Position numbers and translations under genes: made by a program
Notes under the pieces: generated by a model
Databases searched by the model: none
Told to the model about the DNA's origin: nothing
Seen by the model: the letters and a program-made list of their open reading frames with translations, nothing else
From: a virus
Virus record (IMG/VR): IMGVR_UViG_3300024352_000062
Coordinates: 1 to 35,383 of that record
DNA length: 35,383 nucleotides
Direction: 5' to 3' (one strand)
Part shown: positions 1 to 35,383 of the stretch, one piece after another
How positions within the stretch are numbered: position 1 is the first letter of the stretch
Layout: each line of letters starts with the position of its first letter

Positions 1-72
1 CTCAAATTCGTCTTGACGTTTTTCCGAAAGTTTAATAATTTTGCCTTCGGTTGGAAAATCGTTTTTTTTCAT
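1..72 (-). CDS. SF3 helicase, 5' end only (duplicate at contig end)
   Basis: These are the first 24 codons of the helicase gene, starting MKKNDFPTEGK, cut by the start of the window. The same bases recur at 35176-35247, where the gene continues to its stop at 33532. An upstream GAGAG lies 7 bases before the ATG and acts as ribosome binding site. This is not a second gene, only the redundant copy of its start. Confidence 0.85.
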   Translation of the reverse strand, partial: MKKNDFPTEGKIIKLSEKRQDEFE

Positions 73-100
73 TGATAATCTCTCTGTTAAAAATTTTTTT

Positions 101-130
101 TCAATTGATCGGAAAATCATTTTTTTTCAT
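101..130 (-). CDS. Mini-ORF MKKNDFPIN (decayed copy of helicase start)
   Basis: A nine-codon reading frame starts with ATG at 130 after an AAGG six bases upstream and stops with TGA at 101. Its first seven residues equal the helicase N-terminus. It is present only in the left copy of the terminal redundancy. It may be translated as a leader peptide, or may just be the debris of tandem duplication. Confidence 0.4.
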   Translation of the reverse strand: MKKNDFPIN

Positions 131-158
131 TGTTAACCTTTTTGTTAAAAATTTTTTT

Positions 159-188
159 TCAATTGATCGGAAAATCATTTTTTCTCAT
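159..188 (-). CDS. Mini-ORF MRKNDFPIN (decayed copy of helicase start)
   Basis: A nine-codon frame starts at ATG 188, preceded by AAGG six bases upstream, and overlaps the end of the GTG-initiated frame at 175-243. The same frame is at 35276-35305. It has the start and ribosome site of the helicase gene but ends after nine codons. Confidence 0.4.
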   Translation of the reverse strand: MRKNDFPIN

Positions 189-243
189 TGTTAACCTTTT
201 TGTTAAAAATTGTTTTTTCGGTCGGAAAATCGCCTTTTTTCAC
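175..243 (-). CDS. Short GTG-started leader ORF (22 aa)
   Basis: It starts with GTG at 243, seven bases after a strong AAGGAG, the best ribosome site in the leader. The peptide opens VKKGDFPTEK, which matches the helicase opening MKKNDFPTEG, then diverges and stops at 175. Its GTG overlaps the stop of the preceding 31-codon frame (GTGA). The same ORF is at 35292-35360. I see no domain. It is most likely a translated leader or an out-of-frame relic of the helicase start. Confidence 0.5.
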   Translation of the reverse strand: MKKGDFPTEKTIFNKKVNNEKK

Positions 244-335
244 GGGTATACTCCTTGAAAAATTGTAAATCCTGACGAATCAGCCAAATTCGTCAGGAGT
301 AATTCCCTACCCGAATCTTTGTTAGAATGCAACAT
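240..335 (-). CDS. Small leader protein (31 aa), unknown
   Basis: The frame starts MLHSNKDSGR at ATG 335 after an AGGAG ten bases upstream. Its TGA stop at 240-242 overlaps the GTG of the next leader ORF, so the two are probably translationally coupled. A perfect 10-bp inverted repeat (271-297) lies inside its coding sequence. No known family is recognised. The strong start signals and coupling support translation; a structural or regulatory role for the RNA is equally possible. Confidence 0.45.
   Translation of the reverse strand: MLHSNKDSGRELLLTNLADSSGFTIFQGVYP
271..297 (-). promoter_or_regulatory. Perfect 10-bp inverted repeat (hairpin or operator)
   Basis: CCTGACGAAT and ATTCGTCAGG are separated by seven bases. 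On the minus strand the hairpin sits 28 bases upstream of the GTG leader ORF and is not followed by a run of T, so it does not look like a terminator. It could be an operator or an RNA structure that controls helicase translation. Confidence 0.55.
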
Positions 336-352
336 CTCAATAATACTCCTAC

Positions 353-381
353 TTGACAAAAGCTAACTTATTAATTAATTT
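353..381 (+). promoter_or_regulatory. Possible sigma70-type promoter, rightward
   Basis: TTGACA (353-358) is followed after 17 bases by TAATTT (376-381). The -35 is perfect, the -10 moderate. Transcription would run antisense to the short ORF at 380-502 and to the primase gene towards the RuvC operon. The region is AT-rich, so this could be chance. Confidence 0.3.
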
Positions 382-502
382 AAAAAAAAGAGGGCGGAAA
401 TACTATTTCATTAACTGTCCAGAATCTTTGTTTCCTCCCTTTTTCTTTTTTTTTTCTTAAGAATCCTGGCAAATCCAAAAATTTCGCCGGGGTTCTTTGC
501 AT
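380..502 (-). CDS. Possible small basic protein (40 aa)
   Basis: This frame starts at ATG 502 (MQRTPAKFLDLPGF) and runs to TAA at 380, with a Lys/Arg-rich centre that partly reflects an A-rich tract. The only ribosome-site-like bases (GGGG) are too close to the ATG. It lies between the primase terminator and the helicase leader. No family is recognised and it may not be translated. Confidence 0.3.
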   Translation of the reverse strand: MQRTPAKFLDLPGFLRKKKEKGRKQRFWTVNEIVFPPSFF

Positions 503-530
503 TCCCCAATCGAAAAATAAGGACAATAAT

Positions 531-559
531 TTAAAAAAAGCTAAAAACCCTTTTAGCTT
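531..559 (-). terminator. Rho-independent terminator after the primase gene
   Basis: A perfect 9-bp stem (538-546 with 551-559) with a four-base loop is followed on the minus strand by a run of seven T (533-539) and then AA. It lies 85 bases downstream of the primase stop, so it would end that transcript before the helicase leader. Confidence 0.7.
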
Positions 560-644
560 GTAATGAGGCTTGATTCAAACTTTTTTTTGATGCACAAAAA
601 AAGAGTTGTTAGACTCTGTAGTCTTTTGCGTGTTCAAAATTTAT

Positions 645-1448
645 CTAAGAAACCACGCAAGAGACTTTCCTCCTGGCACTTCTAATCGTATCCCAAATCT
701 CGTTATCAGAAATACCAGAGAAATCTATTGGCGCGTTTTTGATGAGGCTAAACACCTCATGTTCGCTATATCTCTTTTCGAAAAGCATCAATGCAACACC
801 AAAAATGTTGTTGTTGCGCCCGTCACGAAACATAACGCCATGTTCTAAAAACTCTCGGGCTCTTTTTGGCAAAGGCCTCCAAGCCCGCTGAAGCTTCGCT
901 AAATCGCGCTCAGACTTTTTCCTTTGGGCTTGAATAGGGTCTTCTCGAAGTACTTTCCATGGCGTGCCAGTTTCGTAATAGGCGAGATGTTTGCACGGGT
1001 AGAATTGCCTCGAGACATCAAGACAGGAGATATCTATTTTTGAGTTTAAAAGCTTATAAAGGCGCTCTAGATTATATTTATACTGTGCAGCGCAGTGCAC
1101 GCGCTCGGACATTTTGATTATTACGCGAAATCTATCAGCGACGATCCCCTTTTTTTCTCGCCCGTGACTTTTTGTTGTCCCGATTAAATAATACATGCCA
1201 GAGAATGCTGTTTTTGCGTCATCAAGCGTAAATTGTTTTTTACCAGGCACATCATTATCAAAATCTAAACCGATCAAATCTGCAAACGCATAGTTAGATT
1301 GCAATCTATAATTGTCTTTGAAAATCGTAGGGGACCATGTATATACGGAGACAATAGACCACAATTCCTTTAAATTTTTATAATCGAAGGGTGCAAAACC
1401 CTCAGGACTTATCGATGGACCCTTACGCTGGCTTTGAAAAGAAATCAT
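645..1448 (-). CDS. DNA primase / primase-polymerase, AEP superfamily, with PriCT-like C-terminus
   Basis: The protein (267 aa) should make primers or short DNA at the phage origin. It shows the archaeo-eukaryotic primase signature: LIGLDFDND with metal-binding D62 and D64, then TTKSHG (S94, H95), DRFRVI (105-110) and DVSRQFYP (144-151). The C-terminal part, from about residue 203 (GVMFRDGRNNNIFGVALML onward), resembles the PriCT helical domain of plasmid and phage primases. The SF3 helicase gene is next on the same strand across the leader. ATG 1448 has no clear ribosome site and overlaps the divergent RuvC gene by 34 bases; no other ATG precedes the DFD motif, so the start is uncertain. A weak promoter (TTGATC, 18 bases, TAATAC) lies at 1502-1531. 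Class assignment is firm, polymerase activity is inference. Confidence 0.82.
   Translation of the reverse strand: MISFQSQRKGPSISPEGFAPFDYKNLKELWSIVSVYTWSPTIFKDNYRLQSNYAFADLIGLDFDNDVPGKKQFTLDDAKTAFSGMYYLIGTTKSHGREKKGIVADRFRVIIKMSERVHCAAQYKYNLERLYKLLNSKIDISCLDVSRQFYPCKHLAYYETGTPWKVLREDPIQAQRKKSERDLAKLQRAWRPLPKRAREFLEHGVMFRDGRNNNIFGVALMLFEKRYSEHEVFSLIKNAPIDFSGISDNEIWDTIRSARRKVSCVVS
1318..1345 (+). promoter_or_regulatory. Possible promoter for the RuvC operon
   Basis: TTGAAA (1318-1323), 16 bases, TATATA (1340-1345). It would start transcription near 1352, about 63 bases before the RuvC start. It lies inside the primase gene on the opposite strand. Confidence 0.4.
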
Positions 1449-1933
1449 TAGAACCCGCTAAAATTGTGGGTATTGACCCCGGAAAATCAGGCGCGCTTGT
1501 TGTATTACAACAGGGTTCAATTGTCGATCAACATCTTTTGAGCCATATAAGCCCAAAGCATTATCTCGACAAGCTAAAGAATATACAAGCTATTTTCATC
1601 GAGAAAGCGCAAACGATGGGACGAGAAAATGCGCGTGCGATGTTTAGCTACGGCCACGCTTATGGCTATTTGTGCGGAAGTCTGATTGACATTCCAGCAA
1701 AAGTGTATTACGTTCCCCCCGTAACTTGGACGAGCAAAATACACGCTTTAAGTCCCATTAAATACGATAATCCAAAGGAATGTTCTTTGTTTGTCGCTAA
1801 GAAAATTTGGCCTACACACGATTTTAGAGCGACAGAAAGAAGTAAAAAACCCCATGACGGGATTATTGACGCAGCCTTAATTGCATTATATGGCTGGCAA
1901 TGGTTGAAAAACTCATACGAGGCGCACAAATGA
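1415..1933 (+). CDS. RuvC-like Holliday junction resolvase
   Basis: The 172-aa protein has the RNase H-fold signature of RuvC-type resolvases. Residues 17-30 read KIVGIDPGKSGALV with catalytic D21, a second acidic site is E63 in IFIEKAQ, and the C-terminal pair is H147-D148 and D152 in HDGIIDAALIAL. It should cut branched DNA produced by replication and recombination before packaging. The start at 1415 has AGGA seven bases upstream; an ATG at 1391 in frame lacks a ribosome site. The gene heads the rightward early operon and shares an ATGA overlap with the next gene. It is divergent from, and overlaps, the primase gene. Confidence 0.88.
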   Translation: MDPYAGFEKKSLEPAKIVGIDPGKSGALVVLQQGSIVDQHLLSHISPKHYLDKLKNIQAIFIEKAQTMGRENARAMFSYGHAYGYLCGSLIDIPAKVYYVPPVTWTSKIHALSPIKYDNPKECSLFVAKKIWPTHDFRATERSKKPHDGIIDAALIALYGWQWLKNSYEAHK

Positions 1934-2124
1934 GCAACGAAAATTATACTTTAGATTTATATGAGGCAAGTGAAATAGTAGGACACGGTCCCGGCACAAT
2001 TCGAGAATACGCTCGCATAAAAAAAATTAAGGGCAAAAAAGTAAATGACCAATGGCGTTTTCGGCGAGAGGATTTGCTTGCGTATGTTGACGCCCGTTCA
2101 AAAAAAAAACTGAAGAATTTTTAG
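1930..2124 (+). CDS. Helix-turn-helix DNA-binding protein (excisionase/MerR-like), C-terminus frameshifted
   Basis: The protein opens MSNENYTLDLYEASEIVG and has the winged HTH pattern of excisionase-family proteins: a helix, GTIREYARIKKIKG as recognition region, then W-R-F-R-R-E-D-L-L-AY. It probably binds DNA as a regulator. Its ATG overlaps the RuvC stop (ATGA). The frame stops at 2124, but a shift of -1 in the ten-A run at 2100-2109 keeps an open frame to TAA at 2172-2174, adding an amphipathic tail beginning TEEFLAELISAIEDLK. That stop is three bases before the next ATG, which suggests that the longer product is the real one. Either a base is missing in the sequence, or ribosomes slip here. 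Confidence 0.75.
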   Translation: MSNENYTLDLYEASEIVGHGPGTIREYARIKKIKGKKVNDQWRFRREDLLAYVDARSKKKLKNF

Positions 2125-2174
2125 CAGAATTAATATCTGCGATCGAAGATTTAAAATCATTAATTCAGGAGTAA
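2100..2174 (+). other. Frameshifted C-terminal extension of the HTH gene
   Basis: After the A10 run, the -1 frame reads through 21 further sense codons (T-E-E-F-L-A-E-L-I-S-A-I-E-D-L-K-S-L-I-Q-E) and ends at TAA 2172-2174. The composition is that of a coiled or dimerisation helix, not random sequence. The AGGAG for the next gene lies in its last codons. Confidence 0.6.
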
Positions 2175-2177
2175 AAA

Positions 2178-2345
2178 ATGGACGACAAACAAATACTTTT
2201 CGAGCAAGTCTTTAAAGACTTCGAGGCTTACGCCCAACTTCGTAGCGAAATCGATCACGACGGGATTGAAAACGCAAAAAGCCCACAAGAATATTTGATT
2301 TTGCTTTCAAACGATTTCGCGGACAGAAGAAAAAGAACTGTCTAA
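2178..2345 (+). CDS. Small early protein (55 aa), unknown
   Basis: ATG 2178 is preceded by AGGAG six bases upstream. The peptide opens MDDKQILFEQVFKDFEAY and ends DFADRRKRTV; it is acidic in the first half, basic at the end, and predicted helical. It is tightly packed behind the HTH gene, as expected for an early phage operon. No family is recognised. Confidence 0.7.
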   Translation: MDDKQILFEQVFKDFEAYAQLRSEIDHDGIENAKSPQEYLILLSNDFADRRKRTV

Positions 2346-2357
2346 TCCTTAAACAGT

Positions 2358-2437
2358 GCCAGGGTTGTGATTTCAATATGTTATCCCTGGAACATAGATT
2401 GCACATATAGAATTAGCTGTAAGTTACAGCACCAGGG
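2358..2437 (+). promoter_or_regulatory. Structured intergenic RNA: alternating CCAGGG / CCCTGG / CCAGGG and a palindrome
   Basis: Between the stop at 2345 and the ATG at 2482 there is no gene on this strand. CCAGGG (2358-2363) and CCAGGG (2432-2437) can each pair with the single CCCTGG (2385-2390), so two exclusive hairpins are possible. A near-perfect palindrome GCTGTAA-G-TTACAGC lies at 2416-2430 and could be an operator. Function is inferred only from the layout. Confidence 0.4.
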
Positions 2438-2481
2438 TGTCGGGTCTGGGTTCACTCGATGATATGATAGGAGTTAAAAAA

Positions 2482-2867
2482 ATGGGTTTTTATCTGCGCA
2501 CGTAACAAAATTTGAAAATTTCCAAGACATCAAAATCGAAAGAGATAACGCACGTTCCTTAATTTTTAAGGGCGTTCAAGTCGCAAAATCTTATTCAAGC
2601 GGCGATAAGGGATCGAGCTATTATAGTGGCTCGACTGGCAGATACCGCAAATATGAGGCTTTTCTGACCACGGGAGGTAATTTAGTAATCAGGCGACGCG
2701 ACATTTCCGACTGGGCTGGCGAGCAAACTAGATTTTATGGCTATATCATCAAAACTTTTGAAGAATTACTCAACAGTGATATTGCCGCCGGAGGATGGGT
2801 CGAGCGTGATTTGATGGAAGAAATTGAAAACATTTTTGATTTAAAAATTGGTGAAATTGTTGAATAA
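2482..2867 (+). CDS. Small unknown protein (about 128 aa), frameshifted near the start
   Basis: ATG 2482 has a good AGGAG eight bases upstream, but the frame hits TAA after seven codons. From 2484 onwards the -1 frame is open to TAA at 2865-2867 and reads as a coherent protein, with F-L-S-A-H-V-T-K-F-E-N near the start, a Tyr/Gly/Ser stretch in the middle and an acidic C-terminus (EEIENIFDLKIGEIVE). The shift falls on GGGTTTT in the frame G-GGT-TTT, which is a canonical -1 slippery heptamer, but one lost T in the T5 run would do the same. No family is recognised. The stop overlaps the next gene. Confidence 0.6.
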
Positions 2868-3105
2868 CTTAGAAAAAAAACACGAATGTGGCGGAATTAT
2901 TGAGCTTGTAAAAGTCGCAGATAAAGAGTTTTTTATGTGCGACAATTGCCAGGCTTTTATGCTCAAAGGCAACGGCATTATTCTGCCTTCTGGCACAGAT
3001 TACTACGCAAATTTAAACGCATGGGAGCGCGGCGAAAACGCTAGTCCTCACGATGCTGAACAATCTAGACTAGACGCTCTTTTTGATCTAGCAAAAAAGA
3101 AGTAA
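2860..3105 (+). CDS. Small protein with possible zinc-binding Cys motif (81 aa)
   Basis: No ATG precedes the conserved part, so a TTG or GTG start is needed. TTG 2860 has GGTG six bases upstream and overlaps the previous stop by eight bases; TTG 2848 and GTG 2851 are alternatives. The protein has H-E-C-G-G near the start and FFMCDNC about 20 residues later, a pattern that could bind zinc like a short ribbon, then a Lys-rich end (ALFDLAKKK). Function unknown. Confidence 0.65.
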   Translation: MNNLEKKHECGGIIELVKVADKEFFMCDNCQAFMLKGNGIILPSGTDYYANLNAWERGENASPHDAEQSRLDALFDLAKKK

Positions 3106-3127
3106 ATTTGAACAAAGAGTTGAGACT

Positions 3128-3295
3128 ATGGACATCATCGAAGCCATCAAAAGCGGTAAAAAATTTCGGCGAAAAGGCTCTACATCATACTATGATTTAA
3201 AAGAAAAACATGATTTTTATTTTGTGATCGATGAAATCATGGCAGACGACTGGGAAATTGAGGAAGTAGAAATAAAAATTACTAGTTCTGATTAG
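3128..3295 (+). CDS. Small phage protein with ADDWE motif, resembling DUF2829/Tad2-type proteins
   Basis: The 55-aa protein opens MDIIEAIKSGKKFRRKG and carries IDEIMADDWEIEE near its end. An N-terminal EA-I/L-K-x-G-K-K-x-x-R-K-G segment and a C-terminal L/M-A-D-D-W-E segment are familiar from many small phage proteins, including DUF2829 members, some of which (Tad2) counter Thoeris defence by binding its signal molecule. Here the middle is much shorter than in Tad2, so the resemblance supports relatedness only weakly. The ribosome site is weak (GAG close to the ATG). Confidence 0.65.
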   Translation: MDIIEAIKSGKKFRRKGSTSYYDLKEKHDFYFVIDEIMADDWEIEEVEIKITSSD

Positions 3296-3338
3296 GTACC
3301 TAGTATCTGTTGGTTTTTTATTATGGAGAGATAACACT

Positions 3339-3527
3339 ATGACTAAAACAGAATTTATAATTGAACGGACTAAGATAATATCTGAGATGTTAGATAATCC
3401 AGATTCTTATGGAATATACGGTACTACTAAATGTTATGCAAGGTTAGATGATTTATTTGATATTCTTTCGAATACTGGAGAAGAGCCTAGCGTAGTTCAA
3501 TTATTAGCAAAGGAGTTGGGACTATAA
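3339..3527 (+). CDS. Small early protein (62 aa), unknown
   Basis: ATG 3339 has GGAGAG eight bases upstream. The protein (MTKTEFIIERTKIISEML...) is acidic and mostly helical with a Tyr/Gly-rich turn in the middle and ends QLLAKELGL. It is the last gene of the rightward operon, just ahead of the terminator at 3576-3614. No family is recognised. Confidence 0.7.
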   Translation: MTKTEFIIERTKIISEMLDNPDSYGIYGTTKCYARLDDLFDILSNTGEEPSVVQLLAKELGL

Positions 3528-3543
3528 AAAAAAATGCTATAAT
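3516..3543 (+). promoter_or_regulatory. Possible promoter for a small RNA
   Basis: TTGGGA (3516-3521), 16 bases, perfect TATAAT (3538-3543). The -35 lies in the last codons of the gene that ends at 3527. There is no ORF downstream before the terminator. Confidence 0.45.
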
Positions 3544-3549
3544 CACAAA

Positions 3550-3614
3550 AGCGCTACGATCATCACAACATCTTAATCTCCCCTTGTTTTTTTAACAGGG
3601 GGGATATTTTTTTT
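3550..3614 (+). ncRNA. Candidate small RNA (about 65 nt)
   Basis: A promoter-like pair at 3516-3543 and a strong terminator at 3576-3614 bracket about 65 bases with no reading frame. This is the usual architecture of a bacterial or phage small RNA. Without the promoter, the segment would be only the 3' end of the early mRNA. Confidence 0.35.
3576..3614 (+). terminator. Rho-independent terminator of the rightward early operon
   Basis: A 12-bp GC-rich stem with one bulge (ATCTCCCCTTGTT against AACAGGGGGGAT), a five-T loop and a tail of eight T at 3607-3614. It separates the rightward operon from the convergent leftward operon ending at 3684. Confidence 0.88.
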
Positions 3615-3683
3615 GATTTTCGCTAATGGAAAAACCCAACCAAAACCCCAAAATAACTCCGCCAAGCACACACAAATAATAAA

Positions 3684-3992
3684 TCATGAAAGATATCCAG
3701 CCCTTTCAAGCTCGTCTATTAAGTCTTTGTGATCTATTTCAATGTCGACACTAGGCGTAGCGTCGTCAACACTCGACCACAAAAATCGAAGACTAATATC
3801 CGTTGCCGCGCTAAGCATATTTTCGAGTTTGCGTTTTAAAAATACTTTTTTTGAGGTCTCAACATCGTCTAACTCAAGTGATATCGTCTGTCGTAAAATA
3901 AGATGAAATCCCAAATATACGTCGAAAATAACCGCATTGTATTCCGCGACACCTACAAATTTAGCCGGATAATCCGAGACCCAAGGCTTCAT
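3684..3992 (-). CDS. Unknown protein (102 aa)
   Basis: ATG 3992 has AGGAG seven bases upstream and is preferred over an in-frame ATG at 4025, which lies inside the previous gene. The protein (MKPWVSDYPAKFVGVAEYNA...) alternates beta-like and helical segments, with an acidic C-terminus (DHKDLIDELERAGYLS). It is the last gene of the leftward CAP operon, four bases behind the membrane protein gene. No family is recognised. Confidence 0.68.
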   Translation of the reverse strand: MKPWVSDYPAKFVGVAEYNAVIFDVYLGFHLILRQTISLELDDVETSKKVFLKRKLENMLSAATDISLRFLWSSVDDATPSVDIEIDHKDLIDELERAGYLS

Positions 3993-3996
3993 TTTC

Positions 3997-4206
3997 TCAC
4001 TCCTGGCAAGATACAGGTAGACCATTTTTCCCGATATGCAAAATAGGATTTTGGGCGTCGCGAACGATCATATATTCAACTCCGCTTCGAGAACAAAAAT
4101 AGTGGACCGACCCCACAAAAGGCACATAATCGTATAGCCGCAGGTAAAAAATTACCGCAACTAACAAGATAAAAAGGACTGGTCCCAGGATAAAAAGATC
4201 CTTCAT
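3997..4206 (-). CDS. Small membrane protein (69 aa)
   Basis: An N-terminal membrane segment (about residues 4-22, LFILGPVLFILLVAVIFYL) is followed by a short soluble part with two cysteines (residues 38 and 67). It could be an inner-membrane anchor with a periplasmic domain. Its ATG overlaps the stop of the upstream small gene (ATGA). The neighbouring secreted CAP proteins suggest an envelope role, but nothing shows it directly. Confidence 0.68.
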   Translation of the reverse strand: MKDLFILGPVLFILLVAVIFYLRLYDYVPFVGSVHYFCSRSGVEYMIVRDAQNPILHIGKNGLPVSCQE

Positions 4207-4337
4207 TTTTTGTCCGCGATTAATTTTTTGCTATCGACGAATTTGGAAAGCCAAACGATTGGGGAGGTGATGACTTTGACACACAAGCAACACGACATAA
4301 TAACGTGAACACCCAACAATTTTAAATCGTCTTTCAT
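4203..4337 (-). CDS. Small hydrophobic protein (44 aa)
   Basis: ATG 4337 has GGAG seven bases upstream, and the TGA stop overlaps the next ATG. The peptide (MKDDLKLLGVHVIMSCC...) has a hydrophobic middle with three cysteines (residues 16, 17 and 19) and a basic end (KKLIADKK), which suggests a single membrane segment. No family is recognised. Confidence 0.6.
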   Translation of the reverse strand: MKDDLKLLGVHVIMSCCLCVKVITSPIVWLSKFVDSKKLIADKK

Positions 4338-4370
4338 TTTTTTACTCCATGCATGTTTTTAATTTCATGA

Positions 4371-4646
4371 TTATACCGCAAATATCTCTACTTCCAAACT
4401 TTGACCTTCAAAATTTCTATAAATCGCTTCAGAAAAATCGTCTCTCATCGTAAATCTTATAATTCGTGGAGCGCGCATCGAATAAAAAACCAAAATCCCA
4501 AACCCTACTTGTTCACCGTTGAGCCATTCCACACGGTCGTATCGATCCGCAATTGACGTGCGAATAGTATTATTAGGCAGCCACCTCAATTCAATAACTT
4601 GAGGCCTCTGGTAGGGTAGTATGATTTTCAAAAACTTGCGTCTCAA
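4371..4646 (-). CDS. Unknown basic protein (91 aa)
   Basis: It starts with TTG at 4646 that overlaps the TGA of the upstream CAP gene (TTGA), with GTGGG just before. The protein (RRKFLKIILPYQRPQVIEL...) is rich in Arg and aromatic residues with beta-like strands. No domain, signal peptide or membrane segment is evident. Operon position suggests co-expression with the CAP proteins. Confidence 0.6.
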   Translation of the reverse strand: MRRKFLKIILPYQRPQVIELRWLPNNTIRTSIADRYDRVEWLNGEQVGFGILVFYSMRAPRIIRFTMRDDFSEAIYRNFEGQSLEVEIFAV

Positions 4647-5095
4647 TAGCCCACCGTCACAACGAATTTGGTTTGAATTACCGTTCCGCCCATACGTCTT
4701 AGATTTGGGTTCATAAGCATTTTGTAATGTGAGGGGCTTTTCATCCAGCCCTCAACCGCACTTTCAATATCCTGGTATCCACACGCGATCACTTCTCCAG
4801 CACCGTATTCTGCGCCGCACAAATTAAAGCGGTCTGCGAGATTACCTTGAGCGTCATGACTGCAAACGTTCTCAATTATCGCAAGGAAAGCAGCATTAAT
4901 TGTAGCTGCACAAGTAAGCGTGTCATCAACATCCAAAGCATTAAGCCCTCTTTTTAAACGTTCAATATTCACGCGGTCCACAATAGCCACACTATTACCC
5001 AAAAATACCGCTCTCTCGGTAGGTGTTGGAGGAACAGGTATCGATTGGGCAAAGAGCTCTCGCATGCCGAATAAGATTATTAAAAGGCTTAACAT
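4643..5095 (-). CDS. Secreted CAP/SCP-domain protein 1
   Basis: The 150-aa protein starts at ATG 5095 with GGGAG nine bases upstream; an in-frame ATG at 5143 would lie in the upstream gene. Residues 1-17 form a signal peptide (MLSLLIILFGMRELFAQS). The rest has the CAP (SCP/PR-1) pattern: N-I-E-R-L-K-R-G-L-N-A-L near the start, CSHDAQGNLADR with a candidate His, G-A-G-E-V-I-A-C with Glu, and W-M-K-S-P-S-H-Y-K-M-L-M-N-P with the second His. These match the usual bacterial CAP residues. CAP domains are common in secreted proteins, but their roles in phages are not established. It should act in the periplasm or outside the cell. Confidence 0.78.
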   Translation of the reverse strand: MLSLLIILFGMRELFAQSIPVPPTPTERAVFLGNSVAIVDRVNIERLKRGLNALDVDDTLTCAATINAAFLAIIENVCSHDAQGNLADRFNLCGAEYGAGEVIACGYQDIESAVEGWMKSPSHYKMLMNPNLRRMGGTVIQTKFVVTVGY

Positions 5096-5099
5096 TTCA

Positions 5100-5546
5100 T
5101 TATTCTCCCAAATAAATAACGCGAAAGTTTTGAACCGCTCCAATTCCTATAAATTTTCTTTCTTGGCCGTCTAATAAAACATTGTGATAGGTTTTTAAAA
5201 GGTAGTCTAGCGTTTCAATATCAGTTTCGAAATGGCATACGATAATTCCGTCCCCCTTGTGCCAGGGGAAATTGCATTGTGAAGCCCTTTTTGCGAGGTT
5301 TTCCCCCTTTGAACTAACGATCGAACAAATTCCTCTCTGGTATGCGTCATAGGCGTGTATTTCTGCAGCACAATCTAATCTCTTATCTCGCCGCAATGGC
5401 CTTTTATCGTGTAATACAAGATAATCATTAATTCCCGTTAAAAGATCGCTTTTTTCCTCATTAGTTGCCAATATCGTCTCAACGGCTTTTACCCCGGCAT
5501 AAGCAATAAATCCGCAAAAAATGATAAAATATAGAGTGTATTTCAT
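5100..5546 (-). CDS. Secreted CAP/SCP-like protein 2 (diverged)
   Basis: The 148-aa protein has an N-terminal hydrophobic segment (MKYTLYFIIFCGFIAYAGVKA), either a signal peptide or an anchor. Its body follows the layout of the next gene: INDYLVLHDKRPLRRDKRLDCAA, then G-E-N-L-A, an I-V-C-H-F segment, and Y-H-N-V-L-L-D in place of the S-P-S-H-Y segment, ending IGIGAVQNFRVIYLG. The Glu and the second His are present, but the first His (SHD in protein 1) is absent. The pair probably arose by an old duplication. It leads the leftward operon, which has its own promoter candidate at 5572-5600. Confidence 0.68.
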   Translation of the reverse strand: MKYTLYFIIFCGFIAYAGVKAVETILATNEEKSDLLTGINDYLVLHDKRPLRRDKRLDCAAEIHAYDAYQRGICSIVSSKGENLAKRASQCNFPWHKGDGIIVCHFETDIETLDYLLKTYHNVLLDGQERKFIGIGAVQNFRVIYLGE

Positions 5547-5549
5547 CGC

Positions 5550-5578
5550 TTGACATCTCTAACGTGTTTTGGTAATAC
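5550..5578 (+). promoter_or_regulatory. Promoter of the recombination operon
   Basis: Perfect TTGACA (5550-5555), 17 bases, TAATAC (5573-5578). It would start near 5585, about 37 bases ahead of the Gp157-like gene. It is the best-scoring sigma70-type promoter I found. Its -10 overlaps that of the opposing promoter at 5572-5600. Confidence 0.72.
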
Positions 5579-5600
5579 GTGCCTTGGCTGTTTTAAACAA
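5572..5600 (-). promoter_or_regulatory. Opposing promoter of the CAP operon
   Basis: On the minus strand TTGTTT (5595-5600), 17 bases, TATTAC (5572-5577). Start near 5565 and about 19 bases to the ATG at 5546. It is weaker than the plus-strand promoter and shares its -10 bases, so both cannot be occupied at once. Confidence 0.45.
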
Positions 5601-5621
5601 TTTATTTTTGAGAAAATCAAA

Positions 5622-6140
5622 ATGGACAAAAAGCTAACACTTGCGGAAATGCTGAACCAGCTTCACGAAGCAGAAGAATCGCTCGTCGAACAACAGGACT
5701 GGGAAGAAATTTTGGGGTCTTTGAGAGATAAAGTTGATTCTATCAAATTTATTCGCGATCGTCTGCAATCTGCGTACGATTTTTATGATCGTGAAGTTGA
5801 TCGATTAAAGGCAAAAAAAACCTCTATTCAAAATAATTTAGACAATCTCCTAAATTATGTGAACAATTGTATGAAAAACGGAGATTTTGAACAAATACCA
5901 GGAAAAAAATGGATTATAGCCACTCGAAAGAATCCGCCAACAATCGAAATAAAAGACGATGCGTCCGCTGATTATTTCCTTAATTTTGAAAATTTTGTGA
6001 AACGTCAAATTATATATACCTGGAAAAAAAATGAAATTAAGGAGGCTTTAGCTGAAGGAGAGCTCCCTGTTGAGCTCGAGAAACTGGTATCTAAAACGCA
6101 AAATACAAGAATTGTTTTCCAAGAAAAAATAGGAGAGTAA
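5622..6140 (+). CDS. Gp157-like early protein
   Basis: The 172-aa protein starts at ATG 5622 (MDKKLTLAEMLNQLHEAEES). Two long helices with coiled-coil character fill about residues 1-90. They are followed by K-W-I-I-A-T-R-K-N-P-P-T-I-E-I-K-D-D-A and, near the end, K-K-N-E-I-K-E-A-L-A-E-G-E, the pattern of the siphovirus Gp157 family, which sits beside single-strand annealing proteins in many phages. Its exact role is unknown; phage resistance and recombination roles have been suggested. The stop is three bases before the recT start, and the ribosome site of recT (GGAG) is in its last codons. Confidence 0.75.
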   Translation: MDKKLTLAEMLNQLHEAEESLVEQQDWEEILGSLRDKVDSIKFIRDRLQSAYDFYDREVDRLKAKKTSIQNNLDNLLNYVNNCMKNGDFEQIPGKKWIIATRKNPPTIEIKDDASADYFLNFENFVKRQIIYTWKKNEIKEALAEGELPVELEKLVSKTQNTRIVFQEKIGE

Positions 6141-6143
6141 AAA

Positions 6144-7055
6144 ATGTCTGACCTTAAACACATCTCGCCATTCCCCCATCTTGCGTATTTCGACGCAAAA
6201 AAGGAATCAGTTTTTAAAAAAATACCAGGGTATTGCAAAAGAGAAAAATTCGAATCTTCTTTGAGAACCGCTTTTTTTGAGAGCGCCAAACTACTTTCGA
6301 CTACGAGCGTTGAGAGTTTTTTCCTAAGCGTCTGCAGCGCTGCAGAGCTCGGGTTATGCCTTTCTAAAACAATTGGTCACGCCCATCTTGTCCCCTTTAA
6401 GGGCATTTGCACGATGGTAATTGGCTACCGAGGCCTTATTTTCCTTGCGCATCGAAGTAATTTAATTCGAGACGTGAATGCCTATGTCGTCTATCAAGGG
6501 CAGGAATTTGACGTGGCAAACGTTAATGGGAATTGGGAAGTGAAACATAAACCTATGGGCGAGATTTCGACTAAAGACGAGCATATAACGCATGTATATG
6601 CTTGGGTTGAGATGTCCAATGGCTCAAAAAAATTCGCTATGATGACAAAGGACCAAATCAACGAAATAAAATTCAAGTCACCTTTGGGTAACAGTGGTCC
6701 TTGGCGCAACGATTTTGCCGAAATGGCAAAAAAGACGGTTATAAGACGGATTTTTAAAACGCTCCCCATGGACCCAGATTGTGAACTACATAAAGCGCTA
6801 AAAATCGATAATGAGGAATACACCCTCAAAACACCTTACCGCGAAGCCCTGGCAGATGCTGGAATAGCTCAAGAGCAAGAGCGAGAATCTATGGAAAAGA
6901 AAAAGTCCCGTGATATAATGCTCAAATATCTAACTTTAGCTGAAAAAAAGGGTATCTCTTTACCTAAATCGAAGGACGAGATTTTATCTCTTAACGACCA
7001 AGATTTGGAAAAGTTTTTAATCTCGGAGGTCGAACCAAAAATTGACCTCACCTAA
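6144..7055 (+). CDS. recT: RecT-family single-strand annealing protein
   Basis: The 303-aa protein anneals complementary single-stranded DNA for recombination-dependent steps. The RecT signature is clear: SVCSAAELGLCLSKTIGHAH followed by L-V-P-F-K then MVIGYRGLIFLAHRSN (about residues 62-106), and W-R-N-D-F-A-E-M-A-K-K-T-V-I-R-R, the usual C-terminal core segment (about residues 187-202). The last 70 residues are charged and helical and may contact partners. ATG 6144 has GGAGAG upstream. No RecE-like or lambda-type exonuclease is visible nearby, which is unusual, since many RecT genes travel with one. Confidence 0.92.
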   Translation: MSDLKHISPFPHLAYFDAKKESVFKKIPGYCKREKFESSLRTAFFESAKLLSTTSVESFFLSVCSAAELGLCLSKTIGHAHLVPFKGICTMVIGYRGLIFLAHRSNLIRDVNAYVVYQGQEFDVANVNGNWEVKHKPMGEISTKDEHITHVYAWVEMSNGSKKFAMMTKDQINEIKFKSPLGNSGPWRNDFAEMAKKTVIRRIFKTLPMDPDCELHKALKIDNEEYTLKTPYREALADAGIAQEQERESMEKKKSRDIMLKYLTLAEKKGISLPKSKDEILSLNDQDLEKFLISEVEPKIDLT

Positions 7056-7112
7056 AAACCATAAAAAAAATGGGAGTGGGGTCAGTGGTCAAAAAACGAG
7101 GGGATATTAAAA

Positions 7113-7268
7113 ATGGAAAGGTTAGAAGTAGTCACCTTAAGACTTTCAAAAAATTACGTAAAATGGCTGGAACGGATGGCGAAAATACAGGAAAAAACAC
7201 GTTCTCAGATTATTCGCGATTTGATCAAAGGGAAAATGAAAAATACGAATTTTGTAGAAAAACCTTGA
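7113..7268 (+). CDS. Ribbon-helix-helix (CopG/Arc-like) regulator (51 aa)
   Basis: The frame opens MERLEVVTLRLSKNYVKWL and continues ERMAKIQEKTRSQIIRDLI, the classic layout of a ribbon-helix-helix domain: a short beta strand (VVTLRL), helix 1, a turn, and helix 2 (RSQIIRDLIKGKM). ATG 7113 has GAGGGG nine bases upstream. A longer open frame on the same strand (from 7070) overlaps in another register, but its sequence there is not protein-like. It could repress the early operon, or bind the iterons as CopG-like proteins do. Confidence 0.78.
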   Translation: MERLEVVTLRLSKNYVKWLERMAKIQEKTRSQIIRDLIKGKMKNTNFVEKP

Positions 7269-7471
7269 TTCGTAATTATTATTGGTGTGATGTATTAGAC
7301 TTTGCACGAATGCGCGTTCCTCTCCGCGAACTGATAGCATATGCAAATCTAACTCTTGAGACGGGGGACATCTTAAATGATGTTCCTCATTTTTTTTTTC
7401 GCGCAAAAAACGCACAAAAGCACGCTTTAGCGTATCTCGATTGGGCAATGAAACACATACCAAAAAGATAA
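7265..7471 (+). CDS. Small protein (68 aa), unknown
   Basis: It starts at TTG 7265, overlapping the TGA of the ribbon-helix-helix gene. The product (IRNYYWCDVLDFARMRV...) is helical with aromatic residues and ends with a basic segment (AMKHIPKR). ATG 7310, which gives MRVPLRELIAYANL, is an alternative start with a shorter product. The stop abuts that of the convergent endolysin gene. No family is recognised. Confidence 0.55.
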   Translation: MIRNYYWCDVLDFARMRVPLRELIAYANLTLETGDILNDVPHFFFRAKNAQKHALAYLDWAMKHIPKR

Positions 7472-7481
7472 TTAATCTTTT
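7463..7481. terminator. Weak bidirectional hairpin between convergent genes
   Basis: AAAAGAT and ATCTTTT are separated by AATTA. Each orientation ends in a run of T. Both stop codons lie in or next to the loop. The stem has only one G-C pair, so it may terminate poorly. Confidence 0.35.
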
Positions 7482-7903
7482 AGACTGTCCCAAAAATCCA
7501 AAATTGTCGATTTTTCGACTATTTGCTTTACGTCGGTTATACGCGGCAATTTTGATAATTGATAATGTGGCCCGTCGTTTGTTCCCCCCCAAGTAATTTT
7601 CGGGTGTTCAAAATACTTAGCAATTAATTCGGGATTAAAATCCCAGGACCATCTTTCGTCTTTCCAAAGCCCAATGTCGGCTGCCACTCCATATTGGTGA
7701 AACGACCACCCACCTCGAGCATGAGTTATAATTTGCCCTGGGGTTTTTCTGCCTTGATCAAAAAGTATGTCCTGTCGCTTTGCAGACCTAAACCCTTCAA
7801 ATATCTTTATATTGTGACCAGCTTTTTGTGCTTTTCCCAGACACTCTTGCATAGCTGCAAGGAACGGAGGGAAAAGAAGGTTTGGATTTCGATTAATCGA
7901 CAT
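7472..7903 (-). CDS. Endolysin, M15-family L-alanyl-D-glutamate peptidase-type
   Basis: The 143-aa protein fits the M15 peptidase fold used by small phage endolysins such as that of T5. Residues 34-50 read I-F-E-G-F-R-S-A-K-R-Q-D-I-L-F-D-Q, then GGWSFHQYGVAADIG with zinc ligands H69 and D76, and W-G-G-T-N-D-G-P-H-Y with the third ligand H113. It should cut peptide cross-links in peptidoglycan. There is no signal peptide, so it needs a holin. It is the last gene of the late operon and overlaps the preceding membrane protein gene by 11 bases, which makes that gene a candidate holin partner. Confidence 0.88.
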   Translation of the reverse strand: MSINRNPNLLFPPFLAAMQECLGKAQKAGHNIKIFEGFRSAKRQDILFDQGRKTPGQIITHARGGWSFHQYGVAADIGLWKDERWSWDFNPELIAKYFEHPKITWGGTNDGPHYQLSKLPRITDVKQIVEKSTILDFWDSLKD

Positions 7904-8384
7904 ATTGCCCCAAATAATGCAAATATCCTATCATCATACACCCAAAAATTATTGCGCATAAAATTAAAAATAATCCAATTTTCCAGTATTTTATTTCAAT
8001 AATATTGTGATTTATATTCTGATAATGAGGTTCGAAAACGGGATGCACTTGGACATCAAAAGGCGTTGGATTCACCTTAATTTCAGGGTTTGTAATGTGA
8101 TTATGAATTTCCGGCGTTTGAACTATATTATGCACGTCTGGACTTTTAACATGAATCGTGGTCGGCTCTATTATCGCGGAGAAATGGGCGGGCTCAACCT
8201 TTATTTCATATTGAGGTTCGAGCGTAAGGATAGGCTTAAATTCTGGGGAAAATTGGGGGGAAAATTGAGGATTGAAATTTATCTCTGGCATTTCAACCCT
8301 CAATTTTTCTGGCATCGCAACGATATGTTTTTGTTCTTTTCCGACTGTCGAGAAAGTCGGCTGTTGACGTTTTTTATCTGACAT
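7893..8384 (-). CDS. Tail-anchored Pro/His-rich membrane protein, lysis candidate (163 aa)
   Basis: Residues 1-130 are low-complexity, beta-prone repeats rich in Pro, His, Glu and Val (such as P-E-I-x-x-x-x and H-N-I-V-Q-T-P-E-I-H-N-H). A single membrane segment lies near residues 133-155 (IGLFLILCAIIFGCMMIGYL), followed by a short tail. Overlap with the endolysin start suggests a role in lysis, as holin or regulator, though a single C-terminal anchor with such a long N-terminus is unusual for a holin. It could instead be a spanin-like or virion protein. Homology not recognised. Confidence 0.6.
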   Translation of the reverse strand: MSDKKRQQPTFSTVGKEQKHIVAMPEKLRVEMPEINFNPQFSPQFSPEFKPILTLEPQYEIKVEPAHFSAIIEPTTIHVKSPDVHNIVQTPEIHNHITNPEIKVNPTPFDVQVHPVFEPHYQNINHNIIEIKYWKIGLFLILCAIIFGCMMIGYLHYLGQYVD

Positions 8385-8424
8385 TTCTTACCTAAAAAAA
8401 AATTACCGGATTCAAAGAATACAC

Positions 8425-8550
8425 TTAATTATCAGGTGAAACAATCCCATAATTTTGGTCAAAAATAATAATTTCCCCGTTAATTTCTAATCTTTTTGCG
8501 CCTAAATTTCTTGCAAGTTGTTTCAATGTTTCTATTTCATCGTCACTCAT
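8425..8550 (-). CDS. Small protein (41 aa), unknown
   Basis: ATG 8550 has GGAG seven bases upstream. The peptide (MSDDEIETLKQLARNLGAK...) is an acidic helix followed by a short beta strand (EIIIFDQNYGI). It sits between the structural block and the lysis genes. No family is recognised. Confidence 0.58.
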   Translation of the reverse strand: MSDDEIETLKQLARNLGAKRLEINGEIIIFDQNYGIVSPDN

Positions 8551-8572
8551 TTTTTTTCTCCGTTGATATTTT

Positions 8573-9547
8573 TTATGCCATTCCCTGCAATATAACTTCA
8601 CCCGTGGACGCTGTTGTATTCAGGGACTTGAGAGATATTCTAACTGAGGCCGAAATAGCTAGGTTGACAGGGTAAGACCACCCACCGTTGGGGATATATA
8701 TTTGATCAGTTTCCGAACCGGCTGCACCCGTAGCAAGAACTAACGGTTGTCCCGTGCTGTTGCTAATCCATAAATTTGCCGTACCAGCAGCAGTTGAGGC
8801 AACAATTTGGGTATATGCGGCATTCGTTATATTAGAAGTAGACGCGTCCAAACGGCCAAAAAATGCTCTTGTTCGACCTGCGAAAAAAGTGCTTGTAGCT
8901 GGAGTGCCTATTATAGAAACATACCGCCCACCGTAATCTGTTCTAGTATTATCAGAAACTATTGCGGTTACCGTTAAAGTTCCAGTAGCAATTGCGCTCA
9001 CGTTCCAGCGTAAATATCGTGAATTAATTTGAGCTGAGTAAATACCACTGACGTTTGTTGTCGTGTTTACTACAGCGTTCGGGGTAAAGGATCCAAACGG
9101 ATGGTTTGACCAGTTTATCCCATCGTTAGAGCCTTGAATTTGCGCTGTAAAAGTGCCCACGGACATACGTGCTTCAAAAGTAACAAAACGGTAATTTGCA
9201 CAATCAATCGATGAAATAATGACGCCTGTCGTAGGCGCTGTCATAGTGCCAATGTAGGTCGCATATGGTGTTGAAGTAAGAAGTCCTAAAGAGTTTCCAG
9301 GAATTGCTGTTGGCGTCCCTGAAACATCCATGCGAATGTTTGCGCTGATAACATCTGAGGCAGTGAGTGCTCTAATTGCCCGAGGGTCGATCTGCACTCC
9401 GGCAACGTTAACGCCTACGTCTAAGGCTCTTTGAGTGCCATTCACCTGGCTCGTCAAATTGTTGCCTACGGCGTCGTGAATATTTACATCTCCACCACCG
9501 CCGCCACCTCCGCCACCTCCACTAGTTGGGATTACAATATAAGTCAT
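8573..9547 (-). CDS. Virion protein with polyglycine linker and beta-sandwich domain (324 aa)
   Basis: A short N-terminus is followed by ten glycines (residues 10-19), which look like a flexible linker, then an extended beta-rich protein. A central segment has Q-G-S-N-D-G-I-N-W-S and R-Y-L-R-W-N-V-S-A-I-A-T-G-T-L-T-V, also seen in the next protein (G-S-V-D-N and R-Y-F-R-V-F-W-D-Y-T-S-G-T-G-N-I-T-V). It is probably a capsid or tail decoration, or a receptor-binding protein. Its start (TAATG overlap) is coupled to the upstream gene. Confidence 0.65.
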   Translation of the reverse strand: MTYIVIPTSGGGGGGGGGGDVNIHDAVGNNLTSQVNGTQRALDVGVNVAGVQIDPRAIRALTASDVISANIRMDVSGTPTAIPGNSLGLLTSTPYATYIGTMTAPTTGVIISSIDCANYRFVTFEARMSVGTFTAQIQGSNDGINWSNHPFGSFTPNAVVNTTTNVSGIYSAQINSRYLRWNVSAIATGTLTVTAIVSDNTRTDYGGRYVSIIGTPATSTFFAGRTRAFFGRLDASTSNITNAAYTQIVASTAAGTANLWISNSTGQPLVLATGAAGSETDQIYIPNGGWSYPVNLAISASVRISLKSLNTTASTGEVILQGMA

Positions 9548-9876
9548 TATTTGGCTTCCTTAAGATAGGAGGTCACTGTAATATTCCCCGTTCCAGAAGT
9601 ATAATCCCAAAATACTCTAAAATATCTTACTCCCGTAGGGTTTAAATCCCAAATATGTCCCGTGCTCGCCGTTACAGCTTGATCAGCGTTCGGATAATCA
9701 AAAAAAATCACATTATCGACGCTGCCTTGTAAATAGAGTGTTCCAGCTAAATTTCCTGCACCTCCACTAAATCCCACAAGGAAACTTCCACACTGTAAAT
9801 CGCCTAAATCCAAGCTGACACTATATGCGTCTGCCGCTGCGTCTTGTGTTCCGAGTAAAACGGCTGTTTTTGCCAT
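9547..9876 (-). CDS. Small beta-sandwich virion protein (109 aa)
   Basis: ATG 9876 has GGAGG ten bases upstream. The product (MAKTAVLLGTQDAAADAYSV...) is beta-rich with one Cys and has the same signature as the middle of the 324-aa protein that follows it (G-S-V-D-N..., R-Y-F-R-V). It is probably a surface component of the capsid or tail. The pair may reflect duplication of one domain. Confidence 0.65.
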   Translation of the reverse strand: MAKTAVLLGTQDAAADAYSVSLDLGDLQCGSFLVGFSGGAGNLAGTLYLQGSVDNVIFFDYPNADQAVTASTGHIWDLNPTGVRYFRVFWDYTSGTGNITVTSYLKEAK

Positions 9877-9883
9877 AATATTT

Positions 9884-12169
9884 TTATTCCTCCGATAATG
9901 CGTTTCTATAGTTTTCGTCTGTATTATAAAGTAATTGATGATACACGGGAAAGCTTTGTTCAGTAACTTTTAACGTATTTTTCAACATATTTGCATAGGG
10001 CGCAAACGACCCCCTAGGGTTCAAAAATTTTTCCCTGGCAGTTTTAAGCGCCTGTTGAGCTCCAAATTGCTTATTTAAAAGTGCGCGAGATATTTTCCCA
10101 CCCTTTTTTATAAGGCCGCTAGAAATACCAGGACCCAACATTCCTCCAACAGCTGCGCCTAAAAATGGAGAACCAACAGCACTTCCAGCGCCAAGTCCAA
10201 CAGCTGTAGACCCCATGCCTACCGCACCACTTAAAAACCCCGTGGGGGCCCTTTCCTTTTCAAAATCTGCGAGAATCCCAATATCTTTAGCTTGATCAAT
10301 ATAATCTGCGTTTTTCGAACCCTCTGCAGCTAGATCTTCAGCTGCTTTTATTTGATTGATATAATCGGTTTTCCCACCATGAAACATACCTACATTTTTG
10401 AGCATGTCCTCAGCGCGTCCCTCACTTGTAATGTTTTTGACGCTTTTTAAACGGTCCTTTTGCCCTTGTATTTGTAATTCCAGGTCGGTTTTTTTATCTG
10501 ATGTTTCTCTATATTGAGGATCGTTTTCTTTTAAAAATTTATCTCTGTCCAAATTGAATTCATCAAACTGAGCTGATATGTTTTGTAATTCATCCATAAT
10601 TTCAGATAATTGACTGTTTTGCGACAAATCAGCGTAATTTTTGATTCGATCGATAATAATTTTATTTTCTGCAATATTGTTAGGATCCATTAATCTTTTA
10701 ATTGTGCCCAAACTAGTTTCTGGATCCGAAAAATAATGCTGCACAGAATTTTTCGCATCAATTAATTTGAACATTTCGTCAATTTTTTTACGATAATCTC
10801 CCGGCATATTGCTTGAAGTTTCAGCTGTATTTTTGAGCGATTCTTGAATTCTTCCACGAACCTGTTTTAACTTAGCTTGGAAGGGCTCTTCCTTTGCGCC
10901 CAAAGCTGGCCGCCAATTGATCATTTCGTCGAGACCTTGGACATATTCTCTTAATTGAGGGCCGGATAAATATGGCCCATAAGCAGTGTCAACAGTATTG
11001 GCTACGTCTATTAACTTTTGCTGTTGAGCCTTCCAAAATGGATTTATGGGACTGATTTCTTCTGAGGCTTTTAAAAGGATATTTTTTAAATCGCGCTTGG
11101 GTGCTGTAATGTTTAAATCTCGCAAGATATTATCAGCTTCCGCACCCATTTCTCTTAATTTGGCCAAATCTTTTTTTATCAAAACATTCACAGTCTTGGA
11201 CATTTCTACAGGATCCACTTGGCTCGATATCCTAGACGGTTTAAAAGATGTTTGTGCTTGATTTCTAATATTTTTAAGATTTTCATCCAAACTCCGCGCT
11301 TCTACTTCCAGGCCGGATAATTTTTGTTTTTGCGCGTCAACAGTCTCAAAAACATCAGCACCCAAATTTTTCAAATCATCCGGGTTGTAAACTCTGTTCA
11401 TTAATTGAGGAAATCTAGCTTTGTAGGCTTCATAAATTTCAGGTCTAGTTTGTAAAATTGAACCATGCAAAATGTTTTTATTCAAACTTGATACACCACC
11501 CCTTAGGGCTTTACCGGCATATCCTAAGGTTTTACCTATTACAATATCCGAAGGGTCTGCCAGAGCACCAACAGCTGTTCCGGCGATGTCAGCTGGACTG
11601 ATTTTTTCCCCAAACTCAAATCGTGCTTGAGGCGTTCCAAATCCCTTGAGATAAGGACTTGGGATTGTTTTTTCCTTACTCACTCCATATTTTCCAGCGA
11701 GTTGACTGTATGTAGGCGCTTTTCTCGGATCCTCGCCAAATTGTTGAGCCGCAGCGCTCAGAGCTTCGGTTGAGAAAAAGGGTGCTACACCCCCTTTTTT
11801 TTCGTACTCTTCTCTTTCTTCGATCGTTTTCCCAATACCTGCCCGTATTGGTGCGCCAACATATCGATCTATTGTTTCCGAAATTTCACCGAAAGGTTTT
11901 AACACGGTCCCGAATGCTTGGCCCAATTCCCCCCAAGCGCGAGCCGGCGCCTCCTCGGCAAAGCGTGGGGGTTCTGCACTTTTTTGATTTTCGATGATAG
12001 GATTATAGCCGTCTTGGCTTGCATCTTTAAGATTCTCAAATGGCGCTGTTCTTATGTCTGCACCGCGTTGCACGACAGGATAATAACCGTCCTTTGCGGC
12101 CTCTTGTATAAAATCCTCTTGAACCTTTCGTTCATCGCCTTCTTTATTTCTTACGCGGTAAATGTTCAT
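9884..12169 (-). CDS. Internal virion (DNA-ejection) protein, 761 aa
   Basis: The protein begins with two short repeats (AAKDGYYPVV at about 24-33 and ASQDGYNPII at about 49-58), followed by long helical, Gln/Lys-rich coiled coils in the middle, and a glycine-zipper-like stretch near residue 650 (G-A-V-G-M-G-S-T-A-V-G-L-G-A-G) that could insert into the host membrane. It is the last and largest of four consecutive Ala/Gln/Arg-rich proteins behind the portal, as in podoviruses that eject proteins to make a channel. The start has GGTGG upstream. No homologue recognised by name. Confidence 0.65.
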   Translation of the reverse strand: MNIYRVRNKEGDERKVQEDFIQEAAKDGYYPVVQRGADIRTAPFENLKDASQDGYNPIIENQKSAEPPRFAEEAPARAWGELGQAFGTVLKPFGEISETIDRYVGAPIRAGIGKTIEEREEYEKKGGVAPFFSTEALSAAAQQFGEDPRKAPTYSQLAGKYGVSKEKTIPSPYLKGFGTPQARFEFGEKISPADIAGTAVGALADPSDIVIGKTLGYAGKALRGGVSSLNKNILHGSILQTRPEIYEAYKARFPQLMNRVYNPDDLKNLGADVFETVDAQKQKLSGLEVEARSLDENLKNIRNQAQTSFKPSRISSQVDPVEMSKTVNVLIKKDLAKLREMGAEADNILRDLNITAPKRDLKNILLKASEEISPINPFWKAQQQKLIDVANTVDTAYGPYLSGPQLREYVQGLDEMINWRPALGAKEEPFQAKLKQVRGRIQESLKNTAETSSNMPGDYRKKIDEMFKLIDAKNSVQHYFSDPETSLGTIKRLMDPNNIAENKIIIDRIKNYADLSQNSQLSEIMDELQNISAQFDEFNLDRDKFLKENDPQYRETSDKKTDLELQIQGQKDRLKSVKNITSEGRAEDMLKNVGMFHGGKTDYINQIKAAEDLAAEGSKNADYIDQAKDIGILADFEKERAPTGFLSGAVGMGSTAVGLGAGSAVGSPFLGAAVGGMLGPGISSGLIKKGGKISRALLNKQFGAQQALKTAREKFLNPRGSFAPYANMLKNTLKVTEQSFPVYHQLLYNTDENYRNALSEE

Positions 12170-12182
12170 AATCCACCTTTAA

Positions 12183-13259
12183 TTATGGGGATTCCCAATT
12201 GAATTTTTTTGATTCACCGGCTGGCATTTGCCCAGGTTTGAATCCTCGAATGGTTCCCGTTTTTTCAATATAACTATGCTTTTCTTGCAGATTTTTTTGA
12301 ATTTGATTTAATTTATCAATTTTATTCTGAAGTATCTTTTGATTCACTTCCTTCGATTGCATGGGATCAAACGTTGTGCTTTTTAAAAATTCGATATCCT
12401 TGTCCGACGTGGTCCCTTTCAGGCGTTCAGCTAACTTTAAAATTTCATCGTTAAGGAGCATCTGTATTTCAGCTTCCTTCGGGTAAAATGTAGCTTGAGC
12501 CGAACCCTTTCCGACGACAGAACGAGCCATTTTACCCATGGTACTAGGTTCTTCTAATTGTCCGATCATGTTTTTGATGTTATTTAAATTATCAATCGAA
12601 ATCTTATTATCTATCATCAATTCTTTTTCTTCGTCGTAACTTTTTGCCGCAGTTTCTTCGCGTTTTTGTTCAAAAATATTTTTAGGTTCTTGCGCTGGTT
12701 TTTCTGGTTTGAGATATCCGCGATTGGACCCTACTATCTCGCGCCCTTGCTCATCTGCATAGATAAAACGCCCATCCTGAGTTTGCCCAATTTTACGGTA
12801 TTGTGGCGCTTTTTGCGCTGGTTGTTGCTTTTGTAAATACTGTAAAACTCTTGGGTCAAAGGTTTGCGGCTTAGGCGCTTGCGCCAACATTGCTCGATCT
12901 ATTTCTCTAGATGATTCAATAAAGGGTTGAGCGCTAGGGGTCCCTCCGTGGACCGTTCCTATTTGCGCCGCTCCTCCAGCAATCCCTCTAAGCATAGCAC
13001 TACTTGATAAATCAGGTTGGGGGGTCCTTGTTTGACTTTTTAAAGACCTTATCAAATAATCGCGAATTGTCGGATTAATATCATAGGTTGAATCATTGAC
13101 GGAAGCAGCGTTTTTTCCCGTCAATGATTCATTCGTCGTCTTCGGAATTACTGTGGCTTGTGATGCGCCCATCATAATATTATTTTGCGGAGCGCGCAAT
13201 CCCATAAGTTGATCAATTTCGTCTTGAGTTAACTCATCATCATTTTCAAGAGGTCCCAT
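12183..13259 (-). CDS. Internal virion protein, 358 aa
   Basis: ATG 13259 (MGPLENDDELTQDE) has AGGAG nine bases upstream and lies just behind the stop of the previous gene, so it is preferred over an in-frame ATG at 13376 inside that gene. Pro/Gln-rich disordered stretches alternate with long charged helices (about residues 215-330). Position and composition suggest an internal or ejection protein. No motif is recognised. Confidence 0.6.
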   Translation of the reverse strand: MGPLENDDELTQDEIDQLMGLRAPQNNIMMGASQATVIPKTTNESLTGKNAASVNDSTYDINPTIRDYLIRSLKSQTRTPQPDLSSSAMLRGIAGGAAQIGTVHGGTPSAQPFIESSREIDRAMLAQAPKPQTFDPRVLQYLQKQQPAQKAPQYRKIGQTQDGRFIYADEQGREIVGSNRGYLKPEKPAQEPKNIFEQKREETAAKSYDEEKELMIDNKISIDNLNNIKNMIGQLEEPSTMGKMARSVVGKGSAQATFYPKEAEIQMLLNDEILKLAERLKGTTSDKDIEFLKSTTFDPMQSKEVNQKILQNKIDKLNQIQKNLQEKHSYIEKTGTIRGFKPGQMPAGESKKFNWESP

Positions 13260-13260
13260 A

Positions 13261-14586
13261 TCAATAATCTCCTGAATAATATTGTTCGCGGCGTTTTCTG
13301 CGTTCTTCATCTGACATGCTAGTATACCGCGCGTCTTCTGCAGCTTGATTTGCGGCCCATTGATTTCTAGCTCCATACCCTTGAGCTACTGAGCTTCCAA
13401 TATTAGCAAAACCTTGCATAGCTTGAGCGCGGTCTCTATCTCTTTCTCTGGCAGCTTCGCGTTCCATTCCATACACTCCACTCATACCAGCAGCTTGACG
13501 CATCGCATCGTTATATTGGTCTGACTTTAAACGGTTGGAAATGGCCCTTTGTTGCAATCTCCAATTTGCGTCTGATTCTGCCAGGCGGTTTTGGTAATCA
13601 CGCTCAGAAACGCGGTTTCTGTATTCCTGGGAGGCTAATTGGTCAATCCTGTCACGCTCACCGCGTTGCCAATCGCCACGATAACGAGCAAGCTGATCAG
13701 AACGTTGCAAATTCATTTCGGCAGCGCGATTACGAGCTGCCGCATTTGCGTTCGCAATATCTTGTTCCATCCCGAGATTATATCTTTGCGCCTCGTTCAG
13801 AGCTCCTGCCCTTTGCGCTTCGTAAGCTTGGCGACTTTGGGCCATTCGACGGTTGAAATCGTTGATCATCGCCGCGTTTTGCGAAGCTAAATCCATTTCC
13901 TGGCCATAAATTTGGCCTCCCAACGCCGCTCCACTCGATAAAGCCTCTAGACGCCTTCTTTGAGCGTCCGAAGCTGCTTGCATTTGCGCTAAAGCTTGCG
14001 TATTACCAGCCGCTTGACCCGCTTGCAATCCGCCAGCAAATTGCATTCCACTGCCGAGTTGTCCGCGACGCGCAAAACTCTGTTCCAAAGCCTGTTGCCG
14101 CGCTCTGGTATCAGCTGCAGCCTGTTGGCGAGCCATAAAACTAGCTTGCGCAGATATTGCATCATCTCCTGTTTCTCCCATTTTCATATAGCGTTCTAAC
14201 GCTTTTTGTTGGGCCTCACGCCCTTTCATCGCTTCCGTAGATTTCTTTACCAGTTCAGGAGCGGCCTCCGCAATGTATGGTGCGATTTCGGGAGTATATT
14301 TACCTACTAATTTTAAGTCTTCAGGAGTTAGTTTCGAAATATCGAAATCTGGCGCTTGCATAGGGTCTGAATAGCGCGGTTGTGCCAAAACTTCACGGTG
14401 GTATTGAGGAGGAGCATCAATGGAAACATCATAATCTGGTGGTTTGATTTTTTCAAAAAGAGCTCTTATTTCTTTTAAACGTTTTCGATCAGCACCACGC
14501 GCCTTTTCAGCGTTGTAAAGGTTAACAAGGCTACCTAAAGCCTGACTACCAGCTGCGGCAGCGATTGAAATGGTGATTGGATCCAT
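13261..14586 (-). CDS. Internal virion protein, Ala/Arg/Gln-rich, 441 aa
   Basis: The N-terminus (MDPITISIAAAAGSQALGSLVN) is mildly hydrophobic and small-residue rich. The rest is nearly all helix, with many Ala, Gln, Arg and Asp in long coiled-coil runs from about 100 to 420. Composition is that of internal core and ejection proteins of podoviruses, which are unfolded and pass through the tail tube. GAGGG lies upstream of the ATG. Confidence 0.62.
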   Translation of the reverse strand: MDPITISIAAAAGSQALGSLVNLYNAEKARGADRKRLKEIRALFEKIKPPDYDVSIDAPPQYHREVLAQPRYSDPMQAPDFDISKLTPEDLKLVGKYTPEIAPYIAEAAPELVKKSTEAMKGREAQQKALERYMKMGETGDDAISAQASFMARQQAAADTRARQQALEQSFARRGQLGSGMQFAGGLQAGQAAGNTQALAQMQAASDAQRRRLEALSSGAALGGQIYGQEMDLASQNAAMINDFNRRMAQSRQAYEAQRAGALNEAQRYNLGMEQDIANANAAARNRAAEMNLQRSDQLARYRGDWQRGERDRIDQLASQEYRNRVSERDYQNRLAESDANWRLQQRAISNRLKSDQYNDAMRQAAGMSGVYGMEREAARERDRDRAQAMQGFANIGSSVAQGYGARNQWAANQAAEDARYTSMSDEERRKRREQYYSGDY

Positions 14587-14599
14587 TTTTTAAAAACCC

Positions 14600-16381
14600 T
14601 CATTTTTTAAATTTTGGAATTTTTTTGACTGCTTTTCCTAAAGCGCCAGGGAATTGTTCGATATCGCTTGCGATTTGTGCGCCTGTTTGTATCAAGTTAC
14701 CAGGAGTTTCTTGAATTGCTTGCATCGCCGCTTTTTCGGCTGGAGTAAAATGCCTTGAACCTTGGGATTGAGTTTCTGGCATACCTGCCCTTTGAGCGAG
14801 GGCTTGTCTAACTGCGTTTTTATATCCTTCGGTATCAAAACTATATCGCGATTGACCCAGAAGCTTACCTGCCTCAAGTCTTCGAGGGTCCATCAGTTCC
14901 TCATAAGCAGCGTTTACAGCTGCAACATCCTCTGGATATAAATAATCTAACTCACTGCCGGAAACTGCACCAGCCTTGAAAAAGGCGTTTGGATCCACAA
15001 TCTGCGCATCTATAGGACCTTGACCCAAGGCCTCTCGCGCCTGACCTGCAATCTGTTGCAATTCTTCTGGTAGCCTTGCGTATTGTTTCGCCGCTAGATC
15101 GCGAGATGTTCTCGCCCTGTTGAGCGCAGCTTCAATCGTTTTTCGCGCCTGAATATCGGCAGCCACGTTTGCTGCTTCAGCTTTTTGCGCTGCAGTGGTC
15201 GCGAATTTTTCGACGTTAAATGTTCCAGCTGGACCTGGCATAGTGCCAGGCATTTTGGCTTGGCCTCCTGTTCCCAAAAATCCCATAATTCTATTAAATC
15301 TTGCGGCCTCTTCAGGGTTATAAAAACTTTGAGAAGAAATCCCTTCTTTTGAAGCAACATCAATAAATTGTTCAGGAGTCATGCCAAAAGCTGCCAGGTT
15401 TTGAGGCGTCAAATATTTCGCTAACTCTGGCCGCATCGCAATAACTTCTTCAATCCGCTTGTTGATATCACCTTGAGATTGTGCAGCAAGTGCTTTTCTA
15501 GCAGCGCTTTGAGGATCTTCCATCTCCTTGAGTTTTTGCAAATAAGCTTGATATTCAGCTTCGTTTTCAGCTTCTAAACTGCTTTGAGCTCCGCCGAGAT
15601 ATTCTTTGATGGCTTTTTGTGATGCCGCGAGATTTTCAGTTCCATATTGTCTCGCTTGGGCTTCAAGACCCGTATCTTGAGCGAGATACCCCTTGGCTAA
15701 TTCATTCAGCCTGTTTTGTTCACTCTGCAACGCACTTACAGATTTTTGAAACTCTGGAGAAGACCTAAGGCGCTGCACATCAAAAGCAGCTGCACCCGCT
15801 GTATAACTAGGTCCATACTGCCCTCTTAAATACCTGGAAAGCCCAGGTGTGCTTTGGAAATTTTCGATATCCTCAACAGTGTAATCAGTTTTAGGAGCAA
15901 AACTTTGAACAGCCCGAGGAGCACTCATCCCCATGGTTTGCGAAACTTTAGCTCCAGCTTCCTTTTCACCGCCTATAGCCTTTCCTATTTCTTCCCTTGA
16001 AACATCGTAGACTTGTTTTGCCTTTTCACCCGTTAAAAACTGGTTAGCCTCCTCTTGTAAATTTTGGGAAGCTTGACCTAGTTTTTCACTCACTCTAGAA
16101 AGTGGTGCGCTGATATTAGCAGGTGAAGCCTGTTTGCTTGCCTCAAATGCTCTCTGTGTCGCTCCAATACTTCTAGCGGCTTGAGCGTCAGATTGCGATG
16201 CAGGTTGTAAATTGGTATTTTTCGGGCCGCTCGAGGAAATATCTCCGCTCGCTTCGGTCTTAAGCGTATCCTGCGCCGTGTCCAAATTTTCAGGACCCGT
16301 TTGCCCATCTTGAGCCTCGGCAAAAATATTCTTTTTATTCGGGTCTAGGATATTTTGGATTTTTTCAAACGCATAAGCCAT
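14600..16381 (-). CDS. Internal virion protein, 593 aa
   Basis: The N-terminal third is disordered and rich in Ser, Gln and Ala; the remainder is helical with several A-A-Q-K-A-E-A-like segments. GAGGG lies six bases before the ATG at 16381. It follows the portal gene directly, the usual place for ejection proteins in P22-like and related phages. It is not recognisably homologous to a named family. Confidence 0.6.
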   Translation of the reverse strand: MAYAFEKIQNILDPNKKNIFAEAQDGQTGPENLDTAQDTLKTEASGDISSSGPKNTNLQPASQSDAQAARSIGATQRAFEASKQASPANISAPLSRVSEKLGQASQNLQEEANQFLTGEKAKQVYDVSREEIGKAIGGEKEAGAKVSQTMGMSAPRAVQSFAPKTDYTVEDIENFQSTPGLSRYLRGQYGPSYTAGAAAFDVQRLRSSPEFQKSVSALQSEQNRLNELAKGYLAQDTGLEAQARQYGTENLAASQKAIKEYLGGAQSSLEAENEAEYQAYLQKLKEMEDPQSAARKALAAQSQGDINKRIEEVIAMRPELAKYLTPQNLAAFGMTPEQFIDVASKEGISSQSFYNPEEAARFNRIMGFLGTGGQAKMPGTMPGPAGTFNVEKFATTAAQKAEAANVAADIQARKTIEAALNRARTSRDLAAKQYARLPEELQQIAGQAREALGQGPIDAQIVDPNAFFKAGAVSGSELDYLYPEDVAAVNAAYEELMDPRRLEAGKLLGQSRYSFDTEGYKNAVRQALAQRAGMPETQSQGSRHFTPAEKAAMQAIQETPGNLIQTGAQIASDIEQFPGALGKAVKKIPKFKK

Positions 16382-16384
16382 AAA

Positions 16385-18352
16385 TTACCCTCTTTGATTT
16401 TCGAGCATGTCTGGCGCTGGTTCCGCTACTTCCGTTGTAGGCATGCCTGTTGGTCTTTGGTTTGGCGGTATACTGCCAGGAACAGGCGGTTGTTGAGGAG
16501 GTGGCCCTTGCATTAGTCCGCCTTCTGGCATTTTCCCAGTTCGAATCATAGCTGTTAGCCCAGGATCCTGTTCAAGTGCTAAACGGTAATGCTCTTGTAT
16601 ATGATCTAGGAAAATTTGGTTGTATTCGCCTTGTAGCCTGATTCTCGGATCGTTCAAACTCGCAGCATGCTTTTTAATATGTTTCGCATGATCGTCGGTA
16701 ATCAAACTGGGGACCTGATTCCCTTTGCTTAACTCTTCGTTTTCAGCTTCAATAAGATCATCTTCGCTTAATTCATCGTTTGTAAGTTTGGAAAGTGGCT
16801 GACCTTCTAAAATACTCACATACTGTCCCCACATGTCGCGAGGCATTTGTAAGAGTTTTTCCGCAATTTCAAGCCGACCAGCTACCGTCTGCATTAGAGG
16901 GTTTTGCATTGAGATTCTAATACCGGCAATATTTTTTAAATCGTCTCCCGTATAATTTTTGGGAACAAGTTGATCATTTGTCCCAGACATCATGACATAT
17001 CGCTCGATGTTAGAGCCAAATTTCGTCAAACAGTTAATTGCGTGTTTTAAAGTACGAGACAGGCAATCGTTCATCGCAGATTGAATGGATGTTGTGAATT
17101 CAATCGCATTTGCTGAAAGGGTTGCAATAGCTACCCCTGAAGTAACTCCAGGTTGAGGCGTACCTCTTAAAGCGGCATTCAAATTGCTCATTTTCATCAT
17201 CTGATTTTCCATGTAATCCGCAAATTTAAAATTTTCCGGACTACTAGACATCAGATTAAGAGGTTCAGGTTTTCCGCCTCCTGGCACGTTTTGAGGCGTA
17301 TAATAACAGAATCTCATCCCCGCAATTTCTTGAACATTCACGTTTGCGCTGCGAGGCATTGCAATGTTTTGTACTGCAAAACTCGATATATTTGTGGCTT
17401 GAGCGGAAATAGTGTTATCGAACATCTCCTGGCAAGCCATCAAATTCGTAAATTGAGGATATCCCAACGTCGTCCCCATGACTTGCTCAGGTATCATTGG
17501 TTCAATAGGGATACACTTGTAAGCATTCACATCATCATAAAAAACACACTTTTCTCCAGCATAAAACAACATCCTCCCCTTTGGAATCGAGGCGCAGGGC
17601 TTTACATAGAGCTCCCAAACGTAAATCATGTCGTCGTTTTGCGTCACACGTTCAAACCAGCTTTTGACACCGGCCACCTGAGCAACAGAAGGAATCGCTA
17701 AAATTTCATCAGTGAGCTCTGGAAATTGTGCTATTAAATCCCACCTACTTTTAATCGTGCGCACTTCAACCCAAGGAATATCGTCCCAGGTGGGAATCGT
17801 ACTGTCATAATAGACATCAAAAGGAGTATGAACAGTAATATCAATTTGTCCATCGTATATAACGGCCCCATTTTCATCCAAAATGGGTTCTTTTTCTCCC
17901 CGGTCCGTGCGCATGCGCGTATAGGTGAAGGCGATTCCTGATACTATAGCGCACTCGACAAGTTGCTTTTTTTTGTGATCAAGGCGTTGGCTTTCGACAA
18001 TTTGCGAAGTTACAGCATTCCCCAACTTTAAAACGTCCATAATGCGATTATCCATCACCTCAGCCATGCATTTAGCCGAAATGGGATTTTTAGTCACAAT
18101 GGTCGTTAGCTGTTGGGTCATCGAACGGGCTTGAGGCGTATACATACGTACTAGCTCACCTTGAACACCCTCGAAAACCAAACTTGTGTCCCAAGAACCA
18201 GGATGCAATACAGGTGAGTAGTACGCGAGTACGTTTCTAATCCAAGCAGTGCGAAAAGGCGAGGTCGAATATATACCCCATTCGTTATGGACCCGGGCCA
18301 TTTGTCTTACGACTTTTTCGGCTGGTTCAATCAGCCAAAATTCATTCTTCAT
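16385..18352 (-). CDS. Portal protein (655 aa)
   Basis: The protein looks like a podovirus portal, the ring through which DNA enters and leaves the capsid. Supporting signs are size, an aromatic N-terminus (W-x-I-E/Y...), segments such as ITVHTPFDVYYDSTIPTWDD and VEVRTIKSRWDLIAQFPEL that resemble the wing and stem of portal proteins, and a Pro/Gln-rich disordered C-terminus (from about residue 612). Its ATG overlaps the stop of the upstream nozzle gene (ATGA). Here it lies after the capsid, fibre and tail genes rather than before scaffold and capsid as in P22. Confidence 0.72.
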   Translation of the reverse strand: MKNEFWLIEPAEKVVRQMARVHNEWGIYSTSPFRTAWIRNVLAYYSPVLHPGSWDTSLVFEGVQGELVRMYTPQARSMTQQLTTIVTKNPISAKCMAEVMDNRIMDVLKLGNAVTSQIVESQRLDHKKKQLVECAIVSGIAFTYTRMRTDRGEKEPILDENGAVIYDGQIDITVHTPFDVYYDSTIPTWDDIPWVEVRTIKSRWDLIAQFPELTDEILAIPSVAQVAGVKSWFERVTQNDDMIYVWELYVKPCASIPKGRMLFYAGEKCVFYDDVNAYKCIPIEPMIPEQVMGTTLGYPQFTNLMACQEMFDNTISAQATNISSFAVQNIAMPRSANVNVQEIAGMRFCYYTPQNVPGGGKPEPLNLMSSSPENFKFADYMENQMMKMSNLNAALRGTPQPGVTSGVAIATLSANAIEFTTSIQSAMNDCLSRTLKHAINCLTKFGSNIERYVMMSGTNDQLVPKNYTGDDLKNIAGIRISMQNPLMQTVAGRLEIAEKLLQMPRDMWGQYVSILEGQPLSKLTNDELSEDDLIEAENEELSKGNQVPSLITDDHAKHIKKHAASLNDPRIRLQGEYNQIFLDHIQEHYRLALEQDPGLTAMIRTGKMPEGGLMQGPPPQQPPVPGSIPPNQRPTGMPTTEVAEPAPDMLENQRG

Positions 18353-21300
18353 TTTGTAACCCTTTCACCGTATGCTCTCATGGCCCAGTCTATGCTTTGT
18401 AATTCGATAGATTCGCCAGCGTGCTCGTGCTCAATAACTGCTTGAATATAAGTGTTGCGTTGCTGTTGGATTGGAACGTAAATCCTGCAGATAGGACCAG
18501 CTAAGGTTCCCGTTTGCAAATTAAGGCCGTAGCTTTGACCAAAAAAGTCAAAACCGAATGGAAAATATCCAAATCCAAGTCTCCTATTAATTGCAACCCA
18601 ATCCACTTCACTACTTCCTAAAAATCCGTCGCCAATAAAATAGATTTTTGCCGCTGTAAATGCGCCATTTCGAGTATGAATCTGCATCTGAGCAAACTGC
18701 TTCATCCTTCCCACCTGCCCGGCATGAAAGGGAGAAGTGATGATGCGGCTGAATATTTTTTTATAGAGGGTTGGACTGTCCCCAACATTCCAGGTTGAGG
18801 CAACTTCAAAATTGCCTTGATACGTATTCAGACCTACAACAATCGGAGTCGTTTCTAATCGGTTAAGATTTCCGCCATATACGAGCATATCGCTGCGCTC
18901 TGGTATGATTCCAGAGGGGACGGTAAAAGTGATCGTGTCTCCTGAAATCGCGGTTATTGTTGTGGGATAATTTTGGTCCGCGAAATCTACTTTCGTCTGA
19001 CTTTTGCGTTCTTTCAAAATCCTATTATCGGTCGTAATTTGATAAAGTGTGTCGCTAGGTCCTACAACCCCGGCAATAAAAAGTTTATCCCAAGTGGTCC
19101 ATTCGTCTGTAAGCGTGTTATAGACGTGACATACTGCTAACGTAGGTTCATTTGGCAGCGTAGCAGTTAAAAGATAAATTCGCTCACTCTCGTAAGTCAC
19201 ACCATGAGCAAGATCCGATGCTCTCCCCAGGATCGGACGAATATCTTCCTCTATTTTCCTTGAAATAATATTTACAGCTGTTTCTGATATTAATACGACA
19301 CCGGTGTTCGTAAGCGCTGCGACTTGATTATTTATTACGTCAACACTGTCCGGCCAACCCAAAATCACAGTCGAATCTAAAATGGTTACGACAAAATTAG
19401 TCGGATCATCGCCAGAAAGACGATAAACTCCGTCCTCTTTGAGGATTATCACCGAATCCCTCAAAGCTGCGATGCGGTATATGTCGGAGTTTTCACTTCC
19501 AACAGATAGATACTGCAGCAGTGGGACCGCTTCAGGTTCTCTAAGTTTTGAAATGTAAAGCCGATTTTTTTCTGTGGAACCAGTCGCGAAAACATTACCA
19601 TAAGCTGTTGGCAAAATGGGTTCAAACGCTGTTCCCGTCGTAGCCGAAGAAACTTTTATGTCTATTTTATCGTAAAAGGCTCGTGCTAAAACGCCAATCT
19701 GTCCTGGAACCTCGCTAAAATCGCTCAAATACCGACCATATAATTTGCCAGAAGCGCGCCTACTTATTGCCTTTATAAGTCCTTGCGCTGTTTCCTGTAA
19801 TTGTGTGGCAAACGAGGTTGATGTTTTATTCAGACGAAAAATGGGATTGGTTCCATTCGAAATCCCCTCAAACCAAAGGCTTGTAGGCGTCCCCGTGCCA
19901 GTGAATGTGACTTGGAAAGTATTTGTGGCTACACTCCCCACTGTCGCTGTTTGATTTGCATAACTTCCGCCTAAAATATTTGAAAAATAGACGATATCTC
20001 CGTTGCTAAATCCATGTCCGTCTGAAGTAATCGTAAATGGGTTCGTTCCAGTGATAGTTTGAGAGTAAAGCAGTTTATTTGCAGCGCCTTCGCGTGCAAC
20101 ATAGATTTCCTCGGTGGTGCTCACGCCTTCGGTTACTCGAATCGTGATAGTGTCCCCAGCATTTATTTTTGTAGGATCGACCAAAGAGAATTCTAAAACA
20201 GGACGCACCTGGCAATTGGCATAAAGCATGTAGTTTTTAAATACAGCAATATCAGCTGGTTTTGGAGGCCGAGCATTTGCTTGAAATTCGCCTTCTGCAC
20301 TATTTTCGTTCGTATAGAGGTCAGCGCCTCGCAGTGTTTCTTCAGTATCATCTAAAATATAGACGACATTATTTGCTATTTCTGTAGCAGTCAGAGCCCT
20401 TTGTAAAATAAGACGGTAATCACTATAAATATCCGCAGCGATATCATACTGCCCGGATCTATAAAGCTGCAAAAACCAATTTTGTGAAGTACTCGCGCAA
20501 TCCTCTGGCACTGAAGCCGATACAAGAACACTCTCAGCATAACAATAGCTTAAGGTATGAGTTTTTGGATCCGCCGAGGTGACTACATAAGTAAAAGTAT
20601 TAGCCCCCGTAACCGTAATTTGAAACTCACCATTTGCAGATGCGTGAATACTGTCAAAAGTGCGTATGTAGGTCCCTGTCAAAAGCCCGTGAGCCGTGCT
20701 TGTAACTGTAACCGTCCATGGTCCCGAACCAGTGCTAGAATACGAACAATTTTCGACGACGGGATTGCTAATTGCAGCTACATCGCTGGGAGCTCCGAGA
20801 ATTGTATTTTCGTTTTCATCTTGGCGCCCAAAGACGATTCGGTATCCTAAAACTTTATCTGCAAGGAAAAAGCTTGCAGGTTTGCCAGGGTAAAAAGTGG
20901 CGCTGATATCCTCGCCACTCGGCGACCCTACAGCTTGCACACTACTGTTGTAAGCTGTCAATTTGATAACGCCAGCATCGGTGGTCACATATAAATTCTG
21001 GTTACTTTCTGCCATTCGTGGCACGCGAGAGGAGCTCACGGACCAAGTTAATCCAGTTTCATTGCTTAAAGCAGTTTCAGTGCCTACTTCATTGGGTGCT
21101 ATGCCAGAGTTTGTATAATAAGAAATCTTAGTATCATATACTGCTATTAATCGATTTTCATATTTTTTAAGTTTTTTTAATGTTCCACTGCCAGGGAGGT
21201 AATATTGATAAAACCCCCTTCTTTTTCCTAATATAAAATCATTTCCTACAGTTAAATTCAGAGCGGTCTCAAGCGCTCCGTCTGGCACTTCAAATGAGTT

Positions 21301-21354
21301 ACGCTGAACATAACGTCCGCGAAACTGCCTAATTTCTGAATAGCTGTAGCTCAT
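18349..21354 (-). CDS. Tail nozzle / packaged-DNA stabilisation protein (1001 aa)
   Basis: ATG 21354 overlaps the TGA of the adaptor gene; an in-frame TTG at 21369 is possible but less likely. The N-terminus (MSYSYSEIRQFRGRYVQRNS), the kelch-like or propeller-like repeats in the first 700 residues, and the beta-rich C-terminus are like large tail proteins that plug the portal in podoviruses (P22 gp10 and T7 gp12 types). The role is inferred from position between adaptor and portal and from size. It could include receptor-contacting parts. Confidence 0.62.
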   Translation of the reverse strand: MSYSYSEIRQFRGRYVQRNSFEVPDGALETALNLTVGNDFILGKRRGFYQYYLPGSGTLKKLKKYENRLIAVYDTKISYYTNSGIAPNEVGTETALSNETGLTWSVSSSRVPRMAESNQNLYVTTDAGVIKLTAYNSSVQAVGSPSGEDISATFYPGKPASFFLADKVLGYRIVFGRQDENENTILGAPSDVAAISNPVVENCSYSSTGSGPWTVTVTSTAHGLLTGTYIRTFDSIHASANGEFQITVTGANTFTYVVTSADPKTHTLSYCYAESVLVSASVPEDCASTSQNWFLQLYRSGQYDIAADIYSDYRLILQRALTATEIANNVVYILDDTEETLRGADLYTNENSAEGEFQANARPPKPADIAVFKNYMLYANCQVRPVLEFSLVDPTKINAGDTITIRVTEGVSTTEEIYVAREGAANKLLYSQTITGTNPFTITSDGHGFSNGDIVYFSNILGGSYANQTATVGSVATNTFQVTFTGTGTPTSLWFEGISNGTNPIFRLNKTSTSFATQLQETAQGLIKAISRRASGKLYGRYLSDFSEVPGQIGVLARAFYDKIDIKVSSATTGTAFEPILPTAYGNVFATGSTEKNRLYISKLREPEAVPLLQYLSVGSENSDIYRIAALRDSVIILKEDGVYRLSGDDPTNFVVTILDSTVILGWPDSVDVINNQVAALTNTGVVLISETAVNIISRKIEEDIRPILGRASDLAHGVTYESERIYLLTATLPNEPTLAVCHVYNTLTDEWTTWDKLFIAGVVGPSDTLYQITTDNRILKERKSQTKVDFADQNYPTTITAISGDTITFTVPSGIIPERSDMLVYGGNLNRLETTPIVVGLNTYQGNFEVASTWNVGDSPTLYKKIFSRIITSPFHAGQVGRMKQFAQMQIHTRNGAFTAAKIYFIGDGFLGSSEVDWVAINRRLGFGYFPFGFDFFGQSYGLNLQTGTLAGPICRIYVPIQQQRNTYIQAVIEHEHAGESIELQSIDWAMRAYGERVTK

Positions 21355-22301
21355 GGGGGCCCAATCCAACGTCTTTGGCTAAATTTGTTGCCTCTCACTA
21401 GACTTCGCCGATGAATGACGACCACTGGTTCTCCGTCGATTCGAGGGCTCATAATGGATTTAAAATCCTTCTCCTCTGCAGGAATATTAACTTTTGCAAA
21501 GCGATCAGCCGCGTCAAAATCTCCTACCGCTTCGAGAATGGCTTGGCATACGTGGGATTTTATTAAAGCTATAGCCTCGTTTGGCATATTATTTAAAACT
21601 GGAGAATATTCGGGAGGGCAAACATAATCTCCCACGCTCAAATTGGTTGGCACATCTCCAGCTGTAAATTTTAGAGTTGTTCCTACGATCGCTTGCACCG
21701 TTTTGTCGAAATCTAAAATACTAGATCCTGATTTTTTTTTCACAAAATCGATATCTGTCGATCCCGTCACAAAACTTGGAACACTTGCTAGAGTAACTTC
21801 GTCATACCCACTGACATCATAAGCAACACTGGTAACTGTTCCGGCATCAGCTGCAAGCATAAGTTTAGAAGGCGCAAGCCTCCACCATAATACCAGGGAC
21901 ATATAGGTAGTATTTGTTGGAACCGTGGGTAGTAATTTGATGCGGTCGCCTTCGAAATAGAATCCGGAAATATCAGAGGACATTGTAAAATAAACTTGGT
22001 CTTCTAAAGCAATGAGTGGAAGACTTCTGAGAGCTCCTTGACCGTCCTTTAGCTGTATATCTCTTAAACCTCGCGCGACGGATCTATATGGAACATCATA
22101 AAATTGCATTCCTCCAACTAAAGGAATTTCATCCTTCCGCACAAAAAAATCTGTATCGAAACTTTCGATCAAAGGGACCATGCGGCTTGCTATTTTCTCG
22201 TCGGCAAAGGCCAACATATCCGCGTCCTCAAGTAAGCTTTGCCTCGAGGGAACGGTAGTTGATCTTTTCACGGCGGCAAGCAATGACTCGCTCGTAATCA
22301 T
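21351..22301 (-). CDS. Head-tail adaptor-type protein (316 aa)
   Basis: The protein (MITSESLLAAVKRSTTVPSR...) has helical N- and C-termini around a beta-rich centre. The N-terminal helices with D-x-D-M-L-A-F-A-D-E-K and the C-terminal helix near residues 241-275 (N-E-A-I-A-L-I-K-S-H-V-C) are similar in layout to podovirus adaptors. Its start overlaps the previous stop and its stop overlaps the nozzle gene start (both ATGA), so the head-completion genes form a coupled chain. Confidence 0.6.
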   Translation of the reverse strand: MITSESLLAAVKRSTTVPSRQSLLEDADMLAFADEKIASRMVPLIESFDTDFFVRKDEIPLVGGMQFYDVPYRSVARGLRDIQLKDGQGALRSLPLIALEDQVYFTMSSDISGFYFEGDRIKLLPTVPTNTTYMSLVLWWRLAPSKLMLAADAGTVTSVAYDVSGYDEVTLASVPSFVTGSTDIDFVKKKSGSSILDFDKTVQAIVGTTLKFTAGDVPTNLSVGDYVCPPEYSPVLNNMPNEAIALIKSHVCQAILEAVGDFDAADRFAKVNIPAEEKDFKSIMSPRIDGEPVVVIHRRSLVRGNKFSQRRWIGPP

Positions 22302-22645
22302 TTGTAACCCATTTTATTCATCATACCCTTTTTTTGAGGACCTGATTCTGAGGCTAAAATTACCGCTTTTGTTTTACCAGCGATGGGAGATTTCTTAGAT
22401 TTTGCCATAAATTCTCTCATCATGTCTTGAACAGTTTTATCCTCGTCTTCTTCGTGTTCTTCTTCCTCTGTAATTCCACCTAAATGTTCCGCAACTTCTT
22501 CTTCTGGAGTTTCCATGGCTTCGTGAAGTGCATGTTTTACGTCGATATCCTCATCCTCTTCCCCCATGTTTTCCTTAGCGAACATCTCTTTGATTAATTG
22601 GCGCAAAGCCTTCATTTTTGCGTTATCCATCATTTCACCGTGCAT
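22298..22645 (-). CDS. Acidic helical protein (115 aa), assembly-related
   Basis: The protein is rich in Glu, Met and Lys (M-G-E-E-D-E-D-I-D, E-E-E-E-H-E-E-D-E-D), with helices and a basic C-terminus. It starts at ATG 22645 after GGAG and overlaps the adaptor gene by ATGA. It may be a small assembly or decoration factor; no family is recognised. Confidence 0.62.
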   Translation of the reverse strand: MHGEMMDNAKMKALRQLIKEMFAKENMGEEDEDIDVKHALHEAMETPEEEVAEHLGGITEEEEHEEDEDKTVQDMMREFMAKSKKSPIAGKTKAVILASESGPQKKGMMNKMGYK

Positions 22646-22666
22646 AATTTTTCTCCATTTTGTAAT

Positions 22667-22723
22667 TTACAATTTTAACATTTTTTCTAGATCGTCATAA
22701 GTAATATAAGTAATATAATCCAT
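22667..22723 (-). CDS. Possible micro-ORF (18 aa)
   Basis: ATG 22723 is preceded by AGGA. The peptide is MDYITYITYDDLEKMLKL, with two Y-I-T units. It sits in the 85-base gap between the fibre and acidic-protein genes. It may be translated, or it may be chance. Confidence 0.3.
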   Translation of the reverse strand: MDYITYITYDDLEKMLKL

Positions 22724-22730
22724 TGTTTTC

Positions 22731-25673
22731 CTAAGCTATTCTGATTGCATACATAAAATTGAACCCCTGATCCGCGTTATTTGTCAAAGTGTTCATATAA
22801 ACATCTACAGTCACAGAATCAGCTGTAATTCTAATTGGCATGGTAAAATGCAAAGCCATAGAACCACCACTTATATTTGTTATATTAGATTGTAGATAGT
22901 TATTTGGACTAACAGCGGTTCCACCTATTCTTAAATTTCCATATACTTTGTCATTATTTGTGTTAGCAGCTTTTAGTTGCAAAATATTGCCGCCAACTAA
23001 ATAAGCACCTTTATTTAGGGATAAAGATATTAAAGCAGCTGTCGTAGTAGTTGCTGCTGTTGTTGTAGATGTTCTATATCCCGAGCCATTCGTTCCAGTA
23101 GCCTCAGATCCAAAAAACTCACCAACATAACCGGTAGCGATAGCGTTCCCAGTAGTATTCCCCGGCAAGCCTGATGCACTAACAAGCCCGCTTGATGTCC
23201 CCGGAACGACGATACCAAACCCAACAGACGCACCGGCTGAGGATTTCCTTACCCGAAATTTGGTACCTGTTTCCCCTGACCATGGAGCTCCGTTCGCATC
23301 GTAGATGGTTGAGGATGTATAAGCTCCTGAGTTTCCAAAACTGACGTAACAAGAATATGGGTCGGCACTTGATTCTAATTCGATACCGAATCTACGACCA
23401 CCTGCTAAAATAACAGGTTGGTATTTAGAGGTATTAACTGGTTTCCAACCTACTTCGCCTGATTCTTGAACTTCTACTATAATTTGGTCACCGGTCTGTT
23501 GTGGTGTCGCCCACTTTACTAAATATTTCGTAACAGAGTAACCACCTGTTGTAGAATTTACGGCAACGATATTACTTCCAGAAGGTCCATAGACCATACC
23601 TGTTGAATAAGTTTGGCTAGCCGATGTTCCAGCACTTCCACTGTTACTTGAAAACTCCACATCATTTTGAGCCAGCTGAACAACGCCGCTAGCAGCCCAT
23701 TCAGAAACAGGAACCGTCCAATACAAATCAATTGTAGACGGAGTTGTCCAAGAAATTGGAACGGTATTGCTCACACCGCTTTGTGCAGAGCTAGTTCCAG
23801 AAGCAGTGGTCTGAAAATAAGGTTGTACAGAAGAAGTACTTCCACTTGAAACAACTTGAAATGTCATTGGAGTGCCGTTTGCGTTTGCTTGCGCTTGCCC
23901 AAAAACGTTCACACCAAGAGCTGTATTCACCAAAGAGCTATCAATTGTCAAACCGCTCGGCATGTTGACTGTTAAAGTCGCTGCATTGGGGGCACCGCTT
24001 AAAGCAATTTTTACGTGAAACCGACCAGTCGTTCCTATTCTTTGGTAATCGCCCGTGTATGTGACGTTTGAAGTCCAACTTCCCGTTGGCGTCCAAGAAA
24101 TAGGAGCACCTACAACAGCACCTTGAGGCTGAATCCCAGGACCGACGATAACATTTGTAATATAACAAGGCCCAGTTGTTCCGCTTGTGCGTGTTAAGCT
24201 GACAGTCCAGTTTGTTGAATTGTCACTATCAAAATAAGCTGTAAATTTTCCACCCGTCACACTAGCTGGCAAAGTAGTTACACTACTGGAATCTGTACTT
24301 AAAGGAACCCTGGTTGTCGATTTGTATACAGAAACTCTATATACGTCTGTGGCTGGAGTAGTAAAAAAGAATTCGACTTTAAGCTTTCTGTTTTGGAGTG
24401 CTGAAGGCATTGTAAAGGGATAGTATCCCCCAGAAGTACTAGACTCAGTAGTAGCCGAATTAGCGATACTAAAGGCGGTAGCCGTAATAGGGTTAAGGGG
24501 AGAGTTACTACCACTCACTACTGTTGTGCCAGTCCATCCCGTTGTCCCATCAGCGCCACTTGAGTTAAGAATGGCGTTTATTTCCCCTGCACCACCACTT
24601 GCGGCAGCCCATGAAGTATTGGTCCCATCGGTTTTTAAATATTTATTTGCACTCGATCCTTGAGACGGCAAAAGTGCGTTCAAAGCATTATTTGCTGTTG
24701 TTTGACCAGTGCCTCCATTAGCTATCGCTAGTGTCCCAGTTGTATCAGTGCTTAAATCCACTTGTGACAGAGTTACGTTAGTTCCATTACCACGTAAAAC
24801 TCTGTTAGCTGTTGTAGCTCCGGAAATAGCGTTCAAAGCTGCCTGTTGGGTGGTTTGTCCTGTGCCACCATTTGCAATTGCTACAGTTCCAGAAACGTTA
24901 ACTGCCGTTGTGGCTGTTGATGCATTTCCACTTAAACTGGCAATAATTGTTCCAGCTGCAAAATTGCCTGAGGAATCCCGAGCAACAATCATGCTTCCCG
25001 TATTAACAGCTGTTGCCGTCGTATTGGCATTCGGCAAAATGCCTGAAACTTCTGTTGCTAAATTTACATTGGAAGTGCTTAAAACTGTCCCATTGCTTTT
25101 AACGACACCTGCCGAAGGCACTACTGCAACAGTCCCAGAACTAGGGAAAGTAGCGGTAGAATTAACTCCAGTTCCCCCATGTGCTGTTGAAAGCTGACCA
25201 ACGAAATCTGCATCCGTAACTGTGCCAGGGGATACAAATGGGCCAAAAACATTCCAATTTGTGCCAGAAAAAGCAAGAATCACACCTTGATAATTTTTAT
25301 TTAAAACAAGTGACGCTAATCCTCGAATCGTTTCAGCACCATTTGGGGTAATTGTTATGTTATTTGTGGATGCTGCGCCAGACGCGTCTAAAATCAAAAA
25401 TATTTGCTTTTCCTGACCCGCTGGCAAATTTATACTCGCAGCTCCAGCAACGTTAACTGCTAAAACACAGTCAGCTGTAGCAATTAAAGTATCAGGCGAA
25501 GCTGTTATAGTTCTTATTTTCCACTTTTGAAAAGTAGTCCCCTGCGCTGAATCTGCAAGAGATTGTAAAAAAGAACTGAGTTGTAACCAGTTGAGCTCGT
25601 TATTTAGAGGTATGGAATAGGTTGTAGGTGTCGCATTACTTGCACCACCTGGCCACTGTTTGCTTATTGGCAT
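22731..25673 (-). CDS. Tail fibre protein (980 aa)
   Basis: The N-terminus (MPISKQWPGGASN) is short. The region up to about residue 350 holds repeated I-A-N-G-G-T-G-Q-T-T motifs followed by A-L-N-A, and V-N-x-x-G-T, familiar in tail-fibre shafts. Next come beta-sandwich modules and a C-terminal domain that may bind the receptor. A segment near residues 87-142 (QEKQIFLILDASGAAST, then YQGVILAFSGTNWNVFG) is like a module also found in the 118-aa protein at 32426-32782. It lies downstream of the capsid gene after a hairpin at 25705-25732. Confidence 0.82.
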   Translation of the reverse strand: MPISKQWPGGASNATPTTYSIPLNNELNWLQLSSFLQSLADSAQGTTFQKWKIRTITASPDTLIATADCVLAVNVAGAASINLPAGQEKQIFLILDASGAASTNNITITPNGAETIRGLASLVLNKNYQGVILAFSGTNWNVFGPFVSPGTVTDADFVGQLSTAHGGTGVNSTATFPSSGTVAVVPSAGVVKSNGTVLSTSNVNLATEVSGILPNANTTATAVNTGSMIVARDSSGNFAAGTIIASLSGNASTATTAVNVSGTVAIANGGTGQTTQQAALNAISGATTANRVLRGNGTNVTLSQVDLSTDTTGTLAIANGGTGQTTANNALNALLPSQGSSANKYLKTDGTNTSWAAASGGAGEINAILNSSGADGTTGWTGTTVVSGSNSPLNPITATAFSIANSATTESSTSGGYYPFTMPSALQNRKLKVEFFFTTPATDVYRVSVYKSTTRVPLSTDSSSVTTLPASVTGGKFTAYFDSDNSTNWTVSLTRTSGTTGPCYITNVIVGPGIQPQGAVVGAPISWTPTGSWTSNVTYTGDYQRIGTTGRFHVKIALSGAPNAATLTVNMPSGLTIDSSLVNTALGVNVFGQAQANANGTPMTFQVVSSGSTSSVQPYFQTTASGTSSAQSGVSNTVPISWTTPSTIDLYWTVPVSEWAASGVVQLAQNDVEFSSNSGSAGTSASQTYSTGMVYGPSGSNIVAVNSTTGGYSVTKYLVKWATPQQTGDQIIVEVQESGEVGWKPVNTSKYQPVILAGGRRFGIELESSADPYSCYVSFGNSGAYTSSTIYDANGAPWSGETGTKFRVRKSSAGASVGFGIVVPGTSSGLVSASGLPGNTTGNAIATGYVGEFFGSEATGTNGSGYRTSTTTAATTTTAALISLSLNKGAYLVGGNILQLKAANTNNDKVYGNLRIGGTAVSPNNYLQSNITNISGGSMALHFTMPIRITADSVTVDVYMNTLTNNADQGFNFMYAIRIA

Positions 25674-25704
25674 TTTAAAAAACCTCTAGCGTGTGATGGA
25701 AATA

Positions 25705-25732
25705 CCTGTGAGAGAAATAAGTCTCCCACAGG
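25705..25732 (-). promoter_or_regulatory. Hairpin between the capsid and fibre genes
   Basis: CCTGTG and CACAGG enclose GAGA and TCTC arms (25712-25725) with a single A/C mismatch and a six-base loop. Reading on the minus strand, there is no strong T run after it, so it may be a processing or partial termination signal that reduces fibre expression relative to capsid. Confidence 0.45.
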
Positions 25733-25768
25733 CAAATCACTTAAGGAGTGCAAAAACCAGTTCAAACC

Positions 25769-27100
25769 TTAGCTCGCCGCTTCATCATTAATACCAGTGA
25801 AAATGATTTGTTTTGCAGGTTCGTGGTTGAAAATGTATTGATCGCTGAACGATCTAATCGCATAACCTGCTTGATTTTGGAGTGGGAAAATTACGTCCTG
25901 ATTCATTCCAGGCACTTGGAAACTTACTTCAGCACTTCCCGATCGAGACCATGATGGACTATGAAGGGCCATGGCGACCCCTTCTTTCATCATTCTGTGC
26001 GGCCTGAATGTCGCTTTACCAGCCTGAGTGTAGAATGTCACAGATTCGAACCCTTGTGCAGCTTCGCTAGACTTGTAAGAATTGTCGTAAACTCGAAGAC
26101 CAGCTTCAGTGCTTGCAATTGTTGCCCAGCTTCGTGGATTTAGCCATACGTCGAGATCACCTTCGAGATTCCCTTTGTTCACCGCATCAGCAACAGCCTC
26201 TTGAAACTTCGATAATGTGAGTTTGCTGTTAAGACAGTCGTATTGGTTAGCAGACCAAAGTGAGTACGCAGTATTGTCAACACCGAAAAGAGTTCCGGTC
26301 CTTCTTAGGATATATTCAATCCCGTAATATTCTTTACCAGAGCCTTGTTGACCGTCAAAGCAAAGTCTATGGGAACCCACTGAAGTAGCAGCAACAGGAG
26401 TGAAATCCACTTTAAGGACGCCGTATTTAGAATCGACGGCCACTAATTTACCAGAGGCTACAATAACGCCGCTGGAGTTGACTTGATGGATTTTAACACC
26501 CTCAAATCCTAACCATATGCCAGCTGCAAAATCTCCAGGAGCAAAAAGGATATACTTGTTTGCGGTATTTACGCCGTTTGTAAATGCAATGCTTCCAAAC
26601 CGGGTATTGGGAAGTGTTCCTGTTCCGTTTGTGAAAGCTACTCCCCGGTATACTTGCGAAGCGTAAGAAACTGCACCAAGTAAATTTGGAGAACGTCCAT
26701 AAAGTCTCAAAACCTCTTGAAGTCGATTGTGGGACCGCAAATTGTTACGAACGACATATTTTGTCGCATCGAAAAAGGCTACATCGCCTCCACCTGCAGA
26801 CCTAGACATCACACCCCAAGGAATAATAGAGGGGAGGACTGAAATATAAGGAGTTACTTCAGTCTGTTTAACTGTCCCTGCAACAGCTGGGTTCAATTCG
26901 AAAGCGTCACTAGAATCGGATAATGTAAATCCGACTTCTGCGGTTAAAACTACGGCTTCAACGTATTTTTCACCGACTTTTTGTTTCATGTTGAATGGTA
27001 TATATTTACTTAATGGCTGATCATCAGCGACCAAGTTGGTTAAATCGCCATAAACTCTTTTGAATGTCTGTAAGACGTCCGCATTACTTGTTTGTGACAT
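25769..27100 (-). CDS. Major capsid protein (443 aa)
   Basis: The protein has the length and composition of a podovirus coat protein (P22 gp5 is 430 aa) and follows a scaffold and a small structural gene in the expected order. N-terminus MSQTSNADVLQTFKRVYGDL, then beta-rich P- and A-domain-like segments, and G-M-N-Q-D-V-I-F-P-L-Q near the end. ATG 27100 is preceded by AGAGGA. The strong ribosome site fits high expression. Homology is inferred, not shown by a unique motif. Confidence 0.75.
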   Translation of the reverse strand: MSQTSNADVLQTFKRVYGDLTNLVADDQPLSKYIPFNMKQKVGEKYVEAVVLTAEVGFTLSDSSDAFELNPAVAGTVKQTEVTPYISVLPSIIPWGVMSRSAGGGDVAFFDATKYVVRNNLRSHNRLQEVLRLYGRSPNLLGAVSYASQVYRGVAFTNGTGTLPNTRFGSIAFTNGVNTANKYILFAPGDFAAGIWLGFEGVKIHQVNSSGVIVASGKLVAVDSKYGVLKVDFTPVAATSVGSHRLCFDGQQGSGKEYYGIEYILRRTGTLFGVDNTAYSLWSANQYDCLNSKLTLSKFQEAVADAVNKGNLEGDLDVWLNPRSWATIASTEAGLRVYDNSYKSSEAAQGFESVTFYTQAGKATFRPHRMMKEGVAMALHSPSWSRSGSAEVSFQVPGMNQDVIFPLQNQAGYAIRSFSDQYIFNHEPAKQIIFTGINDEAAS

Positions 27101-27130
27101 ATTTTATCGTCCTCTTTTTTTTTATTGTGA

Positions 27131-27613
27131 TTATTTGGATCGGAAGTGAAATCTAACGCACAGAATGCCAGAGGTAGCAGCGTCAAGACCTGTTAAAACC
27201 GCTCTCATGGCCAAGTTTCCGTTAGCTCCTACAGCTGCCTGAGTTGTAAGGCTTGAGCTAGTAAGCGTTGCAACAGCAGGGACTGACCTTGGAACATAGG
27301 TTCCAGCGTCAAAAAAGGCGTCTGCGCTAAAAAGAGTATCGACTTGACCATTCATGTCGACAATAACGCCAAAGGAATCAATTCCCATCGAAGTAGCGTC
27401 AAACTGAGCTATCAAAAACTCGTTGGTTGTTCCAAGGAAGCTATCGATAGTTGTCTGTGCTGCAATCGCTGTAAAAGTTGTAAGAACCGGGGTTCCTACG
27501 GGAATTGGAGTAATTGTCGTAGCTCCCGTGATTTGCCATGTTAGTTGTAGTGTGTGAGGATTGTTTTTCCCTAACTTATCCTGCCAGAAAAATAGTCCTG
27601 GAGATGTTCCCAT
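27131..27613 (-). CDS. Small structural protein, possible head decoration (160 aa)
   Basis: A beta-rich protein with many Ala, Thr and Phe, no membrane segment or known motif. It sits between scaffold and capsid genes, where decoration proteins are common. ATG 27613 has AAAGGG upstream. Confidence 0.6.
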   Translation of the reverse strand: MGTSPGLFFWQDKLGKNNPHTLQLTWQITGATTITPIPVGTPVLTTFTAIAAQTTIDSFLGTTNEFLIAQFDATSMGIDSFGVIVDMNGQVDTLFSADAFFDAGTYVPRSVPAVATLTSSSLTTQAAVGANGNLAMRAVLTGLDAATSGILCVRFHFRSK

Positions 27614-27626
27614 ATTTTTTTACCCT

Positions 27627-28448
27627 TTATTTTTTTAATCTTCGTTCAATTTTGTTGAAATAATCGTCTGTCGATATGGCTTTCGGATTAGTCTTTTGCG
27701 GAACGTTGTCTCGACGCGCATTCATTTGTCTGGCGATCGGTTGACCCGATTTAGCTTCGTTCACAAAATGTCTGCGAATGGCCGCAATTTGATCTTTACT
27801 CAGGCTTTTTATGAGCTCGTCTGTGGGAGTAATGGAGAGATACTCTTGCACATCGTCTATGAGGCTTTTTTTCGCTATATCAAGCGCTTTTTGGCTGGCG
27901 AGTGGCGTCTGTTTCTGTTCCAGATTAGCGTACATCGCTTCCGCTATGCGGCGAACAAGCCTAGGGGTCTTTTTGCCTTTGTAAGATTCTAACGCGCTCG
28001 CTATCTCGTCGTCAACCTCTTGTAATGCGCGATTATTAATCGAAGCCTCAAATTGTTCTCTTTCTCTTTTTGTCATGTCCTCAAGTTGTTTTTCTAATTC
28101 TTCAGCACGCCTTTTTTCCGCTCGAAGGGCTTTTTCACTTTCCGGTAAGCTTTCGTATTCTAACTTATTAAGAAGTTTTTTTTCTGCCCACTTTAAAATT
28201 GCGTCTTCATTCGCTCCCAATTCCGACAAAAAATCAAACTCACCTTGTGACGCTTTTTCTCGCCGTGCTTGTTCAGCTTTACGAATAGCCGCAGCCTCTG
28301 CCATCCTTTTAGCTGCCGCGCTGGCATGAGAATACCCTCTTTTGAGCTCGTCTATGTCAACCTCGAGCTCTTTCCCGTCGACTGGAACCCTGTACTTCTG
28401 GGGTGCTGTTTGTTGTGGTTCTTGGGTCGGTGTGATTTCGTTTTCCAT
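27627..28448 (-). CDS. Scaffolding protein (273 aa)
   Basis: Highly charged helical protein with a Gln/Pro-rich start (MENEITPTQEPQQTAPQ) and long coiled coils rich in Glu, Lys and Arg (residues about 35-140), then helices up to a basic C-terminus (Y-F-N-K-I-E-R-R-L-K-K). This is the usual layout of a scaffold, which binds the coat protein through a basic C-terminus. It lies just ahead of the capsid genes. AGAGG lies upstream of the ATG at 28448, and the gene overlaps the preceding methyltransferase gene by 92 bases. Confidence 0.7.
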   Translation of the reverse strand: MENEITPTQEPQQTAPQKYRVPVDGKELEVDIDELKRGYSHASAAAKRMAEAAAIRKAEQARREKASQGEFDFLSELGANEDAILKWAEKKLLNKLEYESLPESEKALRAEKRRAEELEKQLEDMTKREREQFEASINNRALQEVDDEIASALESYKGKKTPRLVRRIAEAMYANLEQKQTPLASQKALDIAKKSLIDDVQEYLSITPTDELIKSLSKDQIAAIRRHFVNEAKSGQPIARQMNARRDNVPQKTNPKAISTDDYFNKIERRLKK

Positions 28449-29184
28449 TTTTTGTTTCCTCTATACGTTTACATGCAATATCAAAATATTTTTTTTCTTT
28501 TTCTATACCAATAAATCTACGTCCGGTGTTTAAGCAAGCTACGCCAGTTGAACCGCTACCCATGGTATTATCAAGGACAACTTCACATTCGTTCGTATAC
28601 GTTTTGATTAAATATGCAAGTAGTTCCACTGGTTTTTGCGTGGGGTGATATCCTAACTCTTTTTTATTGTCTGCTTTAATTTGTATGATGCTACAAGGAT
28701 TATGTAACCCATTATTGACTGTGATTCGTACTTTACCATTATTTCCATGCTCAGTATGTGCTCCATGACCTTTTGTACGCTTGGATATAAAGGGATTACC
28801 TTTCCTAAATTGTTTATTAAATGTCGGAAGTTTTTTGTAAAAAACCATTATATCTTCATGGCGGCGCAAAGGCATTTTGTTTGCGTTTAAGGCTCCTGTA
28901 TATTTATTTACTTTGTCCCATACCAAAGAATATCGGAAATATTTTTCGCAAGACAAAACCATAGAGCTAGTAAATGGCTGACAACCAAATAAAACTGAAA
29001 GTCCATTTGATTTAAGAAGTCTCCAGTAGTGTTTCCACAGAAACTCAAACGGTATGACTACATCCCATTTACATGCTGTAGTTCCATAAGGCAAATCACA
29101 CAAAATCATATCCACCGATCCATCAGGAATTTCATTCATGAGCTCTAAGCAGTTACCGTGCATTAACCAGGGGGATTCTTGCAT
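28357..29184 (-). CDS. DNA methyltransferase (N6-adenine/N4-cytosine, beta-class)
   Basis: The protein has the catalytic motif D-L-P-Y-G-T (D30 to T35) close to the N-terminus and the SAM-binding motif D-N-T-M-G-S-G-S-T-G (205-214) near the end, the order of beta-class methyltransferases, with the target-recognition part between. H-P-T-Q-K-P-V-E-L-L (180-189) is conserved in this family. It probably protects phage DNA from host restriction. No endonuclease is adjacent. Residues from about 245 to 275, Arg/Thr-rich, extend past the usual end into the scaffold gene in another frame. AGAGG precedes ATG 29184. Confidence 0.85.
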   Translation of the reverse strand: MQESPWLMHGNCLELMNEIPDGSVDMILCDLPYGTTACKWDVVIPFEFLWKHYWRLLKSNGLSVLFGCQPFTSSMVLSCEKYFRYSLVWDKVNKYTGALNANKMPLRRHEDIMVFYKKLPTFNKQFRKGNPFISKRTKGHGAHTEHGNNGKVRITVNNGLHNPCSIIQIKADNKKELGYHPTQKPVELLAYLIKTYTNECEVVLDNTMGSGSTGVACLNTGRRFIGIEKEKKYFDIACKRIEETKNGKRNHTDPRTTTNSTPEVQGSSRRERARG

Positions 29185-29192
29185 TTATGCCT

Positions 29193-29579
29193 CTAATAAA
29201 GCACTATTATTTCTATATTCACTGGCGAAGTTGGAACAGGATCGAAAAAGGCTCTTACAAAAACTTTCCCATTTTCCGAAAACCCCCAACTAAGAGGACG
29301 TGCCAGGGAGCTAGTTACATCAAGCACCCTTCTCACTCGTACTTCTGTTGGCCTTCTCGATACGTCTGTAGGGATATTCAAATTCACATTGTGGGATATT
29401 GAGATTTTTTTTATCTCACAGTCAAAGTTATCGCTATAAGTGATGCCATTTCGTAATGATCGCAGTGTTAGTTCTGCAAATTGGGCATTGAAGTTGATAA
29501 AATCTTGCAGACTTTGTCCAGCTTCTGTTGCGAGTGCTTTTGTTGTCTCAAAAATCCTCTGTATTGTGATTTTTGCCAT
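29193..29579 (-). CDS. Unknown protein (128 aa), possibly structural
   Basis: A helical N-terminus (MAKITIQRIFETTKALATEAGQ) is followed by a beta-rich domain from about residue 56. The gene lies between TerL and the methyltransferase. It has the look of a small virion protein with an N-terminal anchoring helix, but no family is recognised. Confidence 0.58.
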   Translation of the reverse strand: MAKITIQRIFETTKALATEAGQSLQDFINFNAQFAELTLRSLRNGITYSDNFDCEIKKISISHNVNLNIPTDVSRRPTEVRVRRVLDVTSSLARPLSWGFSENGKVFVRAFFDPVPTSPVNIEIIVLY

Positions 29580-29582
29580 GTT

Positions 29583-31004
29583 TCAAGAATTCCTGAATTT
29601 GCCAAACTGTTTAGCCTTGCCAAAAGTTTGGGAGCCCATCATTTCCTCGGCACCCTCTTTTTGATCGATATTTTTCCCTGGCATTATAAAAAAATGTTCA
29701 GCACCTTGCAAATATTTATTTTTATAAGGGTTTTCTCGAAGCTGAACCCTGTTTGCATAACTCAATGCCGCAAGAGCGTCACAATGCCCAATACCCTCTG
29801 GACCCTCAAACCTTTCGAAGTCCGTTCGGTTTTTGTTAAAAACTCCGCCTCGGATCGATTTGATTAAAAATTTGCATCGAGGATGTATCTCAATTTGATC
29901 TAGTTCGAATAAATTTGACATACTTTGCACACCTGCCAGCCAGTCGCTTTTTGGCGGCAAATTCCAATCTGAACCGATCATATCGTGAATATCGACTAAC
30001 GTTTGACCCGGAACGTCTGCAGTTTTCGCGTGCCATTCTACATCCCATTCTTCCAGGGATTTTAAAATTTGATAAGTGGGTGTATTGCGAAAAAAAACTT
30101 TTTCATCCCAAATGAGTAACTTATTTTGAGCGTAATTATACGTATGCCACAGTGCTACGGTTAAATCTCTCACGCCACCCCAATCGATCGTCAAATGATG
30201 ATAGGCATCGCGTGGGAGGAAAAATTCCTTTACGTGGCGGTTAGGGTCAAAGCTTGGAATCACCACTTTACTCATCACACGAATGATTTTTGCTAGATAT
30301 TCACGCTTCCAAGCATCAGTATGCTCACCTCCGCAACGTCTTTTAGCCTCGTCAATTTGCGCTGGAGTAATCGAAGGACTGTCGTATACGGTATATTGGA
30401 AAAGCGTCCCTAATTCTTCTGCTTCGCTTAAAATGCGTGTATGGAGTGGGTGGTCAGGTTCCTCCGAGGGCGAGCTCACAAATATCTCGCACCCCTTTGA
30501 CCTTAATAATTGAGGACCCAAAACAGAATCAACACCATAACTAAAATCGTCTCCTTTAACAAAACCGCATTCCTCGTAAATAATAAGGGAAGCATTCCCA
30601 CCACGATTCCCGTCAACATAAGCCCTCTCTAGAGCTCCGAGACGTAGGCTAGAACCATTCCAGAGGTTGTATCTGTATTCTGATTTTACGGGCCATATAA
30701 TACCCTCTGGAGCGTCTGCGATGATCGATTGCAAATTGTCGTTAACTAGATCGTGACATTGCGTGTATGTCGGAGCTATCACCCTCGCAATCTTATTAGG
30801 GTTTCGCAACAAATACATAAGAGCATGCACACACGCCCAATATGTTTTCCCAATCTGTCTAGAGCTCAAAATACATATTTTGCGTGCGTGCGTCATATTC
30901 ACAGTTCGTGAAATGCTGCGCTGTAATCCGTCGAGTTTATAAGAGAGCTCGCCTCTCATCCAAAGCGATTTTTTAATATCGCCGTAACTTATTTTATTTT
31001 CCAT
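29583..31004 (-). CDS. Terminase large subunit
   Basis: The protein (473 aa) is the packaging ATPase and nuclease. Walker A is SSRQIGKT (47-54), Walker B LIIYEECG (140-147) with E144/E145. The nuclease domain has D274 in TIDWGG, and a second acidic site D409 in G-H-C-D-A-L-A-A-L-S-Y-A. Its start overlaps the upstream gene by 11 bases and has a weak ribosome site, so translation is likely coupled. It drives DNA into the procapsid through the portal. Confidence 0.93.
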   Translation of the reverse strand: MENKISYGDIKKSLWMRGELSYKLDGLQRSISRTVNMTHARKICILSSRQIGKTYWACVHALMYLLRNPNKIARVIAPTYTQCHDLVNDNLQSIIADAPEGIIWPVKSEYRYNLWNGSSLRLGALERAYVDGNRGGNASLIIYEECGFVKGDDFSYGVDSVLGPQLLRSKGCEIFVSSPSEEPDHPLHTRILSEAEELGTLFQYTVYDSPSITPAQIDEAKRRCGGEHTDAWKREYLAKIIRVMSKVVIPSFDPNRHVKEFFLPRDAYHHLTIDWGGVRDLTVALWHTYNYAQNKLLIWDEKVFFRNTPTYQILKSLEEWDVEWHAKTADVPGQTLVDIHDMIGSDWNLPPKSDWLAGVQSMSNLFELDQIEIHPRCKFLIKSIRGGVFNKNRTDFERFEGPEGIGHCDALAALSYANRVQLRENPYKNKYLQGAEHFFIMPGKNIDQKEGAEEMMGSQTFGKAKQFGKFRNS

Positions 31005-31248
31005 CTAAAAAACATTTAAGCTCGTGGGTGTCAGTTTCCGAGAGACATTTGAGGGTTTTTGTTTTGCATCCTTCGTTTTCGCACCACAAACTTACAATCT
31101 CAATTTTTCGGTATAAATCGATAGGAATGGGCGTAGGAATAGGAGATGGAGTAGGCATGGGTTGAGTTTCTGCCAGGGCTGAAACAACAAAGGCTACTGC
31201 CGCTCCTATAATTATTCCGAGGCTTAATGTTTCTACAAAATATTTCAT
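30994..31248 (-). CDS. Secreted or anchored Pro-rich, Cys-rich small protein (84 aa)
   Basis: An N-terminal hydrophobic segment of about 24 residues (L-S-L-G-I-I-I-G-A-A-V-A-F-V-V-S-A-L-A) is a likely signal peptide, followed by a Pro-rich linker (PMPTPSPIPTPIPI), then a short domain with four cysteines. It should be in the periplasm, perhaps with disulfides. No lipobox is visible. It could be a spanin-like or envelope protein. AAAGG precedes the ATG. Confidence 0.62.
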   Translation of the reverse strand: MKYFVETLSLGIIIGAAVAFVVSALAETQPMPTPSPIPTPIPIDLYRKIEIVSLWCENEGCKTKTLKCLSETDTHELKCFLDGK

Positions 31249-31251
31249 TTT

Positions 31252-31563
31252 TTACCTTTCTGGTCTTGGTTTTAATCCTAATAAATCATCTATTTCATCT
31301 TGTATTTTTTTAAATTTAGGATTTTTACGATCTAGGTTCTTCAATTCGAAACTTAATTGATCAAGTTTATCTAATTCATTAGGGGTTAAATAAGGTTTAT
31401 TTCTTTTTGGATAACTATTTTTTAATCTTTCTTCATGATTTTTTACAAATTGATTCCATTTTGCTTGTGCTTCATTTTGTTCTGAAACGCCTCCGGGTAA
31501 TATATTTTGATGCGGGCTTGCAGTTTGGTCTCTTTCGCTTGTGTAAGGATTGTGTTCGCTCAT
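31252..31563 (-). CDS. Unknown charged protein (103 aa)
   Basis: The protein starts with a disordered polar segment and then has two charged helices (about residues 32-50 and 58-95), with Asn, Lys and Glu. Its ATG overlaps the upstream stop (ATGA). No family is recognised. Confidence 0.6.
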   Translation of the reverse strand: MSEHNPYTSERDQTASPHQNILPGGVSEQNEAQAKWNQFVKNHEERLKNSYPKRNKPYLTPNELDKLDQLSFELKNLDRKNPKFKKIQDEIDDLLGLKPRPER

Positions 31564-31721
31564 TTATTAAATGCCTCTTTGTTCTTTTTTGCGGTAATCG
31601 CATCTAAAGCGTCGCAAAGATTGCGATAAGCATGTTCAGTTACCTCTGTAATCTGATCAATCTCGATTTGATCAACTAAATAATTTGCTGTTTCGTATAA
31701 ATTTTCCCAAAGTTCATTCAT
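31560..31721 (-). CDS. Small acidic helical protein (53 aa)
   Basis: ATG 31721 (MNELWENLYETANYL) has AGGGTG six bases upstream and overlaps the stop of the upstream small gene; an in-frame ATG at 31757 lacks a ribosome site. The peptide is acidic and helical. Function unknown. Confidence 0.6.
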   Translation of the reverse strand: MNELWENLYETANYLVDQIEIDQITEVTEHAYRNLCDALDAITAKKNKEAFNK

Positions 31722-31810
31722 TTTAAACACCCTAATAAATTCGTAAGCCAAAGGCATATAAAAAAGCCAGCGGCCATTCCACCCAAAAATGCTGCAGCTG
31801 TTTCGCTCAT
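31718..31810 (-). CDS. Small membrane peptide (30 aa)
   Basis: MSETAAAFLGGMAAGFFICL opens a peptide that is almost all one membrane segment. The TGA overlaps the next ATG. The ribosome site is weak (GAAGA close to the ATG). Could be a tiny holin or regulator. Function unknown. Confidence 0.5.
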   Translation of the reverse strand: MSETAAAFLGGMAAGFFICLWLTNLLGCLK

Positions 31811-31860
31811 TCTTCTATGTCACCCATCGTACATCGCCTCATCTAGGAAAATTTGGCATT

Positions 31861-31992
31861 TTAAAAATTCCTTGGACGCGTTTTATTTTCTTTGATGATT
31901 CTTCTCGTTCGCGCAGTGTGTTCCTCAATTTTAGCTAAGTGTCTCGTAATTTTCTCCAAAGATTGAGCGATTTCAACGAGAATTTTAAGCAA
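31861..31992 (-). CDS. Small coiled-coil protein, TTG start (43 aa)
   Basis: GGAGG lies nine bases before TTG 31992. The product (LLKILVEIAQSLEKITRHL...) is an amphipathic helix with a basic end (RRIIKENKTRPRNF). The good ribosome site and heptad pattern support a real gene; the non-ATG start hides it. Location next to TerS suggests a late assembly role. Confidence 0.5.
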   Translation of the reverse strand: MLKILVEIAQSLEKITRHLAKIEEHTARTRRIIKENKTRPRNF

Positions 31993-32010
31993 AACGGAGG
32001 GCCTCCAATT

Positions 32011-32418
32011 TCAAATTTCGATCGAATTTGGCATACCTTCTATAAGCGCGAGTAGTTTTTCTGTGGGAATTTGTTTGAGACTTTCTTGTTCGACTATTTT
32101 ATCAGATTTGGGGACTACTTTTCCAACCATCCTGTCAAGAACGAATTGCAATTTTTGGACATCGCCCTCGCGTGCTGCAGAGATGATAATACTAGCAAGG
32201 GCAATGTCTCCTACCGTCGTGCCAGGGTCTTGGATTAACGCCATGAGCTCGTCGCGATTACACCCCCAGAATATGCTCAGGCGCCTTCTTATAGTTTCCG
32301 GGGTCTGTCTCACGTAAGAGTGCGTTAAGGGCTTCACAATTTGCGTTTCAGCGCTTTCGTTAGTCTTAGGCGGTTTTTGTGTGCCGCGACGCGAGCGCGC
32401 TTTGCGATATATTGTCAT
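32011..32418 (-). CDS. Terminase small subunit (TerS-like)
   Basis: The 135-aa protein has a basic N-terminus (R-K-A-R-S-R-R-G-T-Q-K), a helical core, and A-S-I-I-I-S-A-A-R-E-G-D-V-Q-K-L-Q-F-V-L followed by D-R-M-V-G-K, which is typical of a group of phage small terminase subunits. It would bind the phage packaging site and load TerL. TerL is about 1 kb downstream on the same strand, separated by several small genes. Confidence 0.68.
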   Translation of the reverse strand: MTIYRKARSRRGTQKPPKTNESAETQIVKPLTHSYVRQTPETIRRRLSIFWGCNRDELMALIQDPGTTVGDIALASIIISAAREGDVQKLQFVLDRMVGKVVPKSDKIVEQESLKQIPTEKLLALIEGMPNSIEI

Positions 32419-32425
32419 TTACACT

Positions 32426-32782
32426 CTAGGCGTTAGTGCTTCGGCTGATTTCGAGCCACTTGGTGCCAGACCACAATAGCGTTAGGGTGTCATACTGATC
32501 CGGAGCCCATGTAGCACTCAACACACAGTTACCACTAGATAAAAGTTGTGCCTTTGTTGACGATCCGCTCTCAAAACTCAGGTATAGAATCTGCCCGACG
32601 ATCCAGCCATTTTGGAATGAAAACGTGCGGTTAGCCGCAGTTGTATTGTCGCTTGTGAGCCTAAGATAAGCGGTTTTATTATTTAGTATTACAATTTGGT
32701 CGTCAGCAATTAAAACCGCATCTTGTACAATATTTCCAAGGGGTTCTCCTTGTACCAGGTAGCCATCTCTAAAATTACCCAT
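32426..32782 (-). CDS. Small beta-rich protein like a fibre module (118 aa)
   Basis: The C-terminal half (GQILYLSFESGSSTKAQLLS, then D-T-L-T-L-L-W-S-G-T-K-W-L-E-I-S-R-S) matches the pattern of a beta module common in tail fibres. A related segment is in the 980-aa fibre (near residues 87-142). It may be a separate receptor-binding or capsid surface piece. Function inferred from pattern only. Confidence 0.58.
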   Translation of the reverse strand: MGNFRDGYLVQGEPLGNIVQDAVLIADDQIVILNNKTAYLRLTSDNTTAANRTFSFQNGWIVGQILYLSFESGSSTKAQLLSSGNCVLSATWAPDQYDTLTLLWSGTKWLEISRSTNA

Positions 32783-32796
32783 TTTGTGATAACCTC

Positions 32797-33027
32797 TTAT
32801 TTTGATTTAGTTTTGTAAAACTCTATGACCTGCTGCATATCTTCCAGGATTTCAATTTTTTGTGCGAGCGTTGAGTTGAGATGATGCGCTTGTGTAAGTG
32901 CCCGCGTATTTTCGACAATTTTTTGGTCGATTATTTTCCTTAAAGATACCGCAGTTTTAAGTAAGAGGGCAAGAAAAAAAAGGGTGGTGAGAGAGGCGCC
33001 GAAGGCGATGGGTCCCAGTGTGTCCAT
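32797..33027 (-). CDS. Membrane protein with coiled coil (76 aa)
   Basis: A membrane segment at about residues 6-27 (PIAFGASLTTLFFLALLLKT) is followed by an amphipathic coiled coil (residues 28-75). This layout is seen in i-spanins and in some holin-like proteins, but the gene is the first of the late operon, far from the endolysin. GGAG lies five bases before the ATG. Confidence 0.62.
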   Translation of the reverse strand: MDTLGPIAFGASLTTLFFLALLLKTAVSLRKIIDQKIVENTRALTQAHHLNSTLAQKIEILEDMQQVIEFYKTKSK

Positions 33028-33093
33028 ACAAACTCCGAATGAGGCTCACGATTGAGGTGGTAAAAACACTTGTTATATACCAGAGTTGGAAGA

Positions 33094-33122
33094 ATATAAT
33101 CATCTTTTGATTTGAATTTCAA
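33094..33122 (-). promoter_or_regulatory. Candidate late promoter
   Basis: On the minus strand TTGAAA (33117-33122), 17 bases, TTATAT (33094-33099), with TG one base before the -10 (extended -10). The start would be near 33087, about 60 bases before the first late gene (33027). It lies between two iterons. Confidence 0.5.
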
Positions 33123-33291
33123 GCTATTTCTCGTTTATTTTTGAAGTGTATGAGGCTCACTCTTTTATTTATTAATTCGATTACTTATCCTGGTTGTGAG
33201 CCGCTGAGCCTCAAGCTTGTTTAGTGAATGAGGCTCACTGTTTTTACTGTATTTTCCGTATCTTATTTCTTATTTTTCTCCTTTGAGATAT

Positions 33292-33356
33292 GTAATACGT
33301 AATTTATATATATCGCGAGAGGAATATATATAATTATATATATAGTACTTATATAG
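33292..33356. other. AT-rich unwinding candidate
   Basis: A stretch of mostly A and T with TATATA repeats and only a few G or C (CGCGAGAGG in the middle), flanked by iterons on both sides. It is the likely site of strand opening (inference). Confidence 0.55.
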
Positions 33357-33367
33357 GAGGTAGGGGG

Positions 33368-33475
33368 ATGAGGCTCAGCGGCTCAGCGGCTCACAGCGAC
33401 GATATCTACCTGTTATCATTTCAAAAACAAGTGAGCCGCATATTTTTTAGGCAGCGGCTCACCGACCCTTTTTGA
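33368..33475 (+). CDS. Possible small ORF inside the origin (35 aa)
   Basis: A plus-strand frame starts MRLSGSAAHSDDIYLL after AGGAGG with a seven-base spacing, the strongest ribosome site in this stretch. It runs through iterons and ends at TGA 33473-33475. A weak promoter-like pair lies upstream in the AT-rich region (TTGAGA near 33283). The frame is short and partly made of repeat sequence, so it may be chance. Confidence 0.3.
   Translation: MRLSGSAAHSDDIYLLSFQKQVSRIFFRQRLTDPF
33431..33462 (-). terminator. Inverted iterons forming a hairpin downstream of the helicase gene
   Basis: GTGAGCCGC (33431-33439) and GCGGCTCAC (33454-33462) make a perfect 9-bp GC-rich stem with a 14-base loop. 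On the minus strand it is followed by TTGTTTTTG, so it could end the helicase transcript as well as be a binding site for an initiator. Confidence 0.45.
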
Positions 33476-33535
33476 GGCTCACATGAGGCTCACATGAGGC
33501 TCACATGAGGCTCACGCTTGCAACATGAGGCTCAC
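33473..33535. repeat. Tandem iteron block
   Basis: Four directly abutting units (33473-33482, 33483-33493, 33494-33504, 33505-33515) of ATGAGGCTCAC, then another after a nine-base spacer (33525-33535). The last copy overlaps the stop of the helicase gene (33532-33534), so the block was likely fixed along with the 3' end of that gene. Confidence 0.9.
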
Positions 33536-35247
33536 CTTTGCGCAGGGGTATACTTTGTCTCGAAAACAAATCCTTCGTGCGTCTGCCGATTTTGTCTGGG
33601 ATTTATAAAAACAAGATTGACCTTGTTTTTCTCGTTGTAGCGGAAATAGACACCCCTAATTTGAGCGCCTCCAAAACGTTTTCTTTCCGTATCGCTGAAG
33701 TAACAATCCCTTAAAAATGGTTGAATTTTTTTGGTATAACTTTGATATGTTAAATTGCTATTAAAGTATTCATTATAGAAATCAATTATCGTCGGTATTC
33801 CAATGAAAATATTTATATCATCAGTTTCGACATCATATTGTTTTCCTGTTCCAACCATTTTATATTGTTTTAATGAATCAGCGACATAATGAATAAAATC
33901 GTCATGCACACTTTCGTTCACTGAGTTTTTTTCGCGTTCGACTAACTTTTCTAATTTTTCCAATTCCTCAAATTGAATTTTGTTCAAAACAATATTCGGC
34001 TTGATAGTTGTATGCTCCCATTCCGGGAACCTGGTGAAAGCTTTGTAATTACTACTTTTACATACTTCACTTTGCGCATATTCCAAATGATAGTAAATAT
34101 CATTTAAAATCCCACTATGATTCTCATCAATCCACTTTTTAATTTCGGTATCAAATTGCTCAATCCGATTTTCTGTTTTGCGCTTCATTCGAATGATTAT
34201 AGCTTTGTCCGCCATGTCTACATCCAGATCAGGAACGTTGTAGGTTGCGCAAAAAGTAAATCTGTTGTCGATATTCACACTTTGCTGGTATAGCGGTCGA
34301 AAGCTTATAGTTTCGGAACAAATTAAGTCCCCCCAAATGTCGCTCGATATTTTTTTTGTGACGTTATCGAAAGAAAACAATCTCTGGTATCTGTGCGAAT
34401 AAATTTGGTCTTTGATCGTTTTGACGACATCAATCTTGTTAAGCCGCATCACACTGCCTTGGACGATTCTTTGAACTGCGTCCACAAAAGTACTTTTGCC
34501 TATGTTTTTTTGCTCTTGTTCACTGGCACCATTTTTACCTGCTATAATGAAAAATGGTTTTTTTAAATTTGAGCTTAAAGGGCTTAAAATAAAGGCTTTA
34601 GCGAGAAGTCTATCCTGGAAAGTTTCAAATTCAAAAAAATTAAGGAACTGTTCTATTAAATCGGTTTTTTCTGGTATTAGATGTTTATGTTTTTTTAATA
34701 GATATTCATCGTTATAGGGCGGATAACTTGGAAAACATCCGATGCTTTTATATTCTTTTAGATGCAATATAGGTAGATCGCGGAAAAATTGTTTTAACTT
34801 TTTAAAGCCATGCCCATAACTAAAAAAGTCTACTGTTATATCCTTTTTTTCGAAAAGAGCGCACAAATCCGTTTCGTCCTTCACGAAAAAGATATTTTTC
34901 CCATCACCATTCGGCGATATCTCCCAGAGCTCTCTATCGAGCGATATAAACGCGTCTTCCACGTAGGTAAGGTCAGGGCCCATCTCCCGATCTGGAAGCG
35001 TTAATTTGCCTACTAAGGACCATTGCAGAGCCATTTCTCGATCATCTAGCGGAAATCTTTTTTCCTCCTCAGTTTCTCGTTCGTTTGCTTTCCCCTTGTT
35101 CGTGATTTTTAGGCATGATTCGATTTTGTAATTAACAAGAAATCTTTTTGGACCAACATTATTCGTGTTGGTTTTCTCAAATTCGTCTTGACGTTTTTCC
35201 GAAAGTTTAATAATTTTGCCTTCGGTTGGAAAATCGTTTTTTTTCAT
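33532..35247 (-). CDS. SF3-type replicative helicase (DUF5906-like)
   Basis: The 571-aa protein starts at ATG 35247 (MKKNDFPTEGKIIKL) with GAGAG seven bases upstream; an in-frame ATG 16 codons upstream lies in repeat DNA and has no ribosome site. Residues 1-220 are an N-terminal domain of unknown fold. The helicase core has a split Walker A (I-I-A-G-K-N-G, then N-I-G-K-S-T with G250-K251-S252-T253), Walker B R-L-F-S-F-D-N (D294) and sensor 1 C-A-T-Y-N (N337). This matches phage and plasmid helicases of the DUF5906 type, which act with an AEP primase at the origin. The gene ends inside the iteron array. It reaches the end of the window, where the same bases recur at 1-72. Confidence 0.85.
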   Translation of the reverse strand: MKKNDFPTEGKIIKLSEKRQDEFEKTNTNNVGPKRFLVNYKIESCLKITNKGKANERETEEEKRFPLDDREMALQWSLVGKLTLPDREMGPDLTYVEDAFISLDRELWEISPNGDGKNIFFVKDETDLCALFEKKDITVDFFSYGHGFKKLKQFFRDLPILHLKEYKSIGCFPSYPPYNDEYLLKKHKHLIPEKTDLIEQFLNFFEFETFQDRLLAKAFILSPLSSNLKKPFFIIAGKNGASEQEQKNIGKSTFVDAVQRIVQGSVMRLNKIDVVKTIKDQIYSHRYQRLFSFDNVTKKISSDIWGDLICSETISFRPLYQQSVNIDNRFTFCATYNVPDLDVDMADKAIIIRMKRKTENRIEQFDTEIKKWIDENHSGILNDIYYHLEYAQSEVCKSSNYKAFTRFPEWEHTTIKPNIVLNKIQFEELEKLEKLVEREKNSVNESVHDDFIHYVADSLKQYKMVGTGKQYDVETDDINIFIGIPTIIDFYNEYFNSNLTYQSYTKKIQPFLRDCYFSDTERKRFGGAQIRGVYFRYNEKNKVNLVFINPRQNRQTHEGFVFETKYTPAQR

Positions 35248-35275
35248 TGATAATCTCTCTGTTAAAAATTTTTTT

Positions 35276-35305
35276 TCAATTGATCGGAAAATCATTTTTT
35301 CTCAT
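35276..35305 (-). CDS. Mini-ORF MRKNDFPIN (right copy)
   Basis: Same nine-codon frame as at 159-188, with AAGG upstream. In this copy it lies directly ahead of the helicase start; the MKKNDFPIN frame found in the left copy is missing. Confidence 0.4.
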   Translation of the reverse strand: MRKNDFPIN

Positions 35306-35360
35306 TGTTAACCTTTTTGTTAAAAATTGTTTTTTCGGTCGGAAAATCGCCTTTTTTCAC
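35292..35360 (-). CDS. GTG-started leader ORF, 22 aa (right copy)
   Basis: Same frame as at 175-243, with the strong AAGGAG upstream at 35368-35373. It starts VKKGDFPTEK. It overlaps the following MRKNDFPIN frame by 14 bases. Confidence 0.5.
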   Translation of the reverse strand: MKKGDFPTEKTIFNKKVNNEKK

Positions 35361-35383
35361 GGGTATACTCCTTGAAAAATTGT

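What the first reader, a model, noticed from the sequence alone, without database searches (positions are those of the whole stretch)
73..243. Tandem false starts of the helicase gene
Three consecutive 55-58 bp units each carry an ATG or GTG start and codons for MKK/R-N/G-DFP, the real start of the helicase, then stop within a few codons. The two outer ones have ribosome sites (AAGGAG or AAGG). Ribosomes entering at the strong GTG site would meet stops and restarts before reaching the real ATG. Gain or loss of a unit adds or removes a start and moves the frame by one. This may be a copy-number dial on helicase translation, unlike ordinary leader peptides.
Basis: partly seen in the sequence, partly recalled or inferred. 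Interest (0 to 1): 0.75.

Follow-up and report, generated by a model that had tools for sequence, protein, structure and literature searches.

The report
Tandem copies of phage helicase start
An uncultured phage carries two or three out-of-frame tandem copies of the start region of its replication-helicase gene in front of the gene, the number of copies appears to differ between genomes in the same sample, and the count should change how ribosomes reach the helicase, though nobody has measured it.

Summary
The array is real and sits exactly at 73-243 (minus strand). It is a tandem duplication of the helicase's own translation-start region: a 55-bp GTG copy plus two 58-bp ATG copies, the latter closed in all three frames. 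A related phage (L020) uses the sequence of the GTG copy, CAAGGAGTA(T/A)ACCC-(G/T)TG-AAA, as the start of its helicase. The strong "false" GTG is therefore probably the original start, displaced by the duplication. The two ends of the record overlap (1-266 with 35176-35383) and differ by exactly one 58-bp unit. Graph simulation shows that for k of 55 or more only a mixture of two-unit and one-unit genomes breaks the assembly this way, so unit number is probably polymorphic. With one 58-bp unit, the GTG leader's stop overlaps (ATGA) a start in frame with the helicase, the best geometry for coupling. With two units the same restart dead-ends 28 nt before the helicase. Unit number is therefore predicted to act as a high/low step more than a smooth dial. 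Four distinct related helicase loci lack the array, so it is lineage-specific and possibly neutral. No effect on expression is shown.

The parts
189..243 (-). Unit 1 (55 bp): strong SD + GTG, probably the ancestral helicase start; opens a 22-codon leader ORF (VKKGDFPTEKTIFNKKVNNEKK*) that ends at 175 inside unit 2
   Evidence: homology to L020 helicase start
251..256 (-). Shine-Dalgarno AAGGAG of the GTG start
131..188 (-). Unit 2 (58 bp): AAGG SD (195-198) before it, ATG at 188, 9-codon ORF MRKNDFPIN*
73..130 (-). Unit 3 (58 bp): AAGG SD (137-140) before it, ATG at 130, 9-codon ORF MKKNDFPIN*
175..178 (-). ATGA: stop of the GTG leader ORF overlapping a start codon; in this two-unit version it opens a 25-codon dead-end ORF
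1..72 (-). Helicase start MKKNDFPTEGKIIKL... (cut by the window's left end), weak SD GAGAGA at 79-84
35306..35360 (-). Unit 1 in the second, one-unit version of the array at the right end of the record
35248..35305 (-). The single 58-bp unit of the second version: head of unit 2, tail of unit 3
35292..35295 (-). ATGA in the one-unit version: stop of the GTG leader overlapping an ATG in frame with the helicase (587-aa N-extended form, 33532-35295)
33532..35247 (-). Complete gene of a superfamily 3 (D5-type) replication helicase, 571 aa
270..298 (-). Inverted repeat TCCTGACGAAT/ATTCGTCAGGA just upstream of the GTG SD; possible operator or leader hairpin

Best explanation
The array is a tandem, out-of-frame duplication of the helicase gene's own translation-start region (end of the 5' leader, Shine-Dalgarno site, start codon and about nine codons), and its copy number is unstable. 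Shown by sequence: the anatomy, the difference of exactly one 58-bp unit between the two ends of the record, and the match of the GTG copy to the helicase start of L020. Inferred: unit number is polymorphic in the phage population. The strong original start (AAGGAG...GTG) now begins a 22-codon leader ORF, and the helicase is read from later, weaker starts. With one 58-bp unit the leader's TGA overlaps an ATG (ATGA) that is in frame with the helicase, so terminating ribosomes can restart directly into a helicase with 16 extra residues. With two units the same restart gives a 25-residue dead end that stops 28 nt before the helicase ATG, so the helicase depends on independent entry at its weak site or on poor long-distance restart. 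Changing unit number by slippage or recombination is therefore predicted to step helicase translation between high (one unit) and low (two or more). Whether selection maintains this is unknown. Rough confidence in the parts: duplication of the start region 0.9; original start = GTG copy 0.8; polymorphic in nature 0.75; unit number changes helicase translation 0.5; maintained as a regulatory device 0.15.
For: Array far beyond chance. Start regions of the units and the helicase align over leader, start and about nine codons. L020's helicase start is 23/29 identical to the GTG site in register, against 7-15/29 for 23 other window gene starts; the pattern CAAGGAGTAWACCCKTGAAA, built from these two sites, has one match among the viral contigs searched, in the L020 record. 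Record ends 1-266 and 35176-35383 differ by exactly 58 bp with 125 and 124 identical flanking bases. In silico, each version alone closes into a circle for de Bruijn k of 55 or more, and only the mixture branches; at k=125 the branches are 209 and 267 nt against 208 and 266 observed. The one-unit version is a single crossover product of units 2 and 3 within 41 identical bases. Frame map for zero to four units. In E. coli reinitiation fell 40-80% at +14 nt and nearly vanished at +38 nt (PMC10666635); NTGA overlaps are by far the commonest spacing of close gene pairs (PMC12548453).
Against: No expression data. The host is unknown, so its anti-SD and reinitiation behaviour are unknown. The ATGA restart lacks a well-placed SD (AAGG 14 nt away), and SD removal lowered reinitiation in 4 of 5 E. 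coli pairs (PMC6728339). PMC12548453 cites work with no loss of coupling up to +25 nt, which would flatten the predicted step. The helicase ATG may be used directly, making the decoys irrelevant. The four distinct related helicase loci lack the array. The two versions in one record could in principle reflect chimeric reads; raw reads were not available.
Confidence: 0.5

Rival explanations
1. A recent, selectively neutral or mildly harmful slippage duplication. The helicase is translated adequately from its own ATG and the upstream copies are passengers that come and go.
For: Units 2 and 3 differ at only 5 of 58 positions and one-step loss is visible. The array is absent from related phages. 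No sign of conserved RNA structure in the array (z 0.3 and 0.8). Synthetic tandem initiation sites (3 and 6 copies) in Bacillus megaterium gave no titre benefit (PMC10821235).
Against: The duplication moved the strong native start out of frame, so some effect on helicase translation is expected even if not selected. Start codons are intact in all copies, though this may only reflect youth.
Confidence: 0.4
2. The repeats are a DNA element: an origin, an unwinding region or operator sites for a replication protein.
For: A/T-rich tandem repeats next to a replication gene; GTTAAC and TCAATTGA palindromes in some units.
Against: The palindromes are not in every unit (GTTAAC ends only units 1 and 2; TCAATTGA is only in units 2 and 3). 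A separate iteron field lies downstream of the helicase here and in relatives. The repeat is accounted for as a copy of the gene's own start.
Confidence: 0.07
3. The extra unit, or the difference between the two ends, is an assembly or library artefact.
For: Repeats are error-prone in short-read assembly; polymerase slippage can make unit-number chimeras.
Against: Longest identical stretch between units is 41 nt, well below the k used for final contigs; for k of 55 or more a single version closes cleanly. Even if one end were an artefact the array itself remains, with at least one 58-bp unit.
Confidence: 0.15

Closest known systems
Mycobacterial interspersed repetitive units (MIRUs)
   Same: Short repeats at gene starts carrying a small ORF coupled to the downstream gene by a -4 nt overlap (PMC12548453); copy number varies as VNTRs (own knowledge).
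   Different: MIRUs are described as mobile and inserted at many genes. Here the unit is a copy of this gene's own start, found only here, and only the one-unit version keeps the overlap in frame.
Leader minicistrons, bicistronic designs and ATGA translational coupling
   Same: Short upstream ORF, stop overlapping a start, restart into the gene (PMC6728339, PMC10666635, PMC12548453).
   Different: Here the leader is a tandem copy of the gene's own start and the number of leaders changes, alternating productive and dead-end coupling.
Synthetic tandem translation initiation sites in Bacillus megaterium (PMC10821235)
   Same: Three or six copies of a complete initiation site placed in tandem.
   Different: Engineered, different host and gene, no benefit in titre; here natural, degenerate and variable.
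Short-junction tandem duplication activating Staphylococcus aureus sigH (PMC3486894)
   Same: Spontaneous tandem duplication changes which translation start drives a gene.
   Different: There the duplication is about 1.2 kb and makes a chimeric gene under another gene's start.

Membership tests
Translational coupling by termination-reinitiation | Upstream stop overlapping or close to the downstream start | tested here: met
   ATGA at 35292-35295, in frame with the helicase in the one-unit version; in the two-unit version the in-frame ATGA (117-120) is reached only after a dead end
Translational coupling by termination-reinitiation | Downstream translation depends on upstream translation | not testable with these tools
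   needs reporter constructs
Repeat-number (VNTR) variation of expression | Tandem repeat whose copy number varies | tested here: met
   two versions in one record differing by one unit; raw reads not seen, so natural variation is inferred
Repeat-number (VNTR) variation of expression | Expression changes with copy number | not testable with these tools
   predicted from the frame map only
MIRU | Dispersed mobile repeat inserted at several gene starts | tested here: not met
   TRF finds the 58-bp unit only at the two ends of the window, GTTAACAATGA occurs only in the array, and no viral contig holds the unit pattern

The most novel reading that the evidence does not exclude
A natural phage switch in which slippage among tandem copies of a gene's own start region changes the number of decoy starts, stepping replication-helicase translation between a directly coupled high state (one 58-bp unit) and a decoupled low state (two or more), giving mixed phage populations.
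Probability: 0.15. Interest if true: 0.75.

Novelty: new variant of a known kind. Interest (0 to 1): 0.5.

Why it matters
It is a concrete, cheap-to-test case of expression variation by counting decoy translation starts, with apparent natural variants already in one sample. It also shows how a gene can survive losing its reading frame to a duplication by restarting at the copied start codon. If the effect is real, tandem repeats that overlap start codons should be sought as regulatory variants in phages and bacteria, where gene finders and assemblers both tend to mishandle them.

Tried and rejected
Search for close helicase relatives in viral contigs, genome contigs and phages: none. Search for the unit in viral contigs: none. 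Primase relatives by pattern: none. Rfam on 1-660: only sub-threshold chance matches. RNA structure within the array as the functional element: rejected, z 0.3 and 0.8. Frame-shift fusion of the leader to the helicase by unit gain or loss: rejected, every 58-bp unit is closed in three frames. DNA iteron reading: palindromes not in all units and a separate iteron field lies elsewhere. Transcript or ribosome slippage on the A8 run of unit 3 (minus one base would put its ATG in frame with the helicase) was considered and is not testable here. Paper searches for natural tandem start-region arrays found only the synthetic B. megaterium case, sigH and MIRUs; the library lacks most subscription journals.

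Full report
OBSERVATION. On the minus strand, window 243 to 73 holds three head-to-tail units of 55, 58 and 58 bp followed by the helicase ATG at 72. Tandem Repeats Finder scores the array 283; 300 dinucleotide shuffles of the first 400 bases reach at most 83. Units: GTGAAAAAAGGCGATTTTCCGACC... (22-codon ORF), ATGAGAAAAAATGATTTTCCGATCAATTGA... and ATGAAAAAAAATGATTTTCCGATCAATTGA... (9-codon ORFs), then ATGAAAAAAAACGATTTTCCAACCGAAGGC..., the helicase. All three false starts have a Shine-Dalgarno match; the helicase start has the weakest (-3.6 kcal/mol, against -8.0 for the GTG and a median of -5.8 for 27 ORF starts in the window). Each 58-bp unit contains a stop in each of the three frames.

THE OTHER END OF THE WINDOW. 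The record's last 208 bases repeat its first 266 with exactly one 58-bp unit missing: the first 125 and last 124 bases are identical. The record is thus a circular or circularly permuted genome of about 35.1 kb, broken at the array, and the complete helicase gene (33532-35247) sits behind the shorter version. In silico, either version alone closes into a clean circle for de Bruijn k of 55 and above; only a mixture gives an unresolved bubble, whose branches at k=125 are 209 and 267 nt, next to the observed 208 and 266. The single unit of the shorter version has the head of unit 2 and the tail of unit 3, so one crossover within a 41-base identical stretch turns two units into one, while the reverse needs several changes. 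The simplest reading is that the sampled population carries both, the shorter derived by deletion. Read depth is not available, and chimeric reads cannot be excluded.

ORIGIN OF THE ARRAY. Searches by terminase and by a gene near the helicase found relatives in viral contigs, among them L020, L021 (with identical L022), L012 and L011, which hold helicase homologues of 20-28% identity. L020 and L021 share the order RuvC-like, primase, helicase, and in all four the helicase is followed by an iteron field and the NFRDGYLV gene. None has an array in front of the helicase. In L020 the helicase begins CAAGGAGTAAACCC-TTG-AAAGAAAAAGAT. The window's GTG unit begins CAAGGAGTATACCC-GTG-AAAAAAGGCGAT: 23 of 29 positions identical in register, against 7-15 for 23 other window gene starts. 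The pattern built from these two sites has one match among the viral contigs searched, in the L020 record. The strong false start is therefore probably the ancestral helicase start, and the following units, including the one that now opens the gene, are copies of it (start regions align over leader, start codon and about nine codons). The helicase identification rests on the P-loop, on fold matches to D5-type superfamily 3 helicases (MPXV E5, AsfvPrimPol, SaPI5, NrS-1, papillomavirus E1, low-confidence model with mean pLDDT 49, core only) and on the primase neighbour. No Pfam family passes its cut-off.

HOW IT MOST LIKELY WORKS. Because 58 is not a multiple of three and each 58-bp unit is closed, no ribosome can read from the GTG into the helicase without restarting. 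The frame map shows a qualitative difference between unit numbers. With one 58-bp unit, the GTG leader ends at a TGA that overlaps an ATG (ATGA), and that ATG is in frame with the helicase (587 aa, 16 extra residues). With two units, the restart yields a 25-residue peptide ending 28 nt before the helicase ATG. NTGA overlaps are the commonest spacing of close gene pairs; in E. coli a +14 nt gap lowered restart by 40-80% and +38 nt nearly abolished it (PMC10666635), though other work found no loss up to +25 nt (cited in PMC12548453). The prediction is a step down in helicase translation from one unit to two or more, on top of independent initiation at the weak proximal site. This is inference; nothing here measures translation, and the host is unknown.

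ALTERNATIVES. A neutral or transient duplication is nearly as likely as a functional switch: the array is absent from relatives, its units are nearly identical, and there is no sign of conserved RNA structure. A DNA-level role is less likely because the palindromes are not in every unit and a separate iteron field exists downstream of the helicase as in relatives. An assembly artefact would remove the polymorphism but not the array.

COMPARISON. The closest known cases are MIRUs, whose small ORFs couple to downstream genes by -4 nt overlaps (PMC12548453), ordinary leader minicistrons, engineered tandem initiation sites in B. megaterium that gave no benefit (PMC10821235), and the sigH tandem duplication in S. 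aureus (PMC3486894). It works like leader-ORF coupling with a changeable number of leaders; it is not a MIRU, since the unit is found nowhere else in the window or the viral contigs searched. Graded as a new variant of a known kind.

Noticed in passing
window 1-266 and 35176-35383: Imperfect terminal overlap differing by one 58-bp unit: the record is a complete circular or permuted phage genome of about 35.1 kb that an exact end-repeat test would miss.
   Followed up: yes
window 33040-33535: Eleven copies (0-1 mismatch) of TGAGGCTCAC, including a 4-fold 11-mer tandem at 33473-33515, between the helicase and the next gene (a twelfth, weaker match at 32655). Relatives have 9-11-mer tandem repeats of different sequence in the same place (L020 3469-3511, L021 4082-4108, L013 6309-6351, L014 7258-7306): a fast-evolving candidate replication origin.
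   Followed up: partly
window 270-298: Inverted repeat just upstream of the helicase SD (fold z -3.1 with its surroundings); by eye, relatives have inverted repeats of different sequence in the same position (L020 about 1773-1797, L021 about 2211-2256, L012 about 931-974). One arm can also pair with the SD (ACUCCU/AGGAGU), so an alternative-structure leader is possible.
   Followed up: partly
L014:2848-3107: 17 copies of a 15-mer (GCTAACTTGTCCGGT) in a related phage contig.
   Followed up: no
window 29583-31004: The best match of the terminase among named phages is a phage of Silvanigrella aquatica at 33% identity over 89%, a weak hint at the host group.
   Followed up: no
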